From Allobosea sp. OK403 (GTDB taxonomy: Bacteria; Pseudomonadota; Alphaproteobacteria; Rhizobiales; Beijerinckiaceae): DNA of 64,000 bases. Where the stretch lies: positions 620,001 to 684,000 of the forward strand of contig NZ_FOQV01000002.1 of NCBI RefSeq assembly GCF_900113835.1, read 5' to 3'. The translations under genes were made by a program, and so were the position numbers. Of this stretch, positions 1-64,000 are shown one piece after another. Every line of letters starts with the position of its first letter. Position 1 is the stretch's first letter. The notes beneath the pieces were generated by a model that made no database searches, was not told the DNA's origin, and worked only from the letters and a program-made list of their open reading frames with translations.

Positions 1-6
1 TGGCGC

Positions 7-513
7 TCAGACGCCGCCGGCCCCGTCGAGCACCGTCACCGAGCGGCGGTTCTGCGACCAGCACGAGATGTCGTTGCAAACAGCGACCGGGCGCTCCTTG
101 CCGTAGGAGACGATGCGCATGCGGTTGCCCTGGATGCCGCGCGAGGCGAGATAGTCGCGCACGGTCTGGGCCCGGCGGGCCGAGAGCGAGAAGTTGTATT
201 CGCGCGTGCCGCGCTCGTCGGCATGGCCTTCGACCACGAAGGTGTAACGCGGGTAGCGCTGCAGCCAGGCCGACTGCTTGTCGAGCGTGGCGGTCGCGGT
301 CGACGTCAGATCGGTCGAGTCGGTCTCGAAGAAGACGCGGTCACCGACATTGACGACGAAATCCTGGGCGCTGCCGGGCGTGGCTGCGCCGCCGGCACCG
401 AAACCACCGTCGGCGTTCTGGTTGTTGTTGGCGCAGGCGCCTAGCGCAAGCGAGGCCGCGATCGCGGCGGCGAAGCGGACGGCGCGGCCGCCGGCAAGAA
501 GAGTGGCAAGCAT
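7..513 (-). CDS. pal: Peptidoglycan-associated lipoprotein Pal
   Basis: Outer-membrane lipoprotein of the Tol-Pal envelope complex that binds peptidoglycan and helps outer-membrane constriction at division. The 168-residue product has a hydrophobic signal ending in a lipobox (LGAC, acylated Cys about residue 27), an Asn/Gly-rich linker and a C-terminal OmpA-like domain with the GHADERGT motif around residues 96-103. The frame continues upstream to 582, but the internal start at 513 places the signal peptide at the N-terminus as in the family. It is downstream of tolB on the same strand, but a 331-base gap suggests that pal may also have its own promoter. Confidence 0.95.
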   Translation of the reverse strand: MLATLLAGGRAVRFAAAIAASLALGACANNNQNADGGFGAGGAATPGSAQDFVVNVGDRVFFETDSTDLTSTATATLDKQSAWLQRYPRYTFVVEGHADERGTREYNFSLSARRAQTVRDYLASRGIQGNRMRIVSYGKERPVAVCNDISCWSQNRRSVTVLDGAGGV

Positions 514-844
514 GGTTTGACTCCGGGGCAATCGAATCTGCGGGGCGCGGCTCACGGACGGCGTTGCACAGGAGCCCATCAATGAAGCGTCAACCTAAAC
601 GAGACCTTGCCAAAACAAGGCGAAGTGGCGGCATTGCGGCATATGGTTAACCAAACCCTGAGAAATGCCGCTTTCCAGGCTGTGTGGCGCGAATACATCG
701 CTTCCTGTCCCTCGATCCTGCACAGCCCTCATCCTGGGGAGCCGCGAAGCATGCTTCGGGCGGCTCCCGAAACAGCCGAAACATCCCTTCGAGACGCGGG
801 CTAGCGCCCGCCCCTCAGGATCAGGGCTCAGGACAGGAGGCGCG
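514..844. repeat. pal-tolB intergenic region with a dispersed palindromic repeat
   Basis: This 331-base gene-free stretch holds a partly palindromic element at about 724-829. One end reads AGCCCTCATCCTG and the other CAGGATCAGGGCT in opposite orientation. The same terminal motif flanks the perfect palindrome at 36856-36902, so it belongs to a dispersed family. I see no convincing open frame in it. Confidence 0.5.
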
Positions 845-2191
845 TCACCTCCCTGCCGTCAGCAGCGGCGACCAGGTCGGGTCCGAAGCGAAGGCCGGTG
901 TCGGCACCGGCACTTCAACGCGCCCGGTGATATCGACCATATAGAGTTTTCCGCCCGACTGCCCGCCAGGATCCCGGAAGAACATGATGTACTGGCCATT
1001 GGGTGCCCAGTTCGGCGCTTCATTGTGGAAGCCCTCGGTCAAGACCCGCTCGCCCGAACCGTCCGCACGCATCACGCCGATGGCGAAACCGCCCGCGCCG
1101 CGCCGGGTGAAGGCGATCAGATCGCCGCGCGGCGACCATGAGGGTTGCGAATAGGAGCCCGCGCCGAAGGAGAGGCGCTTGCCCTCCCCGCCTCCCGAAG
1201 GCATCAGATAGAGCTGTTGCGAGCCGCCGCGGTCGCTCTCGAAGACGATCTGCGTGCCATCAGGCGAATAGGACGGCGAGGTGTCGATCGCGCCCGTCGA
1301 GGTCAGCCGCGTCGTGGTGCGCGAGCCGATATCCATGGCGTAGAGATTGGCGTTGCCGCCCTGCTGGAGGGAGAGCGCGATGCGCGCGCCATTGGGCGAA
1401 AAGCGCGGGCTCGAGGTCATGTCGGGGAAATTGCCGACGATCTGGCGCTGGCCGGTCTCGATGTTGAGCACATGCACGCGCGGCTGCTCGCCCATGCGCT
1501 GCGACATATAGGTGACCTCCTGGGCCACCGGCGAGTAGCGCGGCGTCACCACGGAGACGTCGCCATTGGTGAGATAGCGCACATTGGCGCCGTCCTGGTC
1601 CATGATGGCAAGGCGCTTGCGCCGGTTCTCCTTCGGCCCGGATTCGTCGACGAAGACGACGCGTGTGTCGAAGAAGCCGCCGACGCCGGTGACCTTGGTG
1701 AAGATCGCATCGGAAATGATGTGGCCGACACGGCGGTTATTGCTCGGGTCGGTGAAGTACTGCTGGCCGTCGGTCTGCGTGCCGGTGGTCACGTCCCAGA
1801 GCCGGAATTCGGCCTTGATGCGGCCCGAGCCGTCGCGCGAGACACGGCCCGTCACCAGCGCCTGGACGCCCGCCGCCTTCCAGGCCTCGAATTGCGGAAC
1901 GGAATCGAAGGGCGGATTCCTGTCAGGATGGCGGCTCTTGTCGATCGGCGTGAAATAGCCGGAGCGCTTGAGGTTGTTGGTGATCACGCCCGAGACCAGC
2001 ACGCCGCCGTCGCCGGCAAAATCGGCAATGGCGATCGGCAGCGGCTGGAACGAGCCGCCGCGCAGATCGATGACGAGTTCGGCCTTCGCCACGACTGGGG
2101 CGAGCAACGCCGCGCCGCCCAGGGCAAGCGCGCCGCGACGCGTCAGTCCGTTGGCAACCGGCGAAAGGATTTTGCGGTCGATGAGGGTCAC
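845..2191 (-). CDS. tolB: Tol-Pal system protein TolB
   Basis: Periplasmic beta-propeller protein that links the inner-membrane TolQRA complex to Pal. The 448-residue product has an N-terminal export signal containing a twin-arginine stretch (TRRGALALGG, near residue 18), the TolB N-terminal domain, and at least five propeller repeats of the SPxG type (RFSPNGARIALS, SYSPDGTQIVF, SWSPRGDLIAF, NWAPNGQYIMF). The start is a GTG that overlaps the tolA stop (GTGA), which indicates translational coupling. Usual family length. Confidence 0.95.
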   Translation of the reverse strand: MTLIDRKILSPVANGLTRRGALALGGAALLAPVVAKAELVIDLRGGSFQPLPIAIADFAGDGGVLVSGVITNNLKRSGYFTPIDKSRHPDRNPPFDSVPQFEAWKAAGVQALVTGRVSRDGSGRIKAEFRLWDVTTGTQTDGQQYFTDPSNNRRVGHIISDAIFTKVTGVGGFFDTRVVFVDESGPKENRRKRLAIMDQDGANVRYLTNGDVSVVTPRYSPVAQEVTYMSQRMGEQPRVHVLNIETGQRQIVGNFPDMTSSPRFSPNGARIALSLQQGGNANLYAMDIGSRTTTRLTSTGAIDTSPSYSPDGTQIVFESDRGGSQQLYLMPSGGGEGKRLSFGAGSYSQPSWSPRGDLIAFTRRGAGGFAIGVMRADGSGERVLTEGFHNEAPNWAPNGQYIMFFRDPGGQSGGKLYMVDITGRVEVPVPTPAFASDPTWSPLLTAGR

Positions 2192-3393
2192 AGTACGTCC
2201 CTTGCGTCGAAATTGACGACGACGTCGCGCCAGTCGTCATAATAGGAAGCGAATTGAGCCGGAATGCGCAAAGGCGCGCAGCGGCGGGTTGCAGTGAGAG
2301 CTGAATCGGCCGCCACCCTGAACAGCGGATCTGACGAAGAATTGACGACGCCGGGTTGGCCGACGAGCGAGCCGTCCGTGTTCAGCTTCATCCGCACCGA
2401 GGGCACCACCGAGCCCTTGGCGTTGGCGAGCGCGATCGGCACGTTCCAGCACTTCAGCAACTGGTCCTGGATGATGCCGATGAGCTGAGCCTTGAGCGAG
2501 GGGCTGAGCTTCTGCGACGCGCCGCGTTCTGTGCCCAGCGAAGCCGTGCGGTTCACCTGCGGCGCAGCCGATCCCGAGGATTGCGCCTGCTCCTTCGATT
2601 GCAGCAGCTTGGCGATATCGGTTGGGTTGAAGTTCTTGGCGATCTCGGCCTCGCGCTTGGCCTTGGCCTCGGCCTCCTGCTTCGCCTTGGCGGCCGCGAC
2701 GATCTTCGCCTTGGCCTCGGCTTCAGCCTTTGCCTTGGCGATGGCTTCGGCCTTCTGCTTGGCCGCCTCGGCGGCTTCCGCCTTGGCCTGCGCCTCGGCC
2801 TTGGCCTTGGCGGCCGCCTCTTGCCTGGCCTGAGCCTCGGCTTCGGATTTCGCCTTGGCGGCGGCCTTGGCCTCTTCCTCGGCCTGCTTTGCCTTGGATT
2901 GGAGTTCGGCGTCCTCGGCGAGCTTCGCCAGCTCCTCGCGCTTGAGGTCGGGCTTCGGCTCCGCCTTGGGCTCGGCCTTCTGCGGCGGCTGCTTCACCGG
3001 CTCCGGCGGCGTGACCTTCGGCTCGGCCTTCGGCAGCAGCGCGGCGCGCGAGGGCGGCAGTGGGGCAGCCGCGTTGTCGTCGGCGGTCTTGAGTTCCACC
3101 GGCCGGCTCGGCGGCGCGGGCGTGTCCAGCTTGGCCTCGCCCGCCTCCTTGCGCTCGACGATCTCGGATTGGCGCTCGGCGCGCTGGATCGGCTGCTCCT
3201 GGACCTTCTCGGCCTTGCGTTCGCCGCGTGTGACCTGATTCAGCGCGCTGGGATCGACCACCTCGACAGCGATCGCCTCCTCGTTCTCCGGCAGAGGCAC
3301 CGGCGAGGCGAACGCCAGCAGCCCCACGACGAGAAACGTCGCGTGGCCCAGCGCCGACACCAACATGCCCGGTTCGGAGGTCGTAAGCTTCAC
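2188..3393 (-). CDS. tolA: Cell envelope integrity protein TolA
   Basis: Inner-membrane protein that spans the periplasm and relays energy from TolQR to TolB and Pal. The 401 residues show one N-terminal membrane helix (about 13-30), a long Ala/Lys/Glu-rich helical domain (about 100-255) with repeated AKAEAEAKAK-like units, and a compact C-terminal domain III with the Cys pair expected of the family. The start is GTG at 3393, 28 bases after tolR. The low-complexity centre is typical of TolA and varies in length between species. Confidence 0.93.
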   Translation of the reverse strand: MKLTTSEPGMLVSALGHATFLVVGLLAFASPVPLPENEEAIAVEVVDPSALNQVTRGERKAEKVQEQPIQRAERQSEIVERKEAGEAKLDTPAPPSRPVELKTADDNAAAPLPPSRAALLPKAEPKVTPPEPVKQPPQKAEPKAEPKPDLKREELAKLAEDAELQSKAKQAEEEAKAAAKAKSEAEAQARQEAAAKAKAEAQAKAEAAEAAKQKAEAIAKAKAEAEAKAKIVAAAKAKQEAEAKAKREAEIAKNFNPTDIAKLLQSKEQAQSSGSAAPQVNRTASLGTERGASQKLSPSLKAQLIGIIQDQLLKCWNVPIALANAKGSVVPSVRMKLNTDGSLVGQPGVVNSSSDPLFRVAADSALTATRRCAPLRIPAQFASYYDDWRDVVVNFDARDVL

Positions 3394-3421
3394 GCCTGGA
3401 ACACCCTCACTGCACTCGTCT

Positions 3422-3868
3422 TCACCGCGCCGGTTCGGTGACCAGCGCGACCCGCTTGAAACCCGCCGATGTGATGGTCGACATCACCGAGGCGACACGG
3501 CCGTAATCGACCATGCGATCGCCGCGGACATAGATGCGTTCGTCGAAGCCCTGCTTGGCGAGGCCCTGCAGCTTCATCACCAGATCGGGCTCCAGCGTCG
3601 GCTGGTCCTGCAGAAAGATCTGGCCCTTGCTGTCGATAGCGATGGTGACCGGCTTCTGGTCGACATTGATCGGCTTGGCGCCGGTCTGCGGCAGATCGAG
3701 CGGCACGCCGGTCGCGATCAGGGGCGCCGCGACCATGAAGATGATCAGCAACACCAGCATGACGTCGATGAACGGCGTCATATTGATCTCGGCGATGGCG
3801 CCATGGCGCCGGCCTCGCCGGCCGCGTCGCCCCCCGGCCTTGGCGCCGGATGCTGCTGACATGCCCAT
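3422..3868 (-). CDS. tolR: Tol-Pal stator protein TolR
   Basis: ExbD-family inner-membrane protein that forms the proton-conducting stator with TolQ. The 148 residues contain a basic Gly/Arg-rich N-terminus, one membrane helix (about 32-52) and a periplasmic ExbD domain. The helix carries the proton-pathway aspartate in the motif PFIDVMLVLL (Asp35). The gene is 11 bases after tolQ and upstream of tolA, all in one operon. Confidence 0.94.
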   Translation of the reverse strand: MGMSAASGAKAGGRRGRRGRRHGAIAEINMTPFIDVMLVLLIIFMVAAPLIATGVPLDLPQTGAKPINVDQKPVTIAIDSKGQIFLQDQPTLEPDLVMKLQGLAKQGFDERIYVRGDRMVDYGRVASVMSTITSAGFKRVALVTEPAR

Positions 3869-3879
3869 TTTGCTTGCCC

Positions 3880-4590
3880 CTACGCCGCCAGCCGCTCGTC
3901 GATCTGCCGCGACAGGATCGCGGAGAACTCATCGGCGAAGGCCTCCAGCCGATTCTGCGCCTTGGCGACCTCGGCCTGGAGCTTGTTATAGGCCATCAGT
4001 GCCGGAATCGCGGCGAACAGGCCGATCGCGGTGGCAAACAGCGCCTCGGCGATGCCGGGCGCCACCACGGCAAGCGACGAATTCTTCGAAACGGCGATGG
4101 CGGTGAAGGAATGCATGATGCCCCAGACCGTACCAAACAGGCCGATGAAGGGCGCCGAGGAGGCGATGGTCGAGAGCACGAGCAGCTTCGATTCGAGCCG
4201 CTCGGTCTCGCGCTGGATGGTGACGTCGAGCACCTTGTCGATGCGCTGCGACAGGCTGGCGACCGAGCGCCCGCCATTCTCGAAGGAGCGCTTCCACTCC
4301 CGCATCGCCGCGACGAAGACGGCGGCCATGTCGTTGGCCGGCTTGCTGGAGAGGTCGCGGTAGAGCTCCTCGAGCGAACGGCCTGACCAGAACCCCTCCT
4401 CGAAGGCGTCCATGTCCTTGCGCGTGCGGCGATAGAGCAGCGATTTGTCGATAATGATCGACCAGCACCAGATCGAGGCGCCGATCAATCCGGACATCAC
4501 CAGCTTGACGACGATATGAGCGTGCCAGAACAGCGTCCAGAACGACATGTCGATCTGCGGCGCGGCCTGCGCGACATCGGCGGGGTTCAT
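3880..4590 (-). CDS. tolQ: Tol-Pal system protein TolQ
   Basis: Three-helix inner-membrane protein of the MotA/TolQ/ExbB family; with TolR it converts proton motive force into movement of TolA. The 236-residue product has a first helix near residues 25-45, a cytoplasmic loop, and two C-terminal helices holding the family pattern (FIGLFGTVWGIMHSF and the Thr-containing ATAIGLFAAIPALMAYN). I chose the start at 4590 because an AAGGA ribosome binding site lies seven bases upstream; an ATG six codons earlier (4608) lacks one. First gene of the tol operon. Confidence 0.94.
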   Translation of the reverse strand: MNPADVAQAAPQIDMSFWTLFWHAHIVVKLVMSGLIGASIWCWSIIIDKSLLYRRTRKDMDAFEEGFWSGRSLEELYRDLSSKPANDMAAVFVAAMREWKRSFENGGRSVASLSQRIDKVLDVTIQRETERLESKLLVLSTIASSAPFIGLFGTVWGIMHSFTAIAVSKNSSLAVVAPGIAEALFATAIGLFAAIPALMAYNKLQAEVAKAQNRLEAFADEFSAILSRQIDERLAA

Positions 4591-4850
4591 CCTGTCATCC
4601 TTCTGCATTAGCGAGTGCGCCGGATTTCCCGACGCAACCCCGCCGCACGCGTCGCGAGAGACCCCACGCCGCCGCCCGATCCGCGATCCGGGGAACTGCC
4701 GGTGCCGTCAATCGCTTGAAAATCCGGCGAAAGATGGGCCGAAACGGGGTTTCCTGCGAAACGCATGCTCGGGATCGAGTTAAGCCTCCAGCAAGGTTAA
4801 TGCCCGGTATACGCGCCATGCGGCCAGCGCAGGCCTGATCAGGCCGCAAA

Positions 4851-4883
4851 CGAAAACGCCCGCCCCGGTTGTCCGGGGCGGGC
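4851..4883 (-). terminator. Intrinsic terminator after the DUF2852 gene
   Basis: A perfect 11-bp GC stem (GCCCGCCCCGG paired with CCGGGGCGGGC, 4858-4883, loop TTGT) is followed on the minus strand by a TTTT run (4852-4855). It would stop transcripts coming from the DUF2852 gene before tolQ, so tolQ probably has its own promoter in 4591-4850. Confidence 0.65.
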
Positions 4884-4925
4884 GAGATTGCAACGACAGG
4901 TCGTTATGCGTCTAAAGCGTCAGAG

Positions 4926-5047
4926 CCGGATGATTTCAGCTGGGATCACAGGGTGATCCCAGCTGAAATCTGAATCCGTCTCTCGCCTAAGAGTTAGAGC
5001 AGGATCTATGCGAAAAACCGGTTCCCACTTTTTCGCACCCTGCTCTA
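4926..5047. repeat. Composite palindromic repeat (perfect 18-bp arms plus REP-like unit)
   Basis: First part: a perfect inverted repeat with 18-bp arms (4932-4949 and 4953-4970; left arm GATTTCAGCTGGGATCAC) around AGG. Second part (4995-5047): a REP-like palindrome bounded by TAGAGCAGG and CCTGCTCTA with a core GCGAAAAACCGGTTCCC. The two parts are linked by TGAATCCGTCTCTC, which recurs after the related palindrome at 7047-7085. The element lies in the 454-base gap between tolQ and the DUF2852 gene. Confidence 0.75.
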
Positions 5048-5485
5048 GCCAGCGGTGGGAGGAGTAGGCTCTCCGCCGCGCCGGTCAGCCATGAACTGGT
5101 CGAACTCGGCCTTGTCCCGGGCCATGCGCAGCCGTCCCAGGAAGTCGTGGAATTCGCGCTGCTCATCCTCGAGACGGCGCAGCGTCTCCTGGCGATACTC
5201 GTCGAAGGCGCGGTTGCCGCTCGACGGGCCGCGATGCCAGCCGCCGCCACCAAAACCACTACCCTCACCGCCCATGCGGCTACGCAGGCGGTCCATCTTC
5301 TCCTGGAGACGGCTCATCCGATATTCCTGACGGCCGGCCCCGGCATATCCGCATCCCATGCGACCACTCCCTATCGTAAAGGCCAGGGTCGCCAGACCCA
5401 GAGGCCACCAAACCATGAAGCCCAGGACCGTGAACGCGATCCAGGCCCCTCTCCCAAACTCGTCCAGCTTCGCGACGATCGGCAT
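5045..5485 (-). CDS. DUF2852 family membrane protein
   Basis: Small protein of unknown function typical of alphaproteobacteria. The 146 residues show one strongly hydrophobic segment near the N-terminus (IAFTVLGFMVWWPLGLATLAF), a Gly/Met-rich linker, then a charged, Arg/Glu-rich helical region (about 75-135) ending in a Pro/Thr tail. The start at 5485 has a GAGGG ribosome binding site five bases upstream; the frame continues to 5557 but across an operator-like palindrome. Its last bases overlap the repeat at 4995-5047. Confidence 0.75.
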   Translation of the reverse strand: MPIVAKLDEFGRGAWIAFTVLGFMVWWPLGLATLAFTIGSGRMGCGYAGAGRQEYRMSRLQEKMDRLRSRMGGEGSGFGGGGWHRGPSSGNRAFDEYRQETLRRLEDEQREFHDFLGRLRMARDKAEFDQFMADRRGGEPTPPTAG

Positions 5486-5510
5486 TGTTCCCTCACCGTG
5501 AAAGGAGTGA

Positions 5511-5529
5511 ATGTAAATCACATTTACAT
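5511..5529. promoter_or_regulatory. Perfect palindrome ATGTAAAT-N3-ATTTACAT (putative operator)
   Basis: ATGTAAATCACATTTACAT is an 8-bp inverted repeat with a 3-base spacer. It lies 25 bases upstream of the DUF2852 start in an AT-rich pocket of otherwise GC-rich DNA, where a dimeric regulator would bind. I cannot name the regulator; the TetR-family gene at 5855-6508 is the nearest candidate. Confidence 0.5.
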
Positions 5530-5615
5530 AAATGGATGCGACCGGGACTTTTGTCAAGGTCGCTCGGACGGACGTCCCCTAGCCAGATCTCGAAGGCGGA
5601 GGCAGCCGAGGCTGC

Positions 5616-5858
5616 TCATCCATCGGACGGCATCAAGGCAAGCTCGCTACGGCGCCAATTTGCCAAGTTACCGCACAATTTGACGCTTCCAGCCTCGATC
5701 AACACACCGATACGGGCCTCGACCCTATCGAGGAATGATGGATCCGAAGCATGAAACCGCTCTCCAACGAGAACCATGATCCGGGCGGTCTTAAGAGAAT
5801 TTGGCTCTAATTCGGAGAGGATCGCTTCGTCGATCTGTGTGTCCGTTACCTCGGTCAT
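5616..5858 (-). CDS. Small DUF3658-like protein
   Basis: An 80-residue acidic protein without membrane segments. Its C-terminus (GNLANWRRSELAL) resembles the C-terminal motif I associate with DUF3658, a family of unknown function; this is recognition by eye. The start overlaps the stop of the upstream tetR gene (ATGA), so the two are probably translated together. Confidence 0.5.
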   Translation of the reverse strand: MTEVTDTQIDEAILSELEPNSLKTARIMVLVGERFHASDPSFLDRVEARIGVLIEAGSVKLCGNLANWRRSELALMPSDG

Positions 5859-6508
5859 GGGCTCGGATCCTTGAGTGAGCCCAGTCCCAGCCCTTGCAGA
5901 TAAATCAGCATGCCGGCTTCGAGCAGCTCGGCCGCCGACATCGGCAAGGGCCGCCGGCCGCCATCGGCCCGGCCGAACAGCGCAGCCACGCCATGCGACA
6001 TCGCCCAGACATGCAGCGCCATCATCAGCGCCGGCGGACGCTTCGCCGCCGGCAGCAAGGCGATCAGCGCCTCCGACGCGGCGCGCAGGCCCTGGAAAGC
6101 GCGATCCGCCGCGCTGCGCAGTTCGGGGCTTGCATCGAGCGGCACCCCGGCCTCGAACATCGCCGAGTAATAGGCCGGTTCGTCATGGGCGAAGGCAAGA
6201 TAGGCGCGCCCGAGCCGGTGGAACGCCGTCTCGGGATCCGGCCTGCCCTGGTCCCAGGCGCGCGACAGCGCCGCCTCGAACACCAGGAAGCCGCGCGCCG
6301 CGACATCGGCCAGCAGCGCGTCCTTGTCACGGTAATGCCGATAGGGCGCGGCTGGGCTGACGCCGGCAAGCCGCGCGGCCTCGGCGAAGGTGAAGCCGTT
6401 GGGCCCCTTCTCCCCGATCAGCCCGAGCGCGGCGCGCACGAGCTCTTCCTTGAGATTGCCGTGATGATAGCCGCGTGGCGGATCGGGGGTGGTGCGCTTC
6501 CAGCTCAT
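5855..6508 (-). CDS. TetR/AcrR family regulator with WHG-type C-terminal domain
   Basis: Ligand-responsive DNA-binding repressor. The 217-residue product has an N-terminal helix-turn-helix (about residues 14-58; TFAEAARLAGVSPAAPYRHY) and a C-terminal domain with the W-H-G signature (HVWAMSHGVAALFG) of the TetR_C_33/WHG group. The ATG at 6508 starts just before the usual basic leader; the frame runs on to 6691 without family features. The downstream gene overlaps by four bases. The effector is unknown. Confidence 0.85.
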   Translation of the reverse strand: MSWKRTTPDPPRGYHHGNLKEELVRAALGLIGEKGPNGFTFAEAARLAGVSPAAPYRHYRDKDALLADVAARGFLVFEAALSRAWDQGRPDPETAFHRLGRAYLAFAHDEPAYYSAMFEAGVPLDASPELRSAADRAFQGLRAASEALIALLPAAKRPPALMMALHVWAMSHGVAALFGRADGGRRPLPMSAAELLEAGMLIYLQGLGLGSLKDPSP

Positions 6509-6551
6509 GTATCGAGCGCTAACATGGCGCCAGGCCAGCGTCGACCACACA

Positions 6552-6995
6552 TTACGCGTCGTCCGTCCCACCCTCGAGTCTGCGTCTGAGTCCGTCCGGA
6601 ATCCGCCGCGCCCGCCCGCCGCCGACGCAGGCGACCAGGACCTGGGCCGTGACCAGGACCTCCTCGCCGCGCAGCACCCGCTGCTCGACATCCATCGTCG
6701 CCCCGCGCGCCGCGACCGAGCGTGTCTCCACCGTCAAAAGATCGTCCATCACCGCCGGCCTGATGAACTCGATCGCCATCTTGCGCACGGCGAAGCCGAG
6801 CGCGGTGCCGCCATCGAACAATTCGCGCTGCGCGATGCCTAGCGACCGGATCAATTCGGTGCGCCCGCGCTCCATGAAGCGCAGATAGGAGGCGTGGTAG
6901 ACGACGCCGGAAAAATCGGTGTCCTCGTAATAGACGCGGACGGAAAGCCGGTGGACGGTCACGATCAAATACTCTGCTGAGCGAAGGCGCCGCAT
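6552..6995 (-). CDS. ybgC: YbgC-type acyl-CoA thioesterase of the Tol-Pal cluster
   Basis: Hot-dog-fold thioesterase that hydrolyses acyl-CoA and is normally the first gene of the tol-pal operon. The motif YYEDTDFSGVVYHASYL near residues 22-38 holds the catalytic Asp of the 4-hydroxybenzoyl-CoA thioesterase fold, and FMERGRTEL follows it as in YbgC. Length 147 with the ATG at 6995; a GTG at 6959 (135 residues) is equally possible because neither has a strong ribosome binding site. Three unrelated genes separate it from tolQ here. Confidence 0.88.
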   Translation of the reverse strand: MRRLRSAEYLIVTVHRLSVRVYYEDTDFSGVVYHASYLRFMERGRTELIRSLGIAQRELFDGGTALGFAVRKMAIEFIRPAVMDDLLTVETRSVAARGATMDVEQRVLRGEEVLVTAQVLVACVGGGRARRIPDGLRRRLEGGTDDA

Positions 6996-7035
6996 GCGGA
7001 AATGGCGAGCCTCGGCGATGGGTGCACCGGCCCTC

Positions 7036-7120
7036 TAGAGCCAGATGATGTCAGATGGAATCACAAAGTGATCCCATCTGACATCTGAATCCGTCTCTCA
7101 TCCCAAGAGTGAGAGCAAGG
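7036..7120. repeat. Second copy of the composite palindromic repeat
   Basis: An inverted repeat at 7047-7085 (left arm GATGTCAGATGGAATCAC, spacer AAA) matches the element at 4932-4970. Substitutions in one arm are compensated in the other at two positions, and one pair is mismatched. TGAATCCGTCTCTC follows in both copies, then a shortened AGAGCAAGG remnant of the REP-like half. Confidence 0.65.
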
Positions 7121-7269
7121 TCCGGCACGGCCCCGAGCCTGAAACAATCCGGCAACGCCAGGCGACATTTCCGTCGATCAACTGCCCAAGAAGCGCCACG
7201 CCACGGCAGCGGCATCCGCAGCGACAACGGTTGCCGGGCAGTTCCGTCCGGACGCAGCACGAGGCGCGG

Positions 7270-9261
7270 ATGGCTCTGCATCAGACAGTCTACAAGATAG
7301 CCGACAGCACATGGTGGCAGCGTAAGGGCTCCTATGCGCGCACAGCGACACGGTTGTGCTTTTGGCTGGCGACCCCGCACCGGATGTCCCGGCGTCTGGA
7401 ATTGGCCCGGCAGCGCTACTCGAGCGGCGGCTGGCCGGCAGTGGGCGACCTGCTAGCGGCCCCCTTCGCGCCTCCGGCCCAGCGGCGGCCGGGCGGCTCT
7501 TCCTACAGCAAATGGATTGCGTCCTACGACACATTGAGCGCCGCCGACCGGTCTGCGATCCGCCGCCATATCGCGGCAATGCCGCGCCGCCCGCTGATTT
7601 CGGTGGTGGTTCCGGCCTATCAGACGCCTGCACGCGTCCTGCGCGAAACGATCGAGTCGGTCCGGGGCCAGGTCTATCCGCATTGGGAGCTTTGCATCGC
7701 CGACGACGCATCGCCCTCCAGCCAGGTCACCGACATCCTGCGCGAGCAAGCCGCGCTGGACTCGCGCATTCGCTGGATTCGACGCGAGACAAACGGCGGC
7801 ATCGCGGAGGCGACCAATAGTGCGCTCGCGCTCGCAACGGGCGAATTCGTCGCCCTGCTCGACCATGACGACCTCCTGGCGGAACGGGCTCTCTATGAAA
7901 TCGCCGCCGAGCTGGAGCGGCATCCCGGGACCGATCTCCTCTTTTCCGACGAGGACAAGGTCGATGAGGCGGGCCGGCGCAGCGAGCCCTATTTCAAGCC
8001 GGAATACAGTTACGATCTGTTGCTGGGCCAGAACCTGATCAACCATCTCGCGGTCTACCGCAGGGCCTTGCTCGAGCGGGTCGGCGGACTCGATCCATCC
8101 CTGGACGGCAGCCAGGACTACGATCTCGCCTTGCGCGCGATCGAAGCGATCGATCCAAGCCGCATCAGGCATATTCCGTTCGTTCTGTATCACTGGCGGC
8201 AGGAATCCGGCGGCAGTTCTTTCTCGCAGCGGCGCCTGGAAGCCTGCCTGCGCAATGCCCGCATGGCCGTGAGGCGGCATCTCGACCGCATGGGGCACAG
8301 CGCTGCCAAGGTCTCGGAAGCGCCGCTCGCCAGGATATGGAACCGCGTCGAATGGCCGGTTCCCGATCCCGCGCCCCTCGTCACGGTCATCGTGCCGACG
8401 CGTGATCGCGCCGCACTTCTGCGCAGCTGCATGGAGGGGCTATTGCAGAAGACGGCCTATCCCGCGCTCGAGATCATCGTCGTCGACAATGGCAGCGTCG
8501 AGGACGATGCGCTGGCTCTCCTGGACACCCTCGAGCAGGACGAAAGCGTGCGCATCCTGCGCATCGACGGGGAGTTCAACTACTCCGCCCTGAACAATGT
8601 CGCCGTCCGCCAGGCGCGGGGCGATATCCTGCTCCTGCTCAACAACGACATCGAGGTCATCGCCGATGACTGGCTCAACGAGCTCGTCAGCCTCGCGGTC
8701 CGGCCCGATATCGGCGCTGTCGGCGCAAAGCTCCTCTACGGCAGCGGAAAGATCCAGCATGCCGGGGTCAGGCTCGGCGCCGGCTCATTCGACGGCGGCC
8801 CGGGCATCGCCGGCCATATCGGCCTGTTCCGCAGCGCCACGGATCCCGGCTATTTCGGCCATCTCGGCCTGACCCGGGACGTCGGCGCCGTCACAGGGGC
8901 CTGCCTGGCGATTCGCCGCGAGGTCTACGAGGCTGTCGGAGGCCTGGACGACACCAGGCTCAAGGTCGCCTTCAACGACGTCGACCTGTGCATGAAGGTC
9001 CGCCAGCACGGCCTGCGCGTCGTCTGGACGCCCAATGCCGTACTCTACCATCTCGAATCGGCTTCGCGTCCCTCTGACGACAGGCCGGACACCCGCGACC
9101 GCTTCCACCGCGAATGCCGCTTCATGCAGGCGTCCTGGCGCGGCGAGCTGCTGAACGATCCGTTCTACAGCCCCAATTTCGACAATGCCGCCGAGGATTT
9201 CGCGCTCGCATGGCCGCCGCGACAGCGGACGTCCTGGGAGCGATGGCGCAATCTCAGATGA
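7270..9261 (+). CDS. Two-domain family 2 glycosyltransferase
   Basis: Probable cell-surface polysaccharide glycosyltransferase with two GT-A domains in tandem (663 residues). Domain 1 (about 108-300) shows SVVVPAYQ, DDAS and the DXD-like LDHDD; domain 2 (about 370-600) shows TVIVPTRD, VVDNGS and LLNNDIE, as in RfbF-type rhamnosyltransferases. The N-terminal 100 residues are basic and not recognised. I prefer the ATG at 7270 (GAGG five bases upstream) over the TTG at 7231. It stands alone on the plus strand, flanked by palindromic repeats, with no other polysaccharide gene nearby, so its substrate cannot be inferred. Confidence 0.88.
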   Translation: MALHQTVYKIADSTWWQRKGSYARTATRLCFWLATPHRMSRRLELARQRYSSGGWPAVGDLLAAPFAPPAQRRPGGSSYSKWIASYDTLSAADRSAIRRHIAAMPRRPLISVVVPAYQTPARVLRETIESVRGQVYPHWELCIADDASPSSQVTDILREQAALDSRIRWIRRETNGGIAEATNSALALATGEFVALLDHDDLLAERALYEIAAELERHPGTDLLFSDEDKVDEAGRRSEPYFKPEYSYDLLLGQNLINHLAVYRRALLERVGGLDPSLDGSQDYDLALRAIEAIDPSRIRHIPFVLYHWRQESGGSSFSQRRLEACLRNARMAVRRHLDRMGHSAAKVSEAPLARIWNRVEWPVPDPAPLVTVIVPTRDRAALLRSCMEGLLQKTAYPALEIIVVDNGSVEDDALALLDTLEQDESVRILRIDGEFNYSALNNVAVRQARGDILLLLNNDIEVIADDWLNELVSLAVRPDIGAVGAKLLYGSGKIQHAGVRLGAGSFDGGPGIAGHIGLFRSATDPGYFGHLGLTRDVGAVTGACLAIRREVYEAVGGLDDTRLKVAFNDVDLCMKVRQHGLRVVWTPNAVLYHLESASRPSDDRPDTRDRFHRECRFMQASWRGELLNDPFYSPNFDNAAEDFALAWPPRQRTSWERWRNLR

Positions 9262-9354
9262 GGAGGCAAGCCCACCGACGCCCCTGCCTCGAAGGAAGCA
9301 GGCCTACGGCATATATCTGCCCGGAGCCTGCGATCGACAGCTCGGGTTAGGAGC

Positions 9355-9458
9355 GAGAGCATTTCCGCGCATCTCCGAAACGCGAAAATGCTCTAGCTTC
9401 TTGTTTTATCGCATTGTCTTCACGCGAACCGGTGCCCACTTCGCTCGAAAATGCTCTA
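9355..9458. repeat. REP-like palindromic element (AGAGC family)
   Basis: Two linked imperfect palindromes: AGAGCATTTCCGCGC to GCGAAAATGCTCTA, then a conserved arm ACGCGAACCGGTGCCCACTT leading to CGAAAATGCTCTA. The same layout recurs at 41307-41410 and, inverted, at 44092-44195. It sits between convergent genes and touches the stop codon of the minus-strand gene. Confidence 0.7.
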
Positions 9459-10004
9459 CCGCTTGCAGGGCTTTTTCATGAAGGAGCCGCAGTCATAGGG
9501 CTGCGAAAGCTGGCTGCGGACCGTGTAGTCCTTGCCCTCCATCCGGTTGACGATGTCGTCGATGCGCCAGCGCCCATCCTCCAGCTTCATCCGGAAGGTG
9601 ACGCGCACCGGGCCGAAGCTGATGAAGTCGGCGAAGACCGTAGCGCTCGCGACCGAGCGCTCGGCGACGGTGACGCGCAGTTGCTTGACCTCGCCATCCT
9701 GCCCGCTGATGAAGGGATCAGAGCCGATATTGCCCTGATCTCCGCTCTCTTTCATGAATTGCTCGTCACGCGCGAACAGCGCCGAGAGCTCCTTGGTCAT
9801 CAATCGCTGCCGGTGCGGCGGCCGGAAGGGCGGCTGGGCGACCTTGCCGGCCTCGATGTCGGCAAGCTCGCGGATCGTGATCGCATAGGCCTCGCGGACC
9901 GTGGCTTCGGGTGAGGTTTCAGCCGCATAGGCCGCCCCTGGCCCGACAGCCGGCAGCAGCGTCAACGCCATCGCCAGCCGAGCAAACCTAATCGTCGACA
10001 GCAT
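9456..10004 (-). CDS. Secreted protein of unknown function downstream of ruvB
   Basis: A 182-residue product with a clear signal peptide (cleavage probably after AYAA, about residue 28) and a predicted mixed alpha/beta periplasmic domain. The C-terminus has YDCGSFMKKPCKR with two Cys that could form a disulfide. An NTF2-like fold is possible from the pattern near RMKLEDGRWRIDDIVNR, but I do not recognise the family. The start ATG shares one base with the ruvB stop (TGATG) and follows an AGGAGG site, so it is co-translated with ruvB. Confidence 0.7.
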   Translation of the reverse strand: MLSTIRFARLAMALTLLPAVGPGAAYAAETSPEATVREAYAITIRELADIEAGKVAQPPFRPPHRQRLMTKELSALFARDEQFMKESGDQGNIGSDPFISGQDGEVKQLRVTVAERSVASATVFADFISFGPVRVTFRMKLEDGRWRIDDIVNRMEGKDYTVRSQLSQPYDCGSFMKKPCKR

Positions 10005-11056
10005 CACTCCTCCTCGCCATCCCCGAACAGCCCGAACTGCGCCGTCTCGCGCGCCGGCTCCGGCATGCCGAGATGCCGGAATGCATGCGGCGTCAGAAGC
10101 CTGCCGCGCGGGGTGCGCTGGATAAAGCCCTGCTGCAGCAGGAACGGCTCGATGATCTCCTCGATCGCATCGCGCGGCTCCGAAAGCGAGGCGGCGATCG
10201 TCTCGATCCCGACCGGGCCGCCGCCGAAATTGATCGCGACCATGGTGAGGTAGCGCCGGTCCATCTGGTCTAGGCCGATCGCATCGACATCGAGCAGATG
10301 CAGCGCCTTGTCGGCGACCGAGCGCGTGACGATGGCGTCTCCGTCGACGATGGCGAAGTCGCGCACACGCCTGAGCAGACGCCCGGCGATGCGCGGAGTG
10401 CCGCGGGAACGCTTGGCGATCTCATTGGCGCCGTCATCGGACATCGGCACGCCGAGCACGCGGGCGCCACGCGCGACGATGCCCTGCAATTCCTCGACCG
10501 TGTAGAACTGGAGGCGGATCGGGATGCCGAAGCGGTCGCGCAGCGGCGTGGTCAACAGGCCGGCCCGGGTGGTCGCGCCGACCAGGGTGAATTTGGGCAG
10601 GTCGATCTTGACCGAGCGCGCGGCCGGCCCCTCGCCGATGATCAGATCGAGCTGATAATCCTCCATCGCCGGATAGAGGATTTCCTCGACCGCCGGGCTG
10701 AGTCGGTGGATCTCGTCGATGAAGAGCACGTCGCGCTCCTCGAGATTGGTGAGCTGCGCCGCGAGATCGCCGGCCTTGGCGATGACAGGCCCCGAGGTCG
10801 AGCGGAAATTGACGCCGAGCTCGCGCGCCACGATCTGCGCCAGCGTGGTCTTCCCCAGCCCTGGCGGCCCGACGAAGAGGACGTGGTCGAGCGCATCGCC
10901 GCGCGACTTGGCGGCGTTGATGAAGACCTGGAGATTGGCCCGCGCCGCCGCCTGGCCGGTGAAATCGGCAAGCGAGAGCGGCCGCAGCGAGCTCTCGCTG
11001 TCGTCGTCGCGGCGGTCGGCTGTCATCAGGCCGGGACGGCGCGGCGCATCGCTCAC
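10004..11056 (-). CDS. ruvB: Holliday junction branch migration helicase RuvB
   Basis: AAA+ ATPase motor of the RuvAB complex that drives branch migration of Holliday junctions. The 350 residues contain Walker [10 protein letters not shown] (near residue 63), Walker B FIDEIHR, sensor region [18 protein letters not shown], and a C-terminal winged helix ([17 protein letters not shown]). The start is a GTG overlapping the stop of the upstream GNAT gene (GTGA). Family length is normal. Confidence 0.97.
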
Positions 11057-11541
11057 AATTCAATCTCCAATTCGAGCGCGTCGCGCACGGGCAGGCCCTG
11101 ATAGCCCGTCTTGATGATCGTCGGGATCACCGAGCGATAGGCGTCGATCGCCTCGACATAAAGCCCCGAGAAGCGAAAGCCGCATTTCTGGTAGAAGGCG
11201 AGGCCGGGCATGTTGTCATTGGTCAGCATCGCCCGCAGCTTGACCGCCCCCTTGGCCTTGGCCGCGGCCTTGACCGCGTCGAGAAGCTGAATCGCCGCGC
11301 CTTGCGCCGGAGCGACGGAGTGCAACGCACAGAGCAGTGCGACGTCGCCGCGCATGGTCCAGCTCGCATAGGCCATCGCCTCGCCATCCGGCGCGAAGAC
11401 ACCGAGCAGATCGAGCTCGGCGCAATCATAGACATGCAGGCCGATCATCATGCTGCGCGAGCCCCAGCTCGCCATCATCAGCGCCAGGAACGCGCTCTTG
11501 TCCTCGACGTCGCGGATGATGCCGGCGCCGGGTGCGCTCAC
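11053..11541 (-). CDS. GNAT-family N-acetyltransferase inserted between ruvA and ruvB
   Basis: The 162 residues fit a GNAT fold: central strands ([22 protein letters not shown]), an acetyl-CoA binding helix region ([18 protein letters not shown]), and the typical ending [15 protein letters not shown]. The substrate is unknown. It overlaps ruvA upstream and ruvB downstream by four bases each (GTGA at both), so it is an integral operon member and not a recent random insertion. Confidence 0.8.
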
Positions 11542-12155
11542 TTCGCCAATTCCTTCAGCCCGAGTTTGATGAGCTGCGCCGTGCCGGCCCCCTCGCCCGC
11601 CGCCCGCGACGCCGCCGCCACGGCCGCCACGGCCTGCGCCTGCGGGTAGCCGAGATTGGACAGCGCCGAGACCGCATCCGCCACCGGCTGCGGCAGTTTC
11701 CTGTCCTCCAGCGCACCAGCGAGCTGCGCCACACCGGGATCGATATGGCCGAAGGCCGGGGCCTTGTCCTTGAGCTCGGCGCAGATGCGCTGGGCGAGCT
11801 TGGGCCCGACGCCGGAGGCGCGCGCCACGGCCGCCTTGTCGTTGGTGGCGATCGCGGTCGCCAGCGCGCCAGGCTCCAGGATCGACAGGATCGCAAGCGC
11901 GACCTTGGCGCCGACGCCCTGCACCATCTGCATCAACCGGAACCAGTCGCGCTCATTGTCGGACAGGAAACCGTAGAGCCGGATCGCATCCTCGCGCACA
12001 TGCGTCTCGATCGAGAGCGCCGCCGCCTCGCCGGGCTTGGGCAGGCGCTGCAGGGTCTTCGACGAGCATTGCACGACATAGCCGACGCCCTGCACGTCGA
12101 GGATGACGAAATCCTCACCATAGGAATCGATCAGGCCCTTGAGCTTACCGATCAT
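11538..12155 (-). CDS. ruvA: Holliday junction branch migration protein RuvA
   Basis: Tetrameric junction-binding partner of RuvB. The 205 residues begin [21 protein letters not shown] (OB-fold domain I), followed by helix-hairpin-helix motifs ([17 protein letters not shown] and [16 protein letters not shown]) and a C-terminal domain III of about 50 residues that contacts RuvB. It lies 42 bases after ruvC, in one operon. Confidence 0.96.
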
Positions 12156-12197
12156 CGAAGGCCTCGCCGCTTAGAGCTGGATACAAGCTGTAGCGCC

Positions 12198-12713
12198 TCA
12201 CGCGGAAGCCCGCATCTGCGCGACCAGGGTCCGCATGCCGCGATGCTGGGCATGACAAATCGCGACCGCCAGCGCATCGGCCGCATCCGCGGATTTCGTC
12301 TCCGCCTTGGGCAGCAACACGCGGATCATCATCTGGACCTGCTTCTTGTCGGCATGGCCGACGCCGACCACCGTCTTCTTGACGAGGTTGGCCGCATATT
12401 CCGCCACGTCCAACCCCGCCAACGCCGGCACGACCAGGGCGATACCGCGTGCCTGGCCGAGCTTCAGCGCCGATTGCGGGTCGCGGTTGACGAAGGTCTC
12501 CTCGACCGCGACTTCGTCGGGCGTCCAGGTCGCGATCACGCGGCTGATGCCCTCATGCAATTGCCGCAGCCTTTCGCCCAGCGAAAGCGTGCCGTCGCTC
12601 TCGACGCAGCCGCAGGCGATGAAGCTGAGCTTGCTGCCTTCCGAAACGACGATGCCCCAGCCAGTCTTCCGGAGACCGGGGTCGAGACCAAGAATGCGAA
12701 TCGGAGCTGCCAT
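12198..12713 (-). CDS. ruvC: Holliday junction resolvase RuvC
   Basis: Endonuclease that cuts Holliday junctions symmetrically. The 171 residues carry the acidic metal-binding residues: Asp11 in [14 protein letters not shown], Glu in AVEETFVN (about 70), and the C-terminal Asp pair in [14 protein letters not shown] (about 140-144). First gene of the ruvC-ruvA-GNAT-ruvB operon. Confidence 0.96.
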
Positions 12714-12870
12714 GTGAAGTTGAGCCTAAACCGTGGACACCCTTTGTTCCATCTCCGTCCTAACGATCGATGACCGGCGCGCATCGATCGCATCACAAGG
12801 AAAGGGTTGCCCGCAGCCGGAGATCCATGTTGGTGCGAAGAGAACTTTCTTCTCCTCTCGCGCTGTGCAG

Positions 12871-13650
12871 ATGAACGACCTCCTGAACGCGCTCCTTCCC
12901 GGCATTTCGACTTCCGGACTGGCGATCCTGCTGGCGGCCACCGCCCTCGGCGGAATCGTGCGCGGCTTCACCGGCTTCGGCTTCGCCATGGTCTTCATGC
13001 CGCTGGCGAGCATCGTGCTCGGGCCGGTCGCGGCGTTGGGGCTGATCTGGTTCATCGACCTGCCCTATGCGCTGCCGCTGGCGGCACGCAGCGCCAAGAA
13101 CGCCGAATGGCGCGAGGTGTTGCCGCTGCTCGCCACCGCGACGCTGGCGCTGCCGGCCGGCATCTGGCTCCTGATCTGGCTCGATCGCGAGACCATGCGC
13201 TGGATCCTGGCCGGGCTCGTGCTCACCGCCGTCGCGCTGATGGCCTCCGGCTGGCGCTATCACGGCCGGCCGGGCATCCCGCTTTCGCTCGGCGTCGGTG
13301 TATTGTCGGGGTTGTTCAACGGCATGGCGAGCATCGGCGGCATGCCGCTCGCGGTGTTCTGGCTGGGCGCGCAGCGCAATGACAAGCATAAGACGCGCGC
13401 CAATCTGCAAACCTTCTTCGGCATATCGACACTGATCGGCGGCACGATCCTGTGGCTGAACGGCATCCTGACGACCGGGGCCGCGCTGATGGCGCTGCCG
13501 CTCTGCGCCGTCTATGGCGTGGGTCTCTGGGCCGGCACGCATGGCTTCAGGCTGGCCTCGGACGCCGCCTTCCACCGCATCGCCTATCTCGTCATTTTCC
13601 TGAGCGCGCTGGTCAGCCTGCCGGTATGGGACGGGTTGATCGGGCGCTGA
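12871..13650 (+). CDS. TSUP (TauE/SafE) family membrane permease
   Basis: Probable sulfite/organosulfonate exporter-type permease. The 259-residue product is mostly hydrophobic with about eight membrane helices in two halves; GIVRGFTGFGFAMVFMPL near the N-terminus and GLFNGMASIGGMPLAVFWLG in the second half are the paired motifs of the family. The chosen ATG gives the normal length; the frame extends to 12733 without family features and without a clear ribosome binding site. It is divergent from ruvC. Confidence 0.85.
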   Translation: MNDLLNALLPGISTSGLAILLAATALGGIVRGFTGFGFAMVFMPLASIVLGPVAALGLIWFIDLPYALPLAARSAKNAEWREVLPLLATATLALPAGIWLLIWLDRETMRWILAGLVLTAVALMASGWRYHGRPGIPLSLGVGVLSGLFNGMASIGGMPLAVFWLGAQRNDKHKTRANLQTFFGISTLIGGTILWLNGILTTGAALMALPLCAVYGVGLWAGTHGFRLASDAAFHRIAYLVIFLSALVSLPVWDGLIGR

Positions 13651-13658
13651 GCCGCGCC

Positions 13659-13752
13659 CGTCATGCTCGCCCTTGTGGCGAGCATCCACGTCTTGGCCAC
13701 TGCACTCGGCAGATGAAGGCGTGGATGGTCGGGACAAGCCCGACCATGACGC
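13659..13752. repeat. Dispersed palindromic repeat (CGTCATGCTCG type)
   Basis: Begins CGTCATGCTCGCCCTTGTGG and ends GACAAGCCCGACCATGACG, giving imperfectly complementary ends. It lies between the convergent TSUP and yebC genes. Such elements are common in Hyphomicrobiales intergenic DNA; no frame is supported in it. Confidence 0.5.
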
Positions 13753-13785
13753 GAAGGCATCACCCGAAAATGACGGCGTAGCCCC

Positions 13786-14535
13786 TCAAGCCATGCCGAG
13801 CTTGGCCATCACCTCGTCGGCGATCTCGAAATTGGCGAAGACGTTCTGGACGTCGTCGTCATTGTCGAGCGCTTCCATCAAACGCATCATCGAGGCGGCC
13901 TTTTCCTCGTCGAGCGGAGCCGTCGTCGTCGGCCGCCAGACCGGCTTGGCCGAAGCCGGCGCGCCCAGCGCCGCCTCCAGCGCCTTCGAGACCTCGTTCA
14001 ACGCATCGAAAGCGCACAGGATAGTGTGGCCGCTCTCGTCGGTGATGACATCGTCGGCCCCAGCCTCGATCGCCGCCTCCATGAGCTTGTCGGCATCGCC
14101 CGCCTCAACAGGATAGCTGATCTCGCCGACGCGGTTGAACATGAACGAGACGGAGTTGCTCTCGCCCATCGCCCCGCCCGATTTGGTGAAATAGGAGCGG
14201 ACGGCGGATGCGGTGCGGTTGCGATTGTCGGTCAGCGCCTCGACGATGACGGCAGCGCCGCCCGGCCCGTAGCCCTCGTAGCGGACCTCGTCATAGTTAT
14301 CGCCCTCACCGCCGGCCGCCTTGTTGATGGCGCGCTGGATATTGTCCTTGGGCATGTTCTCGGCGCGCGCGGCCAGCACGGCCATGCGCAGGCGCGGGTT
14401 CATGTTCGGATCGGGCATGCCCATCTTGGCGGCGACTGTGATTTCGCGGCCCAGCTTCGAGAACAGCTTGGCGCGCACGGCGTCCTGCTTGCCCTTGCGG
14501 TGCATGATGTTCTTGAACTGGGAATGGCCGGCCAT
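13786..14535 (-). CDS. yebC: YebC/PmpR family protein (TACO1-like)
   Basis: The 249 residues start with the family signature [19 protein letters not shown] and keep the three-domain YebC layout ([42 protein letters not shown]). Family members are described as transcription regulators and, more recently, as factors that help ribosomes through difficult sequences. Usually just upstream of ruvC; a TSUP gene separates the two here. Confidence 0.95.
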
Positions 14536-14732
14536 GGCAATTCAGCCTCTGCTGTCACGTCTGCGCACATCGCCTAGCCCGTCTTTCGGCGGCCATGGCG
14601 GGAGACCGGCCTTATAAGCGCCGGCTTCGGCGACAGGCAAGCCACAGGACAAGAGCCACCGCAACGGCCCCAGCGAGCCGCAATTGCGCATGATCGTCCC
14701 GACCGGGCGGTTCTGTTAAGTCAATATTTGCC

Positions 14733-16169
14733 ATGAGCTTCCAGAGTCGACCGCGTGCCGATGAGCGGCGCGCCAAGAATCCGGACTTCATGACGACTCT
14801 TTCCAGCAACCCGATCGCCAGCAATCCGATCGCCGAACAGGAGACGCGCTTCCGCGCCTTCCAGATCGAACCGTTCGACCTCAAGCTGCTGCGCCAGCAA
14901 TCAGAGTTCGCAAGGACGCGGCTGCCCACGCTGCTGGAGGAGCTGCACCCCCAGTTCGAGCCCTGGCCCGAAACCGCGCAGGCACTGCGCCTGCCCGAAG
15001 TGCATGCGCTGCGCCTCGCCCACTGGATCAAGCTGGCTTCGGGCGAACTCGGCGACGGCTTCATGGAATCGGCGCATCGTCTCGCCGGCGCCTTTCATGA
15101 TCACGGCGTCCCCGCCTATGCGGTCGTCATCTGCCACGCCATCGTCTCGAACCGGATCGGAGCCGAACTGGGCCTCGACCGCGACGCGCTGCGGGCGATG
15201 AACGGCTTCTGGCGCCGCAAGGAATTCCGCCGCCGCATCGCGCTGCGCGCCGCGCTCAACAAGGCCGCCCAGCTCGATCTTGAGCTGCTGCTGGAAACCT
15301 ATGCCGAAGTGCAACGCCAGAGCGGCGAGCGCGTCAGTGCCGAATTCGCCGCCTTCGGGGTCACCGTGCGCGAGGTCGTCGGTGCGGTGAATTCCGGCGC
15401 CGGCACCGTCGAGGCCATGGCCAAGACCATGAACGGCGTGGTCCAGGACACCGGCACCCAGGCGATCGTCGCCTCGCAGGCCTCCGACGCGGCCTCGACC
15501 AATGTCCACAGCGTCGCGGGCGCGGCCGAGGAATTGTCGATCTCCCTCGATCAGGTCGCGATCGAAGTGTCGCGCGCCGCCACCATGGCCCATGACGCCA
15601 ACGCCGCCGCGCTCGAGACCGACATCATCGTCAAGAGCCTGGCGCATTCGGCGCAGACCATCGGCTCCATCGTCGAGATGATCCGCACCATCGCCGCCCA
15701 AACCAACATGCTGGCGCTGAACGCCACGATCGAGGCCGCCCGCGCCGGCGAGGCCGGGCGCGGCTTCGCGGTCGTTGCAACCGAGGTGAAGCAGCTCTCC
15801 GCCCGCACGGCGCAGGCGACCGACGAGATCGCAGCCCAGGTGCCCTCGATGCAGATGGCGACCCATGAAGCCGTCGCCGCGATCGAGCGCATCGTCTCCT
15901 TCGTCCGGCAGATGGACCAGACCACGGCCACTGTCGCCAGCGGCATCGAGGAACAGCGCGCCGCGACGCAGGAGATCGCCCGCAGCGTCAATCTCGCCGC
16001 CCAGAGCACCGAAGAGGTGGCGCAAAGCGTCAGCGGCGTCAGCCTGATGGCGCAGGAGGCCGGCAACAGCGTCGGCGACGTGCTCAACCTCGCCGGCACA
16101 TTGGCCGCCAAGGCCGCCTCGCTTGCCGATGCCTTCGATCACCTGATGCAGCGCAATCGCGCCGCCTGA
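14733..16169 (+). CDS. Soluble globin-coupled methyl-accepting chemotaxis protein
   Basis: Cytoplasmic chemoreceptor of 478 residues with no membrane helix. The N-terminal 190 residues are all-helical and resemble the protoglobin sensor domain of Hem[14 protein letters not shown] aligns with the segment holding the proximal heme His. The C-terminal half is the MCP signalling domain with the hairpin tip [31 protein letters not shown] (cut in my reading at about residues 312-345). Heme and oxygen sensing is inferred. An ATG at 14790 is an alternative start. Confidence 0.82.
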
Positions 16170-16184
16170 GGCGGGCCCCCGCGG

Positions 16185-17012
16185 TCAGGCGCGCTCCCAG
16201 CCGACAGGCACCGCCTCGCTCAGATGCGGGCCCAGCCGGACTGGCCAGACCGCCTTCGCCAGCCCTGTCGCATCGTCGATCTCGACGGCGACGCCAGACA
16301 GCGTGCCCTCGCCCGTGGCGGGTTCGAGCCGCGCGCCGGGCGTCTTCTGCAGGAAACGCCGGATCGGCTCGTCCTTCTGCATGCCGAGCACCGAATCATA
16401 GTCGCCACACATGCCGGCATCGGACTGGAAGGCGGTGCCGCCAGGCAGCACGCGCGTATCGGCGGTCGGCGCATGGGTGTGGGTGCCGACGACGAGGCTC
16501 GCACGGCCATCAAGGAAATAGCCCATCGCCTGCTTCTCGCTCGTCGCCTCCGCATGGAAGTCGACGATCACCGCATCCGCGACCTCGCCCAGTGGGCAGG
16601 CCGAAATCTCCCGCGCCACAGCGGCGAAGGGATCGTCGAGGGCATCCATGAAGATGCGCCCCATCGCATTGACGACGAGCACCCGCGCGCCATTGGCAGC
16701 TTCGATCACGGTGGCGCCGCGCCCCGGCGTACCCGTCGGGTAGTTCGCGGGCCGCACCAGCCGGTCCTGCCGCTCGATGAAGACGAGCGCCTCGCGCTGA
16801 TCCCAGGAATGATTGCCGAGCGTGACCGCGTCCGCACCCGCCGCGAGCAGTTCGTCGCAGATCGCCTCGGTGATACCAAAGCCGCCCGCCGCGTTCTCGC
16901 CGTTGATCACGACGCAGTCGAGGCTCCAGCGCTGGCGCAGGGCCGGCAGACGCTCCTGCACCGCGACCCGCCCGGGACGGCCGACGATATCGCCGAGGAA
17001 GAGAAAACGCAT
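16185..17012 (-). CDS. YmdB-family metallophosphoesterase
   Basis: Calcineurin-like phosphoesterase of the YmdB/TIGR00282 group, whose members hydrolyse 2',3'-cyclic nucleotides. The 275 residues carry the metal motifs: FLGDIVGRPGR (residues 5-15), NGENAAGGFGI, TLGNHSWDQRE (NH dyad) and VVGTHTHAPTADTRVLPGGTAF (GTHTH). It lies 57 bases after the 5-FTHF cyclo-ligase gene on the same strand, an order common in this class. Confidence 0.9.
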   Translation of the reverse strand: MRFLFLGDIVGRPGRVAVQERLPALRQRWSLDCVVINGENAAGGFGITEAICDELLAAGADAVTLGNHSWDQREALVFIERQDRLVRPANYPTGTPGRGATVIEAANGARVLVVNAMGRIFMDALDDPFAAVAREISACPLGEVADAVIVDFHAEATSEKQAMGYFLDGRASLVVGTHTHAPTADTRVLPGGTAFQSDAGMCGDYDSVLGMQKDEPIRRFLQKTPGARLEPATGEGTLSGVAVEIDDATGLAKAVWPVRLGPHLSEAVPVGWERA

Positions 17013-17069
17013 GGGATGAGAACTCGGATGGCTGCGAGGCGTCCTCCGTCGCGCGAATGCGCGGCAGAA

Positions 17070-17648
17070 TCAACCGCAGCGTATCGCTTCCCGTTCGGTC
17101 ACCACCCAGTCGAGCCTGCGATCATGCGGTTCGTCCGGCACCGCCTCGATCTCCTGCACGGCATAGGCGATGCCGATGCTCGTGACCGGACCGAGTTCGG
17201 TCAACGCCCGGTCGTAATAGCCTTTGCCATAGCCAATGCGGAAACCGCGTCGGTCGAAGGCGGCGAGCGGAACCAGCAGGATCCTCGGCTTGACCTCGGT
17301 TTGGCTCGGTTCGGGAACAAGCGTCCCGAAACCGCCCGGCACGATCGGCTCCCATGGCGCCCAACGCCGGAACCGCATGGCGCCCGAGACGATGGCGGGC
17401 AGGCAGAGCGGCATGCCCTGCGCGTGCAGCGCCTCCAGGATCGGGCGCGGATCGGCCTCCGAGCGCATCGGCCAATAGGCCGAGACCGGACCATCTCCCG
17501 ACAGGTCCGACAGCGCCAGCGCCCGCTCGGCAATTACCGGGTCCCATTCGAGCCGATCGTCGATCTCCAGCGCGTCGCGGCGCGCCAGGGCGGCCTCGCG
17601 CAGGGCGGCTTTCCTGTGGGCGGCGCTGTCGGAGAGTACGTTGGTCAT
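17070..17648 (-). CDS. 5-formyltetrahydrofolate cyclo-ligase
   Basis: Converts 5-formyl-THF to 5,10-methenyl-THF with ATP. The 192 residues contain the conserved YWPMRSEADPRP substrate/ATP region, LLVPLAAFDRRGFRIGYGKGYYDR (the RxGxGxGYYDR loop, about 122-145), and a C-terminal basic tail. The start lies only 12 bases after the predicted 3' end of 6S RNA, the classical alphaproteobacterial linkage of ssrS with this gene. Confidence 0.92.
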   Translation of the reverse strand: MTNVLSDSAAHRKAALREAALARRDALEIDDRLEWDPVIAERALALSDLSGDGPVSAYWPMRSEADPRPILEALHAQGMPLCLPAIVSGAMRFRRWAPWEPIVPGGFGTLVPEPSQTEVKPRILLVPLAAFDRRGFRIGYGKGYYDRALTELGPVTSIGIAYAVQEIEAVPDEPHDRRLDWVVTEREAIRCG

Positions 17649-17659
17649 GATGGAAGTAC

Positions 17660-17811
17660 GGAGCCACCTTGGCCGTGGAGATTTCGATCCCGGGACACCT
17701 ACTAAAGTAGGTGGGCGCCGTGTGTCCGGGTCCAGGGACCCGGTCAGGGACAGCTCCCTAGGGAGTCGTATGGGCCCGGGAATACAGTTCTCGCACGCAC
17801 CAGGCAGCCCC
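17660..17811 (-). ncRNA. ssrS: 6S RNA (ssrS)
   Basis: Regulatory RNA that mimics an open promoter and binds sigma-70 RNA polymerase. On the minus strand GGGGCTGCCTGG at the 5' end pairs with CCAAGGTGGCTCC at the 3' end to form the closing stem. Internal features fit the alphaproteobacterial 6S pattern: a CCCGGG pairing on both sides of the central bubble, a hairpin CACCTACTTTAGTAGGTG on the 3' side of the bubble, and a GC-rich terminal stem (ACCGGGTCC / GGACCCGG). About 152 nt. The position directly before the cyclo-ligase gene supports the call. Ends are approximate. Confidence 0.8.
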
Positions 17812-17929
17812 GCATCCGCAATGTAAGATGCGCGCCGGCAAAGCGCCAGTGGGCATCTCGGCCGGAGCGCGTTTCAGTTCGGATGTCCACAGTCGGGAGA
17901 AGCACGCCAGGGATGGCGCTCCGCAAGCT

Positions 17930-19126
17930 CTACTCCGTCGCGAAATAGACCAGCGCCGCGACCGGGAGCGCAAAGCCGATCCAGGAAGCGAGCGGCCAGC
18001 CGCCCTGCGCGAAGGCCCAGCCGCCAAGCGCCGAGCCAATCGCGCCGCCGGCGAAGAAGGTCGCCATATAAAGCCCGTTAAGGCGGCTGCGATGCTCGGC
18101 TCCGAGCGCGAAGATCGCACGCTGTCCCAGCACCAGATTGGTCGAAACGCCGAAATCGAGCAGGATCGCCGCCGCCACCAGCAGCCCGAGCGCCCAGGTC
18201 GAGCCCGCCTCGCCGAGATGGGTCATCGCGAAAGCGACCGCGACGGAAAGCATGGCGAAGATGCTGGCCGGCTTCGTCCAGCCACGATCGGCGAGCCGCC
18301 CCGCAATCGGCGAGGCGACGGCGCCCGCCACGCCCGCCAGTGCGAACAAGGCGATGCCGGTCTGCGAGAGCTGGAACACCGGCCCCGCCAGCAGCAGCGG
18401 CGTCGTGGTCCAGAACAGGCTGAAGGCGGCGAACAGGCAGGCCTGATAGAGCGCGCGCCGTTGCAGGATCGGCGTCGTCACCGCCAGATGGCCCATGGAG
18501 GCCAGCAGCTCGCCATAGCGGAGCTTCGCCACCGGCACGCGGCGCGGCAGGGTCCGCCAGAGGAGCAGGCCGAGCGCGACCATCGCACCGGCTGAGAGGA
18601 AGAACACCATATGCCATGAGGACAATCCGGCGATGAAGCTGGAGGCCGGGCGCGCCAGCATGATGCCGAGCATCAGCCCGCTCATGACATTGCCGACGAC
18701 ACGACCGCGCACGGCCTCGGGCGCCATATGCGCGGCATAGGGCACAAGCACTTGCACCGCGACGGAGCCGAGGCCGATGAACAGCGCCGCGACGAAGAAG
18801 GGCAAGGCCCCGGTCGACAGCGCCGCGCCGAGCAGACCGAGCGTCGCGATCCCCATCATGGTGAGAGCGAGGCGGCGATTTTCAATCAGATCGCCCAGTG
18901 GCACGATCAGCAGCAGGCCCAGCCCATAGCCGATCTGCGTCAGGGTAACGATCAGCCCCGTCGCTTGCGCGGACAGGCCCAGCGCCGCGCTGATCGGGCC
19001 GGCCAGAGGCTGAGCATAATAGATGTTGGCGGCGATCAACCCGCAGGCCATCGCCAGGACGAAGGTGATCCAGGGGGAAACCGCACCTTCGTCAGGCGGG
19101 TTGTCGGCGGTCGCAGCGATAGCCAT
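17930..19126 (-). CDS. MFS transporter (12-helix, drug-efflux-like)
   Basis: Major facilitator permease of 398 residues with about twelve membrane helices. It shows the ANIYYAQPL motif in helix 1 and the GDLIENRR loop after helix 2 (motif A-like), placing it among proton-coupled efflux proteins. I chose ATG 19126 over a TTG two codons earlier because GGAG lies six bases upstream. It follows the tetR gene at 19174 and has a copy of the regulator's half-site just upstream, so it is probably repressed by that TetR. Confidence 0.86.
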   Translation of the reverse strand: MAIAATADNPPDEGAVSPWITFVLAMACGLIAANIYYAQPLAGPISAALGLSAQATGLIVTLTQIGYGLGLLLIVPLGDLIENRRLALTMMGIATLGLLGAALSTGALPFFVAALFIGLGSVAVQVLVPYAAHMAPEAVRGRVVGNVMSGLMLGIMLARPASSFIAGLSSWHMVFFLSAGAMVALGLLLWRTLPRRVPVAKLRYGELLASMGHLAVTTPILQRRALYQACLFAAFSLFWTTTPLLLAGPVFQLSQTGIALFALAGVAGAVASPIAGRLADRGWTKPASIFAMLSVAVAFAMTHLGEAGSTWALGLLVAAAILLDFGVSTNLVLGQRAIFALGAEHRSRLNGLYMATFFAGGAIGSALGGWAFAQGGWPLASWIGFALPVAALVYFATE

Positions 19127-19144
19127 AGGCAACTCCGGAATAGA

Positions 19145-19160
19145 GAATAATTGTTTCCTA
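19145..19160 (-). promoter_or_regulatory. Degenerate second operator upstream of the MFS gene
   Basis: Reading toward the MFS gene, TAGGAAACAAT repeats the left half of the palindrome found upstream of tetR (TAGGAAACGATCG). The right half is not conserved. It lies about 20-35 bases upstream of the MFS start. Confidence 0.4.
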
Positions 19161-19173
19161 AATCGTCGAAAAA

Positions 19174-19803
19174 TCAGGCGAGCGCCTTCATCGCGACCTC
19201 AACCACGGCCGCCATCTCGTCGCGGCTGCGGCCGGTCTTGCCGACCACGCGCATGCCCTGGAGAAGGCAGAGCATCAGCCGGGCGGTCGCCGCACTGTCG
19301 AGATCGGCTGGGATCGAGCCATCCGCCTGCCCCTGCTGGATCAGCCCGGTCAGCAGCGCCTCGTTCCTGTCGAGGCTCGCCGCGACCCGCTGCGCCACCT
19401 CGTCATCGAAGATCGCAAGCTCCGCCGCACTGCCGACGACCAGGCAGCCCTGCCGCCCTTCGGCGCCATGCGACGCCTCGGCATAGAAGGCCAGGGCCTT
19501 GCGAATACGCTCGCGCCCCGTCCCGCCGGCGCCGATGGCGTCCTGCAGCTTTTCTGCGCGCACAGCCTTGTTGCGGTCGAAAGCCGCCAGGAATACCGCC
19601 CGCTTGTCCTTGAAGGCCTTGTAGACGCTGCCCTGGGCCAGTTGCATGGCCTCGGTCAGGTCGCCGATCGAGGTGGCGTGATAGCCACGCTCGCAGAAAA
19701 CCCGCACGGCCTTGTCGAGCGCGTCATTCATATCGAATTCGCGCGGCCGGCCGCGGCTGCGCGAAACGGATATCGATGCGGATGATGGGGCGATAGTGGC
19801 CAT
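19174..19803 (-). CDS. TetR family repressor of the adjacent MFS gene
   Basis: The 209 residues have an N-terminal helix-turn-helix (about 25-70; TSIGDLTEAMQLAQGSVYKAFKDKR) after a basic RGRPREFD leader, and a C-terminal ligand domain with Cys residues. A 16-bp palindrome just before its start, and a half-copy before the MFS gene, indicate autoregulation and control of the transporter. The inducer is unknown. Confidence 0.87.
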   Translation of the reverse strand: MATIAPSSASISVSRSRGRPREFDMNDALDKAVRVFCERGYHATSIGDLTEAMQLAQGSVYKAFKDKRAVFLAAFDRNKAVRAEKLQDAIGAGGTGRERIRKALAFYAEASHGAEGRQGCLVVGSAAELAIFDDEVAQRVAASLDRNEALLTGLIQQGQADGSIPADLDSAATARLMLCLLQGMRVVGKTGRSRDEMAAVVEVAMKALA

Positions 19804-19815
19804 GCTCCATTTATA

Positions 19816-19831
19816 GGAAACGATCGTTTCC
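19816..19831. promoter_or_regulatory. TetR operator palindrome GGAAACGATCGTTTCC
   Basis: A perfect 16-bp palindrome 13 bases upstream of the tetR start codon, in a position to block the tetR promoter. The half-site TAGGAAAC recurs before the MFS gene (19153-19160, opposite strand). Confidence 0.7.
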
Positions 19832-19875
19832 GAATCAAGGCCGATCTCGAGAAGCCGCCTCCCCGGCCTCGCCCC

Positions 19876-20397
19876 CTATCCAGCCACCCGATCGGCACAT
19901 CCCCCCAGGTCGGCCTGTTGCTCCGCCGACAGGGCGCGTTTTGGTACCATCTGGAACAGGCGTGGCGCCTGATAGAACAGGAACATCTCGGCATTATCGG
20001 CCCGCTTGAGATAGTGATCCCAGGGCGTCAGCCACGCGCCGCCATCATTCGTCACCTTCAGCCCCGCTTCCGACCATGACCAGGTGAGCGGCTGCTGGAG
20101 CGATTTCTGCTTCCGGAAATTCTTCCGGGCCATGCCGGGCGCGATCAGGAAATAGCTCAGGAACGGCATCAGCAGCAGCCAGAGCGCGAAGAGGTGAATG
20201 ACGCCGGCGAAAGGCCAGAACGACCAGCCGCCGACATAGTCGGAAACGATGAAAAACACGTAGAACAGCACACCCGCAGCGGTCATGGCGAGCCGTAAGT
20301 GGCCCCGGTAGACGTTCAGAACATGCAGCTTGTTTGCCGCCACATAGTCGTCCGCCGTCAGGGTCAAGTCCACTGAGCGGTTCATGTCAGCCGTCAT
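19876..20397 (-). CDS. YcxB-like membrane protein
   Basis: A 173-residue protein with two hydrophobic segments (about 32-50 and 56-82) between an N-terminal beta-strand region and a soluble C-terminal part containing WSEAGLKVTNDGGAWLTPWDHYLKRADN. That layout matches YcxB-like proteins, whose function is unknown. The ATG at 20397 follows GGGAG; an upstream ATG (20436) lacks such a site. Confidence 0.6.
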   Translation of the reverse strand: MTADMNRSVDLTLTADDYVAANKLHVLNVYRGHLRLAMTAAGVLFYVFFIVSDYVGGWSFWPFAGVIHLFALWLLLMPFLSYFLIAPGMARKNFRKQKSLQQPLTWSWSEAGLKVTNDGGAWLTPWDHYLKRADNAEMFLFYQAPRLFQMVPKRALSAEQQADLGGCADRVAG

Positions 20398-20451
20398 TCG
20401 GGAACTCCCGGCGGCTTCGCAGGCAGCCGCGGACACATGATCGAAAGTCCA

Positions 20452-20820
20452 TCAGCCGACAGGCGCCGGGACCAGGCTGCGTGCCACCCCCTCGATGCGC
20501 TCGGCCGCCGCCATCAGCGCCTCGGCTGCGCGGTCCTCGACCTCGTTCAAGCGGTGATCGGCGGCGCCGGCATCGCCTTGCACGGCGGCCAATTGCATCT
20601 CCATCGCGGCGACCTTCTGCCTGAGCTCGGAGACCTCGTCGGCAACCATCAGCGCCGCCATCACATGCAGGCGCATATCGCCGATCTCGCCGAAAGCCTG
20701 GCGCATCTCGTCGATCTTGCCGTCATAGAGCCGGGCCAGCCCCTCCAGATGCGGCTCCTCGCCCTCCCCGCAGGCCATCCGATAGGCCTTCCCGGCGATG
20801 GTGACGTTGACTTGCGGCAT
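20452..20820 (-). CDS. zapA: Cell division protein ZapA
   Basis: FtsZ-associated protein that promotes Z-ring bundling. The 122 residues start MPQVNVTIAGKAYRMACGEGEE (the beta-strand head domain) and continue as a long amphipathic helix with the LRLHVMAALMVADE-like ZapA core (MRLHVMAALMVADEVSEL) and a coiled-coil tail. It follows a DUF4164 coiled-coil gene by 12 bases; the pair is conserved in this class. Confidence 0.88.
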   Translation of the reverse strand: MPQVNVTIAGKAYRMACGEGEEPHLEGLARLYDGKIDEMRQAFGEIGDMRLHVMAALMVADEVSELRQKVAAMEMQLAAVQGDAGAADHRLNEVEDRAAEALMAAAERIEGVARSLVPAPVG

Positions 20821-20832
20821 GGTTGCCCCCGC

Positions 20833-21132
20833 TCAATGATCCAGATGAGGCATCTCGGCCTGTGCACGCGTGATCACCGCGCCGATGACGTTCATCGCCC
20901 GCTCCAGCCGCTGATCGACATCGGTGGCAGCACTCTCGACCTCGCCGAGCCGCGAGACGGCGCCGTCGAGCTCGGCGGCGAGCCGGGCGCGGTCGTCCTG
21001 CATCAGGGTCAGTTCCGTCTCGAGATTGGCGCGCCCGCGTTCCGCCTCGATACGGCGGCGGGCGGCGGCTTCAAGCTGTCCCAACGCGCCGTCGAGGCGC
21101 GCGAGCGCATTCTCCAGCATCAGGCTCGCCAC
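20833..21132 (-). CDS. DUF4164 family coiled-coil protein
   Basis: A 99-residue, almost entirely helical protein (heptads from LARLDGALGQLEAAARRR to VDQRLERAM) of unknown function. The start is the GTG at 21132 with a GGAGG site seven bases upstream. It is co-oriented with and 12 bases from zapA, so a role at the division site is possible but unproven. Confidence 0.72.
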   Translation of the reverse strand: MASLMLENALARLDGALGQLEAAARRRIEAERGRANLETELTLMQDDRARLAAELDGAVSRLGEVESAATDVDQRLERAMNVIGAVITRAQAEMPHLDH

Positions 21133-21457
21133 CGTCTTTCCTCCTCCAGAACGAAGCCGGCTCACTCGATTCGCGACACTAGCGCATCTGCGGGCGAAAC
21201 GTGAATCGCAAGCCCGGCCAGGAGCCGCCCGATCCCAAGGGCTTGCGCGCAGTTGCTCAGCCGCCGTCTCGGGCCCGGCCTTGCCCCTCGCATGGCGGAA
21301 ACGCCTGAGGAGCGAATTGACTCAGGTCGACCCGGCAGCCTAATCGAGCCCGGTCGGCAATCGGCCGAGACCATACATAGCGACCGCCGTCGCCCCGTCT
21401 CTGGAACGGGAGCCGGCCGCGGCCTTGCCCCATCCGCCGGCGGGAGCCTGAAATACC
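21133..21457. other. Intergenic region between DUF4164 and tkt, nothing recognised
   Basis: This 325-base region separates divergent genes and must hold both promoters. I find no palindrome, repeat copy or supported small gene. The tkt start is preceded by GGGAG, though at a long spacing. Confidence 0.4.
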
Positions 21458-23455
<1,998 letters not shown>

Positions 23456-23529
23456 CGCTTGCGAAACAGGGCAGATATTCCCGCAAAGGGCCTTGCGTTC
23501 GGTCATCGTTTGGCCGATTTGCCCGCGTG

Positions 23530-23555
23530 TATGACGGCCCATATATGACGGCCCA
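23530..23555 (+). repeat. Tandem 12-bp direct repeat upstream of gap
   Basis: TATGACGGCCCA occurs at 23530-23541 and 23544-23555 (period 14), 34 bases before the gap start. It could be a regulator binding site or chance duplication. Confidence 0.45.
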
Positions 23556-23588
23556 AGGCGCCGAAACCCGGCGAAGGAGAGGATTGAG

Positions 23589-24599
<1,011 letters not shown>

Positions 24600-24614
24600 T
24601 CCAACCCGAGCGAT

Positions 24615-24652
24615 GCCGCGCCCATCTGGGCGCGGCTTTCCCTGTTTTCCTC
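24615..24652 (+). terminator. Intrinsic terminator after gap
   Basis: A 9-bp stem GCCGCGCCC / GGGCGCGGC with loop ATCT (24615-24636) is followed by TTTCCCTGTTTT. It would end or attenuate the gap transcript before the small gene coupled to pgk. Confidence 0.6.
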
Positions 24653-24669
24653 GCATGAACGGACACCCC

Positions 24670-25128
24670 ATGGCCAAGATCGAGCCGACCGTCGCAGCCC
24701 CGGCCAGCGCCGCCGAGCCGACCATCGTCACGCCAGCGCCGTCCCATGGCACGCCCTATATCGTCGGCAGCGCGATGCCGGCCGCGGACACGCCTGCAAG
24801 CGAGCCGCGCGGGCTCGACCAGCTCTCCCGCATCGAGGAGAAGGCGGCGCGCATCGAGGAGAAGTTCGCCCGCTACGAAGCCGTGCTGACCCGCGCCGAA
24901 GCCTCGCTGGAGCGCAGCGCCCACAAGGTCGACAGCGCCGCCGCGACCCTGGATTTCGCCAGCATCCGCGACGAGGTCGCCGCCCTGCGCCAGCGCGTCG
25001 ATGCGACGCCGCGCTTCGGCGCGCTGTTCGTCACCGGCCTTGCCACCGCGGTGCTGACGGTCCTGCTCACCGTGCTCGTGCTCAAATTCGGCGTGCCGGG
25101 CCTGTTCGGAGGCTTGCTGTCGCGATGA
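24670..25128 (+). CDS. Small coiled-coil, tail-anchored membrane protein coupled to pgk
   Basis: A 152-residue protein of no recognised family. It has an Ala/Pro-rich N-terminus, a charged coiled coil (about 50-115; repeated RIEEK units), and one C-terminal membrane helix ([20 protein letters not shown]), so it is probably inner-membrane anchored with its coiled coil in the cytoplasm. Its stop overlaps the pgk start (ATGA). ATG 24655 is an alternative start. Confidence 0.7.
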
Positions 25129-26315
25129 GCTTCAAGACGCTGAGCGGCCTCGACCTGGCGGGCAAGCGCGCGCTTGTTCGCGTCGATCTCAACGTGCCGA
25201 TGGAGAACGGCAAGGTCACGGACGCGACGCGCATCGAGCGCGTGCTGCCGACGATCCGCGAGATCTCCGGCAAGGGCGGCAAGGTCATCCTGCTCGCCCA
25301 TTTCGGCCGCCCCAAGGGCCGCGACGCCAAGGATAGCCTGAAGCCAGTCGCGGTCGCGCTCGCCCATGCGCTCGGCCAGCCCGTCACCTTCGTCGAGGAT
25401 TGCATCGGCGAGGACGTCGCCAAGGCCGTCGCAGCGGCGAAGAACGGCGAAGTCCTGCTGCTGGAGAACACCCGCTTCCACGCCGGCGACGAGAAGAACG
25501 ACCCCGCCTTCGTCAAGGCGCTCGCCGCCAATGGCGACCTCTTCGTCAACGACGCCTTCTCGGCGGCGCACCGCGCCCATGCCTCGACCGAAGGCCTCGC
25601 CCATGTCCTGCCGGCTTATGCCGGGCGTTCCATGCAAGCCGAGCTCGAGGCTCTCTCTGCCGGGCTCGACAATCCTGCCCGCCCGGTGATGGCAATCGTC
25701 GGCGGCGCAAAAGTCTCGACCAAGCTCGATTTGCTCGGCAATCTCGTCAAGAAGGTCGACGTGCTCGTCATCGGCGGCGGCATGGCCAACACCTTCCTGG
25801 CGGCGCGCGGCATCAATGTCGGCAAGTCGCTCTGCGAGCATGACCTCGTCGGCACCGCCCGCGAGATCGAGGCCAAGGCCAAGGCCGCCGGCTGCGAGAT
25901 CATGCTGCCGGTCGATGCGTTGGTCGCACGCGAATTCAAGGCCCATCCGGGCCATCGCGTCATCCAGATCGGTGAGGTCGAGCCCGACGAGATGATTTTG
26001 GACGCAGGCCCCTTGAGCGTCGCCGAAGTCGTGCTCAAGCTCAACCAGGTCAAGACGCTGGTCTGGAACGGGCCTTTCGGGGCCTTCGAACTGCCGCCCT
26101 TCGACACCGCTACGGTGACGGTGGCCAAGGCCGCCGCCAAGCGCGTCAAGGCTGGCCAGCTCGTCGCGGTCGCCGGCGGCGGCGACACCGTTGCGGCGAT
26201 GAACCATGCCGGCGTCGCCGATGATTTGACCTACATCTCGACCGCGGGCGGCGCCTTCCTGGAATGGATGGAAGGCAAGGCCTTGCCGGGAGTGGAAGCG
26301 CTACGCGCAGCGTGA
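25125..26315 (+). CDS. pgk: Phosphoglycerate kinase
   Basis: Transfers phosphate between 1,3-bisphosphoglycerate and ADP. The 396 residues show the signature [18 protein letters not shown], the substrate loop [20 protein letters not shown], and the C-terminal nucleotide-binding GGGDTVAAM. Normal length. Start overlaps the upstream gene by four bases. Confidence 0.97.
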
Positions 26316-26369
26316 ACGACACCTACCGGCTACCCTTGCGGCAGCCGGTGTTTATGCTATGTTCTCTTC

Positions 26370-26606
26370 ATGAGCGAGAGCGTACAGACAGCGATGTTCG
26401 AGTTCCTGAGGAAGGTTCAGGCGGATTTGTCTTCGTTTCGTGCCGAGGCCAACACGCGCTTCGAGCATCTTGAAGACCTCGTCCGCAAGCAGCGCCGCGA
26501 CACCGCCGGCCTCCTCGTGATGGCCAAGGCCGTCACCGGCGACTTCGCCGAACAGGTTGCCGCCATCGAAGAGCGCGTCCGGGTTCTCGAAGCGCGGGGC
26601 CGTTGA
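26370..26606 (+). CDS. Small coiled-coil protein between pgk and fba
   Basis: A 78-residue, helical, charged protein (RFEHLEDLVRKQRRD and VAAIEERVRVLEARGR give heptads) with no membrane segment and no recognised family. Short proteins of this kind occur in other alphaproteobacteria. Intact and in a gene-sized gap, but expression is unproven. Confidence 0.55.
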   Translation: MSESVQTAMFEFLRKVQADLSSFRAEANTRFEHLEDLVRKQRRDTAGLLVMAKAVTGDFAEQVAAIEERVRVLEARGR

Positions 26607-26698
26607 GCATTCACGCTACGCGCCGCTTTCGCTTTGCGTCCGCCGCCTATCCGCTCTAAATCCTCCCCAGCCCTTGAAACCGCACCGGGAGGACCTCC

Positions 26699-27781
26699 GT
26701 GGCCCGTATTACGCTCCGCCAGTTGCTCGATCACGCCGCCGAACATGATTACGGCGTGCCCGCCTTCAACATCAACAACATGGAGCAGGCGCTGGCCATC
26801 ATGGCAGCGGCGGATGCCACCGACGCCCCCGTCATCATCCAGGCCTCACGCGGCGCCCGCTCCTACGCCAACGACATCATGCTCAAGCACATGATGGACG
26901 CCGTCACCGAGATCTATCCGCATATCCCGGTCTGCGTGCATCTCGACCATGGCAATGAGCCGGCGACCTGCATGACCGCGATCCAGGCCGGCTTCACCTC
27001 GGTGATGATGGACGGCTCGCTCAAGGCAGACGGCAAGACGCCGGGCGACTGGGACTACAATGTCGGAGTGACCAAGACGGTGACCGAAATGGCCCATCTC
27101 GGCGGCATCTCGGTCGAGGGCGAGCTCGGCGTGCTCGGCTCGCTCGAATCAGGCGAAGGCGAGAAGGAGGACGGTCACGGCTTCGAGGGCAAGCTCTCCC
27201 ACGACCAGCTCCTGACCAACCCCGAGGAGGCGGTGAAATTCGTCGCCGAGACCAAGGTCGATGCGCTCGCCATCGCCATGGGCACCTCGCATGGCGCCTA
27301 CAAGTTCACCCGCAAGCCCGACGGCGCGATCCTGGCGATGCATGTCATCGAGGAGATCCATAAGAAGCTGCCGAACATGCATCTCGTCATGCATGGCTCG
27401 TCCTCGGTGCCGCAGGACCTCCAGGACATCATCAATCAGTATGGCGGCAAGATGCCCCAGACCTGGGGCGTGCCGGTCGAGGAGATCCAGCGCGGCATCA
27501 AGCATGGCGTGCGCAAGATCAACATCGACACCGACAACCGCATGGCGATGACCGGCCAGATCCGGAAGATCCTGTCGGAGAACCCCGGCGAGTTCGACCC
27601 GCGCAAGTACCTGAAGCCCGCCATGGAGGCGATGACCAAGCTCTGCACGCTGCGGCTGAAGGAATTCAACACCGCCGGCCAGGCGAGCAAGATCAAGCGC
27701 ATCGCGACCACCGCCGAAATGGCCAAGCGCTACGCCAAGGGCGAGCTCGACCCGACCTTCGGTAAGCCGAAGGCGGCGTGA
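26699..27781 (+). CDS. fba: Class II fructose-bisphosphate aldolase
   Basis: Zinc-dependent aldolase that splits or forms fructose-1,6-bisphosphate; the CbbA/Fba subgroup. The 360 residues begin [26 protein letters not shown], with the zinc His in CVHLDHG, the [11 protein letters not shown] segment, and the active-site [12 protein letters not shown]. The start is GTG at 26699, preceded by a GGGAGG site. Completes the tkt-gap-pgk-fba block. Confidence 0.96.
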
Positions 27782-27842
27782 GCGACCTCGACCATCGGGC
27801 GGGGCCTCGCTCCGCCCTGATCGGCTGTCTCCGGACCTTCTC

Positions 27843-28166
27843 GTGAAGAAGATTCTTTTCGTCTGCAGCCGGAATCGCCTGCGCAGCCCGACGGCCGAGC
27901 AGGTCTTCTCCAAGCGACGCGACATTGAAGTCGCGTCGGCTGGAACGAACCACGATGCAGATGTGCCAATGACGGCCGAGCTGGCCGCCTGGGCCGACCT
28001 GATCTTCGTCATGGAGCGAGTGCACGGCACCAAGCTGCGGCAGCGCTTCGGCAGGCACATGAAATCGGCCCGCCTCATTTGCCTCGACATCCCGGACAAC
28101 TACGCTTTCATGGATCCGGCCCTTATCCGGCTGCTGGAAAGCAAAGTCTCCCGCCACCTGCCGTGA
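27843..28166 (+). CDS. Small low-molecular-weight protein tyrosine phosphatase family protein
   Basis: A 107-residue member of a short LMW-PTP-like group. The N-terminus FVCSRNRLRSPTAE contains the C-x5-R-S phosphate loop (Cys8, Arg14), and the C-terminal LDIPDNYAFMDP probably provides the general acid Asp. It is about 40 residues shorter than classical LMW-PTPs, as usual for this subgroup. Substrate unknown. Confidence 0.82.
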   Translation: MKKILFVCSRNRLRSPTAEQVFSKRRDIEVASAGTNHDADVPMTAELAAWADLIFVMERVHGTKLRQRFGRHMKSARLICLDIPDNYAFMDPALIRLLESKVSRHLP

Positions 28167-28241
28167 GGCGTCCTAAATTGGGGGCTGCTGCAACGGTTCA
28201 AGCACGGGCAGGCCATTGCATCGGTCCGGCGGATCGATCCT

Positions 28242-29540
28242 CTACGACTTGATCAGCCCCGCCGTCCTGGGCAGCCACAACGCGATCTCGGGGAAGAACG
28301 TCACCGCGAGCACGATCGCCAGCATCGCGACGATGAAGGGCGGTACCTCCCGGAAGATCTCCGAGAGCGGCGTGCCGGTGAGCCCTGCCATAACGAAGAG
28401 CAGCAGGCCATGCGGCGGCAGCGTTAGCCCGACCATCATGTTGAGCACCACGACGATGCCGAAATGCACGAGATCGATTCCTAAGCCCTGTGCCACCGGC
28501 ACGATCAGCGGCACGATGACGAGCAGGATCGTGACCTCGTCGAGCACGATCGCCAGCAGCAGCATCAGCAGGTCGACGATCAGCAGGAACTGCGTCGCCG
28601 AGAGGTTCCAGGCAAGCAGGGTCGACTGAATCAGCTTCGGCACGCCCTCATTGGCGACCGCATAGTTGAAGACGAAGGCGCCGGCCATGATCAGCGCGAT
28701 CATCGCGGTCGCCTTCACCGTATCGCCCATCACGACCAGCAATTGCGCGGGCTTGAGCGTGCGATAGACGACGAAAGCCAGGATTAGCGCATAGCTCGCC
28801 GCGATCGCGGCAGCCTCCGTCGGCGTGGTGACGCCGGAATAGATCAACCCGAGCAGGATGCCGGGTAGTGCGAGCGGTGCCAATGCCCGGCCGAAGACCG
28901 CGGGCATCGCGCCCCAGGACACTTTCTCCTCGCGCGGGAAATTGCGGCGGCGTGAAATGATCGCGATCACGCCCATCAGCGCCAGCGCCATCATCCCGGC
29001 GGGCACGAGCCCGCCCAGGAACATCGCGCCGACCGAGGCATTGGCGATCAGCGCATAGAAGATCATCGGGATCGAGGTCGGCATCAGCGGCCCCAGCGTC
29101 GCCGAGACGACCGAGGTCGCCGCAGCGAAGCCGCGCGGGTAGCGGCCGTTTTTGGTCATCATCCGCGCCACGATCAGGCCCGGCCCCGAGGCGTCGGCGA
29201 CCGCCGAGCCGCTCATGCCGGAAAAGATCAGGTTTGAGACGACATTGACCTGCGCGAGCCCGCCCGGCAGATGCCCGACCATGGCCGAGCCGAAGCGCAG
29301 CAACCGCTCGATCACCCCGCTCGCATTCATCACATTGGCGACGAAGATGAACAGCGGCACCGCGATCAGCAGATAGGAATTGTAGAGCCCGTTCATCGTC
29401 TGGTCGACGACGAGCCCGACATCCTGATGGGTCGAGATCATATAGGCGAAACCCGCCGCCAGCATGGACAGGCCAAGCGGCGCGCCGAGCACGGCGGCGG
29501 CCGTGAAGACGCCCATCAAAACCCACAACCCGTCGGACAT
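28242..29540 (-). CDS. dctM: TRAP transporter large permease (DctM)
   Basis: Membrane subunit that moves substrate with sodium in a tripartite ATP-independent periplasmic transporter. The 432 residues are hydrophobic throughout (about 12 helices) with the DctM motifs PLFIFVANVMNASGVIERLL and FSGMSGSAVADASGPG. Last gene of the operon that starts at the FAH-family hydrolase and includes DctP and DctQ. Confidence 0.94.
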   Translation of the reverse strand: MSDGLWVLMGVFTAAAVLGAPLGLSMLAAGFAYMISTHQDVGLVVDQTMNGLYNSYLLIAVPLFIFVANVMNASGVIERLLRFGSAMVGHLPGGLAQVNVVSNLIFSGMSGSAVADASGPGLIVARMMTKNGRYPRGFAAATSVVSATLGPLMPTSIPMIFYALIANASVGAMFLGGLVPAGMMALALMGVIAIISRRRNFPREEKVSWGAMPAVFGRALAPLALPGILLGLIYSGVTTPTEAAAIAASYALILAFVVYRTLKPAQLLVVMGDTVKATAMIALIMAGAFVFNYAVANEGVPKLIQSTLLAWNLSATQFLLIVDLLMLLLAIVLDEVTILLVIVPLIVPVAQGLGIDLVHFGIVVVLNMMVGLTLPPHGLLLFVMAGLTGTPLSEIFREVPPFIVAMLAIVLAVTFFPEIALWLPRTAGLIKS

Positions 29541-29556
29541 GCAGCCCCGTCTCCCG

Positions 29557-30075
29557 TCAGATATGCGAACGCCAGCGCGGCCCGAGCAGCTTGACGATCT
29601 GCCAAGCCGAGCGCGCCACCACGGCGATGAGGAAGAGGCCGAAGCAGGAATAGATCAGGTCGAGCCGCAGGTTCAGCACCGGCGTGCGCTCGCGCCAGAG
29701 GAAGGCGATGTAGTCGAGCGAACCCGGCAGCGCCCAGGCGAAGATGCCGCCGACGAAGACCAGCCGCGCCAGCGCCATGACGCGTTTCCAGCGATCCGGC
29801 AGCGGGCGATAGACCAGATCGAAGGTGATCTGCTCCTTGTCGCGCACGACGAAGGCGTTGGCCCAGAAGATGATCCAGATGAACAGGATCACCGAGACCT
29901 CGTCGGCCCAGGCCGCCTCGTCATGTTCGAGATAGCGGGTGATGATCTTGTAGTTGAAGATCAGGAAGACGAGCGCGAACATCAGCGCCGGGACGGCGGT
30001 CGCGAAGCGGCGCAGCCGCGCACCCCAGCCGGTTGCGCTCTCGCCTTGCGTCTCCACGCCCGCACCCGTCTGCAT
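29557..30075 (-). CDS. dctQ: TRAP transporter small permease (DctQ)
   Basis: Four-helix membrane subunit of the TRAP transporter. The 172 residues include the typical RYLEHDEAAWADEVSVILFIWIIFWANAF pattern, about residues 52-80, in shortened view RYLEHDEAAWADEVS. It lies between dctP and dctM with gaps of 6 and 16 bases. Confidence 0.9.
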   Translation of the reverse strand: MQTGAGVETQGESATGWGARLRRFATAVPALMFALVFLIFNYKIITRYLEHDEAAWADEVSVILFIWIIFWANAFVVRDKEQITFDLVYRPLPDRWKRVMALARLVFVGGIFAWALPGSLDYIAFLWRERTPVLNLRLDLIYSCFGLFLIAVVARSAWQIVKLLGPRWRSHI

Positions 30076-30081
30076 GGCGCC

Positions 30082-31071
30082 TCAGGCCTCGGTGACGCGC
30101 TTGAGCCAGGCCATGTCCCAGGCCTTGGTCGCATCGGCCCCGGAATAGGCCTTGTCGGCGCCCTCGCGGAACGGCGCGAGATCGATCGCATCGACGCTCA
30201 GGCCCCTGCCCTTGAGCGCATCGATGATGCTGGCCTCGTCGGCGAGGCGGCCATCATCGCCCGCCTTGGCGGCCTTGCGCGCCGCTGCCTGCAGGGCCGC
30301 CTGCTGTGCCGCCGAGAGCTTGGCCCAGACCGGCTTGGCAAGGGCGAAGAACACCGGCTGCAGCATATGCGAGGTCAGCACGACCTGCTCGCTCACCTCG
30401 TAGAGCTTTGCGGCGTTGAAGATCGAGAGCGGGTTCTCCTGGCCATCGACCGTGCCGGTCTTGAGAGCAAGATAGACCTCGGGCATGCCGAGCGGCAGCG
30501 GGCTCACCCCCAGCGTCCGGCCGAGCAGCAGCCATTCCGGCCCCGCCGGCATGCGCAGCTTGACCCCTGCGAGATCGGCCGGCCCCTTCACATTGCGCTT
30601 CGTGCGCAGGGAGACCTGCCGCGTGCCGAGATAATGCGTCGCCAGGATCTCGATGCCCATCTTCTCGGAGACGGTCTTGCGATACTCCTCGCCCATCGGC
30701 CCGTCGAAGACGCGGCGCAGATGAGCATGGTCCTTGAACAGATAGCCGCGGTTGAAGAAGCCGAGCTCGGGCATCTGCTGGGCCACCTCGAAAGTGGTCA
30801 TCGTGCTCATTTCGAGGTTGCCGCGCTGCAGAGCCTGCACCTCGGTGCCCTGCTTGAACAGGGTCGAGGCCGTATGGACGCTGACGTTCAAGCCAGCGGA
30901 GGCGCCGTCGATCTCGGCCTTCAGCGCATCCAGCGCCTTGGCCAGGAAATCGCTCGGCGGGGCCGCCGTCGAGATGCGGATCTGCACCGGCGCCTGCGCC
31001 GCGCCCCGTCCCGCATAGCCGATGAGCGCACCAGCCAGTGCGCACTTCATGATCCCACGCCGCGTCGTCAT
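30082..31071 (-). CDS. dctP: TRAP transporter substrate-binding protein (DctP)
   Basis: Periplasmic solute receptor of the TRAP system, 329 residues. The N-terminus TTRRGIMKCALAGALIG looks like a twin-arginine signal, cleaved after GAAQA. The body shows the DctP signature around KGPADLAGVKLRMP and the Arg that binds a carboxylate (KLRMP). This points to an organic acid substrate, not identified. The start at 31071 puts the signal at the N-terminus; the frame extends to 31125. Confidence 0.92.
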   Translation of the reverse strand: MTTRRGIMKCALAGALIGYAGRGAAQAPVQIRISTAAPPSDFLAKALDALKAEIDGASAGLNVSVHTASTLFKQGTEVQALQRGNLEMSTMTTFEVAQQMPELGFFNRGYLFKDHAHLRRVFDGPMGEEYRKTVSEKMGIEILATHYLGTRQVSLRTKRNVKGPADLAGVKLRMPAGPEWLLLGRTLGVSPLPLGMPEVYLALKTGTVDGQENPLSIFNAAKLYEVSEQVVLTSHMLQPVFFALAKPVWAKLSAAQQAALQAAARKAAKAGDDGRLADEASIIDALKGRGLSVDAIDLAPFREGADKAYSGADATKAWDMAWLKRVTEA

Positions 31072-31142
31072 CACTGTTTTCCCCTCATTATGCGTTGTGA
31101 TCAGGACGTCTCGTTCACAAGCCAAAGTTCACAGGCCCAAAT

Positions 31143-31868
31143 TCACAAGCCAAGACCGCCCAGGGACTTGCCTCCATCCACGAACAAGGTCTGACCGGTG
31201 ATGAATTTCGTCGCCGGCGAGGCCAGGAAGGCAATCGCGCCGGCGATGTCATCGGGAGCGGCCGCCTGCCCGCTCGGCTCCAGCGCCTGCGCCTTGGCAT
31301 ATTGGTCGGCCGGCATGGCCCGCGTCATCGGCGTATCGGTGAAGCCCGGCGCAACCGAGTTCACCGCGATCTGGCGCGGCCGCAGCTCCATCGCCATGGC
31401 GCGGGTCAGGCCGATCACGCCGGCTTTCGAGGCGACGTAATGGGCGAAGTTCGTACCGCCGATGGCGGCCCGCGACGACACCGTCACGATGCGCCCGCCC
31501 GCCTGCATCCGCCGCGCGGCCTCCTGTGCGGCGATGAAGACGCCGAGCAGGTTCACATCCAGCATCATGCGGAAATCCGCGTCGCTGATCTCGTCGAAGG
31601 CGCGCGGCTGATAGGCCCCAGCGACGCAGATCAGCGCATCCAGCGAAGCAGGCTTTGCAATCGCAGCTGCCACCGCCGGCCGGTCACAGACATCGAGCAC
31701 GCAGGTTTCGAGCCGTCCGGTCTGGTCCTGCACGCCCAGCGCTGCCAGTTTCTCCGCATCACGATCGGCCGCGACGACATGGAAGCCATCGGCGATCAGC
31801 CGCAAGACCGTCGCGCGCCCGATGCCGGACGCGCCGCCTGTCACGAATGCGACGGGCGCGACCGCCAT
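31143..31868 (-). CDS. Short-chain dehydrogenase/reductase
   Basis: Classical SDR of 241 residues: cofactor motif TGGASGIG (near 11-18), catalytic Ser in IVTVSSRAAIGG, and YVASK (Tyr-x3-Lys). The motif normally written NAG reads VAG here (ICVAGAYQ), a small deviation. The acidic VVAADRD after strand 2 suggests NAD preference. It follows the FAH-family gene after one base and precedes dctP. Probably oxidises a hydroxy acid brought in by the TRAP system. Confidence 0.87.
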   Translation of the reverse strand: MAVAPVAFVTGGASGIGRATVLRLIADGFHVVAADRDAEKLAALGVQDQTGRLETCVLDVCDRPAVAAAIAKPASLDALICVAGAYQPRAFDEISDADFRMMLDVNLLGVFIAAQEAARRMQAGGRIVTVSSRAAIGGTNFAHYVASKAGVIGLTRAMAMELRPRQIAVNSVAPGFTDTPMTRAMPADQYAKAQALEPSGQAAAPDDIAGAIAFLASPATKFITGQTLFVDGGKSLGGLGL

Positions 31869-31869
31869 C

Positions 31870-32778
31870 TCAGGCCGCCGCCTGGATAACGACGCTGAGC
31901 TTGCCGATGCCCTCGATCTCGGCATCGACCTTGTCGCCGACAGAGAGGAAGGTGCCCTTGGGCACGCCGACGCCGGCAGGCGTCCCGGTCAGGATCACGT
32001 CGCCGGGGTCGAGCGTCATGATCCGCGACGCGGTCGCGATCTGCTCGGCGAGCGAGAAGATCATGTCGCTGGAGCGGCCATCCTGCTTCAGCGCGCCATT
32101 GACCGCGAGCTTCAAGCCCAGATTCTGCGGATCGGCGATGGTGGAGGCCGGCACGAAACGTGGGCCGAGCGGGCAGCAGGTGTCGTTGGCCTTACCCGCC
32201 ACCCAGTCGAGCTTATAGAAGGTTTCCGGCGCGCGGTTGTGGTCTCGGGCAGAGAAGTCGATCGCGACCGTATAGCCCGCCACATGCGACAATGCGGTTT
32301 CGACGGAGACATTGCGCGCCGTCTTGCCGATCACGGCGGCGAGCTCGATCTCCCAGTCGAATTTCTCGGTACCGATCGGCATGCGCACGGTTGCCCCCTC
32401 GCCGACGACCGCGTTGCGCGGCGGCTTCATGAAGAAGAACAGCCGCTGTTCCTCCTTCTTGGCGCCGGGCATGCCCATCTCGGCGAGATGGTCGAAATAA
32501 TTCGCGCCGGCGCAGAGAATCTTGCCGGGGTAGAGCAGCGGCGCGAGGCGGCGCGAGGCCGTGACCAGATCGGCCGGATCGACCTCGGCGGCCGCTATCG
32601 CAAGCGCCCCTTCGGCACGCGCCCAATCCGCGAACAGGCCGATGACGCTGGCCTGGCCGGGAAACCCGACCCGTGCCAGCGACGGCTCCAGGGCGTAGAG
32701 CTTGCCCGCCACCTCGAGACAGGCAACGGGGCCACCCGCCACCTCGACCGTCGTCAGAGCCCACCCGGCCTGCGCCAT
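31870..32778 (-). CDS. Fumarylacetoacetate hydrolase family protein
   Basis: Hydrolase or decarboxylase of the FAH fold (302 residues), acting on 2-oxo or 2,4-dioxo acids with a divalent metal. Metal ligands are visible in FDWEIELAAVIGK (E-x-E) and IDFSARD, and the C-terminal GDVILTGTPAGVG is diagnostic. First gene of the minus-strand operon, facing the GntR gene across a palindrome. The start at 32778 has GGAG nine bases upstream; a GTG at 32793 is possible. A related SDR plus FAH pair degrades 2-keto-3-deoxy-L-fuconate in other bacteria, one possible role. Confidence 0.88.
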   Translation of the reverse strand: MAQAGWALTTVEVAGGPVACLEVAGKLYALEPSLARVGFPGQASVIGLFADWARAEGALAIAAAEVDPADLVTASRRLAPLLYPGKILCAGANYFDHLAEMGMPGAKKEEQRLFFFMKPPRNAVVGEGATVRMPIGTEKFDWEIELAAVIGKTARNVSVETALSHVAGYTVAIDFSARDHNRAPETFYKLDWVAGKANDTCCPLGPRFVPASTIADPQNLGLKLAVNGALKQDGRSSDMIFSLAEQIATASRIMTLDPGDVILTGTPAGVGVPKGTFLSVGDKVDAEIEGIGKLSVVIQAAA

Positions 32779-32822
32779 CGCCGTCATCTCCACTCAAAGC
32801 CGCCTTGCTATGAGATCAGGAT

Positions 32823-32836
32823 GATTTTATAAAATC
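32823..32836. promoter_or_regulatory. Palindrome GATTTTATAAAATC between divergent FAH and gntR genes
   Basis: A perfect 14-bp AT-rich palindrome, 11 bases before the gntR start and about 45 bases before the FAH start. It is well placed as the GntR operator controlling both directions. Confidence 0.6.
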
Positions 32837-32847
32837 TGCGAGTCAAC

Positions 32848-33579
32848 ATGAAATGTGCGGTGGCGATGGACACCCTGACGGAGAACCGCTCTCAAGCCGA
32901 GCGAGCCTATCAACGCCTGCGCGGCGAGATCCTGCATGGCGACCTGATGCCGGGCGAGCGCCTGCGCGCCAACGATCTGCAGGACCGCTTCCAGCTCGGC
33001 CTGACGCCGATCCGCGAGGCGCTGATGCGGCTCTCGACCGAGGGCCTCGTCGCTGCCGAGACGCATCGCGGATCGCGCGTCACCGAGACCTCGCTTGGTG
33101 CCTTCACCGACCTGATGGCGACGCGCCGCGAGATCGAGCGGCTCTGCCTGACCAAGGCGATCGCGCTCGGTGATGCCGCCTGGGAGGCCGAGATCGTCGC
33201 GGCCATGCACATGCTCTCGCGCACCCCCCTGCCCGCCTCGCAGGACGACCGCGAGGCGGCAACCCTGTGGGAGGACCGTCACCGGCGCTTCCATGCCGCC
33301 CTCGTCACCGCCTGTGGTTCGGATTGGCTGCTGCGCTTCTGGGGCACGCTCGCCGACCATTCCGAGCGCTATCGCAAGATCCGGCTGCTGCACCACCGGG
33401 AAGCACCGGCCGAGGTCCGCGACGTCAACAGCGAGCACGCCGCCATAATGGAAGCCGTGCTGGCGCGAGAGGTGGAGCGCGCCTGCGCCCTGCTCGACGC
33501 CCATCTCCACGCCACCCAGACCAGCGTCGTGCGCCTGTTGCAGATCGGCCTGGACACCTCCGAGGAGAAGTCCCGATGA
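32848..33579 (+). CDS. GntR family regulator (FadR subfamily, FCD domain)
   Basis: Transcription regulator of 243 residues. The winged helix (about 12-75) shows AYQRLRGEILHGDLMPGERL and TPIREALMRLSTEGLV; the C-terminal FCD all-helical domain (about 85-215) has His residues suited to metal and carboxylate binding (HRRFHAAL, HAAIMEAVLAREVERA). Divergent from the TRAP/SDR/FAH operon, so it is the likely regulator of that catabolic system. Alternative start ATG at 32866. Confidence 0.9.
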   Translation: MKCAVAMDTLTENRSQAERAYQRLRGEILHGDLMPGERLRANDLQDRFQLGLTPIREALMRLSTEGLVAAETHRGSRVTETSLGAFTDLMATRREIERLCLTKAIALGDAAWEAEIVAAMHMLSRTPLPASQDDREAATLWEDRHRRFHAALVTACGSDWLLRFWGTLADHSERYRKIRLLHHREAPAEVRDVNSEHAAIMEAVLAREVERACALLDAHLHATQTSVVRLLQIGLDTSEEKSR

Positions 33580-33896
33580 TTATCCGCTCAGCCGTTCTCG
33601 AGGGCGAGGTGCTCGAAGCCGACCGCGCCCATTTCGACCGTCAGATGCGCGAAACCGTGCTGCCGGCGATCCGACGCTATCCCGGCATCCGCGACGTCAA
33701 GCTGCGCTGGGCGGCCGAGCAGGAAGCCGGCGCGCCGCCGGTCTATATCGTCTTCGACCTCCATTTCGACAGCCTGGAGGCGATGCATCAGGCGCTGGCG
33801 AGCGAGATCCGGCAGGAGGTACGGCAGCAACTCGGCACGATCATGCCGCTGTTCAAGGGCCGCGTGTACCATCTGGTGATGAGCCAGGACGCTTGA
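33576..33896 (+). CDS. EthD-like small protein coupled to gntR
   Basis: A 106-residue protein starting MIIRSAVLEGEVLEADRAHFD, with the ferredoxin-like pattern of the EthD/Dabb group (DHFD..TVLPAIRRYPGI, then VYIVFDLHFDSLEAMHQAL). Such proteins often accompany degradation pathways and sometimes act as lyases or cyclases. The start overlaps the gntR stop (ATGA), so it probably belongs to the same catabolic system. Confidence 0.75.
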   Translation: MIIRSAVLEGEVLEADRAHFDRQMRETVLPAIRRYPGIRDVKLRWAAEQEAGAPPVYIVFDLHFDSLEAMHQALASEIRQEVRQQLGTIMPLFKGRVYHLVMSQDA

Positions 33897-34090
33897 GCAT
33901 CAAGACGATTGAGCATCAGCAGGAATGTAAATCGGCTCTGATCCCGAGGAGCCCTGCGCCGGAAAGGCGCCGGTCCGCGTGCACCTCATGGCCGCAGGAT
34001 GCCGCGAGGCTTCCGACGCTCCGGCTTTTCTGATTGAAGGGACGCCCCGGGCGTGTCGGCGCCCTTTCGCGAGAGCATCGCAAGAGCGCC

Positions 34091-35245
34091 ATGTCGATCG
34101 TCTTCTCCGCGCTGGTCGCGGCCTTCGTCGGTTTCGCGGCGGCCGTCGCCGTGGTGCTTGCGGCAGCCCAGGCCGTGGGTGCGACGCCGGCGCAGACCGT
34201 GTCCTGGATCGCCGGCCTCGCCATCGCCAAGGGCCTCGCCAGCATCTGGTTATCCTGGCGCCACAAGATCCCGGTCATCTGCGCCTGGTCGACGCCGGGT
34301 GCCGCCCTGATCGCGGCGACGAGCGGGCTCGACCTCCCGACCGCCGTCGGCGCCTTCCTGCTGGCGGCGCTGTTGATGATGCTGACCGCAGCGTTCCGGC
34401 CGCTCGGCGCGCTGATCGAGCGCATTCCGATGCCGATCGCAGCGGCCATGCTCGGCGGCGTGATCTTCCGCTTCGTCGTTGCGGTCTTCGACGAGATGCG
34501 GCTGAGCCCCGCCCTCGTATTGCCTTTGCTCGCAGTCTTCCTGCTGGCGCGGTTGATCAACCCGTTCCTCGGCGTCATCGCGGCGCTGGGCGCCGGCCTC
34601 GTCCTGAGCTTCCTGGGCGGCCTTGCCAGCTGGCCCGCCGGGCCCTTGTCGTTAAGCGGCCTCGAATTCGTCACGCCGCGCTTCGATATTGCCGCCATGC
34701 TCGGCGTCGGCGTCCCGCTCTATCTCGTCACCATGGCGGCCCAGAACCTGCCCGGCTTCGCCGTCCTGCGCGCGGCAGGCTATCAGCCGCCGACGACGGC
34801 GAGCCTCTTCGTCACCGGCCTGGCCTCCTTCCTCACCGCTCCGTTCGGCGCCCATATGGTCAACATGGCTGCGATCAGCGCCTCGATCTGCACCGGCCCC
34901 GACACTCATCCCGATCCGGCCCAACGCTGGAAGGCCGGCGTCGTCTACGGTTTCCTCTGGCTGGTGATCGCGGCCTGCGCCGGCCTCCTGCTCACCCTCA
35001 TCATCGCCATGCCCAAGGCGCTGATCATCACCGTCGCGGGGCTGGGCCTTGTTGGCTCGCTCACCGGCGCGCTCGGACAGGCCATGTCCTCCGATAAGGA
35101 GCGCTTCGCCGCCGTCCTTACCTTCGCGGTCGCGGCCTCGAGCCTCTCGCTGTTTGGCATCGGCTCGGCCTTCTGGAGTCTCGTCATCGGGCTTGGTGTC
35201 TTGACATTGGACGCACTCATGGGCCGTTTGCGCGCACGATCATGA
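34091..35245 (+). CDS. BenE family benzoate/H+ symporter-like permease
   Basis: Membrane protein of 384 residues with about twelve helices, starting MSIVFSALVAAFVGFAAAVA and carrying the BenE motifs ICAWSTPGAALIAA, RIPMPIAAAMLGGVIF and LTAPFGAHMVNMAAISASI. BenE proteins import benzoate, but substrates of most members are untested and no benzoate genes lie nearby. First of three coupled genes. Confidence 0.87.
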   Translation: MSIVFSALVAAFVGFAAAVAVVLAAAQAVGATPAQTVSWIAGLAIAKGLASIWLSWRHKIPVICAWSTPGAALIAATSGLDLPTAVGAFLLAALLMMLTAAFRPLGALIERIPMPIAAAMLGGVIFRFVVAVFDEMRLSPALVLPLLAVFLLARLINPFLGVIAALGAGLVLSFLGGLASWPAGPLSLSGLEFVTPRFDIAAMLGVGVPLYLVTMAAQNLPGFAVLRAAGYQPPTTASLFVTGLASFLTAPFGAHMVNMAAISASICTGPDTHPDPAQRWKAGVVYGFLWLVIAACAGLLLTLIIAMPKALIITVAGLGLVGSLTGALGQAMSSDKERFAAVLTFAVAASSLSLFGIGSAFWSLVIGLGVLTLDALMGRLRARS

Positions 35246-35895
35246 CCAACGCACCCACACCCACCCGCCTGATGCTCGTCACCCCGCTTGTCGCGGATGC
35301 CGAGGCGATGGCCTTCCGCCTGATGCAGGCTTTCGCCGGCGGCGACGTCGCGGCCGTGCTGCTGCGCCTCTCCGAGGGCGACGAACGCAGCAAGATCGAG
35401 CGCGTCAAACGCCTTGTCGGCCCCGTCCAGTCGGCCAATGTCGCGCTCATCGTCGAGGCCCCGGCCCTTGTCGCCACGCGCGGCGGGGCCGACGGCGTCC
35501 ACGTCACCAACGGGCCAGAAGCCGTCGCCGAGGCGCGCTCCAGCCTGAAGAACGAGCGCATCATCGGCGCCGGATCGTTGCGCGCGCGCCACGACGCCAT
35601 GGATATCGGCGAGGCGGGCGTCGACTATGTGATGTTTGGCGAGCCGCGCCCGGACGGCTCCTTGCCGCCCTTGGCCGCCGTGATCGAGCGCGCCTCCTGG
35701 TGGGCCGAGATCTTCGAGACACCCTGCGTCGCCTATGCGCCGGACGCCGAATCGGTTGCGGCCCTGGTCGAGACCGGAGCGGAATTCGTCGCGCTCGGCG
35801 CCTGGGCCTTCGACGAAGCCTGCGACATTCGCGCGCTGGTGACGCAGGCCAATGCTGCCATCGCGGCCCACGCCGCCCGAAAGGCCGCGCGATGA
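35242..35895 (+). CDS. ThiE-like (thiamine phosphate synthase family) protein, degenerate active site
   Basis: A 217-residue TIM-barrel protein related to thiamine-phosphate synthase. The general frame is kept (GGADGVHVTNGPEAV, IIGAGSLRARHDAM, AGVDYVMFG), but the usual ThiE strings GVHLGQ-D and G-S-x-H are altered, so it may not make thiamine phosphate. It overlaps the BenE gene upstream and the Sel1 gene downstream by four bases each (ATGA). Confidence 0.75.
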   Translation: MTNAPTPTRLMLVTPLVADAEAMAFRLMQAFAGGDVAAVLLRLSEGDERSKIERVKRLVGPVQSANVALIVEAPALVATRGGADGVHVTNGPEAVAEARSSLKNERIIGAGSLRARHDAMDIGEAGVDYVMFGEPRPDGSLPPLAAVIERASWWAEIFETPCVAYAPDAESVAALVETGAEFVALGAWAFDEACDIRALVTQANAAIAAHAARKAAR

Positions 35896-36827
35896 ACCGG
35901 ACCTGCCGCGGCCTCGTGCTCGCCGGCTTGCTCCTGGGAACGACGGCCGCAGCTGGCGCCGCCGAGCCCGACCTGGCTTACGGCGCCTATCAGGCCGGCC
36001 ATTACCGCCGCGCCCTGGACGAGGCGCTGAAACGCGTCGAGGCCGACAATGACGACGCCGCCGCCATGACCTTGCTCGGCGAGATCTATCGCCTGGGGCT
36101 CGGCGTGCCTGAAAGCCAGAAGATCGCAACCGAATGGTATGACCGCGCAGCCGCTCGCGGCGACATCAATGCGGCTTATGCCCTCGCCTCCGCCCTCCTC
36201 GACGAGCGCAGCGGCAAGCGCGATCCCGAACGCGCGGGCATGCTGCTGCGCAAGGCCGCCGCCGCCGGCCATCCCGCCGCCAATTACAACCTCGCCCTCG
36301 CTCTGCTCGCGACGGGTAACGAGGACGACGACAAGCGCGCCGTCGCTTGCCTGGAGATTGCAGCGAATGCCGGCATCGGCGACGCGCTCATGGCCCTCGG
36401 CATCCTCTCCAAGCAGGGCCGCGGCCTGCCCCAGAGCGAGGCCAAGGCCGCCGAATGGATGGCCAAGGCATCCCAGGCCGGCAATGTGCCCGGCGAGGTC
36501 GAATACGCGATCATGCTGTTCAACGGCACCGGCGTCGCCAAGGACGAGACCGCCGCCGCCAAGCTCTTCCTGCGCGCTGCGAACCAGGGCAACCCGATCG
36601 CCCAGAACCGGCTGGCGCGGCTCTACCAGTCCGGCCGCGGCATCGCGCCCGACACGATCGAGGCCGCTGCCTGGCACCTTGCGGCCCGCGCCCGGGGGCT
36701 GGACGATGCCGGTCTCGACCAGCTTTTCGACCGCCTCAGTCACGAGCAGCAGGGCCGCGCCGCGGCGCTCGCCGCGACCCGGATCGAAGGCGCGGCCTTG
36801 ACGTCGCCCGGCCAGACGAGCAAGTGA
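35892..36827 (+). CDS. Secreted Sel1-repeat protein
   Basis: A 311-residue exported protein: signal peptide (LVLAGLLLGTTAAAGA, cleaved near residue 23) followed by about six Sel1-like helical repeats (examples MTLLGEIYRLGLGVPESQKIA and NRLARLYQSGRGIAPD). Such proteins act as scaffolds; no partner is evident. The start overlaps the ThiE-like stop by four bases. It continues upstream in frame, but the signal peptide fixes the start at 35892. Confidence 0.85.
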   Translation: MNRTCRGLVLAGLLLGTTAAAGAAEPDLAYGAYQAGHYRRALDEALKRVEADNDDAAAMTLLGEIYRLGLGVPESQKIATEWYDRAAARGDINAAYALASALLDERSGKRDPERAGMLLRKAAAAGHPAANYNLALALLATGNEDDDKRAVACLEIAANAGIGDALMALGILSKQGRGLPQSEAKAAEWMAKASQAGNVPGEVEYAIMLFNGTGVAKDETAAAKLFLRAANQGNPIAQNRLARLYQSGRGIAPDTIEAAAWHLAARARGLDDAGLDQLFDRLSHEQQGRAAALAATRIEGAALTSPGQTSK

Positions 36828-36855
36828 CCGGCTGAACTTCGAGGCTGACATCTTC

Positions 36856-36902
36856 AGCCCTCATCCCGAGGAGCCGCTATGCTGCTCCTCGGGATGAGGG
36901 CT
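36856..36902. repeat. Perfect 19-bp inverted repeat
   Basis: Arms AGCCCTCATCCCGAGGAGC and GCTCCTCGGGATGAGGGCT are exactly complementary around a 9-base loop. It lies 29 bases after the Sel1 gene and could end its transcript, although no T-run follows. The terminal motif is shared with 724-829. Confidence 0.75.
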
Positions 36903-36981
36903 CGGGACGTTCCGGCCAGCTCTTTTACAACTTGACCGGCGCCGCGACGCCGCCGTTCGACTGCTGCACCCTGAGGTATCG

Positions 36982-37770
36982 ATGATCCGCTCCCCCCTGA
37001 TGACCGTGATGACGGACGCCGTGATGAAGGCGTCCCGCTCGCTGAAGCGCGATTTCGGCGAAATCGAGAATCTGCAGGTGCTCGCCAAGGGCCCCGGCGA
37101 TTTCGTCTCCAAGGCCGACACCAAGGCCGAGGAGATCATCCGCGCCGCGCTGGAGAAGGCCCGCCCCGGCTACGGCTTCGTCATGGAGGAGAGCGGCGTC
37201 GTCCACGGCACCGACGAGAGCAACCGCTGGCACATCGACCCGCTCGACGGCACCCACAACTTCCTGCGCGGCATCCCGCACTGGAACATCTCGGTCGCGC
37301 TCGAGCGCGACAACCAGTTCATCGCCGGCGTGGTCTATGACGCCGCCAAGGACGAGCTCTTCATCGCCGAGAAGGGCAAGGGCGCCTATGTCAACAACCG
37401 CCGCATGCGCGTCTCGGGCCGCCGCGAGCCCGCCGAGATGCTGATCGGCATGGGCGTGCCCCATATCGGCAAGGGCGGGCACCCGCTCTTCCTGCACGAG
37501 CTGGGCGCGGTGATGACGCGCTTCGCCAATGTCCGGCGCATGGGCTCGGCCGCGCTCGACATCGCCTATGTCGCGGCAGGCCGCATGGACGCCTATTGGG
37601 AACGCGGCCTCAACACCTGGGATTTCGCGGCCGGCGCCGTGATGATCCGCGAGGCCGGCGGCACCTTCGGCACGCTCGACGGCAAGCAGCCAACCAGCGC
37701 CAAAGACATCATCTGCGGCAATGAAGTCGGCGAACAGTCACTGCGCGCGGCGCTCAAGTCGGCAGGCTGA
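36982..37770 (+). CDS. suhB: Inositol monophosphatase family protein (SuhB-like)
   Basis: Magnesium-dependent phosphatase for inositol-1-phosphate and related sugar phosphates; SuhB also assists rRNA transcription in Escherichia coli. The 262 residues carry the metal motifs EESG (about 67), WHIDPLDGTHNFLRG and the C-terminal NTWDFAAGAVMIREAGG. GAGG five bases upstream supports the start. Confidence 0.92.
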   Translation: MIRSPLMTVMTDAVMKASRSLKRDFGEIENLQVLAKGPGDFVSKADTKAEEIIRAALEKARPGYGFVMEESGVVHGTDESNRWHIDPLDGTHNFLRGIPHWNISVALERDNQFIAGVVYDAAKDELFIAEKGKGAYVNNRRMRVSGRREPAEMLIGMGVPHIGKGGHPLFLHELGAVMTRFANVRRMGSAALDIAYVAAGRMDAYWERGLNTWDFAAGAVMIREAGGTFGTLDGKQPTSAKDIICGNEVGEQSLRAALKSAG

Positions 37771-37857
37771 CATATATCTTTGCTCTTTCACGCTTGATCC
37801 CGGCGGCGCTGGAGGCGACAGTCCCGCAGGCGGCAAGACCTGAACGGAAGACGAAGC

Positions 37858-38871
37858 ATGGCGGATGAGGGCATAGCGGCCGAGAAGATCACGGTCGCAA
37901 CGATGCGGGAGGAGACCCGCTTTTCGCGTCCGTTGCGCTATGTCGTCCGCGCGCTCCTGTTCCTCGCGCTGATCGGCTTCCTCGGCTACATCCTGCAAGG
38001 CGGGCTCGCCACCGCCTTCATGACGAATCCCGGCCTGAACGGCCTGATTCTCGGCTCACTCTTCGTCGGCGTGCTGATCGCGCTGCGCGAGCTCTGGCGC
38101 CTTTACAGCGAGGCCCGCGCCGCCACGCGCCTCGCCGCCGCGCCGCTGCAGGCGGAGGTCAAGCGTCATCAGGTCATCGCCCCGCTCAGCGGCGTGCTGC
38201 CTCAGCTCGATCGGGGCAGCCTCGCCCCCGCCCAGGCCTCGACCGTTCTGGAATCGATCGCGGTCAGGCTCGATGACGGCCGCGAGGTCCTGCGCTATCT
38301 CGCCGGGCTGCTCGTCTTCCTCGGCCTGCTCGGCACCTTCTGGGGCCTGCTCGACACGGTCTCCTCCGTCGGCACCGTCATCAAGTCGCTGCGCACCGGC
38401 GCGGAAGCCGGCGTGCTCTTCGACGAACTCAAGGCGGGCCTTGCCGCCCCGCTCGCCGGCATGGGCCTGTCCTTCTCCTCCTCGCTCTTCGGCATCGCCG
38501 GCTCGCTGATCCTCGGCTTCCTGGAGTTGCAGGTCGCCCAGGCCCAGCGCCGCTTCCGCAACGAGATCGAAAGCTGGCTCGGCACGCGCACCGCCAGTGC
38601 CACTTCGGTCACGGCCTCCCAGCCCTTCGCGGGTGACGCGCTGAACGACCGCTTCGACAAGCTCAGCGCGGCCATGGCCGAGAGCGGAGCCAACAACCGC
38701 GCCGCGACCCAGGCGCTCTCCAACCTGGCCGAGGGCATCCAGGGTCTCGTCCAACATATGCGCGCGGAGCAGCAACTCATTCGCGACTGGGTCGAGGCGC
38801 AGGCCTCGCGCGAGAAGGACATGAAGCGCCTGATCGAGAGATTGACCGCCGACCACGTCACGGAGCCATGA
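37858..38871 (+). CDS. MotA/TolQ/ExbB-family proton channel protein
   Basis: Probable stator subunit, 337 residues. Two membrane helices occur at about 28-50 and 58-80, then a cytoplasmic domain, then the ExbB-type pair (YLAGLLVFLGLLGTFWGLLDTV about 140-162, and AAPLAGMGLSFSSSLFGIAGSLI about 195-220), and a long hydrophilic C-terminal tail. It is not TolQ (that gene is at 3880) and no flagellar gene is near. The next gene encodes the OmpA/MotB-like partner 55 bases downstream. Confidence 0.82.
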   Translation: MADEGIAAEKITVATMREETRFSRPLRYVVRALLFLALIGFLGYILQGGLATAFMTNPGLNGLILGSLFVGVLIALRELWRLYSEARAATRLAAAPLQAEVKRHQVIAPLSGVLPQLDRGSLAPAQASTVLESIAVRLDDGREVLRYLAGLLVFLGLLGTFWGLLDTVSSVGTVIKSLRTGAEAGVLFDELKAGLAAPLAGMGLSFSSSLFGIAGSLILGFLELQVAQAQRRFRNEIESWLGTRTASATSVTASQPFAGDALNDRFDKLSAAMAESGANNRAATQALSNLAEGIQGLVQHMRAEQQLIRDWVEAQASREKDMKRLIERLTADHVTEP

Positions 38872-38926
38872 GCGCTCGGACACGACACGCTCGGAACAAC
38901 GCCCTGATCCGCAGGAGCCGCTAAGC

Positions 38927-39943
38927 ATGGCCCTTTCCCGCTCCCACCGCCGCGACGAGATCAATTTCTGGCCCGGCTTCGTCGATGCGCTCTCGACGAT
39001 GCTGATCGGCATCGTCTTCCTGCTTTCGGTCTTCGTGCTTGGCCAGTTCTTCCTGTCGCAGGAGCTGACCGGCAAGGACACCGCGCTCGACCGCCTCAAC
39101 CGCCAGATCTCGGAACTGACCGACCTGCTCGCGCTGGAGCGCTCCTCGAACCGGCAGGCCCAGGAAAACCTGAGCCTGCTGCAGTCGACACTCACGCGCG
39201 AGCAGGGCGAGCGCAGCCGTGTCCAGGGCCTGCTCGATGCGCAAGCCAGTGACGCGCCGGCCCAGCTCTCCGAGACCCAGAAGGCGCTCGAGAGCGAGAA
39301 GCAGCTCTCGGCCCGCGCCCAGGCGACGGTCGATCTGGTCAACCAGCAGATCCTGGCGATGCGCCGCCAGCTCGCGGCGCTGGAGCAGGCGCTCAACGCC
39401 TCCGAGACCAAGGACAAGGAATCCCAGGCGCGCATCTCCGAGCTCGGTTCCAGGCTGAACGTGGCGCTGGCCCAGCGCGTGCAGGAGCTGGCGCGCTACC
39501 GCTCCGACTTCTTCGGCCGCCTGCGCCAGGTGCTCGGCACGCGGCCCGACATCCGCGTCGTCGGTGACCGCTTCGTCTTCCAGTCCGAGGTCTTCTTCGA
39601 CGCCGGCCAGGCCGTGTTGAAGCCGGAAGGTCGCGGCGAACTCGATAAGCTCGCCGCGATCCTGGTCGATCTCGGCCGTGAGATGCCCCCGGATATTCCC
39701 TGGATCCTGCGCGTCGACGGCCATACCGATAACCGCCCGATCCGCTCAGCCCTGTTCCCTTCGAACTGGAGCCTCTCGACCGCGCGCGCGGTGGCGGTGG
39801 TCGAGTACCTGATCACGCGCGGCCTTCCCAGCGACCGCATCGCCGCGACCGGCTTCGGCGAGTTCCAGCCGCTCGACGTCGCCAACAACGACGAGGCCTG
39901 GCGCCGCAACCGGCGCATCGAGTTCAAGATCACAGAGCGCTGA
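38927..39943 (+). CDS. MotB/OmpA-like peptidoglycan-binding stator partner
   Basis: A 338-residue protein with one N-terminal membrane helix containing the MotB-type proton Asp (GFVDALSTMLIGIVFLL, Asp20), a long coiled coil (about 50-190), and a C-terminal OmpA domain (DGHTDNRPI, NWSLSTARAVAVVEYL, RRNRRIEF) that should grip peptidoglycan. With the preceding ExbB-like protein it forms a proton-driven envelope motor of unknown purpose. AGGAG lies nine bases before the start. Confidence 0.85.
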   Translation: MALSRSHRRDEINFWPGFVDALSTMLIGIVFLLSVFVLGQFFLSQELTGKDTALDRLNRQISELTDLLALERSSNRQAQENLSLLQSTLTREQGERSRVQGLLDAQASDAPAQLSETQKALESEKQLSARAQATVDLVNQQILAMRRQLAALEQALNASETKDKESQARISELGSRLNVALAQRVQELARYRSDFFGRLRQVLGTRPDIRVVGDRFVFQSEVFFDAGQAVLKPEGRGELDKLAAILVDLGREMPPDIPWILRVDGHTDNRPIRSALFPSNWSLSTARAVAVVEYLITRGLPSDRIAATGFGEFQPLDVANNDEAWRRNRRIEFKITER

Positions 39944-40057
39944 CCTCCTCTTGCGCGCGTCCTCGGTTGCCGCGACTTTGCGCTGCATCAAGGCATCCGC
40001 CGCGGATCGGCCGAAAATGCCTGCCGTTGATCCAGCATATCGGCAGAGGCATTGGCC

Positions 40058-40870
40058 ATGATCAGGGACATCGTTGTTGTTTTGGACGAAACCGGTCGGC
40101 GGGCAGTTCCGTTCGCACTCGCGCTCGCCAAGAATCTGCGCGCCGTCATCACCGCGGTCTCGGTCGCAGCGGAGGGGCCCTTCAACGCAGCCGCCTATTC
40201 CGAGGTCCGCTATGATCTGGCCGTCGCCGAGCAGGAAAGCGCAATTCAGGCGGCTCAGGGCACGGCCGCCAGGTTCAAGCTGGATGCAGCAGCTGCCCAG
40301 GTTCCGCTCGACGATGCCCTTATCTGCAACCCGAATGGCGCCGGTCACGATATCCTGTACGCAGCGGTTCGCCGCTCCGATCTGACCATCATCGAGCAGC
40401 AGGAACCGGGCAAGCCCAAGCCCTCGGATCTCTATCTGGAAGGTCTGCTGCTCAAGACGGGCCGTCCTATCCTGATCGTGCCCTATATCGGCCCCTCCGC
40501 CTTGCGGCTCGACCTTGTGACCGTGGCCTGGGATGGCAGCGTCGCTGCCGCGCGCGCCTTGGCCGATTCCCTACCGCTGCTGTGCATGGCGAACAAGGTC
40601 GAGGTGGTGAGCGTGTCCCGCACGGCCGATAACAGCGACGGCAAGGCGATCATCCGCCATCTTCTGCGCCACGGCATCGACGCCAAATACCGGGCTTTTC
40701 GCAGCGAGATCAGTGTCGCCGATACCTTGCTCTCGCATGTGGCCGACAACGGCTCCGGCTTGCTGGTCATGGGCGCCTATGGCCATTCGCGCCTGCGCGA
40801 GGCGATTCTGGGCGGCGTGAGCCGCTCGATCCTGGAGGCGATGACTGTGCCGGTGTTGATGTCCCATTGA
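40058..40870 (+). CDS. Tandem universal stress protein
   Basis: UspA-family protein of 270 residues with two Usp domains. The first (about 1-140) is degenerate; the second ends with the ATP-binding pattern GAYGHSRLREAILGGVSRSI (G-x2-G-x9-G-S type, about 234-253). ATG 40058 has AGAGG upstream; a TTG two codons earlier is less likely. Likely stress-induced, but nothing in the promoter shows how. Confidence 0.86.
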   Translation: MIRDIVVVLDETGRRAVPFALALAKNLRAVITAVSVAAEGPFNAAAYSEVRYDLAVAEQESAIQAAQGTAARFKLDAAAAQVPLDDALICNPNGAGHDILYAAVRRSDLTIIEQQEPGKPKPSDLYLEGLLLKTGRPILIVPYIGPSALRLDLVTVAWDGSVAAARALADSLPLLCMANKVEVVSVSRTADNSDGKAIIRHLLRHGIDAKYRAFRSEISVADTLLSHVADNGSGLLVMGAYGHSRLREAILGGVSRSILEAMTVPVLMSH

Positions 40871-40888
40871 CTTCGGCTCGGCGAAATA

Positions 40889-40960
40889 GCCCCCTTCTTT
40901 GTGCCTCGTGCAGCCATGTGGCTGATGATGCAGTGATGGCTCGCAAAGACTGAAGGGGGC
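40889..40960 (+). promoter_or_regulatory. RNA hairpin sequestering the cytochrome c ribosome binding site
   Basis: GCCCCCTTC (40889-40897) is exactly complementary to GAAGGGGGC (40952-40960). The second segment is the ribosome binding site, seven bases before the start at 40967. The stem continues inward as TTTGTG / CGCAAA after a GACT bulge, and AGCCAT pairs with ATGGCT further in. The fold would hide the ribosome binding site until it opens. Confidence 0.6.
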
Positions 40961-40966
40961 GATCCG

Positions 40967-41284
40967 ATGCCTGTCCTGGACTGGCGGCCAACTGGAAAAT
41001 TCTGGTTCGCCCTGGCATTGTTGCTCGCGGCCTCGCCCGTTTGCGCCGAGCCCCGCGCCTCCTCAGTCGAAGGCTGCGCCGCTTGCCATGGCCTGGACGG
41101 GATCGCGCGCGATAGCGAAGTGCCGCATCTCGCCGGTCAGAACGAACGTTACCTCGCCAAGCAGATGCTGGCCTTCCGCTCCGGCAAACGCACCCATAAG
41201 GAGATGCGCTTCATGGCCCGCGCCATGTCACTCGACGAGATCGCAGCGCTCGCTGCCTATTATGCGGCGCTGCCGCCGCGGTAG
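40967..41284 (+). CDS. Small periplasmic c-type cytochrome
   Basis: A 105-residue class I cytochrome c with a signal peptide cleaved after VCA (about residue 27). Heme attaches at CAACH (Cys37, Cys40, His41), and Met in the RFMARAMS segment is the likely sixth ligand. It resembles single-domain c4/c553-type electron carriers. No oxidase or dehydrogenase gene is adjacent, so its partner is unknown. Translation is probably controlled by the upstream hairpin. Confidence 0.87.
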   Translation: MPVLDWRPTGKFWFALALLLAASPVCAEPRASSVEGCAACHGLDGIARDSEVPHLAGQNERYLAKQMLAFRSGKRTHKEMRFMARAMSLDEIAALAAYYAALPPR

Positions 41285-41306
41285 TGCCCTGATCGAGACA
41301 CGCGAC

Positions 41307-41410
41307 TAGAGCAATTTCCGATCCAGTTGGATCGTTCAATTGCTCTAGATTCTCATTTTAACGCGCTTTCCTCACGCGAACCGGTATCCACTTCGCTCGA
41401 AAGCGCTCTA
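41307..41410 (+). repeat. REP-like palindromic element (AGAGC family)
   Basis: Begins TAGAGCAATTTCCGATCC, forms a palindrome ending GGATCGTTCAATTGCTCTA, then runs through ACGCGAACCGGTATCCACTT to CGAAAGCGCTCTA. It is nearly identical in layout to the inverted copy at 44092-44195. Confidence 0.8.
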
Positions 41411-41421
41411 GGAGCGGTATC

Positions 41422-42285
41422 TCAGCCCCAGCTCATGGTGACGAGCCAGTCGCGCAGGATCGCCGCCTCAGGCGACAAGCCGCTCGCCTCCAGCAGCCAG
41501 TAGTGCTTGTCCTCGTCGCAGGGCTGCTCGAACAACGTCGTCAGGCTACCGCGCTGGAGTTCATCGGCGATGAGCGAGGTCGGGCACAACCCGACGCCTT
41601 GCCCGGCGATGACCGAGGCGACGAGAAGATTGAAGTCGGCAAAGATCGGCCCGCCGCCTGTCGGGGCGTTCAGCCCGGCGGCGGCGAACCAGCGCCCCCA
41701 GGCGGACTGGGTCTCGTCATGGAGCAGCTCGGCGGCCAGCAGGTCGGACGCGGCAGCGAAAGGGCCGTGCCGAACCAGGAATTCGGGTGAGCAGGTCGGG
41801 CGCGTGGCGGCACTGAGGATCGCGGTCGCCCTCGCGTCAGGCCTGATCCCATGCTGGATCAGCAGATCGACTCCGGCCTGAGCTGGGCTACGCGCATCGA
41901 GCGCATAGACCAGATTGAGCTGGATCTCCGGGTGGGTTGCCCGGAACAGCGGCAGGCGTGGAATCAGCCAGCGCGTCGTAACCGAGGGCAGGCAAGCCAG
42001 ACTGACCAGGGTCCGGCGCGTCTTCGCGGCGATCTGCCCTGCCGCGAGCGCGATATGCATCAGCCCATGCGAGACGGCGGCGCCGAAATCCCGCCCGGCA
42101 GCCGTCAGCGCCACGCCGCGCGGATGGCGAAGGAACAGCGGGACGCCCAGCCACTGCTCGAGCGCACGCACATGCTGACTGACGGCAGCCGCCGTCAGGT
42201 TCAGCTCGGCAGCGGCGGCCGCGAAGCTTTCATGGCGGGCCGCCGCCTCGAAGGCGCGCAAACCGCCAAGGGGAGGATATCTCAT
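41422..42285 (-). CDS. LysR family regulator (GcvA-like)
   Basis: A 287-residue LysR-type transcription factor: winged helix-turn-helix at about 5-64 (PPLGGLRAFEAAARHESFAAAAAELNLTAAAVSQHVRALE region, ends at LFLRHPRGVALT) and a periplasmic-binding-like effector domain. It is divergent from the cyclase/DUF1989 genes with a T-N11-A type site between, so it probably controls them. Confidence 0.9.
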   Translation of the reverse strand: MRYPPLGGLRAFEAAARHESFAAAAAELNLTAAAVSQHVRALEQWLGVPLFLRHPRGVALTAAGRDFGAAVSHGLMHIALAAGQIAAKTRRTLVSLACLPSVTTRWLIPRLPLFRATHPEIQLNLVYALDARSPAQAGVDLLIQHGIRPDARATAILSAATRPTCSPEFLVRHGPFAAASDLLAAELLHDETQSAWGRWFAAAGLNAPTGGGPIFADFNLLVASVIAGQGVGLCPTSLIADELQRGSLTTLFEQPCDEDKHYWLLEASGLSPEAAILRDWLVTMSWG

Positions 42286-42305
42286 GTCATCGAGGCTAAG
42301 CTTGA

Positions 42306-42322
42306 CTTGCCCTTAGCGCAAG
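42306..42322. promoter_or_regulatory. LysR-type box CTTGC-N7-GCAAG
   Basis: An inverted repeat CTTGC-CCTTAGC-GCAAG with the T-N11-A core expected for LysR regulators, between the divergent LysR gene and the cyclase gene. Confidence 0.55.
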
Positions 42323-42391
42323 AAATCGGAGATTGCGCTGGTGTTCAGGTCAGCCTTACTTGGTCTTCCCTGAATCCGGAATCCCGCCGCG

Positions 42392-43069
42392 ATGCCTCTG
42401 CTCGACCTCAGCCATGACTTTACCGACGGCATGCCCGGCTTCTCGCTGCGGCGCGACGGCGAGGTCAAGCAGTTCACCGCCGCAATCAGGCCCTTCGTGA
42501 CGCATGAGGCCTCCGCGCCGTTCTATGACGGCAAGGCCAGCTTCGAGATCACCGAGGTGTTTTTCCAGACCTCGATCGGCACCTATCTCGACGCGCCGCG
42601 GCACCGCTGGAAGGAGCGCCGCGACATCGCGGCCTTGAGCCTCGACGAGCTCGTCCTGCCGGGGCTGTGCGTCAGCGTCGCTGCTGCGCGCCCCGGCGAG
42701 CGCATCGGACTCGACCGCATCGACCTTCCCGCCGACCTCTCGGGCCTTGCCGTGCTGATCCGCTTCGGCTGGGACACCCATTGGGGAAAGCCGGCCTATG
42801 ACGACTATCCCTTCATCGACGCGGATGTGATCGAGGCGCTTCGTGCCCGCGGCGCGCGCCTGCTCGGGGTCGACACAGCCAATGTCGATACCCGTCACGA
42901 TCCAGCCCGGCCGGCCCACTCGATCCTGCTAGGCCAGGATATCCTCATCGTCGAGAATCTGTGCAATCTCGATCGCTTACCAGCATCGGGCTTTCGCTTC
43001 TTCGCCGTTCCGATCAAGGCGGTCGGTGCGGCCGCCATGACGATCCGCGCCTTCGCTGAAACAGCTTGA
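42392..43069 (+). CDS. Cyclase family protein (kynurenine formamidase-like), altered metal motif
   Basis: A 225-residue protein of the cyclase/isatin hydrolase fold. The metal motif H-x-G-T-H-x-D-x-P-x-H reads SIGTYLDAPRH here (about residues 60-70), so both early His ligands are replaced while Asp and the last His remain. The rest of the fold is intact (DTANVDTRHDPARPAH, LENLCNL-like VENLCNLDRLP). It may bind metal differently or have another chemistry. Coupled with the DUF1989 gene 18 bases downstream. Confidence 0.8.
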   Translation: MPLLDLSHDFTDGMPGFSLRRDGEVKQFTAAIRPFVTHEASAPFYDGKASFEITEVFFQTSIGTYLDAPRHRWKERRDIAALSLDELVLPGLCVSVAAARPGERIGLDRIDLPADLSGLAVLIRFGWDTHWGKPAYDDYPFIDADVIEALRARGARLLGVDTANVDTRHDPARPAHSILLGQDILIVENLCNLDRLPASGFRFFAVPIKAVGAAAMTIRAFAETA

Positions 43070-43087
43070 CGCGGGTGGGGACGAACA

Positions 43088-43978
43088 ATGCCATCTTCAC
43101 GGATTGGAACCATGCAAGACGCAGCGACGACAGCAGCCCCGGCCGATGCCGCCGAGCGGCGCAGCAAGCCCGCCGTAGTGGTCTATCCCAACACGACCTT
43201 GCCCGGCGTCGACATGGCGATGCTGCAGGCAGCGCGGCAAAATCTGACCAAACTCGACGAGGTCATCGTTCCGCCCCGCGACGGGCGCGCCTTCCAGGTG
43301 CCCAAGGGCCATTTCTTCCGGATCACCAGCATCGAGGGCCCGCAGGTCGGCGATCTCAATCTCTGGAACGCCGACGATCTCTCCGAGCGCTTCTTCAGCG
43401 GCAAGACACGGGCCCTGCACGCGACCCATCTCGGCACAGGTGACCGGCTCTGGAGCACCCTGCCCTCGTTGCGGCCAATGGCGACGATCACGTATGATAC
43501 GCTCGGCTGGTACGGCTGGGACGAAGATGGCGGCGGCATCCACGACGTCATCGGCACGCGCTGCGACCCCTACACCAACCGGCTCCTGAGCGGCGGCGAC
43601 TATCATCATTGCTGCCATTCGAACCTCGCCCGTGCGCTTGGCGCAGCCAAGGGCGTCCCGGCGCGCGAGGTCGAGCAACACGTCCACGACGTGCTCAACG
43701 TCTTCATGTGCACCGGCTTCACCCGCGACACGCACCAGTATTTCATGAAGGCGAGCCCGGTCCGCCCGGGCGACTACATCGAGTTCTTCGCCGAGATCGA
43801 CCTCATCGGCGCGCTCTCGGCCTGCCCCGGCGGCGATTGCAGCGCGAGCCATTCAAGCGACGTGGCCGCCTGCTACCCGCTCAAGGTCGAGATCTTCCGC
43901 GCCGATCCCGCTCTGCTCGCCGGCTGGACGCCACCGGAGCGCAACGCCTATCCGCGCAGCCATGGCGAGGAGGGTTGA
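43088..43978 (+). CDS. DUF1989 (urea carboxylase-associated) family protein
   Basis: A 296-residue protein with the family's conserved Cys/His pattern GTRCDPYTN and YHHCCHSNLARAL (about 157-185), a probable metal site, and PKGHFFRITSIEGPQVGDLNLWN near residue 70. Some family members act as carboxyguanidine deiminase subunits beside guanidine carboxylase; no carboxylase gene is here, so that function is not implied. The start at 43088 follows GGGG; ATG 43112 is possible. Confidence 0.82.
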   Translation: MPSSRIGTMQDAATTAAPADAAERRSKPAVVVYPNTTLPGVDMAMLQAARQNLTKLDEVIVPPRDGRAFQVPKGHFFRITSIEGPQVGDLNLWNADDLSERFFSGKTRALHATHLGTGDRLWSTLPSLRPMATITYDTLGWYGWDEDGGGIHDVIGTRCDPYTNRLLSGGDYHHCCHSNLARALGAAKGVPAREVEQHVHDVLNVFMCTGFTRDTHQYFMKASPVRPGDYIEFFAEIDLIGALSACPGGDCSASHSSDVAACYPLKVEIFRADPALLAGWTPPERNAYPRSHGEEG

Positions 43979-43987
43979 GGCCCTTTT

Positions 43988-44078
43988 CCGTCATTGCGAG
44001 GAGGCGAAGCCGAGGAAGCAATCCAGAGGGCGTAGCGCTCTACGACACTGGATTGCTTCGCTTCGCTCGCAATGACGG
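43988..44078. repeat. Dispersed palindromic repeat (CGTCATTGCGAG type)
   Basis: Begins CCGTCATTGCGAGGAGGCGA and ends CGCTCGCAATGACGG, with GAAGCAATCCAG and CTGGATTGCTTC complementary inside. This is a widespread proteobacterial intergenic palindrome. It directly abuts the REP-like element at 44092-44195. Confidence 0.7.
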
Positions 44079-44091
44079 GGGGGAGCGCCTT

Positions 44092-44195
44092 TAGAGCGTT
44101 TTCGAGCAAAGTCGGCTCCGGTTCACGTGAAGAAAGCGCGTTAAAACAACAAGCTAGAGCAATTGAACGATCCAATTGGATCGGAAATTGCTCTA
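44092..44195 (-). repeat. REP-like palindromic element (AGAGC family), inverted copy
   Basis: Reverse complement of the layout at 41307-41410: TAGAGCGTTTTCGAGCAAAG, GGTTCACGTGAAG, then TAGAGCAATTGAACGATCC to GATCGGAAATTGCTCTA. Between the two copies the inner loop differs (CAGTTG against CAATTG). It overlaps the last bases of the ABC exporter gene. Confidence 0.8.
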
Positions 44196-45989
44196 AGCCG
44201 CCTCCAGCCCGAACTGCAGCGCCGCCAGCCGCGCATAGAGCCCGCCGCGGGCCTTGAGTTCGGCATGCGTCCCATCCTCCACGACGCGCCCCTCATCCAT
44301 CACCAGGATGCGGTCGGCCGAGAGGATGGTGGCGAGGCGGTGCGCCACGACCAGCGTGGTGCGGCCCTGCATCAACCGGTCGAGCGCATCCTGCACGGCC
44401 CGCTCGCTCTCGGAATCGAGCGCGCTCGTCGCCTCGTCGAGCAGCAGGATCGGCGCGTCCTTCAGCACCGCGCGCGCGATCGCCAGGCGCTGGCGCTGGC
44501 CGCCCGAAAGCGTGACGCCGCGTTCGCCGACGATGGTGTCGTAGCCCTGCGGCAGGCTGCGGATGAAGCCGTCTGCGGCGGCAAGCCTGGCCGCGTGCTC
44601 GACCTCGGTGCGACTGGCCTCCGGTCGGCCATAGGCGATGTTGTCGGCAACGGAGACGCCGAACACCGTCGGCTCCTGCGGCACCAATGCGAAGCGTTGG
44701 CGCCAATCCTCGGGATCGGCCTCCGGCCCGGTGACGCCATCGACGACGACGCGGCCGCTGGCGGGGTCGTAGAAGCGCAGCGCCAATTGCAGCACCGTGC
44801 TCTTGCCGGCCCCGGAAGGTCCCACCAGAGCGACGCGCTCGCCGGGCCGGACCTTGAAGCTGAGCGCATGCAGCGCGGACAGGCTGCGGCCGGGATAGGC
44901 GAAGGAAACCTGCTCGAAGGAGAGCTCGCCACGTGCAGGCTGCGGCATCGGCCGCGGATTTGGCGGGGCGGCGATGGCGGGCTGCATCGCCAGGATTTCG
45001 CCGAGGCGCCCAGCGGCGCCGGCAGCAGCCGAGATCTCGCCATAGACCTCCGAGAGCTGGCCGAGCGAGCTTGCCGCCATCACCGCATAGAGGATGAACT
45101 GCGACAGCCGCCCGCCGGTCATGCGGCCCTCGAACACTTCGGTCGCACCGGTCCACAAGACCCAGACCACGCTGGCGCTGACCAGGAAGATCGCGACGCC
45201 CGAGAGCAGCGCGCGCGAGGCCGTGGCCGAGCGCGAGGCGTCAAAGGCATCGTCCGAGGCGGCTGCGAAACGCGCTGCCGTCTGCTGCGACGCTCCGAAG
45301 GATTGCATGGTGCGGATCGCGCCGACCGCTTCCGAGGCGAAGGCCGAGGCGTCGGCGAGCCGGTCCTGCGCCGCGCGCGCGCGGCGGCGCACCGAGCGGC
45401 CCGACAACACCAGCGGCAAGACGATGACCGGGATCGCGGCAATGACGATGGCCGAGAGCTGCGGGCTGGTGAAGATCATCAGCCCGAGCGCGCCGATGAC
45501 CATGATGCCGTTGCGCAGCGCGATCGAGGCGGTGGAGCCGAAGGTCGATTTGATCTGCGTGGTATCCGCGGTGAGCCGCGAGACGAGGTCGCCCGCCCGG
45601 CTCGAATCGAAGAAGGCCGGCTCGAGCTTGGTCAGATGCGCGAAGACGTCGGAGCGCAGATTGGCGACGATGCGTTCGCCCACCGTCATGACGAGGTAGA
45701 AGCGCGCCGAGCTCGCCAGCGCCAGGATCGCGACGATGCCGACGAGGACGAGGAAATAGCTGTTCGCCATTCGCTGCTCGCCGCCGGAAAAGCCGACATC
45801 GATGACGCGGCGCACGGCCAGCGGCAGAACCAACGTCGCGGCTGAAGCCACGACCAGCGCCAGCAAAGCGAGCCCGATCCGGCCCTTCTGGGCTAGCGCA
45901 TAAGGCCAGAACGAGGAGAGCGAACGGAAATCGAGGCTCGGTTTGGTATCGTCTTTATTGGCTTCGGCCACGCGTCTTTGTCCTGTCAT
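44193..45989 (-). CDS. ABC transporter with fused permease and ATPase (exporter type)
   Basis: Half-transporter of 598 residues: six membrane helices in the first 320 residues, then the nucleotide-binding domain with Walker [10 protein letters not shown], signature [15 protein letters not shown], Walker [13 protein letters not shown] and the switch His in VAHRLATIL. MsbA-like dimeric exporter; lipid or drug substrate cannot be told. Divergent from rpmE, an arrangement seen in other alphaproteobacteria. Confidence 0.92.
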
Positions 45990-46123
45990 GCTTGCACTGC
46001 CGGCCCGCCTGCGCTATGGCGCTGGCGACTTCACAGACAGGCTCATACGAAATTATTCGACGGGCCGACTATCCATGCCCGCTGATCGAGGCAGGCCCGT
46101 TTTTATCGATTGAGGATTTCGCC

Positions 46124-46357
46124 ATGAAGACCGGCATCCATCCCGACTACCACACCATCAAGGTCGTCATGACCAATGGCACGGAATACTTCACCCGTTC
46201 GACGCTCGGCAAGGAGGGGGACACCCTCAATCTCGACATCGATCCCACGACCCACCCGGCCTGGACCGGCGGCACGCAGCACATGCTCGACCGCGGCGGC
46301 CGCGTTTCGCGCTTCAATTCCCGCTTTGGCGCGTTTGGCGCTCTCGGCAAGAAGTGA
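46124..46357 (+). CDS. rpmE: 50S ribosomal protein L31
   Basis: Small protein of the large subunit at the intersubunit bridge. The 77 residues begin [21 protein letters not shown] and keep the basic C-terminus. The zinc-binding Cys of the C+ form are absent (VVMTNGTE in place of the CxxC region), so this is the C- form. The start at 46124 is fixed by homology; the frame runs upstream to 45992. Confidence 0.95.
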
Positions 46358-46396
46358 TTTAGCGGCGATCGGCCACGGTCGCCCCTGATCTAAATC

Positions 46397-46429
46397 AAAA
46401 AGGCCCGGCCAATTTGGCCGGGCCTTTTT
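46397..46429 (+). terminator. Intrinsic terminator after rpmE (bidirectional)
   Basis: AAAAAGGCCCGGCC / GGCCGGGCCTTTTTG: a 9-bp GC stem around AATTT with A-run before and T-run after. It serves rpmE on the plus strand and rcdA on the minus strand. Confidence 0.85.
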
Positions 46430-46467
46430 GCGTTTCGGCGGCGATTGGTCGCGCCTGCGAATGTGAC

Positions 46468-46998
46468 TTAGCGGCCAAGCCCGAGCCGCGCCTGCAGGTT
46501 GGCGAGCTGGTCCTGCACCGGGTTGGCCTGCTCGCGGGCAAGGCCGGCGCCCGACATCTGGCCTTCGAGATGGCGGATGCGCTCCTGCAGGCGGACGGAA
46601 TGCGCCATCAGATCGCGCAGCGTCTGCGGCAAGCGCGCCACCTCGTCATGGGCCGGCTGCCCCGCAGCGTCCGACATCCTGACCTTGTTGTTCTCGGCGC
46701 GGGCCTGCTCGGCTGTCATCTCGCCTTCGGCGACGGCGCGCTGGACCAGGAGCCAGGAGGCGATCTGCATCAATCGTGTCGTCAGGCGCATGCTCTCGGT
46801 GGCGTAGGTGAGCGCGACCTCGCGCGGCAGGGCCGCCGACTCGGCACGCCCGTCGCCGTCGAGATAGGACGCCGTCTGCTCGACCAGCCCCATGCCCTCG
46901 CGAAACAGCAGCATGAAGGCGTCTGATTTGACGAAACCGCGCGCAAAGGAGATCGCGCCATCGTCAACCTGCGGCTCCAGCATCAGCACATCGTTCAT
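46468..46998 (-). CDS. rcdA: RcdA family protease adaptor (DUF1465)
   Basis: Homologue of Caulobacter RcdA, an adaptor that helps ClpXP degrade the master regulator CtrA and other substrates. The 176-residue helical protein shows the DUF1465 features: ISFARGFVKSDAFMLLFREGM, EQTASYLDGDGR, YATESMRLTTRLMQIASWLL (about residues 70-90), and a disordered Gly/Gln-rich C-terminus. The ATG at 46998 has AAGGGG upstream. CtrA-like sites lie in the upstream region. Confidence 0.85.
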   Translation of the reverse strand: MNDVLMLEPQVDDGAISFARGFVKSDAFMLLFREGMGLVEQTASYLDGDGRAESAALPREVALTYATESMRLTTRLMQIASWLLVQRAVAEGEMTAEQARAENNKVRMSDAAGQPAHDEVARLPQTLRDLMAHSVRLQERIRHLEGQMSGAGLAREQANPVQDQLANLQARLGLGR

Positions 46999-47101
46999 CG
47001 CGGTGTTCCCCTTCGGCACAACAGCGTTCGCGTCAGGGACGCGGCAACGCTTCAGGCCGACAACACCGCAAGGATAACGCCGAAGCGCGATCAGGGCTGC
47101 G

Positions 47102-47117
47102 GTAACATTGGGTTAAC
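47102..47117 (+). promoter_or_regulatory. CtrA-like site GTAA-N7-TTAAC upstream of rcdA
   Basis: GTAACATTGGGTTAAC matches the CtrA consensus TTAA-N7-TTAAC at all but one base. It lies about 105 bases upstream of the rcdA start. Known biology: CtrA binds such boxes in alphaproteobacteria. Binding here is inferred. Confidence 0.45.
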
Positions 47118-47138
47118 CTTAACGGGATAATGCAGCTG

Positions 47139-47228
47139 AAAAAAGAGCCGCCCTGGGGCGGCTCGAAGGTCAACAGGGAGGCGTCAAACAGAGTGGGCAG
47201 GAGCCACTCGACATCCAGACAAACTGGA
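47139..47228 (-). ncRNA. Candidate small RNA upstream of rcdA
   Basis: Three consecutive hairpins on the minus strand: CCAG-TTTGT-CTGG (47215-47227), GAGTGG-CTCCTGC-CCACTC (47191-47209), then the terminator GAGCCGCC-CCAG-GGCGGCTC (47145-47164) followed by six U. The second loop CTCCTGC and the single-stranded CCTCCC can pair with ribosome binding sites, as in known alphaproteobacterial sRNAs. A CtrA-like box and two GANTC sites lie just upstream. No supported gene covers it. It could be only the 3' end of the DUF1192 transcript. Confidence 0.5.
47145..47164 (-). terminator. Strong intrinsic terminator
   Basis: An 8-bp GC stem GAGCCGCC / GGCGGCTC with a 4-base loop followed on the minus strand by TTTTTT (47139-47144). 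It ends the candidate small RNA and any read-through from the DUF1192 gene, so rcdA needs its own promoter. Confidence 0.85.
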
Positions 47229-47234
47229 CAATGC

Positions 47235-47268
47235 GATTCATACTTTGGAATCGTTAAGAGACCCTTAA
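47235..47268 (-). promoter_or_regulatory. CtrA-like box and two CcrM (GANTC) sites
   Basis: TTAA-GGGTCTC-TTAAC on the minus strand (47253-47268) fits the CtrA consensus exactly. Two GANTC methylation sites (47235-47239 and 47248-47252) lie immediately downstream. Adjacent CtrA and CcrM sites are typical of cell-cycle controlled promoters. They would drive the candidate small RNA. Confidence 0.5.
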
Positions 47269-47291
47269 TGACGCAGGGGCAGAAGGCTGGC

Positions 47292-47492
47292 TCAGCCCGG
47301 TTTCCGGAAAAAGGCGTCGGCCGCCGAGCGCGAAGCATCCTTCTTGGCCCGGGCTTCGGCCAGCCGCTCGATCTCGGCCTTCAGTACCTCGACGCGCAGG
47401 TCGATCTCGGCCAGCGACAGCATCGAAAGATCCTGCCCGATTTCATGCACGGATTTCGGCTTCGGACGGTCATCCTCTGGAAAGATCGACAT
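47292..47492 (-). CDS. DUF1192 family protein
   Basis: A 66-residue protein with the DUF1192 core (LSLAEIDLRVEVLKAEIERL, residues about 25-44), a short acidic N-terminus beginning MSIFPEDD, and a C-terminal FFRK segment. Function unknown; widespread in alphaproteobacteria and often near this quinone oxidoreductase. Start 47492 chosen by homology; the frame runs to 47573 into a repeat. Confidence 0.8.
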   Translation of the reverse strand: MSIFPEDDRPKPKSVHEIGQDLSMLSLAEIDLRVEVLKAEIERLAEARAKKDASRSAADAFFRKPG

Positions 47493-47530
47493 GGCGGCCT
47501 CACATTCGACAACTCGACGGCGGCGCAGAG

Positions 47531-47596
47531 TAGAGCATCGGCTACGAAAAGTGGGAACCGGTTTTCGGGACAAGCCGATGCAAGATCAAAGCACTA
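47531..47596. repeat. REP-like palindromic element (AGAGC family, short form)
   Basis: TAGAGCATCGGCTACGAAAA, then GTGGGAACCGGTTTTCGGG, then CCGATGCAAGATCAAAGCACTA. Shares the GTGGGAACCGGTTTT core with copies at 58602, 58662 and 61188. Confidence 0.65.
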
Positions 47597-47696
47597 CAGT
47601 GACATCGCGCCCGCAACTCCACTTTCACCCGGGGCACGGGCCGGCACGTCCCGCACAGCCCGTCACCTCCACCCTTTCGTACAGGACCCGAACCCG

Positions 47697-48695
47697 ATGA
47701 CCGCCTTGCCCCAGACAATGACCGCAATCGGCTTCGAAGCTCCGGGAGGCCCCGAGGTGCTCAAGCCGCAGAAGCGGCCCCTGCCGCAGCCGGGGCGCGG
47801 TGAGGTACTGGTCGCGGTCGCAGCCACCGGCATCAACCGTCCCGACGTGCTCCAGCGGATGGGCGGATACGCGCCACCACCCGGCGCCTCGGATATTCCC
47901 GGTCTTGAGATCGCCGGTACGGTCGTCGCGCTCGGCGAGGGCGCCAGCCGCTTCAAGCTCGGCGACACGATCTGCGGGCTCGTCGCTGGCGGCGGCTATG
48001 CCGAGTATGCTGTGGTCCATGAGAGCAATGCGCTGCCCGTGCCGGCCGGGCTCTCGCTCATCGAGGCGGCCGCCATCCCTGAGACCTATTTCACCGTCTG
48101 GACCAATGTCTTCCAGCGCGGCCGCCTGCAGGCCGGCGAGAGCTTCATGGTTCATGGCGGCACATCGGGCATCGGCACCACCGCGATCCAGCTCGCCAAG
48201 GCCTTTGGCGCAACGGTGCTGGCGACCGCGGGCTCCGCGGAGAAATGCCAGGCCTGCCGCGAGCTCGGTGCCGACCATGCGATCAATTACCGCGAGCAGG
48301 ATTTCGTCGCCGCCGCCAAGGAGGCAACCGGCGGGCGCGGCGTCGATCTCATCCTCGATATGGTCGGCGGCGACTATATCAACCGCAATTACGACGCAGC
48401 CGCAGAGAGTGGCCGCATCGTCCAGATCGCCTTCCTCAACGGCCCGAAGGCGGAGGTCGACTACCGCAGGCTGATGATGAAGCGCCTGACCCATACCGGC
48501 TCGACGCTGCGACCGCGCACCATCGCAGAAAAGGCCGGGATCGCAGCCGAGCTCGAGGCCAAGGTCTGGCCGCTGATCGAGGCCGGACGCTGCAAGCCGG
48601 TGATCCATGCGACCTTCCCGCTCGCAGAAGCTGCCGCCGGCCACGCGCTGATGGAAAGCAATGCCCATATCGGCAAGATCGTACTGACGGTGTGA
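47697..48695 (+). CDS. NAD(P)H quinone oxidoreductase (PIG3/QOR-like)
   Basis: Zinc-free MDR-family reductase of 332 residues. It begins MTALPQTMTAIGFEAPGGPEVL, has the ATGINRPDVLQRMGGY segment, the nucleotide-binding GGTSGIGTTAIQLA (about residues 150-163) and a complete C-terminus. The PIG3-type layout suggests reduction of quinones with NADPH. The frame is open upstream to 47130, but homology fixes the start. Confidence 0.9.
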   Translation: MTALPQTMTAIGFEAPGGPEVLKPQKRPLPQPGRGEVLVAVAATGINRPDVLQRMGGYAPPPGASDIPGLEIAGTVVALGEGASRFKLGDTICGLVAGGGYAEYAVVHESNALPVPAGLSLIEAAAIPETYFTVWTNVFQRGRLQAGESFMVHGGTSGIGTTAIQLAKAFGATVLATAGSAEKCQACRELGADHAINYREQDFVAAAKEATGGRGVDLILDMVGGDYINRNYDAAAESGRIVQIAFLNGPKAEVDYRRLMMKRLTHTGSTLRPRTIAEKAGIAAELEAKVWPLIEAGRCKPVIHATFPLAEAAAGHALMESNAHIGKIVLTV

Positions 48696-48906
48696 GGCCC
48701 ACCGTCATTGCCGACACGACAAAGCAATGACGGGTCGGCTCACGCTTTTCATGGACACCCGCCCCGGCTTTGCCTATAAGCCGCGCCATCCTGTTCATCG
48801 TCGATGATTTGGATGGCCGGCCGAGGAGGCCGGTCTGCGCATGAGAGCTATTGTCCGCGACGCTGACCCGGTCTGAGACCGGCTTTCGAGATTCAGGAGA
48901 CGTCCC

Positions 48907-49629
48907 GTGTCACAACCCCCGCTGATGCCGAAGGCCACCGCGGTCTGGCTCGTCGAGAACACCTCCCTGACCTTCGAGCAGATCGCCGAGTTCTGCAAAC
49001 TCCACCCGCTCGAAGTGCGCGGCATCGCCGATGGCGAAGTCGCCGCCGGCATCAAGGGGCTCGACCCGATCACCTCGGGCCAGCTCACCCGCGAGGAGCT
49101 CGAGCGCGCCGCCAAGAACCCGAGCCACCACCTCAAGCTCGCCGAGCGCAGGGTGAAGGTGCCGGAGATGAAGAAGTCCAAGGGGCCGCGCTACACTCCG
49201 GTCTCCAAGCGCCAGGACCGCCCCAACGCGATCCTCTGGCTGCTGCGCAACCATCCCGAGCTCAAGGACGCGCAGATCATCCGCCTGATCGGCACGACCA
49301 AGTCGACCATCGCCCAGATCCGTGACCGTACCCACTGGAACGCCCAGACACTGTCGCCGATCGATCCGGTCAGCCTCGGCCTGTGCTCGCAGATCGATCT
49401 CGATTTCGAGGTCGGCCGCGCCGCCAAGGACCGTCCCGCCGCGATCGCCGAGATCGGCTCGACCCTGCTCCCCGCCGAGGAGACGACCGCGCCGGCGCCC
49501 GCGCTCAACCAGACCTTCGCCGATATGGGCAAGCCGAAGCGCCAGGAAGAAGAGGCCATCGACGTCGATTCGGTCTTCTCCAAGCTGAAGCAGCTCAAGC
49601 GCCCGGCCGAGGACGACGAGGAAGACTGA
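48907..49629 (+). CDS. trcR: Cell cycle transcriptional regulator TrcR (DUF1013)
   Basis: Alphaproteobacterial regulator known as DUF1013 or TrcR, reported to act in cell-cycle transcription. The 240 residues start at a GTG (MSQPPLMPKATAVWLVENTSL), contain two helix-turn-helix-like parts (FEQIAEFCKLHPLEVRGIADG and PELKDAQIIRLIGTTKSTIAQI, about residues 22-42 and 120-141), and end in an acidic low-complexity tail. AGGAG lies seven bases upstream. Confidence 0.85.
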   Translation: MSQPPLMPKATAVWLVENTSLTFEQIAEFCKLHPLEVRGIADGEVAAGIKGLDPITSGQLTREELERAAKNPSHHLKLAERRVKVPEMKKSKGPRYTPVSKRQDRPNAILWLLRNHPELKDAQIIRLIGTTKSTIAQIRDRTHWNAQTLSPIDPVSLGLCSQIDLDFEVGRAAKDRPAAIAEIGSTLLPAEETTAPAPALNQTFADMGKPKRQEEEAIDVDSVFSKLKQLKRPAEDDEED

Positions 49630-49743
49630 GACCTCTCCTGCCCCGCACCAGGCGGCGGCGGGTTCAGGAGACTTCCGCGCCGGTGAAAACCGGCGACCAG
49701 CTCCTGGAATCGAGTATTTCCTAGCTTCAGGCGTGTCCTGAGT

Positions 49744-51447
49744 TCAAGCGACCTGGCGGGCCATTTCCCTTGCAACGGGGATTGGCCCGCTTTCCATTTT
49801 GAAGCGGGCGGTCAAGCGCGCCAGTGCCTGCGCGGTCTCGACCATGTCGCCGGCGGTCGTGGCGGTCTGGCTCGCCGCCTGGGCGTTGTCCTGCGTCAGG
49901 GCATCCATCCGCCCTATCGCGCGCTCGATCTCGTCGACGCCCTGCGCCTGCTCGCGCGTCGCCTGGCTGATCTCTTCGAAGACCTGCGCGACGGAACCGG
50001 CATCGCTGGAGACCACGTCCAGATTGGCCCCGGCCTCGCGCACAAGCTTCACGCCTTCATCAACATGCGCCTTGGTCTCGCTGATCAGCGCGCGGACGTC
50101 GCGCGCGGCATCCGCCGATTGCTGCGCGAGACGCCGGACCTCGGTCGCAACGACCGCGAAGCCCCGCCCGCCCTCACCGGCGCGCGCCGCCTCGACGGAA
50201 GCGTTCAGCGCCAGGAGATTGGTCTGGAAGGCGAGGCCGTCCATGACGCCAACGATATCGACGATCCGCTTCGCCTGCTTGTCGATCCGGTCGATCGCCT
50301 CGATGGCGCGGCCGGCCACCGTGACGCCAGCACCTGCATTGTCGGCGGCCTTGCGCGCCTTTTGCCGCGCGGCGGCCACCATCTCGTCCGTCAAACGGAT
50401 CGTCGAGGCGATCTGCTCGACCACTGCCGAGGTTTCCTCCAATGAGGTCGCCTGGCTTTCGCCGCGCCCGGAGAGATCACGCGTTGCCGCCAGAATCGCG
50501 TCGGCCGCCCGATGCGTGGCTGAGGCGCTGCGCGTCACCCCCGTCAGCGCGGTCCCGAGCGCCTCGGTCGAGCGGTTGAAATTGTCGGCGACGGCGGCGA
50601 GCCGGCCCTCGAAATGCTCCGCCATGCGTGCCGTCAGGTCCCCGGTCGCAAGCGCCGCAAGCGCGCGGTCCGTCTCGTCGAGAAAGCTCTCGCAGGCGCC
50701 GGTCAGTTCATCGACGCCCTGAACCAGCGAGCTCAGCCGCCCCAATTCGGAATTCTGCGCGGTGCGGACCGAGAAATCGCCGCGCTTGGCCGCCTCGACG
50801 ACCGCGCCGACCGCAACCAGCAACTGCTCTTCCACCAGGGCGCGTTGCTCGTCGGCGAGAGCGGCTTCGCGGCGGACCTGGCTTTCCCGCATCTGATTGG
50901 TAACAGCCTCGTCGCTGGCCGAATCCGCAATCCTCAGCGCTGATTCCAGACGCAGCGCCAGCCAGACCAGAGCCCCGGCCTCGGTGAGCAGGATCACCGC
51001 ATGCACGACCACCCGCGCGAACTCGGCACCGTCGGGGAAGACGGCCAGCGGATAGACCATATTGAGGACGAGATGGTGCAGCGCCACCACCATTGTCGCG
51101 GTCAGAATGACGCGCCAGCAGCACCAGGCGGTGGTAACGGCGAGCGCCGCGAAGAAGGCCATATGCATATCGATCTGGTAGCGCGTGCCCTCGCAGGAAA
51201 AGACCAGCAGCGCGACCTGGCCGCAAAGCGAAACCGTGGAGGTGATGCGGGTCGAGAGGCCAGTCCGGTCCTGGAACCAGGCCACGGCCCCGGCACCGGC
51301 GAGCAGGGCGGAGACCGCCGCGATCATGAGCCATGCGGGGTGCCCGGCGAACCAGGCCGCCAGTGTCGTCAGCGGGACCAGCGCCCATTGCCCCAGCATC
51401 AAGGGTGTCGTGAAGGCTCGGCGAATGGCATCGAGACTGCGGCTCAC
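49744..51447 (-). CDS. Membrane methyl-accepting chemotaxis protein
   Basis: Chemoreceptor of 567 residues. The N-terminal 170 residues hold about six hydrophobic segments with little periplasmic loop, an unusual integral-membrane sensor; a His-rich stretch (LHHLVLNMVYPLAVF) lies in it. A HAMP-like linker follows, then the signalling domain with the tip FQTNLLALNASVEAARAGEGG (about residues 410-430). The start is GTG 51447 with AAGGA upstream. No che genes are near. Confidence 0.88.
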   Translation of the reverse strand: MSRSLDAIRRAFTTPLMLGQWALVPLTTLAAWFAGHPAWLMIAAVSALLAGAGAVAWFQDRTGLSTRITSTVSLCGQVALLVFSCEGTRYQIDMHMAFFAALAVTTAWCCWRVILTATMVVALHHLVLNMVYPLAVFPDGAEFARVVVHAVILLTEAGALVWLALRLESALRIADSASDEAVTNQMRESQVRREAALADEQRALVEEQLLVAVGAVVEAAKRGDFSVRTAQNSELGRLSSLVQGVDELTGACESFLDETDRALAALATGDLTARMAEHFEGRLAAVADNFNRSTEALGTALTGVTRSASATHRAADAILAATRDLSGRGESQATSLEETSAVVEQIASTIRLTDEMVAAARQKARKAADNAGAGVTVAGRAIEAIDRIDKQAKRIVDIVGVMDGLAFQTNLLALNASVEAARAGEGGRGFAVVATEVRRLAQQSADAARDVRALISETKAHVDEGVKLVREAGANLDVVSSDAGSVAQVFEEISQATREQAQGVDEIERAIGRMDALTQDNAQAASQTATTAGDMVETAQALARLTARFKMESGPIPVAREMARQVA

Positions 51448-51472
51448 CGGTGTCGTCCTTCGTGCAAGGGGG

Positions 51473-51775
51473 TCATGAGCGCGCCGATTGCGCGAGGCAG
51501 CCGCCACGGCCGCCACCATCGAGAACGAGCATGGCGCCCGCGCTGTAGAGGCGGGCGCTGAAACCCGGCAGCTCGGAGCGTGCGATCAGACCGAAGGCGC
51601 CGAAACGCGACAGGATCGCGCCATCGGCCAGCGTCACGGCTTGTGCCGCATCGCTCGCGCTCGCCGCCAGGACGATGACCGTGGCCCGGTCGCGCGGGGC
51701 CAGGAACAGGGCAAGCGGCGCCAGAAAGGCGACGAGCACAGGCAAGAGCGGTCCGACGATATGCCTGGCGACCAT
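51473..51775 (-). CDS. Small membrane protein upstream of the chemoreceptor gene
   Basis: A 100-residue protein with one strong hydrophobic segment near the N-terminus (IVGPLLPVLVAFLAPLALFLA) and a soluble rest (VIVLAASASDAAQAVTLADG). No family recognised. It ends 25 bases before the chemoreceptor start, so the two are probably co-transcribed. A GTG at 51790 is an alternative start. Confidence 0.5.
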   Translation of the reverse strand: MVARHIVGPLLPVLVAFLAPLALFLAPRDRATVIVLAASASDAAQAVTLADGAILSRFGAFGLIARSELPGFSARLYSAGAMLVLDGGGRGGCLAQSARS

Positions 51776-51924
51776 TACGAAGAGCCCCACGACGCAATCC
51801 AGCGTCGGGGACCTTGCCAGCCGCCCGTAAATTCAACGTAAAGTTGTATAAAATGCAGACCGAAACGGAACGCCTCCGCGTCGCCCGACTTGCGAAGAGG
51901 CGCGCCGCCTGACAGCCTCGCGTC

Positions 51925-52812
51925 ATGACGGATGACAGACTAGCCTTCACCTTCCTCGGCACCGGCGCGCCACCGGTCAGCCTGCGCCGCGCCGGCCCCT
52001 CGCATCTGGTCGAGGCGGCGGGGCGCAAAGTCCTGGTCGATTGTGGCTCAGGCGTCAGCCAGCGCCTCGTGGCCGCCGGCCACCAGGGCGCCGATATCGA
52101 CCTGCTCATCGTCACCCATGAGCACTCCGACCATCTCGTCGATTTCTACCAGCTCATCGTCTCCTCCTGGCATCAGGGCCGCAACCGGCCCTGGCGCGTC
52201 ATGGCTCCGGCTCCGGCGCTCGCCAATATGCGTGCGCAATACGAGGCCTTCGCCCGCGAACGCGCCCTGCGCATCGCCTTCGAGAAACGCCCCGACGCCA
52301 CCGGGCTGGAGGTCTTCTTCGAGGAGTTGCGCGCGGGGATCGTTTCCGGCCTCGGCAATCTCGCGATCGAGGCCTTCCTCGTCGATCACAAGCCGGTCGA
52401 GCCGGCCTTCGGGCTTTGCTTTTCCCATGGCGACAGCCGCATCGTCTTCTCCGGCGATACGCGCCTGACCCTCTCACTGGAGCAGGCGGCGCAGGGTTGC
52501 GACCTGCTCGTCTGCGAGGTCTTCATCTCAAACCAGATGCCGGTCGTCGCGGGCGTGCGTTCCGCCGAGACCGTCGCCTCGGTCCAGAGCTACCACATGA
52601 CGCCGGAAGTGGTGGCGGGGCTGGCGCTGCGCGCGGGCGCAAAAGCGCTGGCGCTGACCCATCTCGTGCCACCCGCCGCCGACACCGCTGCGCTCGCCCG
52701 CGAGGTCAGGCAAGCAGGCTATTCCGGCCCGCTGATCATCGGCGAGGATCTGATGCGGCTGGAGTGGCCTGCGCGCCAGCTGAGCTGGAACGGGGCGACG
52801 ATCGGGTTTTGA
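51925..52812 (+). CDS. MBL-fold metallo-hydrolase (RNase Z-like)
   Basis: Metallo-beta-lactamase fold enzyme of 295 residues. It opens FTFLGTGAPP, holds the metal motif THEHSDHLVDF (H-x-H-x-DH, about 60-65), VVFSGDTR-like IVFSGDTRL and the C-terminal ALTHLVPP. The order resembles the RNase Z/ElaC group, but the arrangement of exosite residues is unclear, so substrate is unknown. Confidence 0.88.
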   Translation: MTDDRLAFTFLGTGAPPVSLRRAGPSHLVEAAGRKVLVDCGSGVSQRLVAAGHQGADIDLLIVTHEHSDHLVDFYQLIVSSWHQGRNRPWRVMAPAPALANMRAQYEAFARERALRIAFEKRPDATGLEVFFEELRAGIVSGLGNLAIEAFLVDHKPVEPAFGLCFSHGDSRIVFSGDTRLTLSLEQAAQGCDLLVCEVFISNQMPVVAGVRSAETVASVQSYHMTPEVVAGLALRAGAKALALTHLVPPAADTAALAREVRQAGYSGPLIIGEDLMRLEWPARQLSWNGATIGF

Positions 52813-52815
52813 TTG

Positions 52816-52853
52816 TCGTTCCGGGTTCTTCGCTGCGCGAAGCCCCGGAACGA
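52816..52853. repeat. Short palindromic repeat (TCGTTCCGGG type)
   Basis: TCGTTCCGGGTTCTTCGC and GCGAAGCCCCGGAACGA form an imperfect hairpin between convergent genes. It may act as a bidirectional terminator, though no T-run follows. Confidence 0.55.
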
Positions 52854-52860
52854 CGCGCCC

Positions 52861-54777
52861 TTACCCCAGCCCCCTGCCCTTCAAGGCGACGCCGATCTCG
52901 CCCAGCACGGCCGCATCCTCAATCGTCGCGGGCATCGCATAATCCTCGCCATCGGCGATCTTCTTCATCGTGGCGCGCAGGATCTTGCCCGAGCGCGTCT
53001 TCGGCAACCGGTTCACCGTCAAGGCCAGCTTGAAAGCCGCCACCGGGCCGATCCTGTCGCGCACCAACGCCACCAGCTCCCGCTCGATCTCGGCCGGGCT
53101 CTGGGTCACCCCGGATTTCAGCACGACGAAGCCGCAGGGCTGCTCGCCCTTGAGCGCGTCCTTGATGCCGACGACGGCGCATTCCGCCACCGCCGGATGC
53201 GAGGCCAGCACCTCTTCCATGCCGCCGGTCGAGAGCCGGTGGCCGGCGACATTGATGATGTCGTCTGTGCGCCCCATGATGAAGACATAGCCGTCGGCAT
53301 CGATGAAACCGGCATCGGACGTGTTGTAGTAGCCGGGAAAGGCCGCGAGATAGCCTTCCCGGAAGCGCTCGTCATCCTGCCAGAGCGTCGGCAGAGCGCC
53401 GGGAGGCAGCGGCAGCTTGACCACGATCGTACCCATCGTCCCGGCGGGTACGAGCCGGCCGCCTTCGTCAAGGCATTGCACGTCGTAACCCGGCAGCGGC
53501 ACTGTCGGCGAGCCGGGCTTGACCGGCAGCAGTTCGAGCCCGATCGGATTGCCAACGATGCAGAAGCCGGTCTCGGTCTGCCACCAATGGTCGATGACCG
53601 GAACCTTCAGAATCTCCTCGGCCCATTTCAGCGTGTCGGGATCGGCCCGCTCGCCGGCCAGGAACAACGCCCGGAAATGCGACAGATCGTGGCCGGCAAG
53701 ATATTTCGCCTGCGGATCCTCCTTGCGGATCGCCCGGAAGGCCGTCGGCGCGGTGAAGAGCGCGACCGCCTTGTGCTCGGCGATGACCCGCCAGAACGCA
53801 CCCGGATCGGGCGTGCCCACCGGCTTGCCCTCATAGAGAACAGTCGTCGCGCCCTGCAGCAGCGGCCCGTAGACGATATAGCTATGGCCGACGACCCAGC
53901 CGACATCGGAGGCGGTGAACATCACCTCGCCGGGCTTCACGTCGTAGAGATTGTCCATCGTCCATTTCAACGCGACCATATGGCCACCATTGTCGCGCAC
54001 CACGCCCTTGGGACGGCCGGTCGTGCCGGAGGTGTAGAGCACATAGAGCGGGTCGGTCGCGGCAACCTCGACGCAATCCGCCTTGCGGCCCGCGGCCTTG
54101 GCGGCGGCTGTCAGCGTGCGCCAGTTCCTGTCGCGGGTGACATGCATCGAGGCGTCGGCCTGCGGCCGCTGCAGCACGAGGCAGCTCTCCGGCTTGTGCT
54201 GCGCCAGATCGATCGCCGCATCGAGCAGCGGCTTGTATTCGACGACGCGGCTCGGCTCGATGCCGCAGGTTGCGGTCAGGATGAGCCTGGGCGTGGCGTC
54301 ATCGATGCGCGTCGCCAATTCCTTGGCCGCGAAGCCGCCGAACACGACCGAATGCACCGCCCCGATCCGCGCACAGGCGAGCATGGCGAAGGCCGCCTCC
54401 GGGATCATCGGCATATAGAGGATGACGCGGTCACCCTTGCCGATTCCGAGATCCTGCAGAACGGCGGCTAGCGTCGCGACCTCGTCGAGCATCTGCGCGT
54501 AGCTGTAGGTCGCCTTCGTGCCGGTGACCGGGCTGTCGTAGATCAGCGCCGCCTGCTCGCCCCGGCCATCGCGGACATGGCGGTCGAGCGCGTTGAAGCA
54601 GGTGTTGCAGCTCGCATCGGGGAACCAGCGGCCATAGGCTCCCTGCGTCGGGTCAAAAATCGCCTTGGGCGGCTTGATCCAGTCGACGGCCTGGGCGGCC
54701 TGCGCCCAGAATCCTTCCGGATCGACCTGCCAGCGCACATAGGTCTCGGCGTAACGGCTTGCATGCGGGGCATTCAT
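52861..54777 (-). CDS. prpE: Propionyl-CoA synthetase (PrpE-like)
   Basis: Acyl-AMP-forming CoA ligase of 638 residues that activates propionate or acetate. AMP-binding motif YTSGTTGRPKG (about 258-268), the WWQTETG signature, DDIINVAGHRLSTGGME, and the catalytic Lys in TRSGKILRATMKK near the C-terminus are all present. The N-terminal YVRWQVDPEGFW fits PrpE better than Acs. Confidence 0.9.
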   Translation of the reverse strand: MNAPHASRYAETYVRWQVDPEGFWAQAAQAVDWIKPPKAIFDPTQGAYGRWFPDASCNTCFNALDRHVRDGRGEQAALIYDSPVTGTKATYSYAQMLDEVATLAAVLQDLGIGKGDRVILYMPMIPEAAFAMLACARIGAVHSVVFGGFAAKELATRIDDATPRLILTATCGIEPSRVVEYKPLLDAAIDLAQHKPESCLVLQRPQADASMHVTRDRNWRTLTAAAKAAGRKADCVEVAATDPLYVLYTSGTTGRPKGVVRDNGGHMVALKWTMDNLYDVKPGEVMFTASDVGWVVGHSYIVYGPLLQGATTVLYEGKPVGTPDPGAFWRVIAEHKAVALFTAPTAFRAIRKEDPQAKYLAGHDLSHFRALFLAGERADPDTLKWAEEILKVPVIDHWWQTETGFCIVGNPIGLELLPVKPGSPTVPLPGYDVQCLDEGGRLVPAGTMGTIVVKLPLPPGALPTLWQDDERFREGYLAAFPGYYNTSDAGFIDADGYVFIMGRTDDIINVAGHRLSTGGMEEVLASHPAVAECAVVGIKDALKGEQPCGFVVLKSGVTQSPAEIERELVALVRDRIGPVAAFKLALTVNRLPKTRSGKILRATMKKIADGEDYAMPATIEDAAVLGEIGVALKGRGLG

Positions 54778-54966
54778 GGAACGCGTATCCTCTTCGCCCT
54801 GTTCTGGCCTACACCGCTAGATCAAACGGCAGCGGCGGAGGCTCATTTTGCGCGGGATCGTGAGCATTCGCCCCTTCCGGCGCAAGCGTAGGGCCGTGAG
54901 ACTTTCGCCCAGCATGGGGGCCTTTCAGCCCTCCTTGCGTCGCTGTGACGCAAGCATCCCGGCTCC

Positions 54967-55731
54967 ATGATTCTCGACCCCGCCTTCTTCGCCGCCATGG
55001 TGCCCGCCGTCATCCTGATGGGCCTGTCGAAAGGTGGCTTCTCGGGGCTCGGCCTCCTGTCCCTGCCTTTGATGGCCCTCGTCGTCTCGCCGGTCCAGGC
55101 GGCGGCGATCATGCTGCCTCTGCTGATCTCGCAGGATGTGGTGACGGTCTGGTCCTATCGCCGTGAATTCGACCGGAGCAATCTCGCGACGTTGCTGCCC
55201 GGCGCGCTGCTGGGCATCCTCGCCGGCTATCTGCTGGCGGCGAAGGTTTCGGACGCAGCCGTGGGGCTCGCAATCGGGCTGATCTCGATGGGTTTCGCGC
55301 TGCGCCGCATGCTGAGCGACGGCAAAGCGGCAGCGCCGGTGACGCGGGCTCGCTATGGCGCCGGCTCATTCTGGGGCGCACTCTGCGGCTTCGCCAGCAT
55401 GATCGCCCATGCCGGCGGCCCACCCTTCCAGATCTACGTCATGCCGCAGCGCCTGGCCCCTGCCGTCTTCGTCGGCACGGGCGCGATCTTCTTCGCCATG
55501 CTCAACCTGATCAAGCTCGGCCCCTATCTCGCGCTCGGCCAGTTCACCCCGGCGAACCTCACCGCCTCGGCAGCACTGTTCCCGGTCGCGATCGTCTCGA
55601 CCATCGCCGGCGTCTGGCTGGTGCGCCGCGTTCCGGCCGAGCGCTTCTACACGATCATCTACTGGCTGCTGCTGGCGGTCGGGGGCAAGCTCGTCTTCGA
55701 CGGCGTGCGCGGGCTGCATCTGCTGGGCTGA
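54967..55731 (+). CDS. TSUP (TauE/SafE) family permease
   Basis: A second TSUP-type permease in the window, 254 residues with about eight helices. Motifs: GLSKGGFSGLGLLSLPLMAL in the first half and GFASMIAHAGGPPFQIY in the second. Divergent from prpE and followed by an acyl-CoA synthetase gene in the same direction; sulfur or carboxylate transport is possible. Confidence 0.87.
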   Translation: MILDPAFFAAMVPAVILMGLSKGGFSGLGLLSLPLMALVVSPVQAAAIMLPLLISQDVVTVWSYRREFDRSNLATLLPGALLGILAGYLLAAKVSDAAVGLAIGLISMGFALRRMLSDGKAAAPVTRARYGAGSFWGALCGFASMIAHAGGPPFQIYVMPQRLAPAVFVGTGAIFFAMLNLIKLGPYLALGQFTPANLTASAALFPVAIVSTIAGVWLVRRVPAERFYTIIYWLLLAVGGKLVFDGVRGLHLLG

Positions 55732-55824
55732 AGCCCGCGCCGATTGCGCCCTCTCGGAAAAAGGGATGGATTACCGCCGGGGCCTGCAGCAGCTAAAGCC
55801 GGAAGAGCCCAGGGGGAAACGCCC

Positions 55825-57453
55825 GTGACAACCAGCGCCTATGACACCGATCTCGACCGCAACCCGGCGAATTTCCAGCCGCTGACGCCTTTGCCCTTCC
55901 TGGAGCGCGCCGCGAGCGTCTTCCCCGAACAGGTCGCCATCATCCACGGCCCGCTGCGCCGGAGCTACGCCGAGTTCTACGCCCGCTCGCGCCGCCTGGC
56001 CTCGGCGCTGCAGAAGCACGGCATTGGCAAGAACGACACCGTCGCGGCGATGCTGCCCAACACCCCCGCCATGCTCGAATGCCATTACGGTGTGCCGATG
56101 TGTGGGGCCGTGCTGAACACGCTGAACACCAGGCTCGATGCCGCGATCATCGCCTTCTCGCTCGACCATGGCGAGGCCAAGGTCGTGATCGCCGACCGCG
56201 AATTCTCCAGGACGATCAAAGAGGCGCTGGCGCTGTGCACGGTGAAGCCGCTGGTCATCGATTATGACGACCCTGTCTATGACGGGCCCGGCGAGCGCGT
56301 CGGGACGGTCGAGTACGAGGATTTCCTCGCAACCGGCGATGCCGATTTCGCCTGGGCGATGCCATCAGACGAATGGGATGCGATCGCGCTGAACTACACC
56401 TCCGGCACCACCGGCGACCCGAAGGGCGTGGTCTACCATCATCGCGGCGCGAGCCTGCTCGCCACCTCGAACGTCATCACCGGCGGCATGGGCAGACACC
56501 CGGTCTATCTCTGGACGCTGCCGATGTTCCACTGCAATGGCTGGTGCTTTCCCTGGACGATCTCGATCCTGGCCGGCACCCATGTCTGCCTGCGCCAGGT
56601 CCGCGCCAAGGCGATGTATGATGCGCTCGCCGACCACCACGTCACGCATCTCTGCGGCGCGCCGATCGTAATGTCGACGCTGCTCAATGCCCGGCCGGAG
56701 GAGCAGCGCAACTTCTCGCAAAAGGTCGCCTTCTTCACCGCCGCGGCCCCGCCTCCGGAAGCCGTGCTCGGCGCGATGAAGCAGGCCGGTTTCGAGGTCA
56801 CCCATCTCTACGGCTTGACCGAGTGCTACGGCCCGGCGGTCGTCAACGAATGGAACCGGGACTGGGACGCATTGCCGGCCTCCGATCAGGCGACGCTGAA
56901 GGCGCGTCAGGGCGTCCGTTACCCGGCGCTGGAAGGCCTCGATGTGCGCGATCCCGAGACGATGGAGCCCATGCCCCATGACGGCACGACGCTGGGCGAG
57001 GTCATGATGCGCGGCAATGTCGTGATGAAGGGCTATCTCAAGAATCCGAAGGCGACCAAGGCGGCCTTCGAAGGTGGCTGGTTCCACACGGGCGATCTCG
57101 GCGTGCGCTATGCCGACGGCTATATCCAGCTCAAGGACCGCTCCAAGGACATCATCATCTCGGGCGGCGAGAACATCTCCTCGATCGAGGTCGAGGACGC
57201 GCTCTACAAGCACCCGGCCGTGCAGACGGCGGCCGTGGTCGCCAGACCCGACAAGAAATGGGGCGAGACCCCTTGCGCCTTCGTCGAGCTCAAGCCGGGA
57301 CAGAGCGTGACCGAGGCCGAGATCATCGCCTGGTGCAAGGGCCTGCTCGCCTCGTTCAAATGCCCACGCAGCGTGATCTTCATCGAGGTGCCCAAGACCT
57401 CGACAGGCAAGATCCAGAAGTTCAAGCTGCGCGAAATGGCGCGCGCGCTCTGA
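55825..57453 (+). CDS. Medium-chain acyl-CoA synthetase
   Basis: AMP-dependent acyl-CoA ligase of 542 residues. It shows YTSGTTGDPKGVVYHHRG (about 187-204), MFHCNGWCFPW, YGLTECYGP and the C-terminal KTSTGKIQKFKLR. This pattern is typical of medium-chain and methylthiopropionyl-type ligases. The start is GTG 55825, preceded by AGGGGG; the frame continues to 55744. Confidence 0.9.
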   Translation: MTTSAYDTDLDRNPANFQPLTPLPFLERAASVFPEQVAIIHGPLRRSYAEFYARSRRLASALQKHGIGKNDTVAAMLPNTPAMLECHYGVPMCGAVLNTLNTRLDAAIIAFSLDHGEAKVVIADREFSRTIKEALALCTVKPLVIDYDDPVYDGPGERVGTVEYEDFLATGDADFAWAMPSDEWDAIALNYTSGTTGDPKGVVYHHRGASLLATSNVITGGMGRHPVYLWTLPMFHCNGWCFPWTISILAGTHVCLRQVRAKAMYDALADHHVTHLCGAPIVMSTLLNARPEEQRNFSQKVAFFTAAAPPPEAVLGAMKQAGFEVTHLYGLTECYGPAVVNEWNRDWDALPASDQATLKARQGVRYPALEGLDVRDPETMEPMPHDGTTLGEVMMRGNVVMKGYLKNPKATKAAFEGGWFHTGDLGVRYADGYIQLKDRSKDIIISGGENISSIEVEDALYKHPAVQTAAVVARPDKKWGETPCAFVELKPGQSVTEAEIIAWCKGLLASFKCPRSVIFIEVPKTSTGKIQKFKLREMARAL

Positions 57454-57596
57454 CCCCTGCGCTGCCTCTATCGGTGAGGCCACAGCCGAGCTGCCTCCGT
57501 TCGGCCAGAGCCAGCCGAACGGATAAAAGCCGCGCCCGAGCCGTGGGCAGGGAAGCTCTGCCCGCCAAGCGGCGCCCCGCTTCGATCGATCGCGCT

Positions 57597-58112
57597 TTAA
57601 GCCGGGGAGCGACTGAGGCTGCCGTCGGGGGTGTAGCGATCGACCGCCTCCGGGAGCACGCGCGCGAGCCGTTCCAGCAGCTCCGTGCGCGACAGCCCGG
57701 TCTGACGCGCGATCGCGTCGAGAGCTTCGGGCCCGAGAGCCTGCTCCAGATCACCCGGCGCGACCGCCTTGTTGGGGCCCGGCTGCACCCAGGAATCGGC
57801 CTTGTCGCCCTGCCCCGCCTGTTTGAAGCGGTCGACCAGTTCACCAAGCCCGCTATTGAGCACGGCCCCCGCCCCACCGGCACCCAGCAGGCCGCCGAGA
57901 CTGCCGAAAAGGCCACCATTCCCCTGAGGAGCGGCGCCGGCCTGTCCCTGCTGCGGCGCAGGGACTTGCCCGGCTACCTGCCCGGCATCAGGCTGGCCTC
58001 GCCCGCCGAGCCACTCGGCGATCTTGTCGCGGTTCTGGTAGCCGGCGACGGCAAGAAGTCCGAGAAGGGCGGTCATCGACGGAAAGCCGCCGCTGCTGTT
58101 GTCATCACTCAC
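57597..58112 (-). CDS. YidB family protein (DUF937)
   Basis: A 171-residue protein with a short hydrophobic N-terminus, a Gly/Gln/Pro-rich linker (about 45-85) and the YidB domain, with KADSWVQPGPNKAVAPGDLEQALG (about 110-133) and RTELLERLARVLPEAVDRYTPDG. Function unknown. GTG start at 58112 with AGGAG eight bases upstream. It follows the GlsB/YeaQ gene on the same strand. Confidence 0.87.
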   Translation of the reverse strand: MSDDNSSGGFPSMTALLGLLAVAGYQNRDKIAEWLGGRGQPDAGQVAGQVPAPQQGQAGAAPQGNGGLFGSLGGLLGAGGAGAVLNSGLGELVDRFKQAGQGDKADSWVQPGPNKAVAPGDLEQALGPEALDAIARQTGLSRTELLERLARVLPEAVDRYTPDGSLSRSPA

Positions 58113-58148
58113 GGCATTGACTCCTGTTTCGGGATGAAATCGCTCCAA

Positions 58149-58409
58149 TCAGACGGCGCGGTTGCGGCCGCTGATCATGCCCCAGACCAGAAGCACGACG
58201 ATCGCACCGACAATGGCGCCGATCAGCCCCGCCCCCTGGCCCGGCGCGTACCAGCCGAGCGACTGGCCGAGATAAGTCGCGACGAAAGCCCCGATGATGC
58301 CGAGGATCGTCGTCAGCACGAAGCCCGAAGGCTCGTTCGGGCCCGGCATGATGAATTTTGCGACGATGCCGGCGATGAAACCGACGATGATGGTCCAGAC
58401 GATACCCAA
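58149..58409 (-). CDS. GlsB/YeaQ/YmgE family stress-response membrane protein
   Basis: An 86-residue, three-helix small membrane protein (GFIAGIVAKFIMPG, ILGIIGAFVATYLG, GAIVGAIVVLLVWGM). The start is TTG with GGGAGG five bases upstream, an uncommon start codon that may limit its expression. Family members are often stress-induced. Upstream of yidB by 36 bases. Confidence 0.9.
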   Translation of the reverse strand: MGIVWTIIVGFIAGIVAKFIMPGPNEPSGFVLTTILGIIGAFVATYLGQSLGWYAPGQGAGLIGAIVGAIVVLLVWGMISGRNRAV

Positions 58410-58540
58410 GACAGCCTCCCTCGCTTCCGCACGCCCCCTTCAACACCTAATACGAAAAGAAGTTCCGGCCCTCCCACACTCAGTCTGCGCAGGTTCACTG
58501 GCAGGTCGGGACGGCCCGTCTCCACCGGGGTGCGCCAATG

Positions 58541-58564
58541 AAAACCGGCCCCTTCCGGGGCCGG
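58541..58564 (-). terminator. Intrinsic terminator after the minus-strand DUF465 gene
   Basis: Stem CCGGCCCC / GGGGCCGG with loop TTCC (58545-58564), followed on the minus strand by TTTT. It ends transcripts from the gene at 58748 before the GlsB/YeaQ gene. Confidence 0.6.
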
Positions 58565-58601
58565 CCTGATCTGATGAAATAGAATCTCCAGAACGGGTCG
58601 C

Positions 58602-58727
58602 TAGAGCAGGATGCGAAAAAGTGGGAACCGGTTTTTCGCGTCGATCCTGCTCTAACTTTTTGATGAGAGCACCAGCTCGAAGGGTGGGAACCGGTTTTCG
58701 CGGCTAGCTGATGCATCATCAAAACTG
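58602..58727. repeat. Two adjacent REP-like palindromes (AGAGC family)
   Basis: Copy 1 (58602-58654): TAGAGCAGGAT...ATCCTGCTCTA with core GTGGGAACCGGTTTTTCGC. Copy 2 (58662-58727): GATGAGAGCACC...GATGCATCATC with core GTGGGAACCGGTTTTCGC. They occupy most of the 338-base gap between the GlsB/YeaQ and DUF465 genes. Confidence 0.8.
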
Positions 58728-58747
58728 TGACGACCCGCCTTAGGCCC

Positions 58748-58936
58748 TCAATGCAGAGTTCGGTCCGGCATCGTCTGCCGCACCCGCTCGATCTCTTCCT
58801 TCAGCATCAGCTTCTTGCGCTTCAACTCGACCACACTGAGATCGTCCGAGGACGGGCTCGATACAGCCTGTGCGATGGCTTCTTCGAGTTGACGATGCTT
58901 CCGTTCGAGCTCGACGAGATGGGTCTGCAGCGACAT
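58748..58936 (-). CDS. YdcH family (DUF465) protein
   Basis: A 62-residue helical protein, MSLQTHLVELERKHRQLEE at the start and VELKRKKLMLKEEIERVRQ at the end, the DUF465 signature (conserved K(R)KKLxLKxxI). Function unknown. It is divergent from a second DUF465 gene at 59170. Confidence 0.82.
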   Translation of the reverse strand: MSLQTHLVELERKHRQLEEAIAQAVSSPSSDDLSVVELKRKKLMLKEEIERVRQTMPDRTLH

Positions 58937-59169
58937 CTGGATCCTCCTGATGAGCGGTTGACGAGACAGTCTGACACAGAGCCGGCTTCACGTCTGCGGG
59001 GCAATCTCGCACCGCACCATGAGATTCTGTGATCGTGAATGCCCTCTGTCTCGGAAGGCGCGAATATGATGCGCTCCTGCCTCCGCCGCAGGCTCCCCGC
59101 TCTTGCGGCGCACGCGGCGTCTCAGCATAGTCGCGCCCAATCGCGGCGATGATGAGATGAGATGACTTA

Positions 59170-59388
59170 ATGGGATTCGAGCTCAGCCCTGACGAGGTCG
59201 AGGCCTTCACGACGGAACTGGCGCGATTGCGCGAGGAGCATCGCGACCTCGACAGCGCCATCGACGCGTTGGAGCGGGTCGGCGCGGTCAACCAGATCCA
59301 GGTGCAGCGCCTGAAGAAGCGCAAACTCTATCTGAAGGACCGCATCGCCCAGATCGAGGACGCTTTGACCCCCGATATCATCGCCTGA
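59170..59388 (+). CDS. YdcH family (DUF465) protein
   Basis: A 72-residue helical protein with a longer N-terminus (MGFELSPDEVEAFTTELARL) and the DUF465 signature VQRLKKRKLYLKDRIAQIED. It stands upstream of purE and is divergent from the shorter DUF465 gene at 58748. Confidence 0.8.
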   Translation: MGFELSPDEVEAFTTELARLREEHRDLDSAIDALERVGAVNQIQVQRLKKRKLYLKDRIAQIEDALTPDIIA

Positions 59389-59460
59389 GCAAGGATAACG
59401 GCGATTCGCCGCTTGCTTCCGCAGCGTTGCGTGGTCTAGATCGCGCGCTTCCTTGTCCTC

Positions 59461-59530
59461 GGAGCAGGATGCCGAGCCGAAGGTCCGCCCTAGCGAAAAG
59501 CGGATCCCGGTTTTCGGGTAACATCAGGCT
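59461..59530. repeat. Degenerate REP-like element (AGAGC family)
   Basis: GGAGCAGGATGCCGAGCC, GCGAAAAGCGGATCCCGGTT, then TCAGGCTC. A diverged copy directly before purE. Confidence 0.45.
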
Positions 59531-59565
59531 CTTTCTGCCGCGAAGCTCCGGAAGCGATCCGTTTC

Positions 59566-60087
59566 ATGGCCCAGACCAGCCCCGCCGTCGCCATCATCAT
59601 GGGCAGCCAGTCCGACTGGGCGACGATGCGCCATGCTGCCGAGACGCTGGACGCGCTCGCCATCACCTATGATGCGCGCATCGTCTCTGCCCATCGCACA
59701 CCCGACCGGATGTTTACCTTCGCCCGCGGCGCCAAGGCCGAAGGCTTCAAGGTGGTGATCGCAGGCGCCGGCGGCGCAGCTCATCTGCCGGGCATGACAG
59801 CCTCCCTGACCCCCCTGCCCGTCTTCGGCGTACCGGTCGAATCGAAGGCGCTATCGGGCCAGGACAGCCTGCTCTCTATCGTGCAGATGCCGGCCGGCAT
59901 CCCGGTCGGCACGCTCGCCATCGGCCGCCCCGGCGCGGTCAACGCCGCTCTCCTCGCCGCTGCCGTGCTGGCGCTGAGCGACGAGGCACTCGCCAAGCGC
60001 CTCGACGCCTACCGCGCCCGCCAGAGCGCCGCGATCGCCGAGCATCCGATGAAGGACGAGACGCACCCCGCGAAGGACCAGAAATGA
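59566..60087 (+). CDS. purE: 5-(carboxyamino)imidazole ribonucleotide mutase PurE
   Basis: Purine synthesis enzyme that converts N5-CAIR to CAIR (class I PurE). The 173 residues contain [21 protein letters not shown] with the catalytic His, and [13 protein letters not shown] (about residues 65-77). Its stop overlaps the purK start by four bases (ATGA), so both are translated together. Confidence 0.97.
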
Positions 60088-61184
60088 GCACGCCCGATTC
60101 CAGCGGCCTTGCACCCGGCGCCATGCTCGGCATCCTGGGCGGCGGCCAGCTCGCCCGCATGCTCGCGCTCGCCGCCGCCGATCTCGGCATCCGCGCCCAT
60201 ATCTTCGCGCCGGAGCCCGACAGCCCGGCTTTCGACGTGGCGGCCCGCCATACCGTCGGCGACTATGAGGATGAAGCGGCGCTGGCGCGCTTCGCCGATG
60301 CGGTCGATGTCGTGACCTATGAATTCGAGAACGTGCCGGCCGCGACCGCAGCCTTCCTCGCCGCCCGCACACCGCTGCACCCCGGAGCGCGCGCGCTCGC
60401 GGTGACGCAGGACCGGCTCAGCGAGAAAAGCTTCATCGCCGAGCTGGGCCTGACTGTGGCCCCATTCCGCGCCGTCGATTCGCTGGCTGATCTCGAGGCC
60501 GCCGTCGCCGATCTCGGCCGCCCCAGCATCCTGAAGACGCGGCGCTTCGGCTATGACGGCAAGGGCCAGGTCAAGATCGCCGCCGGAAGCGATCTCGCCG
60601 AAGCCTATGAGGCGATCGGCCATTTCTCCGCGATCCTGGAAGGCTTCGTGCCCTTCACACGCGAGGTTTCGGTCGTCGCCGCGCGCGGCGCCGACGGCGC
60701 ATTCGCCGCCTTCGACGTCTGCGAAAACGAGCATCGCGACCATATCCTCGCCTTCACCCGCGTGCCGGCGCAGCTTTCGCCGAAGACTGGCGAGGCGGCC
60801 ATTGCGGCCGCGCGCCGGATCGGCGACGCGCTCGGCTATATCGGCGTCTTCGCGGTCGAGATGTTCGTGGTCGGTGAAGGCGCGGCCGAGCGCGTGATCG
60901 TCAACGAGATCGCGCCGCGTGTGCATAATTCCGGGCATTGGACCAGCGAGGGCGCGCAGACCTCGCAATTCCACCAACATGTCCGCGCCGTCTGCGGCTT
61001 CCCGCTCGGCTCGGCGGCCCGGCGCGGCCGCGTCGAGATGGAGAATCTGATCGGCGTTGCGGCCTTGCGCTGGCGCGATCTCCTGGCCGAGCCCGGCGCG
61101 CATCTGCATCTCTATGGCAAGCGCGACGCCCGTCCGGGCCGCAAGATGGGCCATGTCACGCGGGTCACGCCCGAAAAAGCCTGA
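60084..61184 (+). CDS. purK: 5-(carboxyamino)imidazole ribonucleotide synthase PurK
   Basis: ATP-grasp enzyme that carboxylates AIR to N5-CAIR, the substrate of PurE. The 366 residues begin with [16 protein letters not shown] (N-terminal domain), include [13 protein letters not shown] (ATP-binding loop, about 150-162), and end in the ATP-grasp C-terminus with [14 protein letters not shown]. The usual family length. Confidence 0.97.
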
Positions 61185-61187
61185 GCC

Positions 61188-61238
61188 AGAGCAGGATACG
61201 AAAAAGTGGGCACCGGTTTTTCGCATAGATCCTGCTCT
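61188..61238. repeat. REP-like palindromic element (AGAGC family)
   Basis: AGAGCAGGATACGAAAAAGT, GGGCACCGGTTTTTCGC, then ATCCTGCTCT. It starts three bases after the purK stop and may stabilise or end the purEK mRNA. Confidence 0.75.
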
Positions 61239-61413
61239 CACTCTTAGATGAGAGCGCAATGCCGCGCGAAGCCCGATTTTTCGCGCATTTTCGCTGCATC
61301 GCGGCGTGGACAGCCGGATTGATTTCTGTTATCCGCACGATCCTTCGAGCGACCTGCCTGGCAGGCCCGCTCGCCCGACTTTTTAGACCAACCCGCTAAA
61401 GACGGACACTCAC

Positions 61414-61647
61414 GTGCAGGTTCTCGTTCGCGACAACAATGTCGATCAGGCTCTCCGCGCCCTCAAGAAGAAGCTTCAGCGCGAAGGCGTTTTCCGCGAG
61501 ATGAAGCTTCGCGGCCATTACGAGAAGCCTTCCGAGAAGAAGGCGCGCGAGAAGGCCGAGGCCGTGCGCCGCGCCCGCAAGCTGATGCGCAAGAAGCTGC
61601 AGCGCGAGGGCCTGCTGCCCGCGCCGGTGAAGCCCAAGCGCCCCTGA
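61414..61647 (+). CDS. rpsU: 30S ribosomal protein S21
   Basis: Basic small-subunit protein needed for mRNA selection. The 77 residues start at GTG ([20 protein letters not shown]) and continue with the S21 helix [20 protein letters not shown] and a Lys/Arg-rich tail. A long 5' region with an AT-rich TTTTTAG stretch lies upstream. Confidence 0.95.
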
Positions 61648-61702
61648 TTTTCCTGCGCGCGGCGGCATCGGCCGCTGCTGGGCAAGACCGACAGACCCGA
61701 CC

Positions 61703-61736
61703 GCGCCTGGAGCCTGCTCCGGGCGCTGTTGCTTTT
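61703..61736 (+). terminator. Probable terminator after rpsU
   Basis: GCGCCTGGAG pairs with CTCCGGGCGC around CCTG (61703-61726, one G-U pair), followed by TGTTGCTTTT. The T-run is interrupted, so strength is uncertain. Confidence 0.45.
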
Positions 61737-61871
61737 CGAGCGCCGTTAACCAAGTCTTGGCACAATGCAGGCGTTGTTTCTTTCGCAGCGCGCTGTCGGT
61801 TGGGGGGCGCAATCAGGTCGCGAACGGCAAGCCTGCCGCGTGCGACAGGCAAGGCACGGAAACCAAGACCG

Positions 61872-62744
61872 ATGAAGCAAAGCATGGATCGCGGCAGGAA
61901 CTGGCTGGCCGCAGTGGGCATCACCCTGGCGCTGGCGGGCTGCGATACCGTCTCCAGTCTCGGCTCCCAGCCGGCGGTGGCGGAGATCGACACCAACTCG
62001 GCCGCCGACGCGAGCGTGAACATCGGCTCGCTGAGCGAGGTCATCTCCCGCAACCCGAACGACCCCAACGCTTACAACACGCGCGGCGCGGCCTATGCCC
62101 GGGTCGGCCGGTTCTCGGACGCGATCTCCGACTTCACCAAGGCGGTGCAGATCGATCCGAATCTTGCCTCGGCCTACACCAATCGCGCGCTGGCGCTGCG
62201 CCAGAGCGGGCGCAACGATGCCGCCCTCGCCGATTTCAACCGCGCCACCACCGCCAATCCGAATTACGGGCCAGCCTATGTCGGGCGCGCCAACCTGCTG
62301 CGCCTTCAGGGCAACAGCCAGCAGGCGCTGGCCGATCTCAACACCGCGATCCGCCTGAACCCCGAATCCGCCGAAGCCTTCCATGCCCGCGGGCTCGTCT
62401 ACCAGAAGGAAGGCCAGCATCAGCACGCGATCTCCGATTTCGATTCGGTGATCGACCGCAACCCCTACAACGCCCCGCCCTACACCGCGCGCGGCCAGAG
62501 CCTGATCGCGGTCGGCAAATACGATGCCGCGCTTGAGGACTTCACCGCCTCGCTCAATGTCGACAACCGCAACGCCGAGGCCTGGGCCGGGCGCGGGCTC
62601 GCCTATGAGAAGCTCGGCAAGAAGGCGGAAGCCAGCGAGAGCTATCAGCGCGCTCTGAGCCTTGACGGCAACAACACAACGGCCCGCGCCGGCCAGTCGC
62701 GCCTCGGCGGCGGCGGGCTGGGCGGCGGCCTGTTCCGGAGCTGA
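61872..62744 (+). CDS. TPR-repeat lipoprotein
   Basis: A 290-residue protein with a lipoprotein signal (LALAGC, acylated Cys about residue 24) and six TPR repeats (from LSEVISRNPNDPNAYNTRGAAY to ASESYQRALSLDG), ending in a Gly-rich tail. NlpI-like. It probably acts as an envelope scaffold; the partner is unknown. The start at 61872 places the signal at the N-terminus. Confidence 0.88.
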   Translation: MKQSMDRGRNWLAAVGITLALAGCDTVSSLGSQPAVAEIDTNSAADASVNIGSLSEVISRNPNDPNAYNTRGAAYARVGRFSDAISDFTKAVQIDPNLASAYTNRALALRQSGRNDAALADFNRATTANPNYGPAYVGRANLLRLQGNSQQALADLNTAIRLNPESAEAFHARGLVYQKEGQHQHAISDFDSVIDRNPYNAPPYTARGQSLIAVGKYDAALEDFTASLNVDNRNAEAWAGRGLAYEKLGKKAEASESYQRALSLDGNNTTARAGQSRLGGGGLGGGLFRS

Positions 62745-62753
62745 GCCGCTCCC

Positions 62754-63599
62754 TTATTCGACCGTGCGGCTCTCAGCGCCTGCCAGAGCGCCGCTCGCCA
62801 TATCCGCGAGGAAGCGCCTGACCTCCGGCACCGAGCCCTGGGCCGGCAGGTCCTCATGGTGGCCCGCCGGAAAGCGGATGAAGCGCTTGGGCGGGTTCGC
62901 CATCTCGTAAAGTGCCTGCCCCTGCCTGAACGGGATCACGCCGTCGCGCTCGCCATGCAGCACGAGCAGTGGCGCACGCACCCGCCCGATCACCGCCTCC
63001 GAGCGGAACTGATCCAGCATCACGAGCCGGATCGGCGCGTAAGGGTAAATCTCCTGCGCCACTGCGGCCGTCGAGAGATAGGGCGCCTCCAGGATGACCG
63101 CAGAGAGCGGGACCTCCGCCGCCAGCTGCAGCACGACGCCGGTGCCCAGCGATTCGCCATAGCCGACCAACCGCGCCGCGCCGAAACGCTCCGCCGCCTC
63201 GCCATAGGCGGCACGCGCATCGAGATGGATGCCTTCCTCCGTCGGGCTGCCGGTCGAGCCGCCATAGCCGCGATAATTCACCGCGAAGAGGCCGGTGCCA
63301 TCCTCCGTCAGCGCCCGGAAACGGGCCTGGCGGACGGGCCTGTCGAAATTGCCGGCATTGCCGTGGAAGTACAGCAGCACCGGCTTGCCTGCGCGCGGCG
63401 GCACGAGCCAGGCCACCAGCCGCTCGCCATCGGCCGTCGTCAGCGGAACCTCCACCGCGCCCGGCAGCTTCACTGACGCGATATCGGCACGCACCGGATC
63501 GCGCGGATACATCAGGTCACGCTGCCTGACGAAGAGGATGGCCAGCCCGGCGAGATAGAGCGCGCAGGCGACGAGCAGGAGGCGGCCGAGCAGTTTCAT
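62754..63599 (-). CDS. Membrane-anchored alpha/beta hydrolase
   Basis: A 281-residue serine hydrolase with one N-terminal membrane helix (LLGRLLLVACALYLAGLAILFV). Nucleophile elbow GYGESLG (about 127-133), the GNAGN oxyanion region and the C-terminal GHHEDLP His complete the triad with an Asp in HGERDGVIP. Substrate unknown. GGAGG nine bases upstream of ATG 63599 supports this start. Confidence 0.87.
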   Translation of the reverse strand: MKLLGRLLLVACALYLAGLAILFVRQRDLMYPRDPVRADIASVKLPGAVEVPLTTADGERLVAWLVPPRAGKPVLLYFHGNAGNFDRPVRQARFRALTEDGTGLFAVNYRGYGGSTGSPTEEGIHLDARAAYGEAAERFGAARLVGYGESLGTGVVLQLAAEVPLSAVILEAPYLSTAAVAQEIYPYAPIRLVMLDQFRSEAVIGRVRAPLLVLHGERDGVIPFRQGQALYEMANPPKRFIRFPAGHHEDLPAQGSVPEVRRFLADMASGALAGAESRTVE

Positions 63600-63640
63600 G
63601 CCGATCATCCTCCCCCGCCACCATGGCGGTCTCGCGACGC

Positions 63641-64000
63641 TCAATCGAGAACCTTGGCCATTTCCAGCGCGAAATTGCTGAAGCCGGCACGGCGATAGGC
63701 AGCCAGAGCCACCTCGTTGCCCTCCAGGACGCTCAGATGGAGCACCTTGCAGCCGGCCTCGCGGGCAAAACGCTCCGCCTCTGCCAGCAGGAGCTGCCCG
63801 ATCCCGGTTCCCCGGCAAGCGGCCGCGACCACGATGTTCTCGATATAGACATGGTCGCGCAAATGCTCGTGCACGAAGGGGCCGGTGCGCCCGAGCCGCA
63901 GCGCCAGATAGCCGACGACCTCATCGCCCTGCTGGACGACGATCTGGGCGCCGCCATGCTCGGCGGCCTTTTCCGCATCGTCAGCGAGGCAGGCAGCGGC
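63641..64000 (-). CDS. GNAT-family N-acetyltransferase (5' end outside the window)
   Basis: Partial protein open to the window edge, so the true start lies beyond 64000. The visible 119 residues show the GNAT core: ENIVVAAACRGTGIGQLLL (acetyl-CoA binding R-x2-G-x-G/A loop) and LSVLEGNEVALAAYRRAGF. A GTG at 63874 exists inside but would drop the first two strands (QIVVQQGDEVVGYLALRLG upstream belongs to the domain). Confidence 0.82.
   Translation of the reverse strand, partial: AAACLADDAEKAAEHGGAQIVVQQGDEVVGYLALRLGRTGPFVHEHLRDHVYIENIVVAAACRGTGIGQLLLAEAERFAREAGCKVLHLSVLEGNEVALAAYRRAGFSNFALEMAKVLD

Follow-up and report, generated by a model that had tools for sequence, protein, structure and literature searches.

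A CtrA-type promoter before a small RNA of family RF02356 in the interval upstream of rcdA

Does the short interval between the DUF1192 gene and the DUF1465 gene of this genome encode a small RNA (sRNA), and could that RNA belong to the cell-cycle circuit? The alphaproteobacterial cell cycle has CtrA as its master regulator, rcdA encodes an adaptor for CtrA proteolysis, and the DUF1465 (PF07323) gene is taken here to be rcdA. An earlier note on the window (the whole 64-kb stretch of DNA that was analysed) had described in this interval three hairpins with a U6 terminator, a loop CTCCTGC and a single-stranded CCTCCC, and an exact CtrA box with two GANTC sites upstream, and had proposed an sRNA controlled by CtrA and CcrM. 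The hairpins and the terminator were located on the minus strand, both C-rich motifs are where the note had put them, and the exact box is present upstream of the sRNA as the only TTAA-N7-TTAA in the window (Table 1).

Table 1. Features of the sRNA locus and its flanking genes (positions in the window)
Feature	Position	Strand	Remarks
sRNA	47139..47230	minus	RF02356 (BjrC1505); predicted start about 47229-47232, length about 91 nt
RF02356 match	47138-47274	minus	whole model, positions 1-140
CtrA-type box TTAAGGGTCTCTTAAC	47253..47268	minus	TTAA-N7-TTAA pattern, kept in place across loci
-10-like element TATGAAT	47236..47242	minus	fits aligned-promoter consensus TAT-N-A-N-T
Stem-loop 1 (GTCCAG..CTGGAT)	47213..47229	minus	covariation
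Stem-loop 2 GAGTGGCTCCTGCCCACTC (GAGTGG-CTCCTGC-CCACTC)	47191..47209	minus	C-rich loop; covariation
Core GACGCCTCCCTGTT	47172..47185	minus	includes anti-Shine-Dalgarno CCTCCC; mostly single-stranded
CCTCCC	47176-47181	minus	inside core GACGCCTCCCTGTT
Intrinsic terminator	47139..47164	minus	8-bp stem 47145-47164; U6 47139-47144
GANTC sites	47235-47239 and 47248-47252		two, upstream of the sRNA
DUF1192 gene, upstream neighbour	47292..47492	minus	PF06698, E 5.2e-22
DUF1465 gene (rcdA), downstream neighbour	46468..47019	minus	PF07323, E 4.6e-55

A catalogued RNA family

The interval encodes a genuine small RNA of a known family. An Rfam search of the window returned RF02356 (BjrC1505) at 91.7 bits (E 8.8e-18), over the curated cut-off of 50, and the RNA itself, being already catalogued, is no novelty. 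BjrC1505 is reportedly an sRNA of Bradyrhizobium japonicum, said to come from a 2012 study by Madhugiri. The fold of the matched stretch (47138-47274) has a stability z of -4.5, none of 200 shuffles being as stable, while a generic terminator scan is unremarkable on its own (one terminator found versus 1.7 expected in 2.5 kb).

The stems proposed in the earlier note covary. In an alignment of 49 of the 60 listed loci, the same sequences from which the tested structure was derived, 93.5% of cells in the three helices are paired, 14 of 20 pairs have changed on both sides, and 65 cells carry double changes where shuffles average 13.7, a count that none of 500 shuffles reaches; every covariation measure falls when the partners are slid. 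Double changes affect six of the eight pairs of the terminator stem (98.2% of cells paired), four of six in stem-loop 2 (95.9%) and four of six in stem-loop 1, which is the least regular (84.9%). Outside any conserved helix, the core GACGCCTCCCTGTT is almost without variation in the same 49 loci. Covarying stems together with an invariant strand are the pattern that would be expected of a base-pairing sRNA, a pattern that names no target.

Family RF02356 is widespread in the order and thins out beyond it. Matches over the cut-off were found in 38 of 80 genomes of the taxonomic family, 175 of 249 genomes of the order and 17 of 385 genomes of a class sample (the 17 include three genomes of the order: G000, G026 and G114), rising to 46/80, 205/249 and 40/385 at E 0.001; none of 14 control genomes has one. 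A model of the RNA only, with the promoter part excluded, matches in 98 of the 385 class genomes, though some of its weakest matches may be other C-rich sRNAs; the strict filters of the genome searches lose weak matches. Carriers of the core among the matches listed include Bosea, Mesorhizobium, Phyllobacterium, Hyphomicrobium, Devosia, Roseibium, Parvibaculum and, from another order, Sneathiella, and the closest-looking sRNA region among the loci compared is that of Bosea sp. LC85. The window sRNA is a Bosea-like genome's copy of an old alphaproteobacterial family. Some class genomes, such as G529, hold at least two copies, and in G695 copies lie side by side (L083, G695:C6:79514-79860).

A CtrA-type promoter

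The sRNA is preceded by a conserved promoter of its own, of CtrA type, as the earlier note had suspected from the single locus. Between 45 and 110 nt before the core, 205 of 248 loci have the pattern TT[AT]A-N7-TTA[AG], where shuffles average 6.6 and 6 of 16,625 control windows taken from the same loci contain it; its start lies mostly 79-88 nt before the core. These 248 are the members of a set of 264 loci that have 120 nt upstream and a unique sequence; within the 264, 118 are the matches listed from a core scan, of which at least 118 exist.

Because the RF02356 model spans the promoter, choosing loci by its score favours those with a box, and we therefore counted the groups apart and took as the answer a promoter-blind set, consisting of named loci chosen among the matches listed by core and terminator only (113 of 118; five were dropped for too short an upstream stretch). 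With at most one mismatch, TTAA-N7-TTAA is found in 112 of these 113 loci among the matches listed, where 7.2 are expected. Within the order the box is present in 97 of 101 loci (4.9 expected; L022 is not counted in this group). Outside it, the counts are 25 of 26 for RF02356 loci (3.3 expected) and 12 of 18 for weaker matches of the RNA-only model (1.4 expected), the box being absent at this threshold from the other six. One locus, L158, was omitted as a repeat of L086.

Aligning the 198 promoters that have a box, with the box columns fixed by choice and the -10 and flanks left free, brings out a -10-like TAT-N-A-N-T 26-32 nt after the box start, each base of which is present in 64-71% of the loci. 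Its position implies that transcription would begin near 47230, about 38 nt beyond the first base of the box, which would give an RNA of about 91 nt. From that start it follows that positions 1 to about 45 of the 140-position RF02356 model (window 47231-47274) appear to be promoter and not RNA; many of the 5' pairs of the model are non-standard in the window match. If the 5' third of RF02356 is indeed promoter, the Rfam model should be trimmed.

The two GANTC sites exist, but they are not a conserved feature of the RF02356 family. Among 83 of 88 loci (L022, L070, L077, L080 and L084 were left out), both sites occur at the window's places only in the window's own locus and in two others of its genus. 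GANTC is not enriched in the promoters (33 of 248 loci, 27.9 in shuffles), a count that speaks against the CcrM control proposed in the earlier note, and against control by CcrM or GcrA through a conserved promoter GANTC.

The genome itself (G000) has one ctrA match, 92% identical to a Caulobacter CtrA sequence. At E 1e-60, ctrA had no match in 4 of 31 order genomes, three of which carry the sRNA (G088, G095 and G105; 67-88% complete). From the sequence of the promoter we infer that CtrA controls the sRNA.

The place beside rcdA and what the box may serve

The linkage to rcdA on which the earlier note had remarked is conserved: in 119 of 146 loci the sRNA is followed by rcdA, and in 107 it is preceded by the DUF1192 gene, in each case on its own strand. 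Neither gene is found in the other orientation in any of the 146, and neither was detected within the stretch examined in 14. The gene for TrcR, which Pfam describes as a transcriptional cell cycle regulator, lies nearby on the plus strand (window 48907-49629), and it is near the sRNA also in 27 of 176 loci, repeats included.

With at most one mismatch, the box precedes the sRNA in 110 of 118 rcdA-bearing loci (7.0 expected) and is present within 200 nt after the terminator in 32 of the 118 (3.7 expected). The comparison of the two counts indicates that the conserved CtrA signal between the DUF1192 gene and rcdA lies for the most part before the sRNA; since the second also exceeds expectation, CtrA may serve both the sRNA and rcdA. 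Sinorhizobium meliloti Ak57 has a box after the terminator too. In S. meliloti, according to passages of PMC4433202, CtrA ChIP-seq gives a peak at the rcdA promoter and CtrA depletion leaves rcdA without significant change; this might be accounted for if the bound box belongs to the sRNA.

The explanation that we favour, with a probability of about 0.7, is that the locus specifies an sRNA which CtrA activates and which acts in trans through an anti-Shine-Dalgarno core. Phosphorylated CtrA would bind the TTAA-N7-TTAA box, at about positions -38 to -23, and switch on transcription by sigma-70 polymerase; the resulting RNA, about 91 nt long, would end at its own terminator, short of rcdA. The exposed GACGCCUCCCUGUU core would then pair in trans, presumably with the use of Hfq, with the Shine-Dalgarno regions of mRNAs, perhaps helped by the C-rich loop of stem-loop 2, and the paired mRNAs would be less translated while CtrA is active. 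Activation by CtrA and repression at Shine-Dalgarno regions are proposed by analogy with the RNAs CcnA and SisA.

Four other explanations were weighed. CtrA might use the box for rcdA, driving a long-leader rcdA mRNA of which the short RNA would be an attenuated or processed leader. The conserved gene order agrees with this, as does a prediction, in the text available of PMC2877005, of conserved CtrA control of rcdA in a group of alphaproteobacteria. A covarying terminator sits between the box and rcdA, however, some rcdA genes have a post-terminator box of their own (the 32 of 118 loci above), and the S. meliloti depletion result points the other way, which makes this explanation unlikely.

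We likewise consider it improbable that CtrA represses the sRNA or that another TTAA-binding regulator uses the box. In the 198 aligned promoters the box occupies the place of the -35 element, a position that suits an activator and a repressor alike; no -35 hexamer of their own is visible in these promoters, though, and the spacing resembles that of the ccnA promoter, whose CtrA box is placed at -23 in the passages seen of PMC8959179, both of which favour activation by CtrA.

A promoterless origin, in which processing of the DUF1192 transcript leaves the RNA as its 3' tail, would fit the frequent place of the DUF1192 gene upstream on the same strand, but the box and the -10 keep a steady distance to the RNA while the distance to the DUF1192 gene varies between loci, leaving this origin very improbable. 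A small ORF as the product, suggested by an ATG-started 14-codon frame through the core in the window, was rejected by eye on the aligned loci and has next to no chance of being right, as its start and stop are not retained elsewhere and the core shows little variation even at third codon positions.

Known systems, targets and meaning

The two systems that lend the favoured reading its analogies each resemble the window sRNA in part. CcnA of Caulobacter crescentus is likewise a noncoding RNA behind a CtrA box (near -23), and its proposed action is at ribosome-binding sites (parts of PMC8959179). CcnA lies at the replication origin, measures 182 nt and acts on ctrA and gcrA. The window sRNA lies between the DUF1192 gene and rcdA, and it pairs no better than shuffles with the leaders of ctrA (mean z 0.04 over 25 leaders) or gcrA (mean z 0.17 over 29), control genes giving 0.01 to 0.06. 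For rcdA leaders the mean z is -0.28 (sd 1.35, 120 loci), a slight shift at most. These pairing tests are crude, in that accessibility is ignored and the start of the match is taken as the start of the gene.

In the alpha-R8 sRNAs (MmgR, SisA-D; RF00519), as in the window sRNA, a hairpin and the terminator flank a single-stranded core that is rich in C. Passages of PMC12559287 give the alpha-R8 core as UUUCCUCCCU, locate these sRNAs mostly beside an FGase gene, describe no common promoter motif for SisA-D, and describe SisA as Hfq-associated, with a C-rich core that pairs upstream of start codons and represses; this core, similar to that of the window sRNA, represses a reporter via its 5' UTR. 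Membership of the window sRNA in alpha-R8 was rejected, the match to RF00519 scoring 23.2 bits against a cut-off of 41 and the core being GACGCCTCCCTGTT and not UUUCCUCCCU. EcpR1 and GspR of S. meliloti are similar in so far as they act on cell-cycle genes (PMC7143759, in part); their loci (for GspR, between SMc03844 and SMc03845 in the text seen of PMC5928217) and targets differ from those of the window sRNA.

Searches with the core gave nothing firm on targets either. An exact 12-mer complement of the core stands before the ATG of an SDR-type dehydrogenase gene in 5 of 26 genus genomes (loci L325, L329, L331, L364 and L374), which may reflect common descent; the window's own genome has no exact 12-mer complement beyond the sRNA. 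Of 136 such sites listed in 111 order genomes, 80 were examined: two fit the sRNA by a strict pattern, and 21 have a frame of at least 70 codons starting just downstream, no two of whose 21 proteins are related at E 1e-4. The remaining 57 may include further copies of the sRNA. With no firm target from leader pairing or 12-mer searches, the case for a cell-cycle role is made by the promoter and the gene neighbourhood alone.

To our knowledge, few RNAs are tied to CtrA. If an sRNA keeps both a CtrA-type box and a place beside rcdA, throughout one order and here and there in the class, it would constitute a direct RNA output of the CtrA circuit. More broadly, we regard it as an even bet that the CtrA circuit in much of the Alphaproteobacteria has an ancestral RNA output beside rcdA, that the conserved site credited to rcdA is mostly that of the sRNA, and that, for as long as CtrA is active, the RNA keeps a group of mRNAs silent. 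If so, CtrA binding at rcdA with no effect on rcdA would be explained, and earlier assignments of CtrA sites at rcdA deserve a second reading. The RNA family is known; its CtrA-type promoter was not found in the papers searched, and no published link of this RNA to CtrA turned up in the titles, abstracts and passages covered, though such a link may already be in print.

The S. meliloti relative of the window sRNA is probably sm84/SmelC671, given a length of about 80 nt in the part seen of PMC2573895 and of 100 nt by sequencing in that of PMC2873474, and assigned to the intergenic region SMc03988/SMc03989. The available text of PMC2573895 gives it a predicted sigma-70 promoter and does not contain the word CtrA; passages of PMC3927594 unite it with ReC71 of Rhizobium etli in a Rhizobiales family with extensive microsynteny. 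In strain Ak57, the interval between the DUF1192 and DUF1465 genes scores 34 bits with the RNA-only model and 27.2 bits with RF02356 itself. From its predicted start to the end of the U-run, the sRNA there would measure 100 nt, which equals the sequenced length, and its size, strand and map order agree with those published for sm84, while the map distance to the 6S RNA is off by 1.3 kb (12.8 versus 14.2 kb); the Ak57 sRNA is therefore probably sm84/SmelC671. The Ak57 record concerned (CP090106.1; L295, L301) is a 3.7 Mb "pSymB" that carries rpmE, rcdA and the 6S RNA, and may be a mislabelled chromosome.
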